Assembly: GCA_020853135.1 (NCBI GenBank)
Contig: JADYZO010000107.1
Coordinates: 62,001-126,000, forward strand
Source of the DNA: Gammaproteobacteria bacterium
GTDB lineage: Bacteria > Pseudomonadota > Gammaproteobacteria > Steroidobacterales > GCA-2729495
Reading direction: 5' to 3'
DNA: 64,000 bases
Below, piece by piece: positions 1-64,000 of the stretch (its first letter is position 1; each line of letters opens with the position of its first letter). The notes beneath the pieces were generated by a model, which saw nothing but the letters and a program-made list of their open reading frames with translations, made no database searches and was not told where the DNA came from. The translations under genes were made by a program, and so were the position numbers.

Positions 1-1
1 T

Positions 2-103
2 ATCCCGGGCCACGGCGGCATCCTCGACCGGGTCGACAGCGTGACTGCCGCAGCGCCGCTCTTCGTGCTCGAGGCGGGCTGGCTCGGCTGGCTCGGCGCA
101 TGA
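2..103 (+). CDS. cdsA: Phosphatidate cytidylyltransferase, C-terminal end (partial)
   Basis: Only the last 33 codons are in the window, read in the frame that starts at base 2 and ends at the TGA at 101-103. They contain [12 protein letters not shown], which matches the end of the CdsA family signature (H-G-G-x-x-D-R-x-D), followed by a hydrophobic tail. CdsA is an inner-membrane enzyme that makes CDP-diacylglycerol from phosphatidic acid and CTP for phospholipid synthesis. Its position directly before rseP and bamA matches the conserved gammaproteobacterial order. The 5' part lies outside the window. Confidence 0.85.
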
Positions 104-236
104 GCCTGCCGCCGGTTGCAAGCGGGTTGCCGGCCTTGCGATCATGCGCTGCCACCGTCGCGCGGAGCGCGGCCCGCGCCCGGGCCGCGACCGGTCGCGA
201 GGCCATGGCTGGCAGACCGGGTGCATTTGCAGGCCT

Positions 237-1601
237 ATGAACTTCCTGACCTCCACGCTGGCATTCCTGGTGGCGATCGGCACACTCGTGGCCGTCCACG
301 AGTTCGGGCATTTCATCGCGGCCAGGCTGCTTGGTGTGCGGGTCCTGCGCTTCTCCATCGGTTTTGGCCGGCCGGTGTGGCTGCATCGCGCCGGACCTGA
401 CCACACCGAATACTGCCTCTCGGCGATCCCCTTCGGCGGCTACGTCAAGCTGCTCGACGAGCGTGACTGCCCCGTGGCGCTGGCCGAGCAGGGGCGGACC
501 TTCAACCGCCAGCCGGTGCACCGCCGCATGGTGATCCTGGCAGCGGGCCCGGCGTTCAACTTCTTCTTTGCCGTCGTCGCCTACTGGGCGATGTTCATGA
601 TCGGCGTGCCGGGCATGCGCCCCGTCGTGGGCGAGGTCACCGCGGATTCGGTCGCCGCAAGGGCCGGCCTGGTGGCGGGCGACGAGATCATCGAGGTGGG
701 CGGCACGCGCATCGCCACCTGGGAGGGTGCGGTGGTGGCCATGCTGGATGGCCTGCTCGACAATGGCCGCATCAGCCTGCAGCTGCGCCGCCAGACAGGC
801 GGCGAGCGGCTGGTGAACCTGGAGGCTGCGGGTCGTTCCGCGGAACTGACCGAGCCTGGCCGGCTGTTCCCCGGGCTGGGTTTTGCGCCCTGGGCACCCC
901 GCCTGCCCGCCGTGATCGGCGAGGTCATGGCGGGTGGTACCGCCGCAAGGGCCGGGCTGCGTGCGGGCGACCGGGTGCTCAGTGCCGACGGCCAGCCGGT
1001 CGGCAGCTGGCCGCAATGGGTGGAGTATGTGCGGGCGCGGCCCGGGAAGACCATCCTCACCGAGGTCCGCCGGGATGGCGTCACCCTCGAGCTGCGCCTC
1101 GATGTCGCGCGCGCCGACACGGAGGAGGGCGCCGTCGGGCGCATCGGTGCCTCGCCGCTCGTGCCCGCCGGCCTCTATGACGACATGCGTGCGGTGGAGC
1201 GCTTCGGCCCGGTGGCCGCCATGGGTGCGGCCATGACCCGCACCTGGGAGATGTCCAGCCTGACCCTGCGCATGATCGCGCGCATGCTCACCGGCGATGT
1301 CTCGGTGAAGAACATCAGCGGTCCGATCAACATCGCCCAGTACGCCGGCTACAGCGCCAGCGTCGGCCTCTCGCCCTTCCTCGGTTTCCTTGCCGTGGTG
1401 AGCCTCAGTCTTGGTATCCTTAACCTTTTGCCGGTGCCCATGCTTGATGGTGGCCAGATCGCCTACCAGTTCATCGAGTTCGCCAAGGGCTCGCCGCTCT
1501 CGGAACGCTCGCAGCTCATTGGCCAGCAGGTCGGCATCTTCCTGCTGCTGGCGCTCATGAGCTTTGCCTTCTACAACGACATTTCGCGACTCCTCGGCTG
1601 A
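237..1601 (+). CDS. rseP: RIP zinc metalloprotease RseP (site-2 protease)
   Basis: A 454-residue inner-membrane intramembrane protease that cuts RseA after the first-site cleavage and so releases sigma-E; it also clears signal-peptide remnants. The zinc motif HEFGH is at residues 21-25 in the first membrane helix, two PDZ domains lie in the periplasmic middle part, and the C-terminal NxxPxxxxDG motif runs from N396 to D404. The ATG at 237 was chosen because it puts the conserved N-terminal helix at the very start and gives the usual family length (about 450); the upstream 31 codons to 144 look non-coding. Its target system (rpoE-rseA-rseB) is at 32167-34378 in this window. Confidence 0.95.
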   Translation: MNFLTSTLAFLVAIGTLVAVHEFGHFIAARLLGVRVLRFSIGFGRPVWLHRAGPDHTEYCLSAIPFGGYVKLLDERDCPVALAEQGRTFNRQPVHRRMVILAAGPAFNFFFAVVAYWAMFMIGVPGMRPVVGEVTADSVAARAGLVAGDEIIEVGGTRIATWEGAVVAMLDGLLDNGRISLQLRRQTGGERLVNLEAAGRSAELTEPGRLFPGLGFAPWAPRLPAVIGEVMAGGTAARAGLRAGDRVLSADGQPVGSWPQWVEYVRARPGKTILTEVRRDGVTLELRLDVARADTEEGAVGRIGASPLVPAGLYDDMRAVERFGPVAAMGAAMTRTWEMSSLTLRMIARMLTGDVSVKNISGPINIAQYAGYSASVGLSPFLGFLAVVSLSLGILNLLPVPMLDGGQIAYQFIEFAKGSPLSERSQLIGQQVGIFLLLALMSFAFYNDISRLLG

Positions 1602-1605
1602 TTCC

Positions 1606-4026
1606 GTGACCAGGCCCGCAGATGGACCCCGCCAGCCCGGCCGCGTGCGCCGGTGGTTTGCCTGCCTCGCGCTGCTGGCGGTCGCCGCCGGTGCCTCCGC
1701 GGCGGACATGGTGGTGCGCGACATCCGCGTCGAGGGCCTGCAGCGGATTTCCGAAGGCACCGTGTTCAACTACCTGCCGGTCAACATCGGTGACAGGCTC
1801 GACCGCCAGCGCAGCCAGGAAGCACTGCGTGCGGTCTACGCCACCGGCTTCTTCCGGGACGTGGAGCTGCGCTGGGACAACGGCACGCTGGTGATCGCCG
1901 TGGCGGAGCGGCCTTCCATCGAGAGCTTCTCCATCACCGGCAACAAGGACATCAAGACCGAGGACCTGAACGAGTCGCTGGCGAAGATCGGCCTGAAGGC
2001 CGGCCGGATATTCAACCGCTCGGTGCTCGACGAGGTGGAGCAGTCGCTCACCGACCAGTACTACAGCCGCGGCAAGTACGCCGCCCGCGTCACCACCGAG
2101 GTCGAGGACCTGCCGGACAACAAGGTCAGGATCGCCATCAAGATCGTCGAGGGGGACCGGGCCCGGATCCGCCAGATCAACATCGTCGGCAACCACAGCT
2201 TCCCGACCGACGAGATCATCGAGGGCTTCCAGCTCAAGATGCCCAACTGGCTGTCCTTCATCCGCCAGGACGACCGTTACTCCCGCGAGGCGCTGCAGGG
2301 TGACCTCGAGACGCTGCGGTCCTTCTACATGGACCAGGGGTTTGCCGACTTCCGCATCGAATCGACCCAGGTCGCGCTGTCCCCCGACAAGCAGGACATC
2401 TTCATCACCATCAACCTGGTCGAGGGCGAGCGCTACCGGATCTCCAACGTCAAGCTGGCGGGCAACCTGATCCTGCAGGAGCAGGAACTCAACCCCTACG
2501 TCCTGGTCAAGCCGGGCCAGACCTATTCGCAGCGCACCATCACCCAGAGCGCCGACCTCATCCGCCTGCGCCTGGGCGAGGAGGGCTATGCCTTCGCCAG
2601 CGTCGAGCCGGTGCCCGAACTCGACAAGGCGGCCAAGACCGTGGCCATCACCCTGTACGTGGAGCCGAAGAGCCGCGTCTACGTGCGGCGCGTGAATTTC
2701 ACGGGCACCACCAGCATCAACGACGAGGTGCTGCGCCGCGAGGTGCGCCAGTTCGAGGGGGGCTTCCTGTCCAACAGCCGCCTGGAGCGGTCCAAGGTGC
2801 GCCTGCAGCGGCTGCCCTACATCGAGAAGGTGGAGTCGAGCACCAACCCGGTGCCGGGCACGCCGGACCTGGTGGACGTGGACTTCTCCATCAAGGAAGG
2901 GCTGCCGGGCCAGTTCGGCGGCGGCATCGGCTATTCCGGCGCCCAGGGCTTCCTGCTCAACGGCAACCTCGTGCACACCAATTTCCTCGGCACCGGCGAG
3001 CGGGTTTCCGCCGACGTCAGCACGAGCAAATACCGGACCATCTACAGCCTCTCGCACACGGATCCGTACACCACCATCGACGAGGTGAGCCGGACCATCA
3101 GCCTGTCCTACCGCGACATCACCCAGTACACCTCCGGCGCGTCGAACTTCTCCACCGAGACCGCGGCACTGTCGGTGGAGTACGGTTATCCGATCACGGA
3201 GTTCCAGCGCCTGATCTTCGGTTTCAGCTGGCAGGAGTCCAACCTGCTGGCCGACAGCTACAGCAGTGCCCAGGCCCGGGAATGGGTGCAGCACAACGGC
3301 AGCGGCTTCGCCGAGAAGATCAACGGCGGGGGCGAGGTGTACGGCACGAACTTCAGCAGCTTCGACCTGGTCGCCGGCTGGATGTACGACAGCCGCAACC
3401 GTGCCCTGTTCGCCGATCGCGGCGCGCGCCACCGCTTCACCGTGTCCACCACCGTGCCCGGGAGCGATGTCGAGTACTACACCCTCAACTACACCGGCGT
3501 GCAGTACTTCCCCATGGGGACGTACTTCACGCTGGCCGTGAATGTCGATCTCGGCTTCGGCGACAGCTACGGCGACACCACGGCCATCGTGCCGTTCAAG
3601 AACTTCTTCGCCGGCGGCCCCGACACGGTGCGTGGCTACCGCGACAACTTCCTCGGTCCCCGTGACAGCTACGGCAACCCCTACGGCGGCAACCTGCTGG
3701 TCGCGGCCCAGACCGAACTGATCCTGCCGATCCCCGAGAAGTGGCGCTCGCGCTCGCGGCTGACGCTGTTCTACGATCTGGGCAACGTGTTTTCCACCGG
3801 CGGGGCGACCTTCACTGCGCCCTACCCGAACAACACGGTGCCGATCGACTACAATTTCAGCCTGAGTGAGCTGAAGCAGTCGGTGGGCATCTCCGCCCAG
3901 TGGCTGGCGCCGCTGGGCCTGTTCCGCTTCAGCTACGGTTTCCCGCTCAACGCCAAAAAGGCCACCGCGTTCTCCTACGGGGACGAGACCGAGGAGTTCC
4001 AGTTCTCGATAGGCGGGGCGTTCTAG
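1606..4026 (+). CDS. bamA: Outer membrane protein assembly factor BamA
   Basis: About 806 residues. It is the core of the BAM complex, which folds and inserts beta-barrel proteins into the outer membrane. A signal peptide (hydrophobic stretch ending in GASA) precedes five POTRA repeats, then a C-terminal 16-strand barrel with the VRGYR motif of the Omp85 family near base 3630; the protein ends in an aromatic residue (F), as outer-membrane barrels do. The start is uncertain. A TTG at 1564 would overlap rseP by 38 bases, a GTG at 1606 lies just after the rseP stop, and a GTG at 1645 would begin the signal peptide with RRW. I use 1606. It lies between rseP and skp, as in most Gammaproteobacteria. 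Confidence 0.95.
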   Translation: MTRPADGPRQPGRVRRWFACLALLAVAAGASAADMVVRDIRVEGLQRISEGTVFNYLPVNIGDRLDRQRSQEALRAVYATGFFRDVELRWDNGTLVIAVAERPSIESFSITGNKDIKTEDLNESLAKIGLKAGRIFNRSVLDEVEQSLTDQYYSRGKYAARVTTEVEDLPDNKVRIAIKIVEGDRARIRQINIVGNHSFPTDEIIEGFQLKMPNWLSFIRQDDRYSREALQGDLETLRSFYMDQGFADFRIESTQVALSPDKQDIFITINLVEGERYRISNVKLAGNLILQEQELNPYVLVKPGQTYSQRTITQSADLIRLRLGEEGYAFASVEPVPELDKAAKTVAITLYVEPKSRVYVRRVNFTGTTSINDEVLRREVRQFEGGFLSNSRLERSKVRLQRLPYIEKVESSTNPVPGTPDLVDVDFSIKEGLPGQFGGGIGYSGAQGFLLNGNLVHTNFLGTGERVSADVSTSKYRTIYSLSHTDPYTTIDEVSRTISLSYRDITQYTSGASNFSTETAALSVEYGYPITEFQRLIFGFSWQESNLLADSYSSAQAREWVQHNGSGFAEKINGGGEVYGTNFSSFDLVAGWMYDSRNRALFADRGARHRFTVSTTVPGSDVEYYTLNYTGVQYFPMGTYFTLAVNVDLGFGDSYGDTTAIVPFKNFFAGGPDTVRGYRDNFLGPRDSYGNPYGGNLLVAAQTELILPIPEKWRSRSRLTLFYDLGNVFSTGGATFTAPYPNNTVPIDYNFSLSELKQSVGISAQWLAPLGLFRFSYGFPLNAKKATAFSYGDETEEFQFSIGGAF

Positions 4027-4053
4027 GCCATGCAACCAGAAGGATCAGCAGAC

Positions 4054-4605
4054 ATGATGCGACGTTCAACGATTCTCCGGACACTCCTGGCCGCAGCGTT
4101 GCTGCTCCCGGGGCTGGCAGCGGCCCAGGCGGCCCCGGCGCTGAAGATCGGCGTGGTGGATTTCGCCCGCCTCGTCAAGGAATCACCCCAGGCCGAGGCC
4201 ACGCTCAAGGCGCTGGAGAACGAGTTCGCCCCGCGGCAGCGGGACCTGGTGGCCAAGCAGAACGAACTGAAGGACCGGCAGGCCAAGCTGCAGAAGGATG
4301 CCGCGGTGATGGGTGCCGACGAGCGGCGCAACGCCGAGAGCAAGTTCCGCGACGACGAGCGTGAGCTGGGCCGGCGCGTGAATGCCTTCCAGGAGGACAT
4401 CAACGTGCGCCGCAACGAGGAACTCGGCAAGCTGCAGGTCGACCTCCTGCGCGAAGTGCAGTCCTTCGCCAAGCAGCGTGGCTATGACCTCATCGTGGGC
4501 GACGGCGTGCTCTATGCCACCCAGAGCCTCGACCTGACCGCGCAGATCCTGGCCAGCGTGCAGGCGGGCTACAAGGCCAAGCCGGCGGCACCGGCCAAGC
4601 CCTGA
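4054..4605 (+). CDS. skp: Periplasmic chaperone Skp/OmpH
   Basis: A 183-residue periplasmic chaperone that carries unfolded outer-membrane proteins to BamA. It has a signal peptide with cleavage near AAAQA, then the [10 protein letters not shown] segment typical of the OmpH family and a long charged coiled-coil region (rich in K, E, R, Q), as in the tentacle helices of Skp. An earlier in-frame ATG at 4030 exists, but the clear ribosome-binding site AGAAGGA at 4038-4044, nine bases before the ATG at 4054, decides for the later start. It follows bamA by 27 bases and is probably co-transcribed with it. Confidence 0.9.
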
Positions 4606-4649
4606 GGGCAGGCGGCGGGCATGCGCGAGGCGCACGCGGCGTGGCTGGC

Positions 4650-5681
4650 ATGGGCATGACGCTGGCGGCACTGGCGGTCCGGCACGGCTGCGAATTGCGC
4701 GGTGATCCCGACGTCACCGTGGACCACGTCGCCACGCTCGCCGCCGCCGGCCCGGGCGCGCTGGCCTTCCTCGCCAACCCGCAGTACCGCCCGCAGCTGG
4801 CGGCCACCCGGGCGAGCGCCGTGGTGCTGGATGCGCAGTCGGCGGACGCCTGTCCGGCGGCCTGCCTGGTCAGCAGCAACCCTTATCTCGCCTACGCGCA
4901 CATGGCCGCGGACCTGCATCCGCTGCCCCCGCCGCGTCCCGGGGTCGCCGGGAGCGCCAGCGTCGCCGGATCGGCGAGGCTCGGCACCGGCGTGCAGGTG
5001 GACGCCGGCGCGGTGATCGGCGAGGGCGCGGTGATCGGCGAGCGGGCCATCATCGGGCCCAACGCAGTGGTCGGTGCGGGCTGCGTCCTCGGCGAGGATA
5101 CCCGCATCATGGCCGGCGTCGTGCTCGGTGATCGCGTGCGCATCGGGCGTCGCTGCCTGATCCACCCCAACGCGGTGATCGGCGCCGACGGCTTCGGCAA
5201 TGCCCGGGGCCCGGGTGGCGCCTGGACCAAGGTGCCGCAGGTCGGCGGCGTGATGATCGGCGACGACGTGGAGATCGGTGCGCTCACCTCGGTGGACCGC
5301 GGTGCGATCGGCGACACCGTGATTGGCAACGGGGTGCGGCTCGACAACCAGATCCAGGTGGGGCACAACGTCACCATCGGCGAGCACACGGCCATTGCCG
5401 CGCAGGTGGGCATCTCCGGCAGCACGCAGATCGGTGCCCGCTGCATCATCGCCGGGAAGGTCGGCTTCGCCGGCCACCTGACCGTGGCCGACGATGTCGT
5501 CATCAGCGGCGGAGCCAGTGTCACCCGGTCGATCGGCAAGCCGGGCGTCTATGGTGGCGCCATTCCCGCGGATGAGGCGCGCCAGTGGCGCAAGAACGCC
5601 GTGCGCTTCGGCCAGCTGGACCAGCTGGTGCGGCGGCTGCATGCGCTTGAGGCGGCCCTGGGCAGGCGGGGTGCGAAATGA
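4650..5681 (+). CDS. lpxD: UDP-3-O-(3-hydroxyacyl)glucosamine N-acyltransferase LpxD
   Basis: Third step of lipid A synthesis: adds the second hydroxyacyl chain, from acyl-ACP, to the amino group of UDP-3-O-acylglucosamine in the cytoplasm. The 343-residue protein has an N-terminal uridine-binding domain and a left-handed beta-helix of hexapeptide repeats (many I/V-G motifs between about residues 100 and 310). With the ATG at 4650 the expected catalytic histidine in QVGHNV is residue 239, the same number as in E. coli. A GTG at 4641 would add three residues. The gene overlaps lpxA by four bases (ATGA); the fabZ gene normally between them is missing. Confidence 0.95.
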
Positions 5682-6448
5682 TCCACGGGACGGCGATCAT
5701 CTCCCCGGAAGCGGAACTGGCCGCCGACGTCACGGTCGGCCCCTACAGCATCATCGGGGCGCAGGTGCGCATCGGCGCAGGCTCGGTGATCGGCCCGCAC
5801 GTGGTCATCAAGGGGCCGACGACGCTGGGCGCCGGCAACCGCGTGTTCCAGTTCGCCTCCATCGGCGACGACCCGCAGGACAAGAAATACGCGGGTGAGG
5901 CGACGCGGCTGGAGATCGGTGATCGCAACACCATCCGTGAGTATTGCACCATCAACCGCGGCACGGCCCAGGATGCCGGCGTGACCCGCGTGGGCAACGA
6001 CAACTGGCTGATGGCCTACACGCACGTCGCCCACGACTGCCAGCTCGGCAATGGCGTGATCATGTCGAACAACGCCACGCTGGCCGGGCACGTCCACGTG
6101 GAGGACTTCGTGATCCTGAGCGGTTTCTGCGCCGTGCACCAGTTCTGCCGCATCGGGGCGCACGCCTTCATCGGCGGGCTCTCCGGCGTGACCCGCGACG
6201 TGCTGCCCTTCATGATGGTCGCCGGCCATCCGCCCGAGCCGCGCGGCATCAACCAGGAGGGCCTCAAGCGCCGCGGCTTCACCGCGGAACAGCTGCGCAA
6301 CCTCAAGGAGGCCTACCGCATCCTCTACCGCTCGGGGCTGCGCCTGGTGGAGGCCCGCGAGCAGCTGGCGGCGCTGGCGGCCACCCAGCCCGAGGTGCGT
6401 GCCATCCTCGAGTTCCTCGACCGCTCGGAACGCAGCATTGTCCGCTAG
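5678..6448 (+). CDS. lpxA: UDP-N-acetylglucosamine acyltransferase LpxA
   Basis: First committed step of lipid A synthesis: transfers a 3-hydroxyacyl chain from ACP to UDP-GlcNAc. The 256-residue protein is a hexapeptide-repeat left-handed beta-helix with the conserved HVAHDC segment (catalytic-type histidine at about residue 119) and [10 protein letters not shown] near the C-terminal end of the helix. Length and motifs match the family. Its ATG lies in the overlap ATGA with the lpxD stop, so translation is probably coupled. The next gene, lpxB, follows after 26 bases. Confidence 0.96.
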
Positions 6449-6474
6449 CCCCTGGGCGGGCGGGGCAGGCCGCC

Positions 6475-7614
6475 ATGCGCATCGTCCTGGTTGCCGGTGA
6501 GGCCTCGGGCGACCAGCTGGGCGCCGGACTGATCGGGGCGCTGCGCCGGCTGCAGCCGGATGCACAGTTCGCCGGGATCGCGGGCCCGGCCATGCAGGCG
6601 GCCGGTTGCGCGGCCTGGTATCCCGCCGAGGAGCTGGCCGTGATGGGCCTCACCGAGGTGCTGCGCCACCTGCCGCGGCTGGCGCGGCTGCGGCGCGCGC
6701 TCGTGGAGCGCATCCTCGCCGATCCGCCCGATGTCTACGTCGGCATCGACGCCCCGGACTTCAACCTGCGCATCGAGCCGGTGCTGCGGCGTGCGGGCAT
6801 CCGCACGGTCCACTACGTGTCCCCGAGCGTCTGGGCCTGGCGCCGCGGCCGCGTGCGGCTGTTGCGCGCCGCCTGCGACCGCGTGCTGTGCCTGCTGCCC
6901 TTCGAAGCGCCATTCCTCGAGGCCGCCGGGGTGAGCGCCACCTTCGTCGGCCACCCGCTGGCCGATGCCATCCCGCCACAGAGCGATCGCGAAGCGGCCC
7001 GCCGTGCCCTCGGGCTGGGCGCCGGCACGGTGGTGGGGTTGCTGCCGGGCAGCCGGCTCGGCGAGGTGACGCGCCTGGCGGCGCCGTTCCTGGATGCGGC
7101 GGTGCTCCTGGCCCGCGACTGGCCCGGCATGCGTTTCCTCGCGCCAATGGCCACGGCGCGCGTGCGCGAGGCCTTCGCGGCCGAACTGGCGCAACATCCT
7201 GACGCACCGCCCGTGCAGCTGGTGGACGGGCGCGCGCGCGAGGTCATGGCGGCCAGCGACGGCCTGCTGGTGGCCTCCGGCACCGCCACCCTGGAGGCGG
7301 CGCTGGTCGGGCGGCCGATGGTCGTTGCCTATCGCCTGGCGCCGCTGACCTACTGGCTCGCACGCGGCCTGCGCCTGGTCAGGCTGGCGCACTTCTCGCT
7401 GCCGAACCTGCTGGCCGGCGAGGCGCTCGTGCCCGAACTGCTGCAGGAGGAAGTCACCGCGGCACGGCTGGCCGCCGAACTGGACGCCATCCTGCGCTCA
7501 CCCGGACGCCAGCAGGCGCTGGCCCGGCGCTTCGCGGACCTGCACCGCGAACTGCGCCGCGATGCCAGCGCGAGGGCCGCCCGCGCGACGCTGGAGGTGG
7601 CCGCGCAGCGCTGA
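6475..7614 (+). CDS. lpxB: Lipid-A-disaccharide synthase LpxB
   Basis: Condenses UDP-2,3-diacylglucosamine with lipid X to form the lipid A disaccharide at the inner face of the cytoplasmic membrane (glycosyltransferase family 19). The 379-residue protein begins with VAGEASGDQLGA, the typical LpxB N-terminus, and has YVSPSVWAWRRGR and the nucleotide-sugar region LLPGSR. The open frame extends far upstream without a stop, but the ATG at 6475 is the one that starts the conserved N-terminus. It is the fourth gene of the bamA-skp-lpxD-lpxA-lpxB run. Confidence 0.96.
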   Translation: MRIVLVAGEASGDQLGAGLIGALRRLQPDAQFAGIAGPAMQAAGCAAWYPAEELAVMGLTEVLRHLPRLARLRRALVERILADPPDVYVGIDAPDFNLRIEPVLRRAGIRTVHYVSPSVWAWRRGRVRLLRAACDRVLCLLPFEAPFLEAAGVSATFVGHPLADAIPPQSDREAARRALGLGAGTVVGLLPGSRLGEVTRLAAPFLDAAVLLARDWPGMRFLAPMATARVREAFAAELAQHPDAPPVQLVDGRAREVMAASDGLLVASGTATLEAALVGRPMVVAYRLAPLTYWLARGLRLVRLAHFSLPNLLAGEALVPELLQEEVTAARLAAELDAILRSPGRQQALARRFADLHRELRRDASARAARATLEVAAQR

Positions 7615-7640
7615 AGGCCGCAGGCGGGGTTGCTCCTCCC

Positions 7641-7646
7641 TATAAT
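7641..7646 (+). promoter_or_regulatory. TATAAT-like -10 element before rnhB
   Basis: A perfect TATAAT lies eight bases before the rnhB ATG in otherwise GC-rich sequence. I see no good -35 element 16-18 bases upstream, and the distance to the start codon would leave almost no leader, so it may be chance or a start for downstream dnaE. Low confidence. Confidence 0.2.
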
Positions 7647-7654
7647 CCACTTCC

Positions 7655-8280
7655 ATGACGCCGCACCGGGCCGCTGTTCTCCCGCATCACCCGCCTGCCG
7701 CCGGGACGGGCGGGGTGGACGAGGCGGGCCGCGGGCCGCTGGCGGGCGCGGTGGTCGCCGCGGTGGTGGTGCTGGCCCCGGGGCAGCTGATCGAGGGCGT
7801 GCGCGATTCCAAGCTGCTGTCGGCCGCGCAGCGCGAGCGCCTCGCCCTGCGCATCCGCGGCGAGGCGCTGGGCTGGGCGCTCGGTCGTGCGGCAGTGGCC
7901 GAGATCGACCGCCTGAACATCCTCAATGCCACGTTCCTCGCGATGGAGCGCGCCGTGGCCGGGCTGGCAGTCCCGCCGCGGGAACTGGCGGTGGACGGCA
8001 ACCGGGCGCCGCGCTTCGCCGGCTTCGCCGGCGTGGTGCGCACGGTGGTGGGCGGCGACCGTTCCTGTCCGGCGATCGCTGCCGCATCCATCCTCGCCAA
8101 GGTCGCGCGCGATGCGGAGATGCTCGAGCTGGATGCCGCCTACCCGGGCTACGGCTTCGCACGCCACAAGGGCTATCCCACGGCGGAGCACCGCGCGGTG
8201 CTCGCGCAGCGGGGTCCCTGCGCGGCGCACCGGCGCAGTTTCGCGCCGGTGCGCGCGGCGATGCCGGGCGGGGCCTGCGC

Positions 8281-8284
<4 letters not shown>
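7655..8284 (+). CDS. rnhB: Ribonuclease HII
   Basis: Cuts the RNA strand of RNA-DNA hybrids and removes misincorporated ribonucleotides. The 209-residue protein has the diagnostic [12 protein letters not shown] block (first catalytic D-E pair), DSKLLS, and the aspartate-bearing blocks around VDGNR and the segment [12 protein letters not shown]. It sits between lpxB and dnaE as in E. coli, and its stop overlaps the dnaE start (ATGA). The N-terminal 19 residues before GVDEAG are not conserved; no better start is visible. Confidence 0.94.
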
Positions 8285-11769
<3,485 letters not shown>

Positions 11770-11778
11770 TGCCGTGCT

Positions 11779-11805
11779 TGTGCGCACCGTCCCGGTGGCT
11801 ATAGT
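11779..11805 (+). promoter_or_regulatory. Possible promoter before accA
   Basis: TTGTGC at 11779-11784 and TATAGT at 11800-11805 with a short 15-base spacer lie in the 69-base gap between dnaE and accA. The short spacer makes this a weak sigma-70 candidate. Confidence 0.25.
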
Positions 11806-11838
11806 GTCAGCGCAGCTGGCTTCGGGGATCACCCGCTG

Positions 11839-12798
11839 ATGGACCTCAATTTCCTGGATTTCGAACAGCCGATCGCCGAGCTCGAGGCGAAGATCGAGGA
11901 GCTGCGCTTCGTCGGCGACGACTCGGAGGTCAACATCAGCGATGAGATCGAGCGCCTCAAGGAGAAGAGCGAGGCGCTCACCCGCAGCATCTTTGCCAGC
12001 CTGAGTTCCTGGCAGGTGGCACAGCTGGCCCGCCACCCGCTGCGGCCCTACACACTGGATTACCTCGAGGTCATCAGCCCGGATTTCCAGGAGTTGCATG
12101 GCGAGCGGATGTTCGCCGATGACCCGGCCATCGTCGGCGGCCTCGGCCGGCTGGATGGCCGGCCGGTCATGTTCATCGGCCACCAGAAGGGGCGCGACAC
12201 CAAGGCGCGGGTCAGGCGCAACTACGGCATGCCGAAGCCCGAGGGTTATCGCAAGGCACTGCGGCTCATGCAGCTGGCCGAGCGGTTCCGCCTGCCGGTG
12301 GTCACGCTGATCGACACGCCCGGCGCCTACCCGGGACTCGACGCCGAGGAGCGCGGCCAGAGCGAGGCGATCGCCCGCAACCTGTTCGAGATGGCGCGCC
12401 TGAAGACGCCCATCATCAGCGTGGTGATCGGCGAGGGCGGCTCCGGCGGCGCCCTGGCCATCGGTGTCGCCGACCGCCTCATCATGCTCGAGTATGCCGT
12501 CTACTCGGTTATCTCCCCGGAAGGCTGCGCCAGCATCCTGTGGAAGAGCGCGGAGAAGGCGGAGACCGCCGCGGAGGCCATGGGCATCACCGCGCCCCGC
12601 CTGCTGTCGCTCGGCCTGGTGGATGAGCTCGTGCGCGAGCCGCTCGGCGGGGCGCACCGCGATCCGCAGGCCAGCGCGGCGAGCCTGCATGCCGCGCTGC
12701 TGGCCAACCTGCGTGACCTGGAGTTGCTGGACACCGCCGAGCTGCTCAGGCGCCGCCAGGCGCGCCTGCAGTCCTTCGGCCGCTTCCGCGAGAGCTGA
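11839..12798 (+). CDS. accA: Acetyl-CoA carboxylase carboxyltransferase subunit alpha
   Basis: Transfers carboxyl from biotin-BCCP to acetyl-CoA, the first step of fatty acid synthesis; works as an alpha2beta2 complex with AccD. The 319 residues match the family length (E. coli 319), with [15 protein letters not shown] at the N-terminus, the crotonase-like carboxyltransferase fold with [11 protein letters not shown], and [12 protein letters not shown]. It follows dnaE as in E. coli. Its stop overlaps the tilS start by one base (TGATG). Confidence 0.97.
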
Positions 12799-14150
12799 TG
12801 CACGCCGGGGCCGGCCACCCGGGCGTGGACGCCGTCACTGACGCCATCCGCGCCGCGCTGGCTGCCGCCCCGCAGGCCGCGGCCGGCGGCATCTGTGTCG
12901 GCCTGAGCGGCGGGCTGGATTCTTCGGTGCTGCTGCACGCGCTGGCGGGCATGCGCCCGGCCGGCAGCCTGCGCGCGGCCTACATCGACCATGGCCTGCA
13001 CCCGGATGCATCTGCCTGGGGGGCGCATTGCGCGGCCTTGTGTGCCGCCCTCGGCGTGCCCTACGCCTGCCACCGGGTGGCGGTGGTGCCCGACGGCGAG
13101 GGGATCGAGGCGGCCGCCCGGCGTGCCCGCTACGCAGCGCTGCTCGGCGACCTGCAGCCGGGTGAGACGCTGGTCACCGCGCACCACCGTGACGACCAGG
13201 CCGAGACCCTGCTGCTCAACCTGCTGCGCGGGTCCGGGCCCGCCGGGCTCGCCGGCATCGCCGGCCGTCACCCGGAGGCGCGGCTCCTGCGGCCGCTGCT
13301 CGCGGTGCCGCGCGCCGCCATCCTCGGCTACGCCCGCGCCGCGGGACTCGCCTGGGTCGAGGATCCGGCCAACCGGGACCCGCGCTTCGACCGCAACTTC
13401 CTGCGGCTGCAGGTGCTCCCGCTGCTGGCGAGCCGGTGGCCGGCCAGTGCCGGTGCGCTGGCCCGCAGTGCGGCCTTGTGTACCGAGGCGGCCGCGCTCC
13501 TCGATGACCTGGCGGTGGCCGACGCACGCCGCGTCACGCAGCGTGGCCGGATCGTCCTCGATCGCCTCGCGACCCTCACCGAGGCGCGCCAGCGCAATCT
13601 GCTGCGCCACCTGTGCCGCATCGGGACCGGCACGGCACCACCCGGGCAGCGCCTGCGCGCAGGTCTCGGCCAGTTGCTGCAGGCGGGCAGTGACCGCCAG
13701 CCGCTGCTCGCCTGGCCGGGCGGGGAGATCCGCCGCTTCCGCGGGCATCTGCATATCCAGCGGCCGCTGGGTGCGCCGCCCGTGGACTGTGCGCAATTGC
13801 CGGCCAGGGCCGGCGCCAGCCTCGAGCTGGGTGCTGCAGCCGGGCGCCTCAGCCTGCGGCGCGCCCGCGCGGGCGCGCCGGCCCTGCGGCCGTCCGCCGG
13901 CGGGTTCACGGTGCGCTTCCGCCAGGGTGGCGAGCGGCTGCGGCCCGTGGGCAGTACGCGGCGGCGCGATCTCAAGAAGCTGCTGCAGGAACGAGGCGTG
14001 GTGCCCTGGATGCGCGGGCGCATTCCGCTGCTGTTCGCCGACGGGCAGCTGGTGGCCGTGGCGGACCTGTGGATCGCGCAGGAATCCGCTGCCGCCAGCG
14101 GCGAGCCGGGGCTGCGCATCTGCTGGGACCGGCATCCGCCCGTCGATTGA
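12798..14150 (+). CDS. tilS: tRNA(Ile)-lysidine synthetase TilS
   Basis: ATP-dependent ligation of lysine to cytidine 34 of the CAU-anticodon isoleucine tRNA, which changes its codon from AUG to AUA. The 450-residue protein has the PP-loop SGGLDSS at about residues 37-43, the HHRDDQAET motif and a C-terminal TilS domain (FRQGGERLRP, LKKLLQERGV). The start ATG overlaps the accA stop by one base. A hairpin follows the stop. Confidence 0.95.
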   Translation: MHAGAGHPGVDAVTDAIRAALAAAPQAAAGGICVGLSGGLDSSVLLHALAGMRPAGSLRAAYIDHGLHPDASAWGAHCAALCAALGVPYACHRVAVVPDGEGIEAAARRARYAALLGDLQPGETLVTAHHRDDQAETLLLNLLRGSGPAGLAGIAGRHPEARLLRPLLAVPRAAILGYARAAGLAWVEDPANRDPRFDRNFLRLQVLPLLASRWPASAGALARSAALCTEAAALLDDLAVADARRVTQRGRIVLDRLATLTEARQRNLLRHLCRIGTGTAPPGQRLRAGLGQLLQAGSDRQPLLAWPGGEIRRFRGHLHIQRPLGAPPVDCAQLPARAGASLELGAAAGRLSLRRARAGAPALRPSAGGFTVRFRQGGERLRPVGSTRRRDLKKLLQERGVVPWMRGRIPLLFADGQLVAVADLWIAQESAAASGEPGLRICWDRHPPVD

Positions 14151-14155
14151 GCAGC

Positions 14156-14181
14156 GGTGGCGATCGGCGATTGTCGCCACC
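14156..14181 (+). terminator. Hairpin after tilS
   Basis: GGTGGCGA (14156-14163) and TCGCCACC (14174-14181) form a perfect 8-bp stem with a 10-base loop, starting six bases after the tilS stop. There is no U-tract. Its right arm overlaps the -35 candidate of the pyrG promoter, so the two signals may interact. Confidence 0.35.
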
Positions 14182-14199
14182 GGGCCTATCTGGTAACTT
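14171..14199 (+). promoter_or_regulatory. Possible pyrG promoter
   Basis: TTGTCG at 14171-14176, 17-base spacer, then TAACTT at 14194-14199 preceded by TGG (extended -10 type). The -10 is poor. It would give a leader of about 78 bases before the pyrG ATG. The leader also holds an imperfect stem, GCCCGGAC (14231-14238) with GTCCCGGGC (14246-14254). Confidence 0.3.
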
Positions 14200-14217
14200 G
14201 CCTCTCCCATCTGATGA

Positions 14218-18090
<3,873 letters not shown>

Positions 18091-18094
18091 TGGC

Positions 18095-18409
18095 ATGCTG
18101 ATGCGCGTGGTGCCTGTCGTGCTGGTCGTGCTGCTGGGGCTGCTGCAGGTCCGCCTGTGGTTCGCCGAGGACGGCCTGCGTGGCGTTACCCGGTTGCGTG
18201 GCCAGCTGGTGGAGCAGCGCGCGGAGAACCGCCGCCTGGCCGAGCGCAACCGGCGCCTCGAGGCCGAGGTGGCCGACCTGCGGCAGGGATTCTCGGCGCT
18301 CGAGGAGCGGGCCCGCGCAGACCTCGGCCTCATCGGCCCCAACGAGACCTTCTACATCTTCACCGGTGGCGCGCAGCCGCCGGCCCGCGACGCGGGAGGT
18401 GACCGGTGA
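18095..18409 (+). CDS. ftsB: Cell division protein FtsB
   Basis: Small bitopic divisome protein that forms the FtsQ-FtsL-FtsB complex. It has 104 residues: an N-terminal membrane helix (about 5-25, VVPVVLVVLLGLLQV), a coiled coil rich in R, L and E (about 35-70) and the family motif ARADLGLIGPNETFY. It starts four bases after the eno stop. An alternative ATG at 18101 would remove two residues. The ispD gene that usually follows is not here. Confidence 0.93.
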   Translation: MLMRVVPVVLVVLLGLLQVRLWFAEDGLRGVTRLRGQLVEQRAENRRLAERNRRLEAEVADLRQGFSALEERARADLGLIGPNETFYIFTGGAQPPARDAGGDR

Positions 18410-18452
18410 GCCGGCGTGCCGGCCCCGCCGGCCGCATCGGCAGGAGCCGTCC

Positions 18453-19199
18453 ATGATCCGCACCGAAAGCCGCGGCGCCATCACGGCCATCGCCATCGAC
18501 CGGCCGCCGGCCAATGCGCTGAACACGGAGCTGGCTGCGGGGCTGTACGCCGCGCATCAGCGTGCCTGCGCCGACGGTGCGCAGGTGATCATCCTGACCG
18601 GACGGCCGGGGATGTTCAGCGGGGGGCTCGATGTGCCGGAACTGCTGCCCCAGCCGCGTGCGGTGGTGGAGGCGTTCTGGCTGGCGTTCTTTCGCCTGAC
18701 CCGTGCGCTGGCGGTGAGCCCGGTGCCCGTGGTGGCCGCCATCAGCGGCCATGCCCCGGCCGGTGGCGCGGTGCTCGCCATCCACTGCGACTACCGCATC
18801 GGCGTGCGCGGGAACTTCCGCATGGGCCTGAACGAGGTGGCCGTGGGCCTGCCGGTGCCCGACTGCATCATGCTGGCCTTCGAGCACCTGCTCGGCGCGC
18901 GGCTGGCGCAGCGCCTGGCGATGACCGCGCAGCTGGTGGCCATGGACGAGGCGCTGGCCATCGGCCTGGTGGATGAGCTGGTGGAGCCCGAACGGCTGAT
19001 GGAACACGCCTGGGAGTGGTCGCAGCGCCTGGCCGCCCTGCCGCCGCTGGCCATGAACCGCACGCGCATGCTGGCGCGCCGGCGGCTGGCGGAGCTGCTG
19101 GAACCGCAGGCCGATGCCCGGCTGGCAACCGACCTCTGGTTCTCGGCCGAGACCCAGGCCGGCATGCACGCGCTCGTGGCGCGCCTGGCGAAGAAGTAG
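18453..19199 (+). CDS. Enoyl-CoA hydratase/isomerase family protein, ECI1-like
   Basis: A 248-residue crotonase-fold protein. FSGGLDV (about 55-61) and GHAPAGGAVLA (about 99-109) form the oxyanion hole. CDYRI and GLNE are the pattern I recognise from mitochondrial-type delta3,delta2-enoyl-CoA isomerase, in which the glutamate of GLNE is the catalytic base (Glu128 here). A second acidic residue as in true hydratases is not obvious. The likely role is moving double bonds in unsaturated fatty acid breakdown; the exact substrate cannot be read from sequence. The ATG at 18453 has a good ribosome-binding site, AGGAG, six bases upstream. It occupies the place where ispD is usual after ftsB. Confidence 0.8.
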   Translation: MIRTESRGAITAIAIDRPPANALNTELAAGLYAAHQRACADGAQVIILTGRPGMFSGGLDVPELLPQPRAVVEAFWLAFFRLTRALAVSPVPVVAAISGHAPAGGAVLAIHCDYRIGVRGNFRMGLNEVAVGLPVPDCIMLAFEHLLGARLAQRLAMTAQLVAMDEALAIGLVDELVEPERLMEHAWEWSQRLAALPPLAMNRTRMLARRRLAELLEPQADARLATDLWFSAETQAGMHALVARLAKK

Positions 19200-19209
19200 C
19201 ACGCTGCGC

Positions 19210-19755
19210 TCAGCGACGCAGCAGGACATAGACCGCACCGGTGCCGCCGTCATGCGCCGGCGCGGAGACGAAGGCCAGCACGTCCTCCCACTGGCGCAGC
19301 CAGCGGTTGACGCTTTGCTTGAGTACGGGGCCGCGTTCCCCGGAGCGCAGGCCCTTGCCGTGGATGACGCGCACGCACTGCAGGCGGTCGCGTACGGCGC
19401 CGGCCAGGAAGCTGCGCAGCGCCTCGCGGGCCTGGTTGCTGGTCAGGCCGTGCAGGTCGATCCCGGCGCGCACGGCGAGGCGTCCGCGGCGCAGGTTGCT
19501 GAAGGTCCGGGCGGAGATGGACGGGCGGCGGAACACCAGTTCCTCGCCGGTCTCGAGTTCGAGCTGCCCGGCGGAGAACTGCAGCGATTCGCGCAGGACC
19601 AGCGCCTCGTCCTGGCGGCGCAGGCGCGCGCGCGGCGGCGGGGGCGGCTGGCGCGGCGCGCGGCGGCGCGGTTGCAGCGGGCGGGCATCCGCCACGGCGG
19701 CCCGGAATAGCGCCGCGTCCTCCGAATTGATATTTTTAGGCGGTTTGCTGGTCAT
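19210..19755 (-). CDS. Smr domain-containing protein (SmrA/SmrB-like)
   Basis: A 181-residue protein with an N-terminal region rich in Pro and Arg (about 25-50) and a C-terminal Smr domain: the IDLHGLT motif near residue 100 and the VIHGKG motif near residue 130. Smr domains act as nucleases; the SmrB group cuts mRNA at collided ribosomes, and other members act on branched DNA. Which applies cannot be decided here. It is convergent with the isomerase gene (10 bases between stops) and divergent from surE with only about 30 bases between starts, so their promoters must lie within coding DNA. Confidence 0.88.
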   Translation of the reverse strand: MTSKPPKNINSEDAALFRAAVADARPLQPRRRAPRQPPPPPRARLRRQDEALVLRESLQFSAGQLELETGEELVFRRPSISARTFSNLRRGRLAVRAGIDLHGLTSNQAREALRSFLAGAVRDRLQCVRVIHGKGLRSGERGPVLKQSVNRWLRQWEDVLAFVSAPAHDGGTGAVYVLLRR

Positions 19756-19784
19756 CGGCCTGTGCTTCCGGGCGCTCCCGGGTG

Positions 19785-20555
19785 ATGACGGCGCGCAGCG
19801 AATGGAACAAGGCCTTGAAGATACTGCTTAGCAATGACGACGGCTACCAGTCCGAGGGGCTGGCAACCCTGGCCCTGGCGCTGGCCGACCTGGCCGAACT
19901 CACCATCGTCGCGCCCGACCGCAACCAGAGCGGCGCCAGCCATTCGCTGACGCTGGAGTCGCCGCTGCGCGTGGCGCGCAGCCGCGAGGGCATGTTTTAT
20001 GTCAACGGCACGCCCACCGACTGCGTGCACCTGGCGATCACCGGCTTGCTCGAGCAGGAGCCCGACATGGTCATCGCCGGCATCAACCACGGCGCCAACC
20101 TCGGCGACGACGTGCTGTACTCGGGCACCGTGGCGGCCGCCATCGAGGGCCGCTCGCTCGGCCTGCCGGCGATCGCCGTCTCGCTGGCCGGCCACGCGCT
20201 GCGCCACTTCGACAGCGCGGGGCAGGCGGTGCGCATCCTGCTCGGGAAGCTCGAGCGCGAGCCGCTGCCCCCGGACACCATCCTCAACGTCAACGTGCCG
20301 GACCTGCCCTTTGGCGAGATCCGCGGCTTCGAGGCCACGCGCCTCGGCTACCGGCACCGCTCGGAGCCGGTCGTGGAGACCACCGATCCCAAGGGTCGCC
20401 CGGTGTTCTGGATGGGTGCGGCCGGGGCAGGCCAGGACGCCGGTCCCGGCACCGACTTCCACGCCATCGACCATGCGCGGATCTCGGTGACCCCGCTGCA
20501 GATCGACCTGACGCGCCACTCCGCCATTGCCACGCTGGCCGGATGGCTGCCGTGA
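19785..20555 (+). CDS. surE: 5'/3'-nucleotidase SurE
   Basis: Divalent-metal-dependent nucleoside monophosphate phosphatase, cytosolic. LLSNDDGY with the metal-binding D-D pair, [10 protein letters not shown], and [12 protein letters not shown] with the YSGTVAAA loop are diagnostic. About 256 residues from the ATG at 19785. A GTG at 19782 and a TTG at 19815 are alternatives; the TTG would begin exactly at [10 protein letters not shown], the usual family N-terminus. It overlaps pcm, the partner it accompanies in many bacteria. Confidence 0.95.
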
Positions 20556-21223
20556 CGGCCAGTGACCCGGAGGGCCGCAACGGCATCGGCATGACCTCGG
20601 CGCGCACCCGCGAGCGCCTGGTCCAGCGCCTGTCCGCCAGCGGCATCCGCAACGAGGCGGTGCTGGAGCGCATCCGCGCGGTGCCGCGCCACCTGTTCAT
20701 CGACGAGGCCCTGGCGAGCCGCGCCTACGAGGACAGTGCGTTGCCGATCGGCAAGGGGCAGACGATCTCCCAGCCCTACATCGTCGCGCTGATGACCCAG
20801 GCACTGATCGAGGGCGGCAGGCCGGAGAAGGTGCTGGAGGTCGGCACGGGCTGCGGCTACCAGAGCGCGATACTGGCGCCGCTGGTGGGGCAGCTGTTCA
20901 CCATCGAGCGCATCGCCAGCCTGCAGCGGGCGGCACGCCAGCGCCTCACCAGCCTCGGGTTCGGCAATGTGCGCTTCCGGCACGGCGACGGCTTCGAGGG
21001 CTGGCCGGGCCAGGCGCCCTTCAACGGGATCCTGGTGGCGGCGGCCCCCGGCGAGATCCCCTCGGCCTTGCTCGATCAGCTGGCGCCCGGCGGCCGGCTC
21101 GTCATGCCTGTCGGCCCGCCTGGCCAGCAGGAACTGGTGCGCATGACCCGCACGGCGAACGGCATCGAGCGCGAGCACCTCTGCTGGGTGAGCTTCGTGC
21201 CGCTGGTGGAGGGCAAGGGCTGA
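20552..21223 (+). CDS. pcm: Protein-L-isoaspartate O-methyltransferase
   Basis: Repairs age-damaged proteins by methylating L-isoaspartyl residues with S-adenosylmethionine. It shows [26 protein letters not shown] and the SAM motif [11 protein letters not shown], followed by the GFE/PF blocks. I use GTG 20552, which overlaps the surE stop as GTGA (223 residues); ATG 20543, nine bases earlier, is equally in frame. surE-pcm-nlpD is the conserved order. Confidence 0.95.
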
Positions 21224-21243
21224 AGCGCCGTGGCGGGGCGGCC

Positions 21244-21945
21244 GTGCGGGTTGCGCTCCTGGCGGTGCTGGCTGCTGCGTGGCTGGCCGGCTGTGCCGCG
21301 GGCGGGCCGGAAGCTGCCGGCGCCCGCGCCGGCGTCTACGTGGTGCGCCCTGGCGATACGCTCTACGGAATCGCCAGCCGGCTGGGCATCGATTACCGCG
21401 ACCTCGCGCGCTGGAACCGCCTCGGTGATGGCAGCCTGATCCACCCGGGCCAGCGCCTGCGGCTGGATCCCGCCCCGGAAGGGGCGGCTGCGCCGGCGCC
21501 GCGCAGTCCGCAGGTTGGCGCCCCCGATACGCCGCCACCGGCAGCCGGCTGGCTCTGGCCGGCATCGGGGCCCGTGCTGGCTGGCTTCGGTGCCTCGACC
21601 CGCACGGCATCGGGAATTCTCATCGGCGGCCAGCCAGGCCAGGCGGTGGTGGCCAGCGCCGATGGCGAGGTGGTGTATGCCGGCAGCGGGCTCACCGGCT
21701 ACGGCCTGCTCGTCATCGTGCGCCACAATCCGGGCTGGCTGAGCGCCTACGGGCACAACGCCGACCTGCTGGTGCGGGAGGGCGAGCGCGTGCGCGCAGG
21801 GCAGCCGATCGGACACATGGGCGCGGGCGCCGGACATGATGCCGTGCTGCATTTCGAGATCCGGCGCAATGGCGCGCCGGTGGATCCCCTGCGCCTGCTG
21901 CCAGCGCGCGGCGGTGCTGGCCGCCCGGCCTCAGGTGACGAATAA
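21244..21945 (+). CDS. nlpD: NlpD-like lipoprotein, LysM and M23 (LytM) domains
   Basis: An outer-membrane-type lipoprotein that in E. coli activates the amidase AmiC for septal murein splitting. The signal ends in the lipobox LAGC; a LysM domain (YVVRPGDTLYGIA, residues about 30-75) binds murein, and a C-terminal M23 domain follows. The LytM zinc residues are degenerate (few of the expected histidines), consistent with an activator rather than a hydrolase. The GTG at 21244 is the only standard start, but a CTG at 21220 overlaps the pcm stop (CTGA), has GGAGGG six bases upstream and adds a basic KRR n-region. rpoS is not downstream. Confidence 0.88.
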   Translation: MRVALLAVLAAAWLAGCAAGGPEAAGARAGVYVVRPGDTLYGIASRLGIDYRDLARWNRLGDGSLIHPGQRLRLDPAPEGAAAPAPRSPQVGAPDTPPPAAGWLWPASGPVLAGFGASTRTASGILIGGQPGQAVVASADGEVVYAGSGLTGYGLLVIVRHNPGWLSAYGHNADLLVREGERVRAGQPIGHMGAGAGHDAVLHFEIRRNGAPVDPLRLLPARGGAGRPASGDE

Positions 21946-22299
21946 TGCCGCCGCGACCCGGCGGTATTCCGCGGCGAGGACGTTGTAGGTGCGACAGGCG
22001 GCAGGCGTGTCCATGACCTCCAGGCCGATCCCCTGGCGCAGGATCGCGGCGGCCATCGCCGGCGGCGGGAAGCGCTGGCGTGCGCCGGTGCCGAGCAGGA
22101 TCACCTCGGGTTCGAGCGCGAGCACGGCGGCGAAGTCGGCCGGTGCGAGCGCCTCCACCGCGGGCGGCTGCCAGTCACGGATGATGTGGTCGATGGTGAG
22201 GATGAGGGGCCGGGTGAAGCTCTCGTTGCCGACCAGGATCGCGCTCCCGGAACAGCCACGGATGAGGTGGCCCTCGCCCCTGTCGAGTTCGAGTTTCAC
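21931..22299 (-). CDS. Mth938/DUF498 domain protein
   Basis: A 122-residue protein of the DUF498 (PF04430) fold, related to the mitochondrial complex I assembly factor NDUFAF3. Family features seen are LLGTGARQRFP, GLEVMDTPAACRTYN and a C-terminal VAAALF. The molecular function of bacterial members is not established. It starts with GTG on the minus strand. Its 3' end overlaps that of nlpD by 15 bases, and it is divergent from recJ with 56 bases between. Confidence 0.85.
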   Translation of the reverse strand: MKLELDRGEGHLIRGCSGSAILVGNESFTRPLILTIDHIIRDWQPPAVEALAPADFAAVLALEPEVILLGTGARQRFPPPAMAAAILRQGIGLEVMDTPAACRTYNVLAAEYRRVAAALFVT

Positions 22300-22355
22300 G
22301 CCTGGCTGCGCTCCGGTCGCACCGGCCCGGTGGCCGGCGGAGCGCCAGCTTAGCC

Positions 22356-24086
22356 GTGGCTGAGGGGGCTGTCACCCGCGTGCTGCGCATCCGCCGGCGC
22401 GAGGTGCCGGAGCCGCTCTATCGTGCGATGCCCGCCACGCTCGACCCCGTCCTGCGCCGCGTCTACGCGGCGCGCGACGCGCAGCCGGCGCAGCTCGCCG
22501 CCACGCTCTCCGGGTTGCTGCCCGTCGGCAGCCTGGGCGGCATGGAGGCGGCCACCGGGGCACTGGTGGCCGCGCGCCGCCGCCAGGCGCCGGTCCTCGT
22601 GGCCGGCGACTACGATGCCGATGGCGCCACGGCGACGGCCCTGCTGGTCAGCGCGTTGCGCGGCATGGGCTTCGGCCATGTCGACTATCTGGTGCCGGAC
22701 CGGTTCGAACTCGGCTATGGCTTCTCGCCCGGCGTGGCCGACCTGGCCGCGGCACGCGGACCCGCGCTCATCATCACCGTGGACAACGGTGTCACCAGCG
22801 TCGAGGGCGTGGCGCGGGCGGCGGCACTCGGCATCGACGTCATCGTCACCGACCACCATCTGCCGGGCAGCGAGCTGCCTGCCGCCCGGGCCCTCATCAA
22901 CCCGAACCTGCCCGGCGAGGCCTTCCCGAGCAAGGCGCTCTGCGGTGTCGGCGTGGCCTTCTACCTGGCCGCGGCGCTGGCGAAGGCGCTGGATGGCGCC
23001 GGCCTCGGCAGCTACGCGCAGCTGCGCGCCCCGGTGCTCGATGCGCTCGACCTCGTGGCGCTCGGCACGGTGGCCGATCTCGTCCCGCTGGATGCCAACA
23101 ACCGCATCCTCGTGGGCGAGGGGCTGCGGCGCATCCGCGCCGGGCGCCTGCGCCCCGGGCTGGCGGCGCTGTTCGCGGTTGCCGGACGCGATCCCGCCGT
23201 TGCGCGCAGCGCGGATCTCGGCTTCGCCATCGCCCCGCGCCTCAACGCCGCCGGCCGGCTCGATGTCATGTCGCTCGGCATCGACTGCCTGCTGGCGCCC
23301 GATGCGCAGCGGGCGCGGGTACTCGCCGCGCGCCTGGACGAACTCAACGCCGAGCGGCGCGGCCTGCAGCGGCGCATGCAGTCGCAGGCCGAGGAGCTGC
23401 TCGACCGGCTGGCCGGAGCCGGGCAGGAGGCCGGCACCTGCCTGTTCGACCCCGGCTGGCACGAGGGGATCGTCGGCCTGGTGGCTGCCCGGCTGAAGGA
23501 GCGCACGGGCCGCCCGGTCGTGGCGTTCGCGCCCGGCGGGGAACCCGGCACGCTCAAGGGCTCGGCCCGTTCGGTGGATGGCGTGCATGTGCGTGACGTC
23601 CTGGCCGCGGTGGCCACCCGCAACGTGGCCCCCGGCCTGCGCTTCGGCGGGCATGCCATGGCAGCCGGGCTGCGCCTGCCGGCGGCCGAGCTGCCAGCCT
23701 TCGCCGCCGCCTGGGAGGCCGAACTCGCCCGGGTGCTGGCCGGCGTGGACACGGACCGCGTGCTGTGGAGCGACGGATCGCTGGCTGCCGGGGAGATGAC
23801 GGTGGAACTGGCCGAGCAGCTGCATTTTGCCGGGCCCTGGGGCCAGGGATTCCCCGAACCAATGTTCGATGACGCGTTCAGCGTGCTGGACCAGCGCGTG
23901 CTGAAGGATGCGCACCTGCGCCTGTCGCTGCGCCATGCGCAGGGCGGCGATCCCGTCGATGCCATCGCCTTCAACCACGTCGCTGCGCTGCCGGCCCGGG
24001 TGCACTGCTGCTACCGGTTCGGCATCAGCGACTTCGGCGGCCGCCGCCGGCGACAGCTGGTTGTGGAACATGTGCAATCCGCATAG
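22356..24086 (+). CDS. recJ: Single-stranded-DNA-specific exonuclease RecJ
   Basis: A 5'-3' single-strand exonuclease for recombination and mismatch repair. The 576-residue DHH/DHHA1 protein (E. coli 577) has [27 protein letters not shown] and the C-terminal [12 protein letters not shown]1 motif. The GTG at 22356 gives the usual length; GTG 22380 is an alternative. recJ before prfB-lysS is the same order as in E. coli. Confidence 0.96.
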
Positions 24087-24122
24087 GATGGCGCGCTTCC
24101 CTGCAGCGATCACCGCGCCCCC

Positions 24123-25218
24123 ATGGAAACCAGCCCGATCCGCCAGCTCATCCGCGACCTCCATGAACGCTCCTGCGCGCTTCGGGGGTATCTTTGACCT
24201 CGATCGCAAGCGTGAACGGCTGACCGAGGTCCAGCAGGCGCTGGAAGAACCCGGCATCTGGCAGGATCCGCCGAAGGCCGAGGCACTCGGGCGCGAGCGC
24301 GCCCAGCTGGAGGGCATCGTGCGCCAGTTCGAGGGCATCGAGCGGGCGCTGGCCGACAGCACCGACCTGCTCGACATGGCCGAGGCCGAGGACGACGCTG
24401 CTGCGGCCAGCGGCGTGTCCCGCGACGTCGAGACCACGCGCAGCGAGGTCGAGCGGCTGGAGTTCCAGCGCATGTTCAGCGGCGCCCACGATGCCGGCAA
24501 TGCCTTCCTCGACATCCAGGCGGGCGCCGGGGGCACCGAGGCGCAGGACTGGGCCGAGATGCTGCTGCGCATGTACCTGAAGTACTGCGAGAAGAAGGGC
24601 TTCGCGGTGGAGATGCTGGAAGCCTCCGCCGGCGAGGTCGCCGGCCTCAAGAGCGCGAGCATCCGCGTCGCCGGCGAGTACGCCTATGGCTGGCTGCGCA
24701 CCGAGACCGGCGTGCACCGGCTGGTGCGCAAGTCGCCCTTCGATTCCGGCAACCGCCGCCATACCTCGTTTGCCGCTGTCTTCGTCTCGCCGGAAATCGA
24801 GGACGACATCCAGATCGAGATCAACCCGGCGGACCTGCGCATCGACGTCTACCGGGCGAGCGGCGCCGGCGGCCAGCACGTCAACCGCACCGAGTCCGCG
24901 GTGCGCATCACGCACCTGCCCACCGGCGTGGTGGTGCAGTGCCAGAACGAGCGCTCCCAGCACAAGAACAAGGCCACGGCCATGAAGCAGCTCAAGGCGA
25001 AGCTCTACCAGCTCGAGGAGCAGAAGCGCCGTGCCGACACCCAGGCGCTGGAGGACAGCAAGGCCGATGTCGGCTGGGGCAGCCAGATCCGCTCCTACGT
25101 GCTCGACCAGTCGCGGATCAAGGATCTGCGCACCATGGTCGAGGCCGGCAATCCCGATGACATCCTCGATGGCGATCTCGACCGCTTCATCGAGGCCAGC
25201 CTCAAGCAGGGCCTGTAG
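24123..25218 (+). CDS. prfB: Peptide chain release factor 2 (programmed +1 frameshift)
   Basis: Terminates translation at UGA and UAA. The gene is in two frames: 24 codons from ATG 24123 end at CTT (24192-24194) followed by an in-frame TGA (24195-24197), and reading resumes at +1 from GAC 24196 to the TAG at 25218, giving 364 residues (E. coli 365). SPF (stop-codon recognition) is in RKSPFDSGN and GGQ (peptidyl-transferase centre) in GAGGQHVNR. The frameshift is the conserved autoregulation: low RF2 slows decoding of the UGA and favours the shift. It should not be marked as a pseudogene. It lies between recJ and lysS. Confidence 0.97.
24184..24198 (+). promoter_or_regulatory. RF2 programmed frameshift site
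   Basis: The string GGGGGTATCTTTGAC contains an internal Shine-Dalgarno-like GGGGG (24184-24188), TAT, the slippery CTT and the UGA followed by C. This matches the well-known E. coli prfB recoding site, which has AGGGGG, with C in place of the first A. The mRNA slips from CUU to UUU and bypasses the UGA. Confidence 0.93.
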
Positions 25219-25247
25219 CAGGCCGCCCGCGCGGCCACGGTGGCAGC

Positions 25248-26750
25248 ATGACCGACGACAATCCCGCAGGAACCGAACATCGCCTGGTGGCCGAGCGCCG
25301 CCGCAAGCTCGAGGCGCTGCGCGAGGCGGGCTTCCGCTTCCCGAACCAGCTGCGGCGCACGGCGCTCGCCGGCCAGATCCTCAGCACCTACGAGGGTCAC
25401 GGCACCGAGGCGCTGGAGGCCGCGGCGGTGGAGGTTGCCGTCGGCGGGCGCGTGATGGCCAAGCGCGTCATGGGCAGGACCAGCTTCGTGAAGGTCCAGG
25501 ACCGCAGCGGGCAGATCCAGGTGTTCCTGCAGCAGGATGCCCTGCCTGAGGGGGCCTACCAGGCCTTCAAGGGCTGGGACCTCGGCGACATCATCTGGGC
25601 CCGCGGGCAGCTGTTCCGCACGAAGACCGGCGAGCTCACGGTGCGCGCCACGCAGGTCGAGCTGCTGGTGAAGGCGCTGCGTCCGCTGCCGGAGAAGTTC
25701 CACGGCCTCACCGACCAGGAGACGCGCTATCGCCAGCGCTACCTCGACCTGATCATGAACGAGGACTCGCGCGAGGTCTTCCGGCGCCGTTCGCAGGTCG
25801 TGCAGTTCCTGCGCAACTACCTCGACACCCTGGAGTTCCTCGAGGTCGAGACGCCGATGATGCAGGCCATCCCCGGCGGTGCCATGGCCAGGCCCTTCGT
25901 CACCCACCACAATGCGCTGGACCGGCAGCTCTACCTGCGCATCGCGCCGGAGCTCTACCTCAAGCGGCTGGTGGTGGGCGGCTTCGAGCGCGTCTACGAG
26001 CTCAACCGCAACTTCCGCAATGAAGGCATCTCCACCCAGCACAACCCCGAGTTCACCATGCTGGAGCTGTACATGGCCTATGCCGACTACCAGGTCCTCA
26101 TGGACCTGGTCGAGCAGATGCTGCGCAGCCTCGCCGGCTACCTGCTGGGCACGACCACCGTCCTCTACCAGGGCAGGAGCTACGACTTCGCCGCGCCGTT
26201 CCGCCGCGCTTCGATCGAGGACCTCGTGGCGCAGTACAACCCGGAGCTGCCGCGCGGCCAGCTGCGCGATCCGGATGCGCTGCGCGCCTGCTGCGAACGG
26301 CTCGGCATCGCCGTGCAGCCCGGCTTCGGTGCCGGCAAGCTGCTCACCGAGGTCTTCGAGAAGACCGCCGAGCACCGCCTCGATGTGCCGACCTTCGTCA
26401 CCGGCTTCCCCGCGGAGGTCTCGCCGCTGGCCCGGCGCAGCGATGCCGATCCCTTCCTCACCGACCGCTTCGAGCTCTTCATCCACGGGCGCGAGATCGC
26501 CAACGGGTTCTCCGAGCTCAACGATGCCGAGGACCAGGCCGGGCGCTTCCGTGCGCAGGTCCTCCAGAAGACCGCGGGCGACGAGGAGGCGATGTTCTAC
26601 GACGAAGACTACGTCACGGCGCTGGAGTACGGCCTGCCGCCCACGGCGGGTCTCGGCATCGGCATCGACCGGCTGGTCATGCTGCTCACCGACAGCCCGT
26701 CGATCCGCGACGTGCTGCTGTTCCCGCACATGCGCGATGCGGCCGGCTGA
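25248..26750 (+). CDS. lysS: Lysyl-tRNA synthetase (class II)
   Basis: Charges tRNA(Lys). The 500-residue protein has an N-terminal OB-fold anticodon-binding domain (about 60-170, [17 protein letters not shown]) and the class II catalytic core with motif 2 (NRNFRNEG) and motif 3 ([11 protein letters not shown]). It follows prfB by 29 bases, as in E. coli. The stop is four bases from the stop of convergent ygfZ, with no room for a terminator. Confidence 0.97.
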
Positions 26751-26754
26751 TGCC

Positions 26755-27687
26755 TCAGGCGGGCGGCATCTCCGGGATCCCGTAGGGAAGAGCCAGCGGC
26801 GCGAGCGGCTGGCGCAGTTGGGCATCCGCAAAGAGGGGGCCGGCGGCCGCCTCCAGGCGCACCACGGCGAGGAGTTCGCTGCCCGTGGCTGCCGGTGCGG
26901 CCAGCACCACGGCGCCTGATTCGCCGGCGGGCCCGAACACCGGATCGCCCGCTGCAGGGGGTGGCAGGCCCGCGCCGAAGCGCAACAGCCGGCGTTTCAG
27001 CCGGCCGAGGTGGCGGGTGCGGGTGACGGTTTCCTGTCCCGGATAACAGCCCTTGTCGAAGCTCAGCGCACCGGCGAGGTCGAGGTTGAGCATCTGCGGG
27101 ATGTAGGCACCCGCCGCCGTGCCGATGCGTGCGAAGCCGGCGCGGATGTCCGCGAGTGTCCAGGCATCGGCATCAGCCGGCGTGCCCGGCTGCGCGGCGA
27201 GGAGGGCCGGCCATGCGCCGGCCGGTGCCGCAATCAGCAGCCGTCCGGCGTCGGGACACAGGGCGAGCCATTGCGCCGTGGCGCTGCATTCCAGTGGCCG
27301 TGCCGGCAGGGTTGCGCCAGGCAGCGCCGGCGCTGCGCCGGCAGCCGGGATGCACCCGGCCAGCATGACCTCGGCGACTTCCACCGTGACCTGCGCGCGC
27401 AGCACGAACATGCGCAGACGGCGCACAATGCCCGCGGCCAGCGTGGCGGGAACGGTGAGCCAGAATGCATCGCGCCAGTCGAAAGCCTCACCGGCGACGA
27501 GCACGCGTCCCTGTGCATCGGCCCAAGCATAGCGCACGGCACGCGTGGGCGTGATGAGCCGCAGATCCTGGGTCAGCTGGCCCTGGAGGAATGCCTGGCG
27601 GTCCGCACCCGCGACGCGCAGGAGTCGCAGCGCATGCAGCGATGCGAGCGGTGCGCACGCGTCGTTGTCCCGGGTCAGGCCAGACAC
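26755..27687 (-). CDS. ygfZ: Folate-binding Fe-S maintenance protein YgfZ
   Basis: A 310-residue GcvT-like protein (IBA57 family) that uses tetrahydrofolate and helps make or repair certain Fe-S cluster enzymes. The diagnostic K-G-C-Y-x-G-Q-E motif is present as KGCYPGQETV, and the N-terminal ADRQAFLQGQLTQDL block is typical. The frame is open further upstream to 27798, but GTG 27687 fits the family N-terminus. It points away from the sdh genes. In E. coli ygfZ is divergent from sdhE-ygfX, so this neighbourhood keeps the same functional set. Confidence 0.88.
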   Translation of the reverse strand: MSGLTRDNDACAPLASLHALRLLRVAGADRQAFLQGQLTQDLRLITPTRAVRYAWADAQGRVLVAGEAFDWRDAFWLTVPATLAAGIVRRLRMFVLRAQVTVEVAEVMLAGCIPAAGAAPALPGATLPARPLECSATAQWLALCPDAGRLLIAAPAGAWPALLAAQPGTPADADAWTLADIRAGFARIGTAAGAYIPQMLNLDLAGALSFDKGCYPGQETVTRTRHLGRLKRRLLRFGAGLPPPAAGDPVFGPAGESGAVVLAAPAATGSELLAVVRLEAAAGPLFADAQLRQPLAPLALPYGIPEMPPA

Positions 27688-27737
27688 TGGTGAGGGCCGT
27701 GGTGAAAAATCCGCTGCATTCTGGCACACTTTTTTAA

Positions 27738-27935
<198 letters not shown>

Positions 27936-27981
27936 TGCCTCAGCCACGCTGATGCAGCCATCGCGCGGAGGATCACGGCCC

Positions 27982-28374
27982 ATGGCCCAAGCAAACCGGC
28001 CCTTGTCACCCCACCTGGGCATTTACCGCTGGCAGGTCAGCAACACGCTGTCCATCCTGCACCGGATGAGCGGCCTGTTCCTGACGATCGGGGCGCTGGT
28101 CCTCACCGCATGGCTCGTGGCTGCGGCCAGTGGTCCCGCGGCCTATGGGATGCTGGCCGGCCTGCTGAAGTCACCGCCCGGCGCCCTGCTGCTGTTCGGC
28201 TGGTCGCTCGCCTTCTTCTATCACCTGTGCAACGGCATCCGGCACCTGGCCTGGGATGCCGGCCATGGCTTCACGATCCCGGGCTCCCGCGCGACGGGCT
28301 GGACGGCGGTCATCGCTGCCGGCGTCCTCACGCTGCTGTTCTGGATCGTGGCCCTGACGGGCAACGGAGGCTGA
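27982..28374 (+). CDS. sdhC: Succinate dehydrogenase cytochrome b556 subunit
   Basis: Membrane anchor of complex II that binds haem b and ubiquinone. 130 residues with three membrane helices (about 30-52, 64-86, 107-127). It shows RPLSPHLGIYRW and LHRMSG, the SdhC signature, and the haem-ligand region HLCNGIRHLAWD. The ATG at 27982 has GGAGG upstream; the open frame further 5' is ignored. It is the first subunit gene of sdhCDAB. Confidence 0.95.
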   Translation: MAQANRPLSPHLGIYRWQVSNTLSILHRMSGLFLTIGALVLTAWLVAAASGPAAYGMLAGLLKSPPGALLLFGWSLAFFYHLCNGIRHLAWDAGHGFTIPGSRATGWTAVIAAGVLTLLFWIVALTGNGG

Positions 28375-28377
28375 GCC

Positions 28378-28764
28378 ATGGGTTTTCGATCACCCCTCGG
28401 GCGGGCCATCGGCTCCGGTTCGGCCAGATCGGGCTTCGAGCACTGGTGGGGGCAGCGCCTGTCGGCGGCCGGCCTGGGCCTGCTCGGCCTGTGGTTCGTC
28501 ATCAGCATCGCCGGCATCGGCGCAGCTGATCACGCCACGGTGGCGGCGTGGATCGGTTCCATGCCGCATGCCATCCTGCTCATCCTGCTCGTCATGACGC
28601 TCCTGTATCACTCGAACCTCGGCGTCAACGTCGTCCTCGAGGACTACGTGCATGATGGCCGGGCACTGGTCCTCGCCCTGGGGCTGGTGAGGTTTGCCCA
28701 CGTGGCGATGGCGGTGGCCGGCATCTATTCCATCGTGAGCTTGTCACTGGGAGCCCGGGCATGA
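28378..28764 (+). CDS. sdhD: Succinate dehydrogenase membrane anchor subunit
   Basis: Second membrane anchor of complex II, 128 residues with three predicted helices. The segment [17 protein letters not shown] corresponds to the conserved H/D block of SdhD near the quinone site and haem. It starts three bases after sdhC and overlaps sdhA by four bases (ATGA), so translation is coupled. Confidence 0.92.
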
Positions 28765-30548
28765 GCGCGGAGTACGCCTTTACCGACCACAGCTACGATG
28801 TGGTCGTCGTCGGCGCCGGCGGCGCCGGCCTGCGCGCCACCTTCGGCCTGGTGGAGGCCGGGCTGTCCACCGCCTGCATCACCAAGGTGTTCCCGACGCG
28901 CAGCCACACCGTGGCGGCGCAGGGCGGCATCAGCGCGGCGCTCGGCAACATGGGCGAGGACGACTGGCGCTGGCACATGTACGACACCGTCAAGGGTTCC
29001 GACTGGCTCGGTGACCAGGACGCCATCGAGTACATGTGCAAGGAGGCGCCCCAGGCCGTCATCGAACTGGAGCACTACGGTGTGCCGTTCTCCCGCACCG
29101 AGGACGGCCGCATCTACCAGCGGCCCTTCGGTGGCATGACCACGCACTTCGGCAAGGGCACGGCCCAGCGCACCTGCGCGGCAGCCGACCGTACCGGCCA
29201 TGCCATGCTGCACACCCTCTACCAGCAGTCGCTGAAGCACAACGCCACGTTCTTCATCGAGTACTTCGCCATCGACCTCATCATGGAGAACGGTGAATGC
29301 CGCGGGGTCGTCGCGCTCGACATGGCCACCGGCACGTTGCACCGCTTCCGCGCCCACCGCGTCATCCTGGCCACCGGGGGTTATGGGCGCGCCTATTTCT
29401 CCTGCACCTCGGCCCACACCTGCACGGGCGATGGCAACGCCATGGTGCTGCGCGCCGGGCTGCCGCTCCAGGACATGGAGTTCGTGCAGTTCCACCCGAC
29501 CGGCATCTACGGCTCCGGCTGCCTGATCACCGAGGGCGCCCGTGGCGAGGGCGGCTACCTGACCAATTCGCGGGGCGAGCGCTTCATGGAGCGCTATGCG
29601 CCCAACGCCAAGGACCTGGCCTCGCGCGACGTCGTGAGCCGCTCCATGACCGTGGAGATCCGCGAGGGCAGGGGCGTGGGCCACGAGGCGGACCACATCC
29701 ACCTGCACCTCGAGCACCTCGGGCCCGACGTGATCCACGAGCGCCTGCCCGGCATCGCCGAGACCGCGCGCATCTTCGCGGGCGTGGACGTCACCCGCGA
29801 GCCGATTCCGGTGCTGCCAACCGTGCACTACAACATGGGCGGCATCCCGACCAACCACCACGGCGAGGTGCTGACGCTGAAGGACGGCAATCCCGACAGC
29901 GTGGTGCCCGGCCTCATGGCCGTGGGCGAGGCGGCCTGCGTCTCGGTGCATGGCGCCAACCGCCTGGGTTCCAACTCGCTGCTCGACCTGGTCGTGTTCG
30001 GGCGTGCCGCGGCGCATCGCTGCGCCGACGTGCTCAAGGACGCCGGTCGCCAGCGGCCGCTGCCGGCGGGTGCCGGCGATGTGGCGGTTGCCCGCCTCGA
30101 CCGCCTGCGCAACGCCAACGGCAGCCGCCCGACAGCCGAGATCCGGCTGGAGATGCAGAAGATCATGCAGGGCCATGCCGCGGTGTTTCGCACCGGGGAG
30201 ACGTTGCGCGAGGGCGTCGGCATGCTGCTGCGGACGCGGGCATCCTTTGCCGATGTGCGCGTGAGCGACCGCGGCCTGGTGTGGAACACCGACCTGGTGG
30301 AGACGCTGGAGCTGGAGAACCTGCTCGGCCAGGCGCTGGCCACCATCACGGCTGCCGCCAATCGCCAGGAGAGCCGGGGTGCGCATGCCCGCGAGGATTT
30401 CCCGCAGCGTGATGACACCAACTGGATGAAGCACTCGCTGATCTGGGTGGACGATGCCGGCCAGGTGCGCATCGACTACCGCCCGGTGCACATGCAGACG
30501 CTCACCCGCGACGTCGAGCCCGTGCCGCCCAGGGCGCGGGTCTACTGA
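28761..30548 (+). CDS. sdhA: Succinate dehydrogenase flavoprotein subunit
   Basis: Oxidises succinate to fumarate with covalent FAD. The 595-residue protein has the dinucleotide-binding GAGGAGLR at 18-25, the FAD-attachment motif [10 protein letters not shown] with His49, the substrate-loop HPTG region and the capping and C-terminal domains with RSGETLREG-type sequence. Assembly factors for this subunit are encoded in the same operon: sdhE (FAD attachment) and the SdhAF4-type protein. Confidence 0.98.
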
Positions 30549-30569
30549 TCTCACCGACGAGGAAGACCG

Positions 30570-31352
30570 ATGGCCGAGTTCAGGCTGCCAGCGAACTCCC
30601 GCGTCCAGCCGGGGCGCGAGCACAAGGCCCCCGCCGGGGCGACGCGGGTGCGCAAGTTCCGCATCTACCGCTACGATCCCGCCACGGGCGGGAACCCGCG
30701 CCTCGATTCCTACGAGGTGGACATGGACCGCTGCGGGCCGATGGTCCTCGACGTCCTCATCAAGATCAAGAACGAGGTGGATCCCACGCTGACGTTCCGG
30801 CGTTCCTGCAGGGAGGGCATCTGCGGCTCCTGCGCCATGAACATCGACGGGACCAACACGCTGGCCTGCATCAAGGCCACGGCGGATGTCCGTGGCGACG
30901 TGCGCATCCATCCGCTGCCGCACATGCCGGTCGTGAAGGACCTGGTGCCCGACCTGACCCACTTCTACGCGCAGTACGCCTCGATCAAGCCCTGGCTGCA
31001 GACGAAGAGCCCGCCGCCCCCCGATCGCGAGCGCCTGCAGTCGAAGGCCGATCGCGAGAAGATCGACATGCCGTCGAACTGCATCCTCTGCGCCTGCTGC
31101 TCGACCGCCTGCCCGAGCTACTGGTGGAATCCCGAGCGTTACCTCGGCCCCGCGGTGCTGCTGGCGGCGTACCGCTGGGTGGCCGACAGCCGCGATGAGG
31201 CCACCGGGGAGCGCCTCGACGAGCTGGAGGACCCGTTCCGGCTGTACCGCTGCCACACGATCATGAACTGCACCTACACCTGCCCCAAGGGTCTCAACCC
31301 GGCCTGGGCGATCGGGGAGATCAAGAAGAAGATCGCGGAGCGCAAGCTGTAG
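30570..31352 (+). CDS. sdhB: Succinate dehydrogenase iron-sulfur subunit
   Basis: Carries electrons from FAD to ubiquinone through three Fe-S clusters. The 260 residues hold the 2Fe-2S cysteines in [12 protein letters not shown] and the downstream C, and the 4Fe-4S and 3Fe-4S ligands in [13 protein letters not shown] and [17 protein letters not shown]. The N-terminus is slightly longer than in E. coli. A GAGGAAG ribosome-binding site precedes the ATG at 30570. Confidence 0.97.
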
Positions 31353-31362
31353 CGGCTGCGCC

Positions 31363-31635
31363 ATGACCCCGGAACAGGAGTTCAACCGGCTGCGCTGGCG
31401 CTGCCGGCGCGGCATGCGCGAGCTCGATGCGCTGCTGATGGCCTACGCGGATGCGTGTTATCGCGATGCCGGTCCGGCCGGGCAGGCGGCCTTCCGCGGC
31501 CTCCTATCGCTGCCGGATCCCGAGATTGTCGCCTTGCTGAATGGCAGCCAGCGCAGCGAGGATGCCGGCATCACCCGGCTGGTGGGGCAATTGCTTGCGC
31601 TGCGGGTTCCAGGAGGCAGTCAGCATCCGGCCTGA
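31363..31635 (+). CDS. sdhE: FAD assembly factor SdhE (YgfY/CptB family)
   Basis: A 90-residue all-helical protein needed for covalent flavin attachment to SdhA and FrdA. The diagnostic RGMRELD motif is at residues 17-23 and corresponds to the conserved RGMxExD surface. It directly follows sdhB (10 bases) in the sdh operon and is followed by a ygfX-like frame that overlaps it. Confidence 0.93.
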   Translation: MTPEQEFNRLRWRCRRGMRELDALLMAYADACYRDAGPAGQAAFRGLLSLPDPEIVALLNGSQRSEDAGITRLVGQLLALRVPGGSQHPA

Positions 31636-32026
31636 GGGCCGAGGGGAGTGGCTGGCCGTGGCCGCAGGGCTTGGCACGGCCTGTGCCGTCGCGCTGGCGG
31701 TGGCGGACCTGCCGCTGCCGCTGCGCCTGGTGGCCGGTCTGCTGGTGCTCCTGCGGCTGGGCCGGGAGTTGTACGGGCAGCTCTCGATGCACGATCCCGC
31801 CCGGGTGCTGCGGCTGGCCTGGCTGCCGGGCGGGCGCTGGCAGCTCGAGACCCCGGCTGGACCCGCGCCGGCCCGCCTCGTCCACCGCTGGGGCCATGGC
31901 GGCGGCCCGGTGCTGGCCATGGAATGGGTCTGCGAGGATGGACGCCAGTGCCGGGCATGGGTCTGGCGGCACCGCTGTCCGCCGCGGCAGTGGCGGCGGC
32001 TGCGGGTGCACCTGCGCCTGGCGTAG
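31595..32026 (+). CDS. YgfX-like membrane protein (CptA family)
   Basis: About 143 residues with a pair of membrane helices (WLAVAAGLGTACAVALAV; LRLVAGLLVLLRLG) followed by a cytoplasmic beta-rich part ending in RQWRRLRVHLRLA. Topology, tail and position after sdhE match E. coli YgfX, which was reported as a cell-division toxin (CptA) paired with YgfY/SdhE and is otherwise of unclear role. Identity is low, so this is a family-level call. The start is uncertain: ATG 31541 (overlapping sdhE by 95 bases), TTG 31595 (used here) or GTG 31658. Confidence 0.6.
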   Translation: MRCGFQEAVSIRPEGRGEWLAVAAGLGTACAVALAVADLPLPLRLVAGLLVLLRLGRELYGQLSMHDPARVLRLAWLPGGRWQLETPAGPAPARLVHRWGHGGGPVLAMEWVCEDGRQCRAWVWRHRCPPRQWRRLRVHLRLA

Positions 32027-32077
32027 AATCCCGGTCCGACGCTGCGCCGCGCCAGCCCGGCCCCGGCGCAAATTCAT

Positions 32078-32095
32078 GTCCCGGGCTGTCGGGAC
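32078..32095 (+). terminator. Hairpin just upstream of the sigma-E promoter
   Basis: GTCCCG (32078-32083), loop GGCTGT, CGGGAC (32090-32095): a perfect 6-bp stem that ends one base before the -35 element of the rpoE promoter. It could end transcription from the sdh operon or form a binding site. No U-tract. Confidence 0.3.
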
Positions 32096-32096
32096 C

Positions 32097-32123
32097 GAAC
32101 TTTCACGACGGACCGCAGTCTAT
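32097..32123 (+). promoter_or_regulatory. Sigma-E-type promoter of rpoE
   Basis: GAACTT (32097-32102), a 16-base spacer, then TCTAT (32119-32123) match the sigma-E consensus (GAACTT, about 16 bases, TCTGA/TCAAA). The expected transcription start is near 32130, about 37 bases before the rpoE ATG. This is the classic autoregulated promoter of rpoE. Confidence 0.7.
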
Positions 32124-32166
32124 CGGGCTGATGCGGATCCGTGCCGCTGACCGGCCCCGGATCCGC

Positions 32167-32751
32167 ATGGCAGAGCAGACCAGCGACCAGTTGCTAGTGC
32201 AGACCGTCCAGCAGGGCGATCGGCGCGCATTTGATGCGCTGGTGCTCCGGTACCAGCAGCGCATCGTGAAGCTGGTCATGCGCTACGTGCATGATCCGGT
32301 CGAGGCCCAGGACGTGGCCCAGGAAGCATTCATCAAGGCCTATCGCGCGTTGCCCACCTTCCGTGGCGAGAGCGCCTTCTACACCTGGCTCTACCGCATC
32401 GCCATCAATACCGCCAAGAATTACCTGGTTTCACTGCAGCGCCGCCCGGTGGATTACAGCCTGGACCTGCAGGATCCCGAGAATTACGCAGCCAATGCCC
32501 GCCTGCGCGAGGAGGATTCCCCCGAGGGACTCGCCATGCAGGAGGAACTGCAGCGGACCGTGGAACGCACGATTGCGTCATTGCCCGAGGAATTGCGCAC
32601 GGCCATCATGCTGCGCGAGATCGACGGCCTGAGCTACGAGGAAATCGCCAGCGCCATGGACTGCCCGGTCGGCACTGTGCGCTCGCGCATCTTCCGGGCG
32701 CGTGATGCCATCGATCGGAGCATCGAGGCGATGGCCGGCAACCCACCCTGA
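32167..32751 (+). CDS. rpoE: RNA polymerase sigma factor RpoE (sigma-E/AlgU)
   Basis: ECF sigma factor of the envelope-stress response. 194 residues with the region 2 segments VLRYQQRIVKL and DVAQEAFIKAYRALPTFRG and the region 4 helix-turn-helix LSYEEIASAMDCPVGTVRSRIFRAR. The ATG at 32167 gives the usual length; the open frame extends upstream but lacks conservation there. It is followed by rseA and rseB, its anti-sigma system, and sits after a sigma-E-like promoter. Confidence 0.96.
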   Translation: MAEQTSDQLLVQTVQQGDRRAFDALVLRYQQRIVKLVMRYVHDPVEAQDVAQEAFIKAYRALPTFRGESAFYTWLYRIAINTAKNYLVSLQRRPVDYSLDLQDPENYAANARLREEDSPEGLAMQEELQRTVERTIASLPEELRTAIMLREIDGLSYEEIASAMDCPVGTVRSRIFRARDAIDRSIEAMAGNPP

Positions 32752-32772
32752 CCAACCGACGGTAGCGAACAT

Positions 32773-33360
32773 ATGGGCAAGGTACTCGAAGAACAGCTGT
32801 CCGCACTCCTGGACGGCGAACTGCCGGCGGAGGAAATCGACCTGCTGCTGGCCCGGCTCGATCGCGATCCCGGCAGGCGCGCCACGCTCGGGCGCTACGC
32901 CATGATCGGCGAATGCATCCGTACGGGAACGGCCGTGCCGGGTGCGCTTGGCGTGGCCGAGCGCGTGCGGGCGGCGCTCGCCACGGAGGCGGCGCCCGTG
33001 CCGGAGCGCCGGCGGCTGCCGGGCCGCGCAAGGGGCTGGATGGCCGGTGCACTGGCCGCCTCGGTCGCGCTGGTGGCGGTGCTGCGCATCGTTCCTGGCG
33101 TGCCAGCGCCAGCCGCCCAGGCCGTGGCGGGGGCGCCCGCGCTGGCCCGGGCCGCCGGACTCGAGCCGCTGGCCGAAGTCAGCACCGTCGCCAGCCGGCG
33201 CCTGGCGCCGCAGGCGGCCACCCGCCTGACCGGCTACCTGCTGGCTCACGGCGAGTACGCGAGTGTCATTTCCCGCGGCAATTTCGACTCGCGGCTGGTT
33301 TCGGCGCGCGCGGAACGTGCGTCCTGGCGCCAGCCGGAGGACAGGCCGGATGCCTGGTAG
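32773..33360 (+). CDS. rseA: Anti-sigma-E factor RseA (MucA-like)
   Basis: A bitopic inner-membrane protein that holds sigma-E inactive. 195 residues: the cytoplasmic N-terminal domain (EQLSALLDGEL), a membrane helix at about 89-108 (GWMAGALAASVALVAVL) and a periplasmic domain. Regulated cleavage by DegS and then RseP (encoded at 237-1601) releases sigma-E. The periplasmic end lacks an obvious Y-x-F carboxy-terminus recognisable from E. coli. Confidence 0.9.
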   Translation: MGKVLEEQLSALLDGELPAEEIDLLLARLDRDPGRRATLGRYAMIGECIRTGTAVPGALGVAERVRAALATEAAPVPERRRLPGRARGWMAGALAASVALVAVLRIVPGVPAPAAQAVAGAPALARAAGLEPLAEVSTVASRRLAPQAATRLTGYLLAHGEYASVISRGNFDSRLVSARAERASWRQPEDRPDAW

Positions 33361-34378
33361 CCGCCGGCGGTACTGGCGGCTGCTGCGGCCGGTGCTCGGG
33401 GTGCTGCTCATCCCGGGCGGATTGGCGCTGCCGGCTGCGGCGGCAGAGCCTGCGCGTGCCCTGCTCGAGCGCATGAACGAGGCCGCGGAGCATCTCCCCT
33501 ACGAGGGCACGCTCGTCCACCTGCAGGGCGCGGACAGCAGCGTCCTGCACATCGTCCGCCAGCTGCAGGATGGGCACATCACCGAGCGGGTCAGCTGCGA
33601 GGACGCCGGGCGGCAGATCATCCGCAACGATGCGGCGGTCACCGGCATCTTTCCCGACCAGCACGCCGTGCTGGTGGAGGCGCGCGATGGCCGCCAGCAG
33701 CCCCGCAGCCCGCTGCCGGACCGGCTGCCCGGGCCGGCGGGCATCGACGATGCACTGTACCTGCTGTCGTTCGCCGCGCCCGAGCGCATCGCCGGGCGTG
33801 ACACGCAGGGCATCGTGATCCGGCCGCGCGACGGTTTCCGCTACGGCTATCGCCTCTGGCTGGACCGTGCCACGTTCCTGCCGCTGAAGACGCAGCTCGT
33901 GGACGAGCGGGGCCATGTGCTCGAGCAGATACTGTTCACGCGGATCAGTGTCCCGGCGCAGGTCGCGGCCCCGCCATCCGCCGCCGTGACATCCAGTGCC
34001 CCTGCGCCTCCCCCCGCACAGGGCCGCAACGTGCCCGCCGGGCCTCCGGCCGCGGCGGCCGGGGACGAGTGGGTCGTGACACAGCTGCCGCCCGGCTTCC
34101 GCCTGGCCGTGCGCAAGGCGAGGATCACGCCGGGCACGGCCGGCAGCCTGCGCCAGGTCGTGTACTCCGATGGCCTGGCCACCGTGTCGCTGTTCGTCGA
34201 GCCCGCGGTGGGTGCTGCCGAGCAGGCCGAGGGCCTGTCCCAGATGGGCGCCGCGAACGCCTATACCACCACCCTGAACGGCCACATGATCACGGCGGTT
34301 GGCGAGGTGCCCGTGCGCACCGTGGAAATGTTCGCCCGTTCGGCCCGCATCGTGGATCGCCCCGCCTCCTCGCGCTGA
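33350..34378 (+). CDS. rseB: Sigma-E factor regulatory protein RseB (MucB-like)
   Basis: Periplasmic protein that binds RseA and protects it from DegS; it senses mislocalised lipids and lipopolysaccharide. 342 residues with a signal peptide (cleavage after PAAAA, near residue 32), the N-terminal MucB/RseB domain (YEGTLVHLQG) and the C-terminal domain (LPPGFRL). ATG 33350 overlaps rseA by 11 bases and has GGAGGAC about eight bases before. A Pro/Ala-rich linker lies between the domains. Confidence 0.92.
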   Translation: MPGSRRRYWRLLRPVLGVLLIPGGLALPAAAAEPARALLERMNEAAEHLPYEGTLVHLQGADSSVLHIVRQLQDGHITERVSCEDAGRQIIRNDAAVTGIFPDQHAVLVEARDGRQQPRSPLPDRLPGPAGIDDALYLLSFAAPERIAGRDTQGIVIRPRDGFRYGYRLWLDRATFLPLKTQLVDERGHVLEQILFTRISVPAQVAAPPSAAVTSSAPAPPPAQGRNVPAGPPAAAAGDEWVVTQLPPGFRLAVRKARITPGTAGSLRQVVYSDGLATVSLFVEPAVGAAEQAEGLSQMGAANAYTTTLNGHMITAVGEVPVRTVEMFARSARIVDRPASSR

Positions 34379-34650
34379 TGCCCGTGCCCGGCCGTGAATT
34401 GACCCTGCTGGGCCGACCCGGGTGCCACCTCTGCGAGGATGCGCTGGAGATCCTGGAGCCCCGCTGCCGCGCCGCCGGCGTGCAGCTGCGGGTCGTGGAC
34501 GTCGATGGCGAGGAGGCGCTGCGCAGCCGCTACGGCCTGCGCATACCGGTGGTGCTGGCCGCTGATGGCGAGCTGTCGGGCTGGCCGCTCGACGAGGCAC
34601 GGCTCACGGCCTGGTTGCGTGGTTCCCCCCGGGCATCATCCGGCGGGTAA
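34378..34650 (+). CDS. Glutaredoxin-like thioredoxin-fold protein (DUF836)
   Basis: A 90-residue small thioredoxin-fold protein with the redox pair C16-x-x-C19 in RPGCHLCEDA and the cis-proline region RIPVVLA. It belongs to the DUF836/PF05768 glutaredoxin-like group, which often lies next to unrelated housekeeping genes. Its TGATG overlap with rseB suggests coupling. Where rseC/mucC would be expected, this gene is present instead; a role in periplasmic or cytosolic thiol redox is likely, but no signal peptide is seen, so it is cytosolic. Confidence 0.8.
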   Translation: MPVPGRELTLLGRPGCHLCEDALEILEPRCRAAGVQLRVVDVDGEEALRSRYGLRIPVVLAADGELSGWPLDEARLTAWLRGSPRASSGG

Positions 34651-34677
34651 AGGCCCGGCCCGGAGCCCGCTTCCGGG

Positions 34678-34683
34678 TATAAT
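34678..34683 (+). promoter_or_regulatory. TATAAT-like -10 element before lepA
   Basis: A perfect TATAAT lies 31 bases before the lepA ATG in GC-rich surroundings. No convincing -35 element is present 16-18 bases upstream. It may give lepA-lepB-rnc its own start independent of rpoE. Confidence 0.3.
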
Positions 34684-34713
34684 CTGCCGCCTTTTGCACG
34701 GCCCCCCGGGGAC

Positions 34714-36531
<1,818 letters not shown>

Positions 36532-36586
36532 AAGCCGCCCGTGGTAAAGTCCGCCGGGTTTCTCCTGGGCTCAGGGTGGTGATGCC

Positions 36587-37339
36587 GTGGATTTCTCGCT
36601 GATACTGGTGCTGGCCACCCTGGCCACGGGCCTGGTCTGGGGCGCCCACCGCGCTTACCGGGCCATGGGCCGCCCGGCGTCCACCGCTGAACCGGTGGTG
36701 GTGGAATATGCCCGCTCGTTCTTCCCGGTGCTCCTCCTGGTGCTGGTGGTGCGCTCCTTCCTGTTCGAGCCATTCCGCATCCCCTCCAGCTCGATGATGC
36801 CGACCCTGCTGACCGGGGACTTCATCTTCGTCAACAAATACACCTACGGGCTGCGGCTGCCCGTGCTGAACACGAAGATCGTGGACATCGGCGAACCCCG
36901 GCGCGGTGACGTCATCGTCTTCCGCCTGCCCGCGGACCCCAGCACCAACTACATCAAGCGCCTGGTGGGCCTGCCGGGCGACACCATCCGCTACGCCAAC
37001 GATCACCTTGTGATCAATGGCCAGCCGGTGCCGGACGAGCTGCGCGGCATTTACAACGACGAACTGCAGCCTGGCTCCATCCTGTTGCAGGAGCAGCTCG
37101 GCAGTGTCAGCCACCAGATCCTGCTGATCCCGGGGGGCGCGGGCCGTGGCGACGGCACCTTCGTCGTGCCGCCCGGCCACTACTTCATGATGGGTGACAA
37201 CCGCGACAACAGCCAGGACAGCCGCTTCATCGGGCCGATCCCGGAGGCGAACATCGTCGGTCGGGCGGTGCGGATCTGGATGAACTGGGACTTCAGGAGC
37301 ATGCCCCGCTGGGGCCGGATCGGCGGGCGGATCGAATAG
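36587..37339 (+). CDS. lepB: Signal peptidase I
   Basis: Cleaves signal peptides of exported proteins at the outer face of the inner membrane. 250 residues with an N-terminal helix, a second helix (FFPVLLLVLVV) and the serine/lysine dyad: Ser69 in IPSSSMMPTL and Lys124 in NYIKRLVGLPGD. The C-terminal GDNRDNSQDSRFIG is the family signature. Starts with GTG 36587. Partner of lepA, as in most proteobacteria. Confidence 0.97.
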   Translation: MDFSLILVLATLATGLVWGAHRAYRAMGRPASTAEPVVVEYARSFFPVLLLVLVVRSFLFEPFRIPSSSMMPTLLTGDFIFVNKYTYGLRLPVLNTKIVDIGEPRRGDVIVFRLPADPSTNYIKRLVGLPGDTIRYANDHLVINGQPVPDELRGIYNDELQPGSILLQEQLGSVSHQILLIPGGAGRGDGTFVVPPGHYFMMGDNRDNSQDSRFIGPIPEANIVGRAVRIWMNWDFRSMPRWGRIGGRIE

Positions 37340-37425
37340 GGCGCCGCCCGCCCGCACGGCGGGTTGTGTATGCTGTGGCCCGTGGGGCCGGCGACGGCGA
37401 TTTGCGTGACGAAGGAGTGAAGCAC

Positions 37426-37791
37426 ATGCATGCCAAGCAGAAGGGCCTGACGCTGATCAGTTTCCTGGTCCTGGCGGCGATGGTGGGCCTGATCGGCTTC
37501 GCAGGCCTGAAGCTCGTGCCGATCTATCTCGAGAACATGAAGATCAGGAAGATACTGGCCGACGTGAAGAGCGAGTTCGACGGCCAGCCGGTCACGGCGG
37601 TGGAGGTGCGGCGGGCCATCGACAAGAAGCTCGACATCGAGATGGTCTACAGCCTCCGGGCCCGCGATTTCGACATCGAGAGCACCGGTACCGGCCTCAC
37701 CGTGGCCGCCCGCTACGAGCGTCCGGAGTCGTTCATCGCCAACATCTCCCTGCTGGTCACCTTCAACGACGAGGTTGAGATACGCAAGTGA
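37426..37791 (+). CDS. DUF4845 membrane protein
   Basis: 121 residues with one N-terminal membrane helix (LTLISFLVLAAMVGLIGFAGL) and an extracytoplasmic part of mixed beta and charged sequence, matching DUF4845 proteins located between lepB and rnc in many proteobacteria. Function unknown. The start at ATG 37426 is supported by GAAGGAG (37411-37417) eight bases upstream; GTG 37417 lies inside that site. It overlaps rnc by four bases (GTGA). Confidence 0.85.
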   Translation: MHAKQKGLTLISFLVLAAMVGLIGFAGLKLVPIYLENMKIRKILADVKSEFDGQPVTAVEVRRAIDKKLDIEMVYSLRARDFDIESTGTGLTVAARYERPESFIANISLLVTFNDEVEIRK

Positions 37792-38486
37792 CGACAGCGG
37801 TGCGCTGGGCCGGGGACCGGCTCGGTTACCACTTCGCCGACCCGGGCCTCCTCGACCTCGCCCTGACCCACCGCAGCGCATCGGCCCGCAACAATGAGCG
37901 CCTCGAATTCCTCGGCGACGCCGTGCTCGGCCTGGTGATCGCCGACGCCCTCTACCGGCGCCGGCCGGATGCCGGCGAGGGCCTGCTGAGCCGCATCCGC
38001 TCCCGCCTGGTGCGTGGGGAGACGCTGGCGGACATCGCCCGTGACCTCGGTCTGGCCGACCTCGTCCGCCTCGGCAGTGGCGAGACCCGCACCGGCGGCC
38101 ACCAGCGCTCCTCCATCCTGTCCAATGCGCTGGAGGCACTCCTCGGCGCCATCTACCTCGACGGTGGCATGGCAGCCGCCGAGGCCGTGGTGTTGCGCCT
38201 CTATGCCGGCCGCCTCGCCGACCTGCCCGGCGAGGAGGCGCTCACCGATCCGAAGACGCGCCTGCAGGAATGGCTGCAGGCGCGGGGCGAGCAGCTGCCG
38301 GTCTATGCCGTGAAGCACGTCGCGGGGTCGGCGCACGCCCAGGTGTTCGAGGTGGTGTGCGAGATCGGTTCGCTTGGCGTGGTCGTCGGCGGCCACGGGG
38401 CGAGCCGGCGCACGGCCGAGCAGGATGCCGCCCAGCGCGCCCTGGCGGAGGTCCTCGCGGCAGGCGGGACGCCGGCGGCGCCATGA
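37788..38486 (+). CDS. rnc: Ribonuclease III
   Basis: Double-strand-specific endoribonuclease for rRNA processing and RNA decay. 232 residues with the catalytic signature ERLEFLGDAVLG near residue 38, the second acidic block (EALLGAIYLDGG) and a C-terminal double-stranded-RNA-binding domain. GTG 37788 overlaps the upstream stop. It overlaps era by four bases. Confidence 0.97.
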   Translation: MTTAVRWAGDRLGYHFADPGLLDLALTHRSASARNNERLEFLGDAVLGLVIADALYRRRPDAGEGLLSRIRSRLVRGETLADIARDLGLADLVRLGSGETRTGGHQRSSILSNALEALLGAIYLDGGMAAAEAVVLRLYAGRLADLPGEEALTDPKTRLQEWLQARGEQLPVYAVKHVAGSAHAQVFEVVCEIGSLGVVVGGHGASRRTAEQDAAQRALAEVLAAGGTPAAP

Positions 38487-39388
38487 GCCCTGGCGGGGAG
38501 TTTCGCGCGGGCTTCGTCGCGGTGGTCGGCCGGCCCAACGCCGGCAAGTCGACACTGGTCAATGCCCTGGTCGGCGAGAAGGTCAGCATCGTCACCGCCC
38601 GGCCGCAGACCACGCGCCACCGCATCATCGGCATCCGCAGCCGCCCCGACAGCCAGGTGGTGTTCGTCGATACGCCGGGGCTGCATGCCAATGCCCGCAA
38701 GCTCATCAACCGCACCATGAACCGGGCTGCCACCAGTTCACTGGCCGATGCCGACCTGGTGCTCTTCGTCATCGAGGCGGGTGGCTGGCGTGCGGGGGAC
38801 GAACACGTGCTGCGCCGGCTGGCGAAGGCCAGCGCACCGGTGATCCTCGTGGTGAACAAGGCGGACCTGGTGCGGCCGCGCACGAAGATGCTGCCGCTGC
38901 TGGAGGCGGCCGGGGCCCGCCAGTCCTTTGCCGGGATCGTGCCCGTCTCGGCATTGACGGGCGAGAATCTCGGGCAGCTCGTGGAGCTGATCCTCGCGCA
39001 GCTGCCGCCGGGCGGGCGTTTCTACCCCGACGAGATGAAGACCGACCGCGGCCGGGACTTCCGCATCGGCGAGATCCTGCGCGAGAAGCTCATGGCCGCG
39101 CTGGAGCGTGAGGTGCCCTACGGCCTGGCCGTGGAGATCGGTGCCGTGGAGGACGACGGCAAGCTGGTCAGGATCGACGCCCTCATCTGGGTGGCGAAGG
39201 ACTCGCAGCGTCCCATCATCCTCGGGCGTGGCGGCGAGCGGCTCAAGGCCATCGGCCAGGCGGCGCGCCTGGACCTCGAGGCCTTCCTCGGCAAGAAGGT
39301 CTTCCTGCAGACGCACGTGAAGGTGCGGCGCAACTGGGCCGACGACGCGCGTGCCCTGCGCCAGTTCGGCTACGAGGCCGGATCGTGA
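38483..39388 (+). CDS. era: GTPase Era
   Basis: Essential GTPase that binds 16S rRNA and supports 30S maturation. 301 residues: G1 GRPNAGKST, G3 DTPG, G4 NKAD, and a C-terminal KH domain with GRGGERLKAIG. The ATG overlaps rnc by four bases and the stop overlaps recO by four. rnc-era-recO is the conserved order. Confidence 0.97.
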   Translation: MSPGGEFRAGFVAVVGRPNAGKSTLVNALVGEKVSIVTARPQTTRHRIIGIRSRPDSQVVFVDTPGLHANARKLINRTMNRAATSSLADADLVLFVIEAGGWRAGDEHVLRRLAKASAPVILVVNKADLVRPRTKMLPLLEAAGARQSFAGIVPVSALTGENLGQLVELILAQLPPGGRFYPDEMKTDRGRDFRIGEILREKLMAALEREVPYGLAVEIGAVEDDGKLVRIDALIWVAKDSQRPIILGRGGERLKAIGQAARLDLEAFLGKKVFLQTHVKVRRNWADDARALRQFGYEAGS

Positions 39389-40107
39389 GCACCGTGGAGC
39401 GGGTGGTCCTTGAACCCGCCTTCGTGCTGCATGGTCGCGCCTACCGCGAGACCAGCGAATTGCTCGAGGTGCTGAGCCGTGACCACGGCCGGGTCAGTCT
39501 CGTGGCGCGTGGCGCACGCCGTCCCGGCAGCCGGCTGCGCCCGCTGCTGCAACCGTTCCAGCCGCTGCTGTTATCGTGGTCGGGGCGCTCCGGCGGGCTG
39601 ATGACGCTGGCTGCGGCCGAGGGTGCCGGTGCCGCGCTGGCGCTGGCGGGCGATGGCCTGATGTCGGGCTTCTACCTCAACGAGCTGCTGCTGCGCTTCC
39701 TGCACCGGGGTGATCCGCATCCGCGGGTCTTCGCCGGGTACGCGCGGACCCTGGGCATGCTGGGCTGCGGGCTGGCCCCCGAGTCCGCGCTCCGCGGCTT
39801 CGAGATGCAACTGCTCGCCGAGTCCGGCTACGGGTTGAATCTCGACCACGAGGCGCTCTCGGGCCTGCCGCTGGATCCCGGGGGCCGCTACCAGTACGTG
39901 GCCGAGCGCGGGCCGGTCGCGTCCGGGGAGGGGGCCACCGATGCCGCCACCTACCGGGGCACCGAGTTGCTCGCCATCGGCCGCGGTGAGCTTGACGGGG
40001 CCGCCACCCTGCAGAGCGCCCGGCGCCTGCTGCGTGCGGTCCTCGACCACCACCTGGGGGGGCAGGCGCTCAAGACCCGGCGGGTGGCCCGCGCGATGCG
40101 CCGCTGA
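39385..40107 (+). CDS. recO: DNA repair protein RecO
   Basis: Mediator of RecF-pathway recombination: binds SSB and helps load RecA. 240 residues with an N-terminal OB-fold ([20 protein letters not shown]) and a helical domain. The zinc-finger cysteines seen in some RecO proteins are absent. GTG start overlaps era. Confidence 0.93.
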
Positions 40108-40205
40108 GGCCGGTGGTGTTTGCGCCGGCTGCCGGGCGGGTGCGATCATGCGCCCGCGACCGGCGCTGGTGCCGGCCGGCCAGCCACAGGAAATCCCGGC
40201 GGGAC

Positions 40206-40940
40206 ATGAGCAGCATTCTCCTCGGCGTCAACGTCGACCATGTGGCCACCTTGCGCCAGGCCCGCGGCACGCGCTTCCCCGATCCGGTGATGGCCGCCTG
40301 GGTGGCCGAGCAGTCCGGGGCCGACAGCATCACGGTGCACCTGCGCGAGGACCGCCGCCACATCCAGGAGCGCGATGTCGAGCTGCTCGCCCGGACCCTG
40401 CAGACCCGCATGAACCTCGAGATGGCGGTGGCCGAGCCCATGCTGGGACTGGCCGAACGGCTGCGACCGGCGGACTGTTGTCTCGTGCCCGAACGGCGCC
40501 CGGAGCTGACCACCGAAGGCGGGCTGGACGTGGCCGGGGACCTCGGGCGCATCCGCGAGGCCACGGCGCGGCTCGCGGCGGCCGGGATCCGCGTGGCGCC
40601 GTTCATCGACCCGGACCCGGCGCAGATCGATGCCTGTGCCGCCGCTGGTGTCCGCATCGTCGAGCTGCACACCGGCGGCTATGCCGAGGCCGTCGATGAG
40701 AGTGGCCGTGCCATTGAACTCGAGCGCCTGCGCGAGGCGGCCCGGTACGCGGTCCGGCTCGGCTTCGACGTGCATGCGGGCCATGGCCTGCACTACCACA
40801 ACGTGCAGCCGGTGGCGGCCATCCGGGAGATCTCCGAGCTCAACATCGGCCATGCGATCGTCGCCCGGGCGGTGTTCGATGGCCTGGCGGGCGCCGTGGC
40901 TGCGATGAAGCGGCTGATGCTCGCCGCCCGCTCGCCATGA
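40206..40940 (+). CDS. pdxJ: Pyridoxine 5'-phosphate synthase
   Basis: Last step of de novo pyridoxal-phosphate synthesis in proteobacteria (DXP-dependent). 244 residues (E. coli 243) forming a TIM barrel, with [16 protein letters not shown] at the N-terminus, the LREDRRHI loop and the H-rich [11 protein letters not shown] block. ATG 40206 is preceded by CGGGAC. Overlaps acpS by four bases. Confidence 0.97.
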
Positions 40941-41320
40941 TCTTCGGCATCGGCACCGACATCCTGCAGGTGGCGCGGGTCGAGGCGGTCTTCACGCGCT
41001 TCGGCGGGCGCTTCGCCGAGCGGCTGCTCATGCCCGAGGAGCTCGGGCAGTTCCGCCGCACGCGCCAGCCCGTGCGCTTCCTCGCCATGCGCTTCGCCGC
41101 CAAGGAGGCCATCGTCAAGGCCATGGGCACCGGCTTCGCCAACGGCATGTGGCTGCGTGATGCGGGGGTCAGACCCAACGCACTCGGCCGGCCCGAGGTC
41201 GTCTATTCGGCCCGGGGCCAGCGCCTGTGCGAGGAGCTCGGCATCGGCGCCGGCCACCTGACCCTCTCCGACGAAGCCGGGCTGGTGGTGGCCGTGGCCG
41301 TGCTGATGCGCAGGCAGTGA
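40937..41320 (+). CDS. acpS: Holo-[acyl-carrier-protein] synthase
   Basis: Transfers 4'-phosphopantetheine from CoA to apo-ACP. 127 residues with [14 protein letters not shown] (metal ligand D) and [13 protein letters not shown] (E and K of the active site). The start overlaps pdxJ (ATGA), the usual partner. Confidence 0.95.
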
Positions 41321-41333
41321 GCGGGGAGCGGCC

Positions 41334-42116
41334 ATGACCACCCTGGTGTTCGACATCGAGACCGTGCCCGACGTGGCGCTGGGCCGGCGCCTCTACGACC
41401 TCGATGGCATCGCCGATGGCGAGGTCGCCAAGGCCATGGCCTTCCAGCAGCTGCAGGCCACGGGCAGCGAGTTCCTGCCGCTGCACCAGCAGCGCATCGT
41501 CGCCATCTCGGTGCTGCTGCGCCGCCAGGACGAGCTGAAGGTCTGGAGCCTCGGCCACCCGGACAGCGACGAGGCCGAGCTGGTGCGCCGGTTTTTCGAT
41601 GGCATCGACCGCTATGCACCCGAGCTGGTGTCCTGGAACGGCGGGGGCTTCGACCTGCCGGTCCTGCACTACCGGGCGCTGCTCCACGGCGTGGCATCCC
41701 GGCGCTACTGGGACGTGGGCGAGGATGACCGGGAGTTCCGCTTCAACAACTACCTCAGCCGCTTCCACTGGCGCCATCTCGACCTGATGGATGTGCTGTC
41801 GGGCTTCCAGGGACGCGCGCGCGCCAGGCTCGATGACATCGCGGTGATGCTCGGCTTCCCGGGCAAGCTCGGGATGGACGGCAGCAGGGTCTGGGAGGCG
41901 TACCAGGCGGGTGACATCAGCGGGATCCGCAACTACTGCGAGACCGATGTCATCAACACCTACCTGGTGTACCTGCGGTTCCAGCACATCCGCAGCCTGC
42001 TGGACGAGGCCGGGCTCGCGCACGAACTCGCGCGCCTGCGCGGGATGCTGGCCGGCTCCGGCCAGCCGCACCTTGCGGCCTTCCTCGCGGCCTGGCCGCA
42101 GCCTGCGGGCGCCTGA
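41334..42116 (+). CDS. Predicted 3'-5' exonuclease related to PolB exonuclease domain
   Basis: 260 residues of the COG3298/PF10108 family. It shows FDIETVPD (DxE, exonuclease motif I), SWNGGGFDLPVL (motif II) and the C-terminal YCETDVINTYLVYLRF (motif III with the last aspartate), so the four-acid site seems complete. Substrate and pathway are not established for the family. It follows acpS by 13 bases and is three bases before rlmD. Confidence 0.85.
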   Translation: MTTLVFDIETVPDVALGRRLYDLDGIADGEVAKAMAFQQLQATGSEFLPLHQQRIVAISVLLRRQDELKVWSLGHPDSDEAELVRRFFDGIDRYAPELVSWNGGGFDLPVLHYRALLHGVASRRYWDVGEDDREFRFNNYLSRFHWRHLDLMDVLSGFQGRARARLDDIAVMLGFPGKLGMDGSRVWEAYQAGDISGIRNYCETDVINTYLVYLRFQHIRSLLDEAGLAHELARLRGMLAGSGQPHLAAFLAAWPQPAGA

Positions 42117-42119
42117 GCA

Positions 42120-43460
42120 ATGGGCGGGCGGCGCGCCATCCGCAGGCTCCGGCACGAGCTGCCGGAGAACGCCGTGGTGCAGGACATGACCATCGAGGGC
42201 CGCGGGCTCACCAGCGTGGCCGGCAAGCGGGTCTTCATCGACGGCGCCATTGCCGGCGAGTCCGTCACCTTCCGGCGGGTGCGCGCGCACCGCGACTATG
42301 ACGAGGGCGAACTGCTGGGGATCGGGGCCCGCTCCCCTGACCGCGTGGAGCCCCGCTGCCCGTATTTCGGCGGCTGTGGCGGCTGCAGCCTGCAGCACCT
42401 GTCCACTGCCGCACAGCTGGCACTCAAGGAACGTGCCCTGGCGGAGAGCCTCGGACGCATCGGCCGGGTGACACCCGGGCGGTTGATGCCGGCGGTGGCG
42501 GGGCCGGCCTGGGGCTATCGCCGGCGTGCACGCCTCAGCGTGCGCGATGTCGCCGGCAAGGGCAGGGTGCTGGTCGGTTTCTCCGAGCGCCACAGCCCGC
42601 GGGTCACCGACATGCGCGGATGCGAGGTGCTGCACCCGGCGGTGGCCGGCCTGATCGATCCCCTGAGCGGGCTGATCGGCAGCCTGTCGATCCGCCAGCG
42701 GGTGCCACAGGTCGAGGCTGCGGTGGCGGACAATGCCACGGTGCTCGTATTCCGCGTGCTGGCGCCGCCGACGGCGGCGGACCGCGCGGCACTGCGCGGG
42801 TTTGGCTGCCAGCACGGTGTGCGGATCCTGCTCCAGGCAGGGGGGGCTGGCTCGATCGAGCCCCTCGACGCACAGGCCGATGGTGGCGAGCTCTGGTACG
42901 CGTTGCCCGACAGCGGCCTGCGCCTGGCGTTCGGACCCACCGACTTCATCCAGGTCAACAGCGCCATCAACGGGCGCATGATCAGCCTGGCGCTGGAGTT
43001 GCTCGCCCCGCACGCCGGCATGCGCCTGCTCGATCTGTACTGCGGCATCGGCAACTTCACGCTGCCCCTGGCGCGACAGGCGGGCAGCGTGCTGGGCGTG
43101 GAGGGCGAAGCCGCCATGGTGGAGCGGGCGCGGGCGAATGCGCAGCTGAACGGCATCGCCAATGCCGGGTTCGCCGTGGCCGACCTGTCCACGGCCGACG
43201 GTGCCGGCAGCTGGGCGGGCGGGCGCTTCGACGCCGTGCTGCTCGACCCGCCGCGGGCCGGGGCGGCGGCCATGCTCGCGCCGCTGGCGCAGACCGCCGC
43301 CCGGCGCATCCTCTACGTTTCCTGCCACCCCGGGACGCTGGCACGCGATGCCGGTGTGCTGGTGCACGAGCACGGCTATCGGCTGGCCGCCGCCGGCATC
43401 CTCGACATGTTCCCCGCCACCAGCCACGTCGAGTCCGTGGCGCTGTTCGAAAGGGACTGA
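42120..43460 (+). CDS. rlmD: 23S rRNA (uracil-5-)-methyltransferase RlmD
   Basis: SAM-dependent Fe-S methyltransferase that makes m5U1939 in 23S rRNA (RumA). 446 residues: an N-terminal TRAM-like domain, the 4Fe-4S cysteine cluster CPYFGGCGGC with a later C in RGCEVL, the SAM motif LLDLYCGIGNFTLPLA and the catalytic cysteine in YVSCHPGTLARD. Its stop overlaps the next gene by one base (TGATG). Confidence 0.92.
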   Translation: MGGRRAIRRLRHELPENAVVQDMTIEGRGLTSVAGKRVFIDGAIAGESVTFRRVRAHRDYDEGELLGIGARSPDRVEPRCPYFGGCGGCSLQHLSTAAQLALKERALAESLGRIGRVTPGRLMPAVAGPAWGYRRRARLSVRDVAGKGRVLVGFSERHSPRVTDMRGCEVLHPAVAGLIDPLSGLIGSLSIRQRVPQVEAAVADNATVLVFRVLAPPTAADRAALRGFGCQHGVRILLQAGGAGSIEPLDAQADGGELWYALPDSGLRLAFGPTDFIQVNSAINGRMISLALELLAPHAGMRLLDLYCGIGNFTLPLARQAGSVLGVEGEAAMVERARANAQLNGIANAGFAVADLSTADGAGSWAGGRFDAVLLDPPRAGAAAMLAPLAQTAARRILYVSCHPGTLARDAGVLVHEHGYRLAAAGILDMFPATSHVESVALFERD

Positions 43461-43951
43461 TGCCGATGGCGGGGTTGCTCCTGCGTGTCATCCTCACCGG
43501 GCAGCGCCTGGAGGTGATCGAGGGCGGGGCCTGCCGCATCAGCTACGCGGTGTCCACCTCCCGCTACGGCCCGGGCGAGCGCCAGGGAAGCCAATGCACG
43601 CCCCGTGGCCGCCACGTCGTCCGTGCCCGCATCGGTGCCGGACTGCCGCGCGGCGCCGTGCTGCGGGCCCGTCGTGCGACCGGCGAGCTGTGGACACCGG
43701 CGCTGGCCGCGCGCTGCCCGGGGCGCGACTGGATCCTCAGCCGCATCCTCTGGCTGTCGGGCAGCGAACCGGGGCGCAACCGCCTCGGGAACGTCGACAG
43801 CATGCGCCGCTTCATCTATATCCACGGCACGCCTGACAGCGAACCCATGGGCGTACCCTTCTCCCACGGCTGCATCAGGATGCGCAATGCGGATGTCATC
43901 GAACTGTTCGACAGGGTGGAGGCCGGGACGCCGGTCGACATCGTGCCCTGA
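43460..43951 (+). CDS. YkuD-type L,D-transpeptidase/carboxypeptidase without signal peptide
   Basis: 163 residues with the complete catalytic signature: H122 in IYIHGTP, H136 and the nucleophile C138 in SHGCIRM. No signal peptide, membrane helix or binding domain is present, so it is predicted to be cytosolic. Known cytosolic YkuD proteins, such as ElsL of Acinetobacter, act as L,D-carboxypeptidases that trim tetrapeptides in murein recycling; nagZ, another murein-recycling gene, starts 26 bases downstream, which supports that role. A periplasmic cross-linking role is less likely. ATG overlaps the rlmD stop. Confidence 0.8.
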   Translation: MPMAGLLLRVILTGQRLEVIEGGACRISYAVSTSRYGPGERQGSQCTPRGRHVVRARIGAGLPRGAVLRARRATGELWTPALAARCPGRDWILSRILWLSGSEPGRNRLGNVDSMRRFIYIHGTPDSEPMGVPFSHGCIRMRNADVIELFDRVEAGTPVDIVP

Positions 43952-43977
43952 GCGCACCGCCACCCCGGCATGACCTC

Positions 43978-45024
43978 ATGACGCTCGGCCCCCTCATGAT
44001 CGACGTCGCCGGCCTGGCCCTGACGGCCGGGGAGCGCGAGCAGCTGGCCGATCCGCTGGTGGGTGGCGTGATCCTCTTCGCGCGCAACTTCGCCGACCGC
44101 GGGCAGTTGCAGGCCCTCACCGCGGAGATCCGCGACGTGCGCCATCCCGCGCCGCTGATTGCCGTCGACCAGGAGGGCGGGCGCGTGCAGCGCTTCCGCA
44201 CCGGTTTCACGCTGCTGCCGCCCCTGCGCTGGCTCGGGCACCAGTACGACGCGGATGCCGACCGGGCCCGCCACCTCGCCCGGGCCTGTGGCTGGATCAT
44301 GGCGGCGGAGCTCGTGGAGGCCGGTGTGGATTTCAGCTTCGCACCCTGCGTGGACCTCGACTGGGGACTGAGCGGGGTGATCGGCGACCGCGCCCTGCAC
44401 CGCGATCCCGACGCCGTGGCCAGCCTGGCGCTCTCGTACATGCAGGGGATGCGCGCCGCGGGCATGGCGGCGGTGGCCAAGCACTTCCCGGGGCATGGTG
44501 CCGTGACGGCCGATTCGCACCATGAGCTGCCCGTGGACCGGCGGTCGCTGCCGGAGATCGACGAGGACATCGCACCCTACCTGCGGCTGATCGACCATGG
44601 CCTGGCCGGCATCATGGTGGCGCATGTGCGCTATCCCCGGGTCGATGACCGCATCGCGAGCCTGTCGCCCCTGTGGCTGCGTGGCCAGCTGCGCCAGCGC
44701 CTGGGCTTCCAGGGGGCCATTTTCACCGATGACCTGAGCATGGCGGGTGCGTCGGTCGCAGGAAGCACCACCGAGCGCGTGCGCCAGGCGCTGGCTGCCG
44801 GTGCCGACATGGCCCTCGTCTGCAACGATCCGGTGGCCGCGGCCGGCGCACTCGGGGGGCTGGCCGGCTTCAGCGACCCGGCCGCGCATGCACGCCTCGT
44901 GGCGATGCGGGCCCGGCCGGTGCGGCCGGGTGAGCCCCCGCTGCGTGAGCATGCCGACTGGCAGCGGGCTACTGCCCAGCTGGCAGCGGCCCTCGACCGA
45001 CCGCCGCTCGACCTGCGTGGCTGA
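43978..45024 (+). CDS. nagZ: Beta-N-acetylhexosaminidase NagZ
   Basis: Cytosolic glycoside hydrolase family 3 enzyme that removes GlcNAc from anhydro-muropeptides during murein recycling. 348 residues with AVDQEGGRVQRF, KHFPGHGAVTADSH (substrate and general acid loop) and TDDLSMAGA with the nucleophile aspartate. The product also acts as a signal for AmpC induction in many Gammaproteobacteria. No ampD, ampG or ampR gene is in the window. Confidence 0.97.
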   Translation: MTLGPLMIDVAGLALTAGEREQLADPLVGGVILFARNFADRGQLQALTAEIRDVRHPAPLIAVDQEGGRVQRFRTGFTLLPPLRWLGHQYDADADRARHLARACGWIMAAELVEAGVDFSFAPCVDLDWGLSGVIGDRALHRDPDAVASLALSYMQGMRAAGMAAVAKHFPGHGAVTADSHHELPVDRRSLPEIDEDIAPYLRLIDHGLAGIMVAHVRYPRVDDRIASLSPLWLRGQLRQRLGFQGAIFTDDLSMAGASVAGSTTERVRQALAAGADMALVCNDPVAAAGALGGLAGFSDPAAHARLVAMRARPVRPGEPPLREHADWQRATAQLAAALDRPPLDLRG

Positions 45025-45574
45025 GCCGCCCGTTCCCGGTGCGCGCCTGCTGGTGCCCGCGGCCCGGGTCGCGCGGGCCTGGACGCGCCTGGCCGCGGGG
45101 CTGCAGCCGCTGGTCGATGCCACCGGCTGCGTCTTCATCGGCGTCATGGTCGGCGGGATGGTGCCGCTGGTGGAGATCGCCCGGCGGCTAAGCGGAGACT
45201 TCGTCCTCGACTACTGCCAGCTGAGCCGCTACCGGGATGCCCGCACCGGCGGGGAGTTGCGCTGGATCAGCCGGCCGCAGCAACCGCTGCAGGGACGGCT
45301 GGTCGTGCTGGTGGACGACATCTTCGACGAAGGCCACACGCTCGCCGAACTGCGCCGCCATTGCCTGGAGGCCGGCGCAACGCGCGTCGTGGCCGCGGTG
45401 CTGGTGCGCAAGCGCCATGACCGGCCGGTGGCGGGGCCGCTGCCGGAATTCGTCGGCCTGGAGGTCGGGGATGAGTTCGTCTTCGGTTGTGGCATGGACC
45501 ACCAGGGGCGCTGGCGGCACCTGCCCGGCATCTACGCACTGGCCGGGCCGTCGGCCGGTGGCGCTCCGCCCTGA
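45017..45574 (+). CDS. Hypoxanthine-guanine phosphoribosyltransferase-like protein
   Basis: 185 residues of the type I PRTase fold, with the PRPP-binding loop VVLVDDIFDEGHTL. This gene follows nagZ in several Gammaproteobacteria, where it is annotated as hypoxanthine phosphoribosyltransferase. It would salvage hypoxanthine or guanine to IMP or GMP; base specificity is inferred. GTG 45017 overlaps the nagZ stop by eight bases. A non-coding gap of 190 bases follows, with no clear terminator. Confidence 0.85.
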   Translation: MAEPPVPGARLLVPAARVARAWTRLAAGLQPLVDATGCVFIGVMVGGMVPLVEIARRLSGDFVLDYCQLSRYRDARTGGELRWISRPQQPLQGRLVVLVDDIFDEGHTLAELRRHCLEAGATRVVAAVLVRKRHDRPVAGPLPEFVGLEVGDEFVFGCGMDHQGRWRHLPGIYALAGPSAGGAPP

Positions 45575-45764
45575 ACGGGTGCGCCGTGGCCAGCGGGCAC
45601 TGACGTCCGCAGGCGGGCCTTGGCGCAAGGCGGTGACCGCTGTCACAGACCGGGCACGGGACGCCACCTAACATCCACCATCGGGTTGCTGCCTTGCCGG
45701 ACCGCTGCGCCGGCAGGCAGCTGCCGGTTCACGTGGTATCAGTTCAGAATATCCTGACAAGTCG

Positions 45765-46706
45765 ATGAAAGATATTGATAAAAACGTCCTGATCCAGGCG
45801 CTGGAGCAGCTGCCCATTGGCACCCTGATCATCGATGCGCGCCAGGAGCACTGGCCCGTGGTCTACATGAATGCCATCGTCGGCCAGCTCGTCGGGCTGG
45901 ATACGGACAGCCTGCTCGGCTGTCCCTGGCGCGGCCTGCTGGTGGACCCGGAAGAACTGCTGCCCCAGCGCGAGCGCCTGCTCGGCAACCCCTCCCTCGT
46001 GGTGCGCCACCTGCGCCAGCGCTGGCAGTCGCGTTCGGGCGAGCCCGTGGACATGACCCTGCAGGTCTCGCCGCTGTTTGCCCGGCCCGGGCAGCCCGCG
46101 TACTGGCTGGTCACCGTCGATGCCGATCCGCGCGGCGGCGAGTCCTCCGGCGAGGACACGCTGCGCCTGGCGCTGCGCGATGCGCAGCTGCGGCTGCGGC
46201 AACTGGATCGCAGTGATGCCACCACGGGCCTGGCGAACCGCCAGAGTTTCCTCGAGGTGGTGCAGCGCGACTGGGCGATTGCCAGCCGCGAGCAGCGGCG
46301 CATCAGCGTCATCGTCTTCGAGGTCGATGCCTTCGACCGCTACCGGGACCTCTACGGCAGGCATGCCGCAGACTCCTGCCTGCGCAAGGTGGCGCATGCC
46401 ATCAACGGCTCGCTGCGCCGGGGCGGGGACGTGGCAGCCCGCCTGGCCGACAACCGGTTCGCGGTACTGGTGGGTGGCAGCGAGGAGGCGCAGGTGCGCC
46501 AGTTCGCCGAGCAGATCGCGCGCAAGGTCCGCCACCTGGCGATCCATCACCCGCGCTCGCCGGCTGGCCGCTACCTCACTGTCTCGGTGGGTGTCGGCAG
46601 CGAGGTTCCGCCAGGCGGGGCAGGCGAGAGCACGCTGCTGCAGAAGGCGGAAGCCGAACTCGCACGTCCGGCCAGCGCAGCCGGCCAGGTGCTCGGGGCG
46701 GGCTGA
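45765..46706 (+). CDS. PAS domain protein with degenerate GGDEF domain
   Basis: 313 residues. An N-terminal PAS-like domain (about 10-130, EQLPIGTLIIDA, VVYMNAIVGQL) is joined by a short helix to a GGDEF-type domain: DATTGLANRQSF opens it, and the position of GGDEF reads ADNRF (residues 228-232). The metal and GTP-binding acidic residues and the glycines are lost, so it should not make c-di-GMP; it may bind it or serve as a sensor or regulatory partner. The start codons (ATG AAA GAT ATT GAT AAA) are unusually AT-rich. It stands alone between a 190-base gap and a convergent csiV. Confidence 0.85.
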   Translation: MKDIDKNVLIQALEQLPIGTLIIDARQEHWPVVYMNAIVGQLVGLDTDSLLGCPWRGLLVDPEELLPQRERLLGNPSLVVRHLRQRWQSRSGEPVDMTLQVSPLFARPGQPAYWLVTVDADPRGGESSGEDTLRLALRDAQLRLRQLDRSDATTGLANRQSFLEVVQRDWAIASREQRRISVIVFEVDAFDRYRDLYGRHAADSCLRKVAHAINGSLRRGGDVAARLADNRFAVLVGGSEEAQVRQFAEQIARKVRHLAIHHPRSPAGRYLTVSVGVGSEVPPGGAGESTLLQKAEAELARPASAAGQVLGAG

Positions 46707-46721
46707 GGCGGACATCCGCTG

Positions 46722-46745
46722 GCGCGGGTCCCGCGGGGTCCGCGC
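46722..46745 (+). terminator. GC-rich hairpin between convergent genes
   Basis: GCGCGG (46722-46727) and CCGCGC (46740-46745) form a 6-bp stem around a loop that itself contains CCCGCGGG. It lies in the 49-base gap between the convergent PAS/GGDEF gene and csiV. No T-tract on either strand; a weak candidate for a shared terminator. Confidence 0.3.
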
Positions 46746-46755
46746 GCCTGTCGCG

Positions 46756-47388
46756 TCAGGACTCCTCGTCGGTGGCAGCCGCCGGGCCCTCGTCCCCGGT
46801 TCCGGCCGGTGCCTTCACCGCGATGATCACGCCGAATGCCGGATGGTCGAAATACTGCAGGGCGGTGCCGCGCAGCCGTCGGCCCTGGCGGATGCGCCAG
46901 TTCCCGCCCGCCGCCTCGCCGGCAGCGGACAGCGACACATCGACCAGCACATGCAGGTAGCGTTCGCGATAGAGGGTGAGCGCGCCGCTGAGTCCGGCCT
47001 GCAGCGCTGCCTCGGGCAGCGGCGTCGGCCGCGCCTGCGCCTGCGGCTCCACGGCCTGGGTCCAGCCGCCGTGATAGAGCAGCTGGTAGCCCGGCCCGCG
47101 GCGCAGGCGCGCGGCGAGGTTGCCGAGGCGCAAGGCCCCCGGGGCCAGCGGCGTGGTTTCGGTGGATGCGCCAGGGTCGGGGGCCGGGGCTGCCCGCGGC
47201 GCGAGTGGCGCAGGCACCTCCGGGGTATTGCCGCGCTGGTCGAGGTGGCGGAACACCACGATCTCCACCTCGTAGGCGCCGGCCATCGCGGACGCAGGCC
47301 ACAGCGCGGGTGACATCGCGAGCAGGGCGAGGAACAGGGTGCTCGCGCCGCGGCCGGCTGCGGTTCGGCGGTCTGGCATGGGCCTCAT
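46756..47388 (-). CDS. csiV: CsiV family periplasmic protein
   Basis: 210 residues with a signal peptide (cleavage near SAMAG) followed by YEVEIVVFRHLD, the recognisable start of the CsiV family (PF10972). CsiV was described in Vibrio cholerae as a chaperone for, or binder of, the chitin-signalling sensor ChiS; its wider role in gammaproteobacteria is unclear. The gene overlaps mfd by four bases (ATGA) on the minus strand and probably shares its transcript. Confidence 0.85.
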   Translation of the reverse strand: MRPMPDRRTAAGRGASTLFLALLAMSPALWPASAMAGAYEVEIVVFRHLDQRGNTPEVPAPLAPRAAPAPDPGASTETTPLAPGALRLGNLAARLRRGPGYQLLYHGGWTQAVEPQAQARPTPLPEAALQAGLSGALTLYRERYLHVLVDVSLSAAGEAAGGNWRIRQGRRLRGTALQYFDHPAFGVIIAVKAPAGTGDEGPAAATDEES

Positions 47389-50300
47389 GATGCCATGTCG
47401 GCCCGGCGGGCGGCAGCCGCACCGCCGCCTGCCGGCGTGGCCGCGAGTTGCGCCAGCAGGTGGCCGGCGTAGGCCAGCCGTTCTTCGGGTTCGTTCATCT
47501 GCGCACGGAAGACGAGCCGCTGGCGCGGGTCCAGGCGGAACTGCCTGGGGTCCGCGCCGATCAGGCGGACCAGCACCGCCGGGTCCACCTGCGTGGCCTG
47601 GGCGAATTCCACGCTCCCGCCGCCGCTGCCGGCCGTCAGGCGCGCGATGCCGAGCGCGCGGGCCTGCAGCCGCAGCCCGGCGATGCGCAGCAGGTTGGCC
47701 GTGGCCGGGGGCAGGTGGCCGAAGCGGTCCGCCAGTTCGCGCCCGAGTTCCGCCAGGGCGCCGGCGCCATCCGCATTGGCGATGCGCTTGTAGAGCACCA
47801 GGCGGAGGTGGATGTCGGGCAGGTACTCCTCGGGCAGCAAGGCCGGGACGTGCAGGTCGATCTCCGGACCGCGCCCGGCACCCTGTCCGGGATCGATCTC
47901 GATGCCCTTCTCCAGGGCCTGCACGGTGCGGGCCAGCATCTCGTTGTAGAGCGCGAAGCCGATTTCCTGGATCTGCCCGCTCTGGCCTTCGCCCAGCAAC
48001 TCCCCGGCGCCGCGGATCTCCAGATCATGGGTCGCGAGCAGGAAGCCGGCGCCGAGGTCCTCGAGCGCCTCCATCGCCTCCAGGCGCTGGCGCGCATCGG
48101 CCTGCAGCGCCTCGCGCGGCGGCGCCAGCAGGTAGGCGAAGGCCTGGTGGTGGGAGCGGCCGACCCGGCCCCGCAGCTGGTGCAGCTGCGCCAGGCCGAA
48201 CTGCTCGGCCTGGTCGATGATGATGGTGTTGGCGGTGGGCACGTCGAGTCCGCTCTCGATGATGGCGGTGCAGACGAGGATGTCGAAGCGGCGGTGGTAG
48301 AAATCGAGCATCACGCGCTCGAGTTCCCGCTCATGCATCTGGCCGTGGGCGACCTCCAGGCGCGCCTCGGGCATGATCTTCGCCACCTGCGCCGCCACCG
48401 CGCCGATGTCCTGGATGCGGTTGTGCACGAAATAGACCTGGCCGCCACGCTGCAGTTCGCGCAGGCAGGCTTCGCGGACCAGCTGCGCGCTCCAGGTGCT
48501 GAGGAAGGTCTTGATGGCCAGGCGCGATTCCGGCGGCGTGGTGATCAGCGAGAGCTGCCGCAGGTCGCCGAGCGCCATGTTGAGCGTGCGCGGGATGGGC
48601 GTGGCCGTCAGCGTGAGGATGTCCACCTCCGCGCGCAGGCCCTTGAGCTGTTCCTTGTGGCGCACGCCGAAGCGGTGTTCCTCGTCGATGATGACGAGGC
48701 CGAGGTTCCTGAAGGCCGCGTCCTTCTGCAGCAGGCGATGGGTGCCGATGACGATGTCGACCTGGCCCGCGGCGAGCCGTTGCAGCACCTGCCGGTGTTC
48801 CTGTGCGGTCCTGAAGCGCGAGAGCACTTCCACCGTCACCGGCCAGTCGGCGAAGCGGTCGGCGAAGGTCTCGTGGTGCTGCTGGGCCAGCAGCGTGGTC
48901 GGCACCAGCACGGCGACCTGGCGGCCACTGCTGACGGCGGCAAAGGCGGCGCGCAGGGCGACCTCGGTCTTGCCGAAGCCGACATCCCCGCACACCAGCC
49001 GGTCCATGGGCCGGGGGCTGGCGAGGTCCGCCAGCACCTGGTCGATCGCGCTGGCCTGGTCCTCGGTCAGCGTGAAGGGGAATCCGGCCGCAAAGGCCTC
49101 GTAGCCCTGCGGATCCAGCGCCGTGCTGTGGCCGGGCCGCGCGGCGCGCCGCGCGTAGAGTTCGAGCAGCTCGGCGGCCACGTCGCGGATCTTCTCGGCG
49201 GCACGCCGCCGCGCCTTCTGCCACTGGTCAGTGCCGAGGCGGTGGAGCGGCGCGAGTTCCGGGGCGGCGCCGCTGTAGCGCGACACCAGGTCGAGCGAGC
49301 TCACCGGGACGTGCAGCCGGTCGCCACCGGCGTACCCGATCGTGACGAACTCCGCGGCCGTGCCCTCGATGCTCATGCGGGTCAGGCCCACGTAACGGCC
49401 GACGCCGTGGTCGATGTGCACCACCGGGGCGCCGACCCGCAGGTCCGTGAGGTCGCTGACGACGGACTCCGGGTCCCGCCCGCGCCGCCGGCGCCGGCGC
49501 GGGCGCGCGGGCTGGCCGAACAGTTCCTGCTCGGCCAGCAGGGTGATGCCGGCATCGGGCAGATCGACGCCGCGTTCCAGGCTGGCGGTGGCCAGTCCCA
49601 CGCGGCGCGGGCTGGCGAGGAAGGCGGCCCAGTCACTGACCGGTTCCGGAGGCTCGCCCTGGCGCGTCAGCAGGTCGGCCAGCCACTCGCGGCGGCCGGG
49701 GGACTCCACGGCGAACAGCAGGCGCCCGGTGCCTGCGGCGAGAAAGCTGCCGAGCCGCTCGCCGGGGTCGGTCTCGCGTGCGTTGAGCAACAGCACGGGC
49801 GCGGCGGTCGCCGGCAGGCTGGTGCTGCCGGTCGCTGGCGGGAATGGCGCGGCAACTGTCTCGAGGTACACGAGCGGATGGGCGGCGAGGCGTTCAGCGT
49901 GCTCCGCGGGCGGGCAGTAGACTTCCGCGGGCTGCAGCAGGGGGCGCTCGCGGTCCGCGCCGAGCTGCTCGTGGCGTTCCCGGGCCTGTTGCCAGGCCTG
50001 CTCGAATGCGTCCCCGAGGTTGTCCGGGGCCACGACCAGCGTGTCGGCCGGCAGGTAGTCCCAGATCGTCGCCGTCGTCTCGAAGAACAGCGGCAGGTAG
50101 CTTTCCACGCCGGCGGGCCGGCGGCGTTCGGAGACCTCGCGGTAGATGACCGATTCGGCCGGGTTGCCCTCGAAGCGGCGCCGGTAGCGCTGGCGGAACT
50201 GGCGGATGGACTCGGTGTAGTTGGGCAGTTCACGGGCGGGCAGCGTGTCCAGCGCCGCGAGCGGGTCGCCGGAGAGCTGCGTGTCCGGGTCGAAGGTGCG

Positions 50301-50885
50301 GATGCTGTCGATGCCGTCGTCGAGGAAATCCACTCGCACCGGCAGCGCGTGGCCCGTCGGGAAGAAATCCACCAGCGAGCCGCGTACCGCGTAGTCGCCG
50401 GGCACGGACACCAGGCCCACGCGCGCATAGCCCGCCTGGTCGAGGTTCGCCTGGAAGCGCTCCAGGGTGAGGGCATCACCGGTGGCGATGCGCACGGTGT
50501 GCCGCTCCAGGTAGGACACCGGCGCCAGCCGGGGCAGCAGGGTCGTGGCAGCTGTCACCAGGACGCCGCTGCGCCGCTGGCGCAGTTCGCGCAGGATGCG
50601 CAGCCGCGCGGACACGAGGTCCTGGTGCGGGCTGAAGCTGTCGTAGGGCAGGATTTCGAGGTCGGGGAACACGTCCACCGGCAGCGTCCCGCCGGTGAAG
50701 AAGCGCAGCTGGGCTTCCAGCGTCTCGGCCTGCGCCAGGTTGCCGGTCACCACCAGCAGGGGATGACCGGCCGCCGCGAGTTCGGCGATGGCCAGGCCGG
50801 GGGCGCAGCCGGGCAGGCTGGCCCAGCGCTGCGGGGTGCCGGCGCGGGGCAACGGGTCGATGCGGGCAAGCAGGGCGCGCGCCAT
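47385..50885 (-). CDS. mfd: Transcription-repair coupling factor
   Basis: Displaces RNA polymerase stalled at DNA damage and recruits UvrA. 1166 residues: the N-terminal UvrB-like region (PYDSFSPHQDLVSARL), the RNA-polymerase-interacting domain (RVGAPVVHIDHGVGRYVG), the RecG-like helicase with GDVGFGKTE (Walker A), DEEHRFG (Walker B) and QLRGRVGRS, and the C-terminal domain. The ATG at 50885 starts MARALL; the frame is open to 50954 but the later start matches the family better. A huge open frame on the opposite strand is a shadow. Confidence 0.97.
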   Translation of the reverse strand: MARALLARIDPLPRAGTPQRWASLPGCAPGLAIAELAAAGHPLLVVTGNLAQAETLEAQLRFFTGGTLPVDVFPDLEILPYDSFSPHQDLVSARLRILRELRQRRSGVLVTAATTLLPRLAPVSYLERHTVRIATGDALTLERFQANLDQAGYARVGLVSVPGDYAVRGSLVDFFPTGHALPVRVDFLDDGIDSIRTFDPDTQLSGDPLAALDTLPARELPNYTESIRQFRQRYRRRFEGNPAESVIYREVSERRRPAGVESYLPLFFETTATIWDYLPADTLVVAPDNLGDAFEQAWQQARERHEQLGADRERPLLQPAEVYCPPAEHAERLAAHPLVYLETVAAPFPPATGSTSLPATAAPVLLLNARETDPGERLGSFLAAGTGRLLFAVESPGRREWLADLLTRQGEPPEPVSDWAAFLASPRRVGLATASLERGVDLPDAGITLLAEQELFGQPARPRRRRRRGRDPESVVSDLTDLRVGAPVVHIDHGVGRYVGLTRMSIEGTAAEFVTIGYAGGDRLHVPVSSLDLVSRYSGAAPELAPLHRLGTDQWQKARRRAAEKIRDVAAELLELYARRAARPGHSTALDPQGYEAFAAGFPFTLTEDQASAIDQVLADLASPRPMDRLVCGDVGFGKTEVALRAAFAAVSSGRQVAVLVPTTLLAQQHHETFADRFADWPVTVEVLSRFRTAQEHRQVLQRLAAGQVDIVIGTHRLLQKDAAFRNLGLVIIDEEHRFGVRHKEQLKGLRAEVDILTLTATPIPRTLNMALGDLRQLSLITTPPESRLAIKTFLSTWSAQLVREACLRELQRGGQVYFVHNRIQDIGAVAAQVAKIMPEARLEVAHGQMHERELERVMLDFYHRRFDILVCTAIIESGLDVPTANTIIIDQAEQFGLAQLHQLRGRVGRSHHQAFAYLLAPPREALQADARQRLEAMEALEDLGAGFLLATHDLEIRGAGELLGEGQSGQIQEIGFALYNEMLARTVQALEKGIEIDPGQGAGRGPEIDLHVPALLPEEYLPDIHLRLVLYKRIANADGAGALAELGRELADRFGHLPPATANLLRIAGLRLQARALGIARLTAGSGGGSVEFAQATQVDPAVLVRLIGADPRQFRLDPRQRLVFRAQMNEPEERLAYAGHLLAQLAATPAGGGAAAARRADMAS

Positions 50886-50912
50886 GGGCTCGGGATCCGG
50901 AAGGGGGGCGCG

Positions 50913-50921
50913 ATTATCACA
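50913..50921 (-). promoter_or_regulatory. Extended -10 element of mfd
   Basis: On the minus strand TGTGATAAT (TG-n-GATAAT) lies 28 bases before the mfd ATG, in the only AT-rich spot of the gap. No good -35 is seen, but extended -10 promoters do not need one. Confidence 0.4.
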
Positions 50922-50980
50922 CAGCGTACCGCGGCCGCTGCATGTGGCGGGCATGCTGCCGGGCGGTGCGCGGCCGGGCG

Positions 50981-51003
50981 GGCCAGCCCGGGGCAGGCTG
51001 GCC
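50981..51003 (-). terminator. Hairpin after the small periplasmic gene
   Basis: GGCCAGCC (50981-50988), 7-base loop, GGCTGGCC (50996-51003): a perfect 8-bp stem located 13 bases after the stop of the minus-strand gene at 51017. No U-tract follows. It separates that gene from mfd. Confidence 0.4.
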
Positions 51004-51016
51004 AGGGTGCGGCGGG

Positions 51017-51307
51017 TCAGCGGCGGCGGGGCACGGCGTCGATGACGTGGTCGTACTCGAAGAAGACGACGAAGTCCCCGTAGTCCCAGCGCGTGATGGG
51101 TGGCTGGCCCACCGGGGCCTGCTTCTCTGCGGGCTCACCCCAGCGGGTGGCCACCGCCTTCATGGTCATCCCGCGCAGGGGCCGCTCTGCTGCAGTGGCC
51201 CGGGCCTGTTCGATGCCCTGCATGATCAGGGTGTCGGCGTGTGCCATGCCGGCGATACCGGCCATGGCCAGGGTGGCGGCCAGCAACCTGCGGGAGCGTG
51301 TGCGCAT
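51017..51307 (-). CDS. Conserved small periplasmic protein next to mfd
   Basis: 96 residues with a signal peptide (RRLLAATLAMAGIAGMAHA, residues 5-23) and a short mature part containing RPLRGMTMKAVATRWG, PPITRWDYGDF and VFFEYDHVIDA. The pattern G-M-T/S, V, G-x-P followed by W-x-Y and an aromatic beta strand resembles the SmpA/BamE-type fold, but that is inference. I know similar unnamed proteins from Pseudomonas and Xanthomonas near mfd. The start at 51307 has AGAGG eight bases before; the upstream in-frame 29 codons are not conserved. An extended -10 (TGCTATAGT) lies at 51339-51347. Confidence 0.8.
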   Translation of the reverse strand: MRTRSRRLLAATLAMAGIAGMAHADTLIMQGIEQARATAAERPLRGMTMKAVATRWGEPAEKQAPVGQPPITRWDYGDFVVFFEYDHVIDAVPRRR

Positions 51308-51338
51308 CGTGATAACCTCTGCGGCCATCCAGCCGCGG

Positions 51339-51347
51339 ACTATAGCA
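51339..51347 (-). promoter_or_regulatory. Extended -10 promoter of the small periplasmic gene
   Basis: On the minus strand TGCTATAGT (TG-n-TATAGT) lies 32 bases upstream of the ATG at 51307. The -35 region is poor. It is divergent from the lolC promoter, with about 95 bases between. Confidence 0.4.
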
Positions 51348-51441
51348 CCGCACCGTAATGCAGAAAAACCGGCGGTTTCCTCAACCCGGTTCACATTATT
51401 CCGGCCGCGACGGCTGGCAGGCCGGCATCCCTGCGCAGCTT

Positions 51442-51470
51442 TTGTTGCATGACGGGAAGACGTGCATACT
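51442..51470 (+). promoter_or_regulatory. Sigma-70-type promoter of lolC
   Basis: TTGTTG (51442-51447), 17-base spacer, CATACT (51465-51470). The predicted start of transcription near 51477 leaves a leader of about 93 bases before the lolC GTG. It excludes the upstream in-frame GTG at 51462 as start. Confidence 0.5.
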
Positions 51471-51569
51471 GTGCGCCCTGCCAGGGAGGGTCCCCCATGC
51501 CACTGCGCGAATGCCGGTCGTGATCGCCCGCGCCGGCGCGCTGCGCATCCGGCGCCTGCGGGGCCTGCG

Positions 51570-52811
51570 GTGAGGCGGCCGGTCGCCGCCTACATCGGCC
51601 TGCGCTACCTGCGCAGCCAGCGGGCCAACCAGTTTGCCTCCTTCGTGACCCTGGCCTCCGCGCTGGGCGTGGCGCTGGGCGTCGCCGCGCTGATCGTCGT
51701 GCTCTCGGTCATGAACGGCTTCGGGGACGAGCTGCGCACGCGCCTCACCAGCGTCACCGGTCACGCCTGGGTGGGCGCCGACGGCGGGCTGGCCGACTGG
51801 CAGGCGCGGCGCGCGCAGCTGCTGGGCTTCCCCGGCATCACCGCCGCGGTGCCGGTCATCGAACTCGACGCGGTGCTGGGTCGTGGCCCGGCGCTGGCCG
51901 GCGCCATCGTCACCGGCACCGATCCGGCGCTCGAGGATGCGGCCTCGGCGCTGCGTGCCGGCATGCGTGCCGGAAGCCTCGATGCCCTGCAGCCGGGCAG
52001 CCGCGCCATCGTGCTCGGCGAGGCGCTCGCCGCCCGCATCGGCGCCCGCGTCGGGGACGCGGTCTCGGTGCTGGTGCCGACCAAGGACCGCGAGCATGGC
52101 CTGCAGTCGCGGCTGTGGCAGTTCACGGTCGCCGGCATCTTCGAGCTCGGCGTGAAGGACCACGACGGCACGCGGGCCTTCGTCAGTCTCGCGGATGCCG
52201 CCGCCATCGGCGGGCTGGGATCCAGGGTGGGCGGACTGCGCATCACGACGACCGACATTTTCGCCGCGCCGCAGATCATCCACGCCTGGGCGGCACGCCA
52301 CGGCAGCGGCCTCGTGGTGCGCGACTGGACGCAGGATCACGCCACCTACTTCCGCGCGGTCCGGCTCGAGAAGACCATGATGATGGTGCTGCTCTCGCTC
52401 ATCGTGGCCGTGGCCGCCTTCAACATCGTCGCCACCCTGGTGATGGTGGTCACGGACAAGCGTGGCAGCATCGCCATCCTGCGCACGCTGGGGTTCTCCC
52501 GTGGCGACATCGTGCGCGTGTTCGCCGTGCAGGGCGTGGCCATCGGCTGGCTCGGCGTGGCGGGTGGCGTCATGGCCGGCGCCGGCCTCGCCGCCAACAT
52601 CGGCGTGGTGGCGCCCGCGCTGGAGCGGCTGCTCGGCTTCCAGTTCATGCCGGCGGACGTGTACTACCTGACCTCACTGCCCGCCGACCTGCACTGGGAG
52701 GACGTGCTGGCGGTGAGCGTGGTGGCGCTGCTGATCACCGCGGTCGCAACGGTCTACCCGGCGGTCCGCGCAGCCGGCGTGGAACCTGCCGAAGTGCTGC
52801 GCTACGAGTAG
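51570..52811 (+). CDS. lolC: Lipoprotein-releasing ABC transporter permease LolC
   Basis: Inner-membrane component of LolCDE, which extracts mature lipoproteins and hands them to LolA. 413 residues with an N-terminal helix ([37 protein letters not shown]), a large periplasmic domain, and three C-terminal helices with the FtsX-like motif [21 protein letters not shown] 51570 starts VRRPVAAYIGLRYLRS, the family N-terminus. Which of the two permeases here equals E. coli LolC and which LolE is a guess from order. Confidence 0.93.
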   Translation: MRRPVAAYIGLRYLRSQRANQFASFVTLASALGVALGVAALIVVLSVMNGFGDELRTRLTSVTGHAWVGADGGLADWQARRAQLLGFPGITAAVPVIELDAVLGRGPALAGAIVTGTDPALEDAASALRAGMRAGSLDALQPGSRAIVLGEALAARIGARVGDAVSVLVPTKDREHGLQSRLWQFTVAGIFELGVKDHDGTRAFVSLADAAAIGGLGSRVGGLRITTTDIFAAPQIIHAWAARHGSGLVVRDWTQDHATYFRAVRLEKTMMMVLLSLIVAVAAFNIVATLVMVVTDKRGSIAILRTLGFSRGDIVRVFAVQGVAIGWLGVAGGVMAGAGLAANIGVVAPALERLLGFQFMPADVYYLTSLPADLHWEDVLAVSVVALLITAVATVYPAVRAAGVEPAEVLRYE

Positions 52812-52825
52812 GCCGGCCAGGCACC

Positions 52826-54073
52826 ATGTTGCGCCCCGTCGAGCTGGCCATCGCCCTGCGCTACGTCCGGTCGCGCAGCAGGAACCGCTTCGTCTCCTTC
52901 ATCTCGCTGATGTCGGTGGCCGGCATCGCGCTGGCCGTGGCCGTGCTGATCGCGGTGCTCTCGGCCATGAACGGCTTCGAGCACGAGGTGCGCGCGCGCA
53001 TCCTCGGCGTGCTCGCCCACGGGACCATCACGGGCCTCGACGGACGCATCACGGACTGGCGCCACCTCGAGCAGGTGGCGGCGGAGTATCCCGGCGTGCG
53101 GGCCAGCGCGCCGTTCGTGCGCGGCGAGGCCATGCTGGTGGGGGAGAGTGCGGTCAAGGGGGTGGAGGTGCGCGGCATCGACCCGGAGCGCGAGCTGGCC
53201 ACCGCGGCGCTCGGCAACCTGCTGCGGGCCGGGGACTTCCGCGCGCTCCAGCCCGGCGGATACGCCATCGTCATCGGCCAGGCGCTGGCGCAGCGGCTCG
53301 GCGTGGGCATGGGCGACCACGTGGTGATGCTGGTGCCCGAGGGCATGGCCACGCCCGCCGGGGTCGCGCCGCGCATGCGTCGCTTCCAGGTGGCGGGCAT
53401 CTTCCAGGCAGGCATGTACGAGTACGACAATGGCCTGGTCTTCACCAACATCAGCGATGCGGCGCGGCTGTTCCGCATGGGCGATGCCGTCAGCGGCATC
53501 CGCCTGGCCTTCGCCGAGCCGGCGCGGGCCGCGCAATCGGTGCTGGGCATCGCCCGCGCCTATGGTGGCGGTGTGTTCGTCAGCGACTGGACACGGGAGC
53601 ACGCCAATTTCTTCCGCTCCATCGAGCTGACCCGGAGCATCATGTTTGTCATCCTGCTGATGGTGGTGGGCGTGGCGGCCTTCAACATCGTGTCCACGCT
53701 GGTGATGGTGGTACGCGAGAAGCGGGGCGAGATCGCCATCCTGCGCACGCTGGGTGCGGCGCCCGGCGCAATCGTGCGCATCTTCATGGCCCAGGGCACG
53801 CTCATCGGCGTGGCCGGCACGCTGCTTGGGGTCGCACTCGGCGTCGCCGTGGCGGCCAACCTCGATGTGCTGGTGGCGCTGGTCGAGCGGCTGCTCGGCA
53901 TGAAGTTCCTGGCCCCCGACATCTACTTCATCAGCGACTTCCCGACCCGGCTCGAGTGGCCGGACGTGGCCGTCATCGGCGGCATCGCCCTGGGGCTGGC
54001 CTTCAGCTCCACGCTCTATCCCGCATGGCGTGGCGCGGCCCTGCCGCCCGCCGAGGCCCTGCGACATTACTGA
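52826..54073 (+). CDS. lolE: Lipoprotein-releasing ABC transporter permease LolE
   Basis: 415 residues, a paralogue of the preceding gene: same N-terminal [35 protein letters not shown] block, periplasmic domain and C-terminal helices with [18 protein letters not shown]. The ATG at 52826 follows the lolC stop by 14 bases. In E. coli the ATPase gene lolD lies between lolC and lolE; here the permeases are adjacent and lolD is last. Confidence 0.93.
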
Positions 54074-54092
54074 ATACCCGACCGGAACAGGC

Positions 54093-54824
54093 ATGGACAG
54101 CATCGACACGCAACCCGCCGCCGATCCGCAGGCCGTCCCGCTGGCCTGCACGGGGCTGGAAAAGGAATTCCGCGAGGGCCCGGCCGTCGTGCAGGTGCTG
54201 CGCGGCGTGGACCTGCAGGTTGCCCGCGGCGAGCGCGTGGCCATCATCGGCGCGTCCGGCGCGGGCAAGACCACGCTGCTGCAGCTGCTGGGCGGGCTCG
54301 ACACACCCACGCGCGGGGCGGTCCAGGTGCTCGGCCGCGACATGGCGGCCCTCAACCAGGCCGAGCGCGGCTGGCTGCGCAACCGGTCGCTCGGTTTCGT
54401 CTACCAGTTCCACCACCTGCTGCCGGAGTTCACCGCGCTGGAGAACGTCGCCATGCCGCTGCTGCTGCGCCGCCTGCCGCTGGAACAGGTGGCGGCCGCG
54501 GCGGCCCGGCTGCTGGAACGGGTGGGGCTCGGTGCCCGCCTGCACCACAAGCCGGGCGAACTCTCCGGCGGTGAGCGCCAGCGGGTGGCCGTGGCGCGCG
54601 CGCTGGTGACCTCTCCGGCGGTGGTGCTGGCCGATGAGCCCACCGGCAATCTCGATCACCGCACCGGCGACCGGGTTTTCGGGCTGATGGTCGAGCTCAA
54701 TGCCGAGACCCGCACCAGCCTGGTGATCGTCACCCACGACCTGGCCCGGGCCCGCAGCATGGATCGCGTGCTGCAGATGGAGGATGGCCGCCTGCACGAT
54801 GTGAGCGGCGCGGTCACCGCCTGA
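54093..54824 (+). CDS. lolD: Lipoprotein-releasing ABC transporter ATP-binding protein LolD
   Basis: ATPase of LolCDE, 243 residues. Walker [11 protein letters not shown]-loop [16 protein letters not shown] (typical LolD), signature [15 protein letters not shown] and Walker [13 protein letters not shown]. The ATG at 54093 follows lolE by 19 bases. Confidence 0.96.
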
Positions 54825-54837
54825 GGCCGTCCGGCCA

Positions 54838-55356
54838 TCAGCTGCGCGGGCGCTGCCGGCGCCGGCGCAGCCGCCGGGCGGAGGACCAGCGCCAGAGCAG
54901 GTTGGTGCCGAAGTAGACGACGACCGCGGTCAGGCCCGCGGTGATCAGTCCGCCGAGGAACAGCGGCCGCCACAGCAGGCTGAGTTGCGCCTGCAGCCAC
55001 TCCCAGCTCACCTCATCGGGCCAGTCCTGCGAGGGCAGACCGAGCAGCAGGGCGCCGAGGCGGTACTCGAAGTAGAACACCGGCACCATCGTCAACGGCG
55101 AGTTCAGCCAGGTGGCGAGCGCGGCGACCCCCAGGTTCACGCCTGCCAGCAGGCCACAGAGCACCGCCAGCATCATGTGCCCGGGAAACGGGAGCATGGA
55201 GATGGAGACACCGATGGCGAGCGCGCCGGAGACACTGCGCCGGTTGACGGCGAAATACATCGGATGGCGCAACATCGGCGCGAAGGGCCTGAGGTACCAG
55301 GCCTGCTCATTCTGGCGGTATTGCCGGGATATGCGCCGCAGGAATTTTCGCGGCAT
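54838..55356 (-). CDS. DUF2062 membrane protein
   Basis: 172 residues of the DUF2062 family: a basic N-terminus (PRKFLRRISRQYRQ), the conserved LRHPMYFAVNRRSVSGALAIGV block, then about three membrane helices and an Arg-rich tail. Function unknown; some family members carry a glycosyltransferase domain. It is convergent with lolD (stops 13 bases apart) and divergent from comEC. Confidence 0.87.
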   Translation of the reverse strand: MPRKFLRRISRQYRQNEQAWYLRPFAPMLRHPMYFAVNRRSVSGALAIGVSISMLPFPGHMMLAVLCGLLAGVNLGVAALATWLNSPLTMVPVFYFEYRLGALLLGLPSQDWPDEVSWEWLQAQLSLLWRPLFLGGLITAGLTAVVVYFGTNLLWRWSSARRLRRRRQRPRS

Positions 55357-55468
55357 GGCCTAGACTGCCGGGGGTTTCACGTGGGATCGGGATCGCGCCT
55401 TACGGGGTTGCGCCGCGGGCCGGGCCCGCGTGCGGGTTCATTATCGTCCATCCGGCATCTTCCCGCAC

Positions 55469-57814
55469 ATGTCCTGGTTGGCAGTCCTGGCCCTGGCCCT
55501 CACCTGGTCGCTGCAGCAGTTCGACACGCGCTGGCTGCTCCTGCTGCCCGCCATCAGCTGGTGTGCCCTCGCACTGCTCGCCTGGCATTGCCTCGGCGGC
55601 CGGGCCGCACTGCTGGTCCTGCTGGCGGGCCGGACCCTGTGCGGTGCTGCCTGGTTGTTCGATGACCAGCTGCCGGAGACCCTCGGCAGGCGCGATGTGC
55701 TGCTGCGGGGCGTGGTCTGCGATTTCCCGCGGACCGATGCCGAGGGGCTGCGCATGGTGATCGAGGGCGGGGCGGATGATTCGCCCGGAGGACTGCCGGC
55801 CCGCCTGCACCTGAACTGGTATGCGCCCGCGCCCGACATCCGGCCGGGGGAGCGCTGGCAGCTGCTGGTGCGCCTGAAGCCGCCCCGTGGCCTTGCCAAC
55901 GCCGGTGGCGCCGACTTCGAGCAGTGGCTGTACCAGCGCGGCATCGGCGCAACGGGCTACGTGCGTTCCTCCGCCCTGAACCGCCGGCTGCCGGCCCGCC
56001 CGGGGGATTGCCCGGTGGGCACGCTGCGCGGCGTGCTGGCCGGGCGCATCGAAGGCGCGCTGGGCGGACGGCCGGGCAGCGCCTACGTGCTCGGCATGAC
56101 GGTCGGGGTCACCACGGGCCTCGGCGAAGCCGACTGGGACCTGATGCGGCGCACGGGCACGACGCACCTGCTGGCGATCTCCGGCTTCAACATCGCCATG
56201 GTGGCTGCGCCCTTCGTGTTGCTGGTGCCCTGGGCCGGCCGGCTGTGGCCGCGGCTGGCCGGGCGCCCGGGCGCGGGGCCCGCGCTGGCGATGGCAGTCG
56301 CCACCGTGTACAGCGCCCTGGCGGGATTCGGCCTCAGCGTGCAGCGCGCCCTGCTGATGCTCGGCGTGGCGGGCGTGCTCGCCTGGCGGCGCCGGCCGCT
56401 CGAGGCCTTCCGGGTGCTGGCTGCCGCGGCGTTCGCGATCCTGTGGCTCGATCCGCCGGCCGTGCTCTCCGCGGGCTTCTGGCTGTCGTTCGCCGGTGTC
56501 GCCTGGTTGCTGCTGGCCGCGACGCCGCGCCAGCCGGGTGACGTGCCGCACCAGGGCATCGGCCGGCGTGCCCTGTTGGCCGGTGCCGGCCTGCTGCGTG
56601 TGCAGCTGCTGCTCGGCATCGGCCTGGCGCCACTGACGCTGGCCTGGTTCCAGCAACTGTCCTGGCTGGCGCCGGTGGCGAACCTGCTGGCGGTGCCCGT
56701 ATTCGCCTTCCTGGTCATGCCGCTCGCCCTGGGCGGTGCGGCGCTGCTGCTGCCGCTGCCGGGGCTGGGCACGCCGCTGCTGCGTCTCGCCGCGCGGGTC
56801 GTGGCCGGACTGATGCACGGGCTCGACGGCCTCGCAGGCCTGGCCGGTGCCGCCTGGCAGCCTCCCCCGGGTGGCCCCCTGGCGCTGGTGCTCTGCGTGC
56901 TGGCGGCGCTGCTGCTGGCCTGGCGGCGGCCGTTGCCGCTGCGTTCGCTGGCGTTCGTGCTGGTCCTGCCATTGCTCGCCGGGGAGGGTGCAGGCGCGCG
57001 CCTCGCGGACGGGCAGTTCCGTGTCACGGTCCTGGATGTCGGGCAGGGGCTCGCCGTGCTGGTGCAGACGGCGGCGCACGCGCTCCTCTACGACGCCGGG
57101 CCGGCCTTCCGCCAGCGCAATGCCGGTGATGACGTCGTGGTGCCCGTGCTGCACGCCACCGGCGTGCGGCGCCTTGATGCACTGCTGGTCTCGCACGCCG
57201 ACCAGGACCACGCCGGCGGGGCCCCTGCCGTCCTGCGCGCGCATCCCGGGGCGGTGCTCATCGGGGACGCGCTGCGGCCGCCGGCTCCTGCCCGCCGGCG
57301 GCCCTGTGTCGCGGGAGAGACCTGGGAGTGGGACCAGGTGCGTTTCCGGCTGCTCAACCCGCCGGCCGGCGCACGGTTGTCCGACAACGATGGTTCCTGC
57401 GTGTTGCGCATCGAGGCGCCGGGCGGCAGCGTGCTGCTGCCTGGCGACATCGAGCGGCGGCAGGAGGACGTGCTGGCCGCCGCGGGCCTGCTCGGACCAA
57501 CGGACCTGGTGCTGGCCCCGCACCACGGCAGCCGCAGTTCGTCGGGTCCCGCGCTCGTGGCGGCGACAGGGCCGCGGTTCGTGGTGTTCGCCACGGGGTA
57601 CCTCAACCGCTGGGGATTTCCCGCGGCGCCGGTGCGCGAACGCTGGCATGCCGCGGGCGCCTGCGCGCTCGACACTGCAGCGGAGGGCGCACTGACCTTC
57701 GCCACCGCCGAGGACGGCCTGCGCCTCGTGCGCGCCGCGCGGCGCGACCACGCGCACCTGTGGACCCGTGCGCCACCTGCGCCCGCGCCCTGCCTGATGG
57801 CTGCGGACCCGTAG
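55469..57814 (+). CDS. comEC: DNA internalization channel protein ComEC/Rec2
   Basis: Inner-membrane channel for transforming DNA. About 781 residues: hydrophobic N-terminus, an OB-like soluble domain (DUF4131), the competence domain with many membrane helices (LAISGFNIAMVAAPFVL), and a C-terminal metallo-beta-lactamase-like domain (VLDVGQGLAVLVQT, SHADQDHAGG, LAPHHGSRSSSG) with the H-x-D-x-D-H-type motif as SHADQDH. ATG 55469 fits; GTG 55430 would add 13 residues. No other competence genes are in the window. Confidence 0.93.
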   Translation: MSWLAVLALALTWSLQQFDTRWLLLLPAISWCALALLAWHCLGGRAALLVLLAGRTLCGAAWLFDDQLPETLGRRDVLLRGVVCDFPRTDAEGLRMVIEGGADDSPGGLPARLHLNWYAPAPDIRPGERWQLLVRLKPPRGLANAGGADFEQWLYQRGIGATGYVRSSALNRRLPARPGDCPVGTLRGVLAGRIEGALGGRPGSAYVLGMTVGVTTGLGEADWDLMRRTGTTHLLAISGFNIAMVAAPFVLLVPWAGRLWPRLAGRPGAGPALAMAVATVYSALAGFGLSVQRALLMLGVAGVLAWRRRPLEAFRVLAAAAFAILWLDPPAVLSAGFWLSFAGVAWLLLAATPRQPGDVPHQGIGRRALLAGAGLLRVQLLLGIGLAPLTLAWFQQLSWLAPVANLLAVPVFAFLVMPLALGGAALLLPLPGLGTPLLRLAARVVAGLMHGLDGLAGLAGAAWQPPPGGPLALVLCVLAALLLAWRRPLPLRSLAFVLVLPLLAGEGAGARLADGQFRVTVLDVGQGLAVLVQTAAHALLYDAGPAFRQRNAGDDVVVPVLHATGVRRLDALLVSHADQDHAGGAPAVLRAHPGAVLIGDALRPPAPARRRPCVAGETWEWDQVRFRLLNPPAGARLSDNDGSCVLRIEAPGGSVLLPGDIERRQEDVLAAAGLLGPTDLVLAPHHGSRSSSGPALVAATGPRFVVFATGYLNRWGFPAAPVRERWHAAGACALDTAAEGALTFATAEDGLRLVRAARRDHAHLWTRAPPAPAPCLMAADP

Positions 57815-57897
57815 CCGGCCGCTGCGGCTGGGTTAAACTGTCGGCCGCCGGGCGGGCGGCGGGTCCTGTCCGAATGGCGTCCTGGGGCTGGGTGTTC

Positions 57898-58548
57898 ATG
57901 CTGGAAATCATCAAGGCCGGCGGATTGCTGATGATCCCCATCATCGGCTGCTCGGTCATCGCCTGTGCCATCGTGCTGGAGCGGCTGTGGACCCTGCAGC
58001 GCCGGCGCGTGCTGCCACCGGACCTCACCCGCCAGGTCTGGGAGTGGGTGAGCCGCAATGAACTCAACCATGCGCACATCCAGGCACTGCAGGCGGGTTC
58101 GCCGCTCGGGCGGATCCTGTCGGCGGGCCTGCTCAACCGCAACCGCGAACGCCAGATCATGAAGGAGGGCATCGAGGACACGGGCCGCCATGTCGTGCAC
58201 GACCTCGAGCGCTACCTGAACCTGCTCGGCACCATCGCCGCCATCTCGCCGCTGCTCGGCCTGCTCGGCACGGTCACGGGCATGGTGCGGATCTTCGCCG
58301 CCATCAGCGCCACCGGTGCGGTGGGTGATCCGGCGGCGCTGGCCGGCGGCATTTCCGAGGCGCTCATCACCACCGTCGGCGGCCTCATCGTGGCGATCCC
58401 GACGCTGGTGGCCTACCGGTTCCTGCGCGACCGCGTCGACGGCCTGGTCGTCGACATGGAGAAGGAGGCCATCACCCTGGTGGATGCCCTGCACCGGCGC
58501 CAGTACTTCGACACCCTGGGACGGCGTGATGAACCTGCGCAGGCATGA
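57898..58548 (+). CDS. exbB: MotA/TolQ/ExbB proton channel family protein
   Basis: 216 residues with an N-terminal helix (AGGLLMIPIIGCSVIACAIVLERLW), and two C-terminal helices (ISPLLGLLGTVTGMVRIF and a second near GGISEALITTVGGLIVAIPTL), the canonical ExbB core. With ExbD it forms the motor that energises TonB-type complexes. ATG 57898 gives the usual N-terminus; ATG 57874 is an in-frame alternative. No tonB is adjacent; the pair sits ahead of msbA, as in other Gammaproteobacteria. Confidence 0.93.
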   Translation: MLEIIKAGGLLMIPIIGCSVIACAIVLERLWTLQRRRVLPPDLTRQVWEWVSRNELNHAHIQALQAGSPLGRILSAGLLNRNRERQIMKEGIEDTGRHVVHDLERYLNLLGTIAAISPLLGLLGTVTGMVRIFAAISATGAVGDPAALAGGISEALITTVGGLIVAIPTLVAYRFLRDRVDGLVVDMEKEAITLVDALHRRQYFDTLGRRDEPAQA

Positions 58549-58963
58549 CCGTTCGCGGGACCTCCCGGAACTCAACCTGGTTTCCCTGGTGGACGTCGTC
58601 CTGCTGCTGCTGATTTTCTTCGTGCTGACCACGAGTTTCGTGGCCCAGTCGCGCCTGGCGATCCATCTCCCCGAGGCGGCCAGTACCGCTGCGGATGCCG
58701 TGGCACCCGCGCTGGAGATCACCGTCACCGCGCGCGGCGGCTTCTTCGTCAACGGCCGGGCCCTGGTCGACAACCGGCCCGAGACGCTCGTGGCGGCCAT
58801 CCGTCGCATCAGTCCCGATGGCGAACTGCACGCCGTGACCATCAGCGCCGATGCGCGTGCCGCCCATCAGGATGTCGTCACGGCCATGGACGTCGCCGGG
58901 CGGCTCGGCATCACCGACGTGCACATCGCCACGTTGCGTGCCTCTCCGGAACGGGCCCGCTGA
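58529..58963 (+). CDS. exbD: ExbD/TolR family protein
   Basis: 144 residues: cytoplasmic N-terminus, one membrane helix with the essential aspartate (LNLVSLVDVVLLLLIFFVL) and a periplasmic domain. It overlaps exbB by 20 bases and msbA by one base (TGATG), so translation is coupled. ExbD partners ExbB in the proton-driven motor. Confidence 0.92.
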   Translation: MNLRRHDRSRDLPELNLVSLVDVVLLLLIFFVLTTSFVAQSRLAIHLPEAASTAADAVAPALEITVTARGGFFVNGRALVDNRPETLVAAIRRISPDGELHAVTISADARAAHQDVVTAMDVAGRLGITDVHIATLRASPERAR

Positions 58964-60723
58964 TGGCACGGGAGGCCGACGATTCCGCCGCGCTCTACCG
59001 GCGCATGCTCGGCCTGTCCTTCCGCTACTGGCGGGTGTTCGTGCTGGCCGGCCTTGCCATGGTCGTCTATGCGGGCACCGACACGGCATTCGCGTGGCTC
59101 GTCAAGAACCTGCTGGAGGCCGTGAGTCCCGGGGCGCAGTCACCGGAGGAGGGTGACCTGCGCCGCTGGATCCCGCTGGCGATCCTGCTGCTGTTCATCG
59201 TGCGCGGGGCGGCCGATGTCGGCTCCGGCTACGGACTGGGCTGGATCGGCCGGCGCGTGGTGACCGACCTGCGCCAGATGGTGTTCGACAAGTTCATGCG
59301 GCTGCCGGCGCAGTTCTTCGATGGTTCCTCCACGGGCGTGCTGCTGTCCCGCCTGACGTTCAACATCGACCAGATCGCCGAGTCCATCTCCAGCGTGGTG
59401 ACGGTGATGGTGCGGGAGCTGGTGACCGCCATCGGCCTGGTCGGTTACATGCTGTACATCAGCCCCAAGCTGGCGCTGTTCGTGTTCATCGCCGCGCCCC
59501 TGATGATCGCCATCACGCGGATCCTCGGGCGCTCGTTCCGCCGCTACAGCGAGCGCATCCAGCAGTCCATGGGCGACATGACCCGGGTGGCCCAGGAGTC
59601 GCTGCAGAGCCAGCGGGTCATCAAGATCTTCGACGCCCGCGAATACGAGAACCAGCGCTTCCGGGAGGCCAACGAGAAGAACCGGCGCCTGCAGATGCGG
59701 CTGGTCGCGATCAAGGGCATGGGCAGCGGCGTGGTGGCGCTGGTGGCGGCGCTGGGGCTGGCGGCCGTGGCGGCGGTCGCGCTCTCGCCTGCCGTGCGCG
59801 AGCACATGCAGCTCGGGGACTTCGGCGGCTTCATCACCGCCCTCGTGCTGCTCATGCGGCCCCTGCGCCAGGTGGGGGGCATCAACGCCGTGATCCAGCG
59901 CGGCCTGGCGGCCGGGGCGAGCGTGTTCGTCCTGCTGGACGAACCGGAGGAACCCGACACCGGCACCGGGAACCCCGGCCGCGTGCACGGGACGGTGGCG
60001 TTCGAGAAGGTCGGTTTCGGTTACGACAGGGCCAAGGGGCCGGTGCTCTTCGACATCGACCTCGACGTCCCGGCAGGCCAGAAGCTGGCCATCGTCGGGC
60101 GCTCGGGCAGCGGCAAGACAACCCTGGTCAACCTGCTGCCGCGCTTCTACGAGCTGACCGCAGGCCGCATCCTCATCGACGGCCGCGACATCCGCGAGTA
60201 CTCGCTGCAGGGCCTGCGCCGGCAGATCAGCCTGGTGAGCCAGGAAGTCACCCTGTTCAACGACACGGTGGCGAACAACATTGCCTATGGCGCGCTGAAC
60301 GGTGCGCCGCGGGCCGACATCGAGCGCGCCGCCCGCGCTGCGCACCTCGGGGACCTGCTGGCGCAGCTTCCCCAGGGTCTGGACACCATGGTGGGCGACC
60401 GGGGCCTGCTGCTCTCCGGTGGCCAGCGCCAGCGCATCGCCATCGCCCGGGCGTTGCTCAAGGACGCCCCCATCCTCATCCTGGACGAGGCCACTTCGGC
60501 GCTCGATACGGAGTCCGAGCGCCATATCCAGGCGGCACTCGACGAGCTGATGGTCAACCGCACCACCTTCGTCATCGCGCACCGGCTTTCGACGGTGGAG
60601 AACGCCGACCGGATCATCGTGCTGACTGCGGGGCGCATCATCGAGAGCGGCACCCACGCCGAGCTGCTCGCCGCAGGCGGACAGTACGCCACGCTGTACC
60701 GGCTGCAGTTCCGCGATGACTAG
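58963..60723 (+). CDS. msbA: Lipid A export permease/ATP-binding protein MsbA
   Basis: Half-transporter that flips lipid A-core across the inner membrane. 586 residues: six membrane helices, Walker A GRSGSGKTT, signature LSGGQRQRIAIARA and Walker B ILDEATSALD. The start overlaps exbD; the lpxK start overlaps its end by eight bases. msbA-lpxK-kdsB is the conserved set. Confidence 0.97.
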   Translation: MAREADDSAALYRRMLGLSFRYWRVFVLAGLAMVVYAGTDTAFAWLVKNLLEAVSPGAQSPEEGDLRRWIPLAILLLFIVRGAADVGSGYGLGWIGRRVVTDLRQMVFDKFMRLPAQFFDGSSTGVLLSRLTFNIDQIAESISSVVTVMVRELVTAIGLVGYMLYISPKLALFVFIAAPLMIAITRILGRSFRRYSERIQQSMGDMTRVAQESLQSQRVIKIFDAREYENQRFREANEKNRRLQMRLVAIKGMGSGVVALVAALGLAAVAAVALSPAVREHMQLGDFGGFITALVLLMRPLRQVGGINAVIQRGLAAGASVFVLLDEPEEPDTGTGNPGRVHGTVAFEKVGFGYDRAKGPVLFDIDLDVPAGQKLAIVGRSGSGKTTLVNLLPRFYELTAGRILIDGRDIREYSLQGLRRQISLVSQEVTLFNDTVANNIAYGALNGAPRADIERAARAAHLGDLLAQLPQGLDTMVGDRGLLLSGGQRQRIAIARALLKDAPILILDEATSALDTESERHIQAALDELMVNRTTFVIAHRLSTVENADRIIVLTAGRIIESGTHAELLAAGGQYATLYRLQFRDD

Positions 60724-61732
60724 CGCCCCGGTCGCGCAGGGCCTGGCACGGCTCTGGTATGGCGACTGCGCGCTGGCCGCGCTGCTCCAGCCGCTGGCCC
60801 TGCTGTTCGGCCTCGGGGTGCGCCTGCGCCGCACGGCCTACCGCCGGGGCTGGCTGGCTTCCGGGCATCCCGGCGTGCCGGTCATCGTCGTCGGCAACCT
60901 CACGGCCGGCGGTGCGGGCAAGACCCCGCTGGTGGTCTGGCTGGTGGAACGCCTGCACGCCGCCGGCATGCGCCCGGGCATCGTCAGCCGCGGCTACGGT
61001 GGCGCGCCACAGGCCGAGCCCTTGCACGTCGGGGCAGCCACCGGGCCGGACACGGCGGGAGACGAGCCGGTGCTGCTGGCACGGCGCACGGGTGTGCCGG
61101 TGATGGTCTGCGTCGACCGGCTGAAGGCGGCACGCGCGGTGGTGCGGGAGGGCGCCGATGTCATCGTGGCGGACGATGGTCTGCAGCACTATGCGCTGCG
61201 CCGGGATGTGGAGATCCTCGTCGTGGACGGTGCGCGCCGCTGGGGCAACGGGCGCCTGTTGCCCGCCGGACCGCTGCGCGAGCCCCCGGCGCGCGCGGCG
61301 GAGGTGGATGCGGTGGTGGTCAACGGCGGGGAAGCGCGGGCGGGCGAGGCAGGGTTCACGCTGCGGCTGGGGGAGGCGGTTTCGCTGGCGACGGGCGAGC
61401 GCCGGCCGCTCGCGGCTTTCGCCGGCCAGCGCGTGCACGCGCTGGCGGGCATCGGCAATCCCGCACGCTTCCACGAGGCGCTGGCCGCCCTCGGCATGCA
61501 GGTGGCGCCCGTGCCGGTGGCCGATCACGGCCGCACCGACCTGGCAGGCCTGCGGCGCGAGGCGCCCTGGCCGATCCTGATGACGGAGAAGGATGCCGTG
61601 AAATATGCCGGGTGCCGTGACCCGCAGGCCTGGTACCTGCCCGTGGACGTGCAGATGTTCCCCGGCTCGGCGGAGTGGCTGATGACCCGCATTGCCTCGC
61701 GGCTGAAGCCCGGGGGCGCCATCCGTGGCTGA
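60716..61732 (+). CDS. lpxK: Tetraacyldisaccharide 4'-kinase LpxK
   Basis: Phosphorylates the 4' position of the lipid A disaccharide, giving lipid IVA. 338 residues with the P-loop VGNLTAGGAGKTPLVVWL and VSRGYGG, which are diagnostic. An amphipathic N-terminus anchors it to the membrane. It overlaps msbA and kdsB, and ycaR, found between lpxK and kdsB in enterics, is absent. Confidence 0.95.
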   Translation: MTSAPVAQGLARLWYGDCALAALLQPLALLFGLGVRLRRTAYRRGWLASGHPGVPVIVVGNLTAGGAGKTPLVVWLVERLHAAGMRPGIVSRGYGGAPQAEPLHVGAATGPDTAGDEPVLLARRTGVPVMVCVDRLKAARAVVREGADVIVADDGLQHYALRRDVEILVVDGARRWGNGRLLPAGPLREPPARAAEVDAVVVNGGEARAGEAGFTLRLGEAVSLATGERRPLAAFAGQRVHALAGIGNPARFHEALAALGMQVAPVPVADHGRTDLAGLRREAPWPILMTEKDAVKYAGCRDPQAWYLPVDVQMFPGSAEWLMTRIASRLKPGGAIRG

Positions 61733-62465
61733 GTTCCGCGTCGTGATCCCGGCGAGGTACGCCTCCTCGCGCTTTCCCGGCAAGCCGCTCGCCCTGCTGG
61801 CCGGCCGGCCGATGATCGAGCATGTGTACCGCAGCGCCGCGGCCAGTGGTGCCGCGGGCGTGATCGTGGCCACCGATGACGGGCGCATCGCCGTTGCGGC
61901 ACGTGGCTTCGGTGCCACGGTGGCGATGACGCAGGCCGGCCATGCCTCGGGCACCGACCGCATCGCCGAGGTGGCGGTGGCGCAGGGCTGGCCGGCCGAT
62001 GCCATCGTGGTGAACGTGCAGGGTGACGCGCCGCTGACGCCGCCCGCCAGCGTCAGCCAGGTCGCCGCGCTGCTGGCCGCGCATCCGGCTGCCGCCATGG
62101 CCACCTTGTGCGTGCCGGTCACCAGTGCCGCGGATTACGCCAGTCCGCATGTCGTCAAGGTGGTCATGGACCAGGCCGGCCGCGCGCTGTATTTCAGCCG
62201 CGCGCCGATCCCCGGCACCGGCCACGGCAGCGCGGGGACGCCGCGCGCCTGGCGCCATCTCGGCATCTACGCCTACCGTGTCGGTGAACTCCTGCGCCTC
62301 AGCAGAGCCGAGCCGTGCTACCTGGAGCAGGTGGAAAAGCTCGAGCAGCTGCGCGCGCTGTGGCTGGGCATGGAGATCCGCGTGGCCGTGGCGCGTGAAG
62401 GCCACGGGCCGGACGTGGACACGCCGGCCGATGTCGCCGCAGTGGAGGCGTGGATGGCCGGGTGA
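61725..62465 (+). CDS. kdsB: 3-deoxy-manno-octulosonate cytidylyltransferase
   Basis: Activates KDO as CMP-KDO for transfer to lipid A. 246 residues with VVIPARYASSRFPGKPL, VATDD and VNVQGDAPL (nucleotide and metal binding). GTG 61725 overlaps lpxK by eight bases. Together with kdsA (15927-16769) it covers the two ends of KDO activation present in this window. Confidence 0.97.
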   Translation: MAEFRVVIPARYASSRFPGKPLALLAGRPMIEHVYRSAAASGAAGVIVATDDGRIAVAARGFGATVAMTQAGHASGTDRIAEVAVAQGWPADAIVVNVQGDAPLTPPASVSQVAALLAAHPAAAMATLCVPVTSAADYASPHVVKVVMDQAGRALYFSRAPIPGTGHGSAGTPRAWRHLGIYAYRVGELLRLSRAEPCYLEQVEKLEQLRALWLGMEIRVAVAREGHGPDVDTPADVAAVEAWMAG

Positions 62466-62499
62466 GATCCTCGGCAGGCCGGCGGCGTCGCGCAGGCAT

Positions 62500-62528
62500 T
62501 TGATCGCATTGGGCCGCTTTGGTATGTT
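62500..62528 (+). promoter_or_regulatory. Sigma-70 promoter before the LMW phosphatase gene
   Basis: TTGATC (62500-62505), 17-base spacer, TATGTT (62523-62528) with TGG before it (extended -10). The predicted start is near 62535, about 50 bases before the ATG at 62586. It lies in the gap after kdsB, so the phosphatase can be transcribed independently. Confidence 0.5.
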
Positions 62529-62585
62529 CCCGGTCGTCTCAGGCGCTCCCGGGTTCGGCGGGCTACATTGGCGAATCAGCGTGTC

Positions 62586-63062
62586 ATGCGCATCCTGCTC
62601 GTCTGCATGGGCAACATCTGCCGCTCACCGCTGGCCGAGGGCGTGCTGCGCCAGCGCCTGCGTGACCTCGCGCTGCTGGAGCGCGTGGCCATCGATTCGG
62701 CCGGTACCCACGGCTATCACGAAGGCGCCCCGCCCGACGAGCGCGCCCAGGCGGCTGCGGCACGCCGTGGCATCGACATCTCCGACCTGCGGGCGCGGGC
62801 GGTGGTGGGTGGGGACTTCGCGCATTTCGACCTGATCCTCGCGATGGATGAGGACAACCTGGAGAGCCTGCGGAAAGCCGCAGCCGGGGAGTTCCACGCG
62901 AAGATGCACCTGTTCATGGAGTACGCGGCCGGCGACATCGGCCGCTCGGTGCCGGACCCCTACTACGGCGGGCCCATTGGTTTCGAGCGCGTGCTCGACA
63001 TGGTCGAGGAAGCCACTGAAGGGTTGCTGGAGCGGCTGCGGGCGGAACTCGCCGGCCGCTGA
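62586..63062 (+). CDS. Low-molecular-weight protein-tyrosine phosphatase
   Basis: 158 residues with the CX5R signature: C7 and R13 in VCMGNICRS, and the general-acid loop DPYYGG with D124. Family members (Wzb, Etp, PtpA-like) dephosphorylate tyrosine kinases of polysaccharide export or other proteins. No kinase or capsule gene is near, so its substrate is unknown. ATG 62586 fits the family start; a TTG at 62568 would add six residues. Confidence 0.92.
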   Translation: MRILLVCMGNICRSPLAEGVLRQRLRDLALLERVAIDSAGTHGYHEGAPPDERAQAAAARRGIDISDLRARAVVGGDFAHFDLILAMDEDNLESLRKAAAGEFHAKMHLFMEYAAGDIGRSVPDPYYGGPIGFERVLDMVEEATEGLLERLRAELAGR

Positions 63063-63073
63063 TGAAGGCAATG

Positions 63074-63103
63074 CCGGGGCGGTGCCCTCTGGCACCACCC
63101 CGG
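63074..63103. terminator. Convergent-gene hairpin (phosphatase / rne)
   Basis: CCGGGGCGGTGCC (63074-63086), loop CTCT, GGCACCACCCCGG (63091-63103): a 13-bp stem with one C-A mismatch, in the 48-base gap between the two convergent stops. It could stop transcription from both sides. No U-tract. Confidence 0.5.
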
Positions 63104-63110
63104 TGGCGGA

Positions 63111-64000
63111 TCAGTCGCGATCGTTGTTCGGCGTGTCCGGGTCGCCCGCACCCGACGACCACACCGTATAGCTCTTCGTGCCACCGCCCGGTGGAGGTTC
63201 CCAGGGCAGCCGGCGCTGCTCGCCGCCCGCCTCGCGGGCTGCGGAGTCCGCGGCTGCTGAAGCGGCTGCGGTGTCCGTGCGCGGCTCGTGCCGGGGCTCA
63301 TGGGCCCGCGGTTCGCCGCCCTCGTGGAAATCCCCGGCTGCTGCGGGATGCTCCCGGTGCGACGCAGGGGCCTCGTTCTGGCCTGCTGGCCAGCCGGCGG
63401 AGTCCCGCGCGTCGTGGCCGACTGGTGCATTGCCCTGCGATTCCGGCTGCCCGGTCTCGCGCCCCTGGCGGCTTTCGCCACCCGCGCCACCGCGGTTGCC
63501 GCGGCCACCGCGCCGGCGCGGGCGCGAACGGTCCCGGCGCTGGGGCTGGTCACCCTCGCGTGGCTCGTTGCCGTTGGTGGCCTGGCGCACCGGTTCGTCG
63601 CGCCGCTCCTCGCGGCGTGGTTCCTCGCCCTGGCGTTGCCCGGGGCGGGTCTCGGCACGCGGCTCCTGCGGGCGGCCGCCCTCCGGGCGCTGTGGGCGCT
63701 GGCCGCGCTGATCCCGCTGGTCGCGGCCGCCGCGCTCGCCCCGGTTTTCGCGCCGGTCCCCGGGCTGGCTGTTCTGGCCACCCTGGTTACCTTGGCCGCG
63801 GTTGCCGCGGCGATCGTCGCGCCGTTCGTCCCGGTGGCGTTCGTCGCGCCGGCCCCGGCCGTGCTGGTCACGGTGGCGGTTGCCGTCGTGGCGGTGGCTG
63901 CGTGCGTCACGCTGGCGCTCACCTGCGGATGGGGCAGGCTGCGCCGGGGCCGTGCTGGCGCTGCCGAACAGCCAGATCTTCAGCCGCGGGATGAGGCCCA
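63111..64000 (-). CDS. rne: Ribonuclease E, C-terminal part (partial)
   Basis: The minus-strand frame is open from the window end to the stop at 63111 (about 296 codons seen). Near the window end it reads GLIPRLKIWLFGS, an amphipathic membrane-anchor helix like segment A of E. coli RNase E, followed by a long Arg-rich region (RGRRDERHRDERRDD, RGNRGQGNQGGQ) as in the RNA-binding domain, and an acidic/Pro-rich tail ending in PWEPPPGGG. The catalytic half lies beyond the window. The assignment rests on composition and on the convergent position after kdsB and the phosphatase. Confidence 0.75.
   Translation of the reverse strand, partial: GLIPRLKIWLFGSASTAPAQPAPSAGERQRDARSHRHDGNRHRDQHGRGRRDERHRDERRDDRRGNRGQGNQGGQNSQPGDRRENRGERGGRDQRDQRGQRPQRPEGGRPQEPRAETRPGQRQGEEPRREERRDEPVRQATNGNEPREGDQPQRRDRSRPRRRGGRGNRGGAGGESRQGRETGQPESQGNAPVGHDARDSAGWPAGQNEAPASHREHPAAAGDFHEGGEPRAHEPRHEPRTDTAAASAAADSAAREAGGEQRRLPWEPPPGGGTKSYTVWSSGAGDPDTPNNDRD

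Follow-up and report, generated by a model that had tools for sequence, protein, structure and literature searches.

A conserved leader hairpin over the rpoE ribosome site as a probable translational brake on sigma-E synthesis from its own promoter

As a stress switch under positive feedback, sigma-E needs restraint if it is not to run away. In E. coli, the self-inhibitory rpoS leader and the rpoH thermometer are hairpins by which the mRNA of a sigma factor conceals its own start, and these leaders are opened by small RNAs and Hfq or by heat. For rpoE itself, control at the ribosome site has also been described: CsrA acts as a repressor of E. coli rpoE at the Shine-Dalgarno sequence (SD) and start codon, according to the passage of PMC7652899 that cites Yakhnin 2017, and the ribosome site of P. 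aeruginosa algU is bound and repressed by RsmA (PMC4066749). A double-stranded stretch close to the start codon is also where polyamines act on E. coli rpoE (PMC4951125, PMC7177335). The locus examined here joins a -35/-10 promoter that is ordinary to a leader hairpin that is plausibly new, start-covering leaders being known elsewhere; in the open-licence literature searched, no paper was recognised as describing this hairpin.

The window (the whole 64,000-nt stretch of DNA that was analysed) carries sdhE (31363), a small ORF, rpoE, rseA and rseB in that order. The rpoE gene (32167–32751, + strand; ATG at 32167–32169, 194 aa plus stop) encodes a product that scores 291 bits against the RpoE equivalog model TIGR02939 (cut-off 236), and it is followed by rseA (32773–33360, + strand; Pfam RseA_N), encoding the anti-sigma-E factor, which served as the control for the rpoE hairpin. 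The ORF between sdhE and rpoE (31541–32026, 161 aa) sits in the place of ygfX-like genes and had no match in Pfam or NCBIfam. Ahead of rpoE, a -35 element GAACTT (32097–32102, + strand) was located by reading the sequence, comparing relatives and scanning the window and the assembly for the pattern. A -10 element TCTAT (32119–32123, + strand) follows after a 16-nt spacer, with G as the preceding base here and in most relatives, and transcription is predicted from the promoter position to start 6–8 nt past the -10 (32129–32131, + strand).

This site, which combines GAACTT, a spacer within 15–17 nt and a TCNNA-type -10 upstream of rpoE, is judged from its sequence to be an ordinary sigma-E promoter of the rpoE-rseA-rseB operon, and presumably an autoregulatory one, because nearly all of 126 distinct relatives have the same element, with its 16-nt spacer, ahead of rpoE/algU. 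Some match to the GAAC...TC pair was found at 118 of 126 distinct gammaproteobacterial rpoE/algU loci, and the spacer was 16 nt at 107 of the 108 loci with high-scoring promoters. GAACTTT with TCTAT or TCTAC predominates among the relatives' rpoE/algU promoters; the E. coli -10 has a TCAAA-like form, as opposed to the TCTAT/TCTAC form at the rpoE promoter here. The full pattern occurs once in the window without mismatches and six times with at most two (0.96 expected), and the only GAACTT-N16-TCTA in the 2.56-Mb draft assembly is the rpoE promoter. A sequence-only reading had proposed a sigma-E promoter and, from it, autoregulation of rpoE, and the TIGR02939 match downstream and the -35/-10 pair with its conserved spacer in relatives point the same way. 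It had also placed both promoter elements at these positions and the arms GTCCCG and CGGGAC of an inverted repeat at 32078–32083 and 32090–32095, in agreement with our direct reading.

That 6-bp repeat (GTCCCG/CGGGAC, 32078–32095, no strand assigned) has the loop GGCTGT (6 nt), and the single base C32096 separates its arm from the -35. It had been suggested to act as an operator or as an insulating terminator for the sdh transcript, with conservation in relatives named as the test. At the genus level, however, the repeat is not conserved: with registers judged by eye from the comparison output, only the sister species L004 keeps it in register, two of the pairs now being G-U, while L002 and L003 carry another repeat near the -35, out of register with this one, and L005, L007, L008 and L013 have no such repeat before it. 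The window holds 347 perfect repeats whose arms reach 6 bp or more and whose loops measure 3–8 nt, versus 252–305 in shuffles, and those of this size occur about once per 185 bp. The shuffle probability of a 6-bp arm inside the 26 bp before the -35 is 0.01, and arms of at least 6 bp precede the -35 at 4 of 109 relatives' loci (1.6 expected). The repeat is followed by CGAACTTTCACG, which contains no U-tract, and it was not reported by the terminator scan. Since the repeat is shared with L004 only, is commonplace and lacks a U-tract, the operator and intrinsic terminator roles are both unsupported and were rejected, the former on conservation and the latter on the U-tract. The small hairpin at the -35 appears to be mostly chance.

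A longer repeat downstream of the promoter, overlooked in the sequence-only reading, is the more informative feature of the locus. It is a perfect 11-bp inverted repeat whose 5' arm, AUGCGGAUCCG (32131–32141, + strand), and 3' arm, CGGAUCCGCAU (32158–32168, + strand), were delimited by repeat search, fold and alignment; the predicted fold and the alignment place an inner 4-bp stem, GCCG/CGGC, with the loop CUGAC (32143–32155, + strand) atop the main stem. The 5' arm begins 8 nt past the -10, where transcription is expected to start, giving a predicted leader of about 37 nt with the hairpin within a base or two of its 5' end. The 3' arm contains an SD-like GGA (32159–32161), the likely Shine-Dalgarno core 5 nt ahead of the AUG, together with the A and U of the rpoE AUG. 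RNA spanning 32130–32190 is predicted to fold at -28.5 kcal/mol (z -3.65), a value equalled by 1 of 200 shuffles, and exposing the SD/AUG zone (-12 to +3) would cost 21.1 kcal/mol, compared with 9.3 in shuffled leaders (z 4.6). Among 1777 window ATG sites, four score as extreme or more so in both energy and pairing. Longer read-through RNAs are also predicted to form the hairpin, with stem-pair probabilities of 0.84–1.0. Perfect 11-bp repeats are equally frequent in the GC-rich window (5 distinct) and in its shuffles (0–9), and because they are no rarer in shuffles, the case for the leader hairpin rests on position and conservation, not on the rarity of the repeat. Rfam gave nothing above the gathering score, the only hit being ncS01 at 17.2 bits (gathering score 58). 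Elsewhere in the window, the longest perfect inverted repeat (12 bp, loop 6) lies at 8225–8254, and the ATG just after it (8261) has a start region predicted to be very stable (-36.6 kcal/mol).

Conservation of the leader hairpin structure within the genus is well supported. Each of the nine genus genomes that yielded an rpoE has a hairpin over the SD zone; together they represent eight distinct leaders, with fold z-scores of -1.9 to -4.2 and opening costs of 12.7–21.1 kcal/mol; no rpoE was found in G001, a genus genome that is 73% complete. In the same eight genomes, opening the rseA start would cost 1.9–11.3 kcal/mol (z -1.4 to 2.1), and the rseA start region is predicted to be open in most of the genus genomes. 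The TCTAY-N7-stem spacing is retained in seven of the eight leaders. In the genus alignment, 83.1% of cells are paired, compared with 28–42% when the partner is slid, and RNAalifold regains 14 of 15 pairs without guidance. Nine cells are changed on both sides (matched by 9 of 500 shuffles); the covariation control, which covers just the eight distinct leader sequences, is only moderate, with the score matched by 32 and the count of doubly changed pairs by 146 of 500 shuffles. All eight leaders are predicted to have a paired SD zone, with SD and start codon lying in a conserved helix and AUG pairing that is partial in some members; L003 pairs its SD zone but leaves the AUG mostly free.

A covariance model of the leader (R1) matched the rpoE leader in all nine rpoE-bearing genus genomes (E 2e-9 to 1e-3). 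Since R1 was built from these same leaders, those matches arise by construction, and the informative part is that there were no other strong matches: the next-best in the family's genomes had E of about 0.006 and above. Two of these next-best candidates (L136 and L137) were examined as second copies of the hairpin and set aside, as they lie inside overlapping long open frames. Computation shows the hairpin to be specific to the rpoE leader, with compensatory changes in the genus and a contrast with the rseA start.

Several other roles could be assigned to such a structure. The equal frequency of 11-bp repeats in shuffles might suggest a DNA operator or a functionless chance repeat of GC-rich DNA, but place and pairing are conserved through the genus while the exact sequence is not, and the substitutions include G-U pairs, as in RNA; we regard this reading as distinctly unlikely. 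Alternatively, the hairpin may chiefly protect the 5' end of the rpoE mRNA, its overlap with the start codon being a by-product of the short leader. Stems at the 5' terminus stabilise mRNA, as in ompA, and a stem at +1 would leave few unpaired 5' bases for pyrophosphohydrolase or RNase E, consistent with a stem that begins exactly 8 nt past the -10 in seven of eight leaders, at most 2 nt from the predicted 5' end. However, protection requires no pairing of the SD or AUG, whereas all eight genus leaders pair the SD zone, and in genus g8 another stem extends to the start region, so that protection as the chief role seems rather doubtful. The leader could also be a target of CsrA/RsmA or the partner of a small RNA, with the stem belonging to the binding site. 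Repression of E. coli rpoE by CsrA and of algU by RsmA, as the relevant passages of PMC7652899 and PMC4066749 report it, makes this worth considering, but the GGA core is missing from the L002 and L008 leaders and in the window lies within the stem instead of a loop. No conserved GGA placed in a loop at the SD was found in these leaders, and we consider such a target or partner unlikely.

Concealment of both SD and AUG, in a gene whose product is heat-responsive in model species, might likewise point to an RNA thermometer that opens on heating and couples temperature to sigma-E synthesis; for Pseudomonas, a review describes the mode of algU induction by heat as undetermined (PMC13104619). Yet SD pairing in the window is predicted to stay complete to 80 °C while the AUG merely frays, the SD zone of other genus members is predicted to be still shut at 60–70 °C, and the GC-rich stems show neither the U-rich nor the bulged architecture of ROSE and FourU elements. 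With no predicted melting in the physiological range, the thermometer was rejected as very unlikely. A leaderless mRNA is more improbable still: the AUG at 32131, at the predicted 5' end, would start an RpoE longer by 12 residues and is in frame in L001, L002 and L004, but it is out of frame in L005, L007 and L013 (ORFs of 48, 13 and 12 codons) and absent from the 5' end of L003 and L008, and the AUGC of the 5' arm is already forced by pairing with the GCAU of the real start. An in-frame extension in only three of eight distinct leaders led us to reject this reading. In L007 and L013, the 5'-arm AUG opens an ORF of 12–13 codons whose stop overlaps or falls just past the rpoE AUG, a layout that could permit translational coupling and that other genus members do not have.

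We favor, as probable, a role for the leader hairpin as a translational brake that limits the sigma-E made from its own promoter. The sigma-E autoregulatory promoter would yield an rpoE-rseA-rseB transcript that begins with the hairpin, and closure over the SD-like GGA and AUG would leave the ribosome site of each new rpoE transcript mostly shut. Translation of rpoE would then be reduced while the rseA start on the same mRNA, predicted to be open in most of these genomes, stays accessible, so that positive transcriptional feedback may be damped and synthesis perhaps tilted toward RseA. Because the structure is predicted to form in read-through RNAs as well, the brake would act on any rpoE transcript. 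If this is true, the first 40 bases of an autoregulated transcript contain a very compact brake that needs no extra factor, and the hairpin could set the ratio of sigma to anti-sigma.

Outside the genus, start-covering leaders have a patchy distribution. The start region is predicted to be closed in most leaders of genus g8, via a different stem that in some reaches +8, and is predicted closed as well in g3 and parts of g5; by fold and opening scores, a start-covering hairpin is lacking in g4, g7 and most of g9 and g6. On the RpoE tree, the hairpin label is clustered yet requires about ten changes. Two g4 leaders (L021 and L022) are longer, show the -10 region repeated in tandem (GGATCAGTCTATCCGG / GGATCAGTTTATCCGG) and have no start-covering hairpin. 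In Pseudomonas, the algU leader is 53 nt long from the same sigma-E promoter, and most leaders (L050–L108) are predicted to be closed, with opening z-scores that, relative to shuffled leaders, mostly lie between about 2 and 4.8 and with CUCC pairing with the GAGGAG Shine-Dalgarno in most species. This SD hairpin was missing from the alifold consensus fold of 34 distinct Pseudomonas-type leaders, and the Pseudomonas parallel, drawn from single-sequence folds of related sequences, is a lead only. It is possible, as a tentative extension, that start-covering leader hairpins recur and have evolved repeatedly in sigma-E/AlgU feedback (in the genus, in g8 and, as a separate case, in most algU leaders of Pseudomonas), with the sigma-E promoter so positioned that its transcript opens with a structure closing the start of the sigma gene, such that the autoregulated transcript would give more anti-sigma than sigma per mRNA. 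The similar, unproven design in Pseudomonas algU leaders makes the proposal testable in laboratory strains.

Set beside known systems, the promoter matches the autoregulatory RpoE/AlgU promoters of Gammaproteobacteria, having GAACTT-N16-TCTA in the same place before rpoE with nothing notable that differs. The E. coli RseD leader peptide (PMC8595263) likewise places a control point just upstream of rpoE, but no conserved upstream reading frame fits the short leader in the genus leaders. Unlike the rpoS and rpoH leaders, the leader here is about 37 nt long, begins with the stem and has an SD predicted to be shut at all temperatures tried. The action of CsrA/RsmA on rpoE/algU, in the passages cited above, is alike in restraining sigma-E synthesis where the SD and start codon lie, but there it is mediated by a protein at GGA sites, whereas here the hairpin would be intrinsic and the GGA is not conserved. 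Finally, E. coli rpoE, a member of the polyamine modulon, also has an initiation region that is double-stranded near the AUG and affects translation; its helix is bulged, is stabilized by polyamines, raises translation and belongs to an mRNA with the SD far from the AUG (PMC4951125, PMC7177335), whereas the structure described here is a perfect stem predicted to bury both the SD and the AUG of a 37-nt leader.
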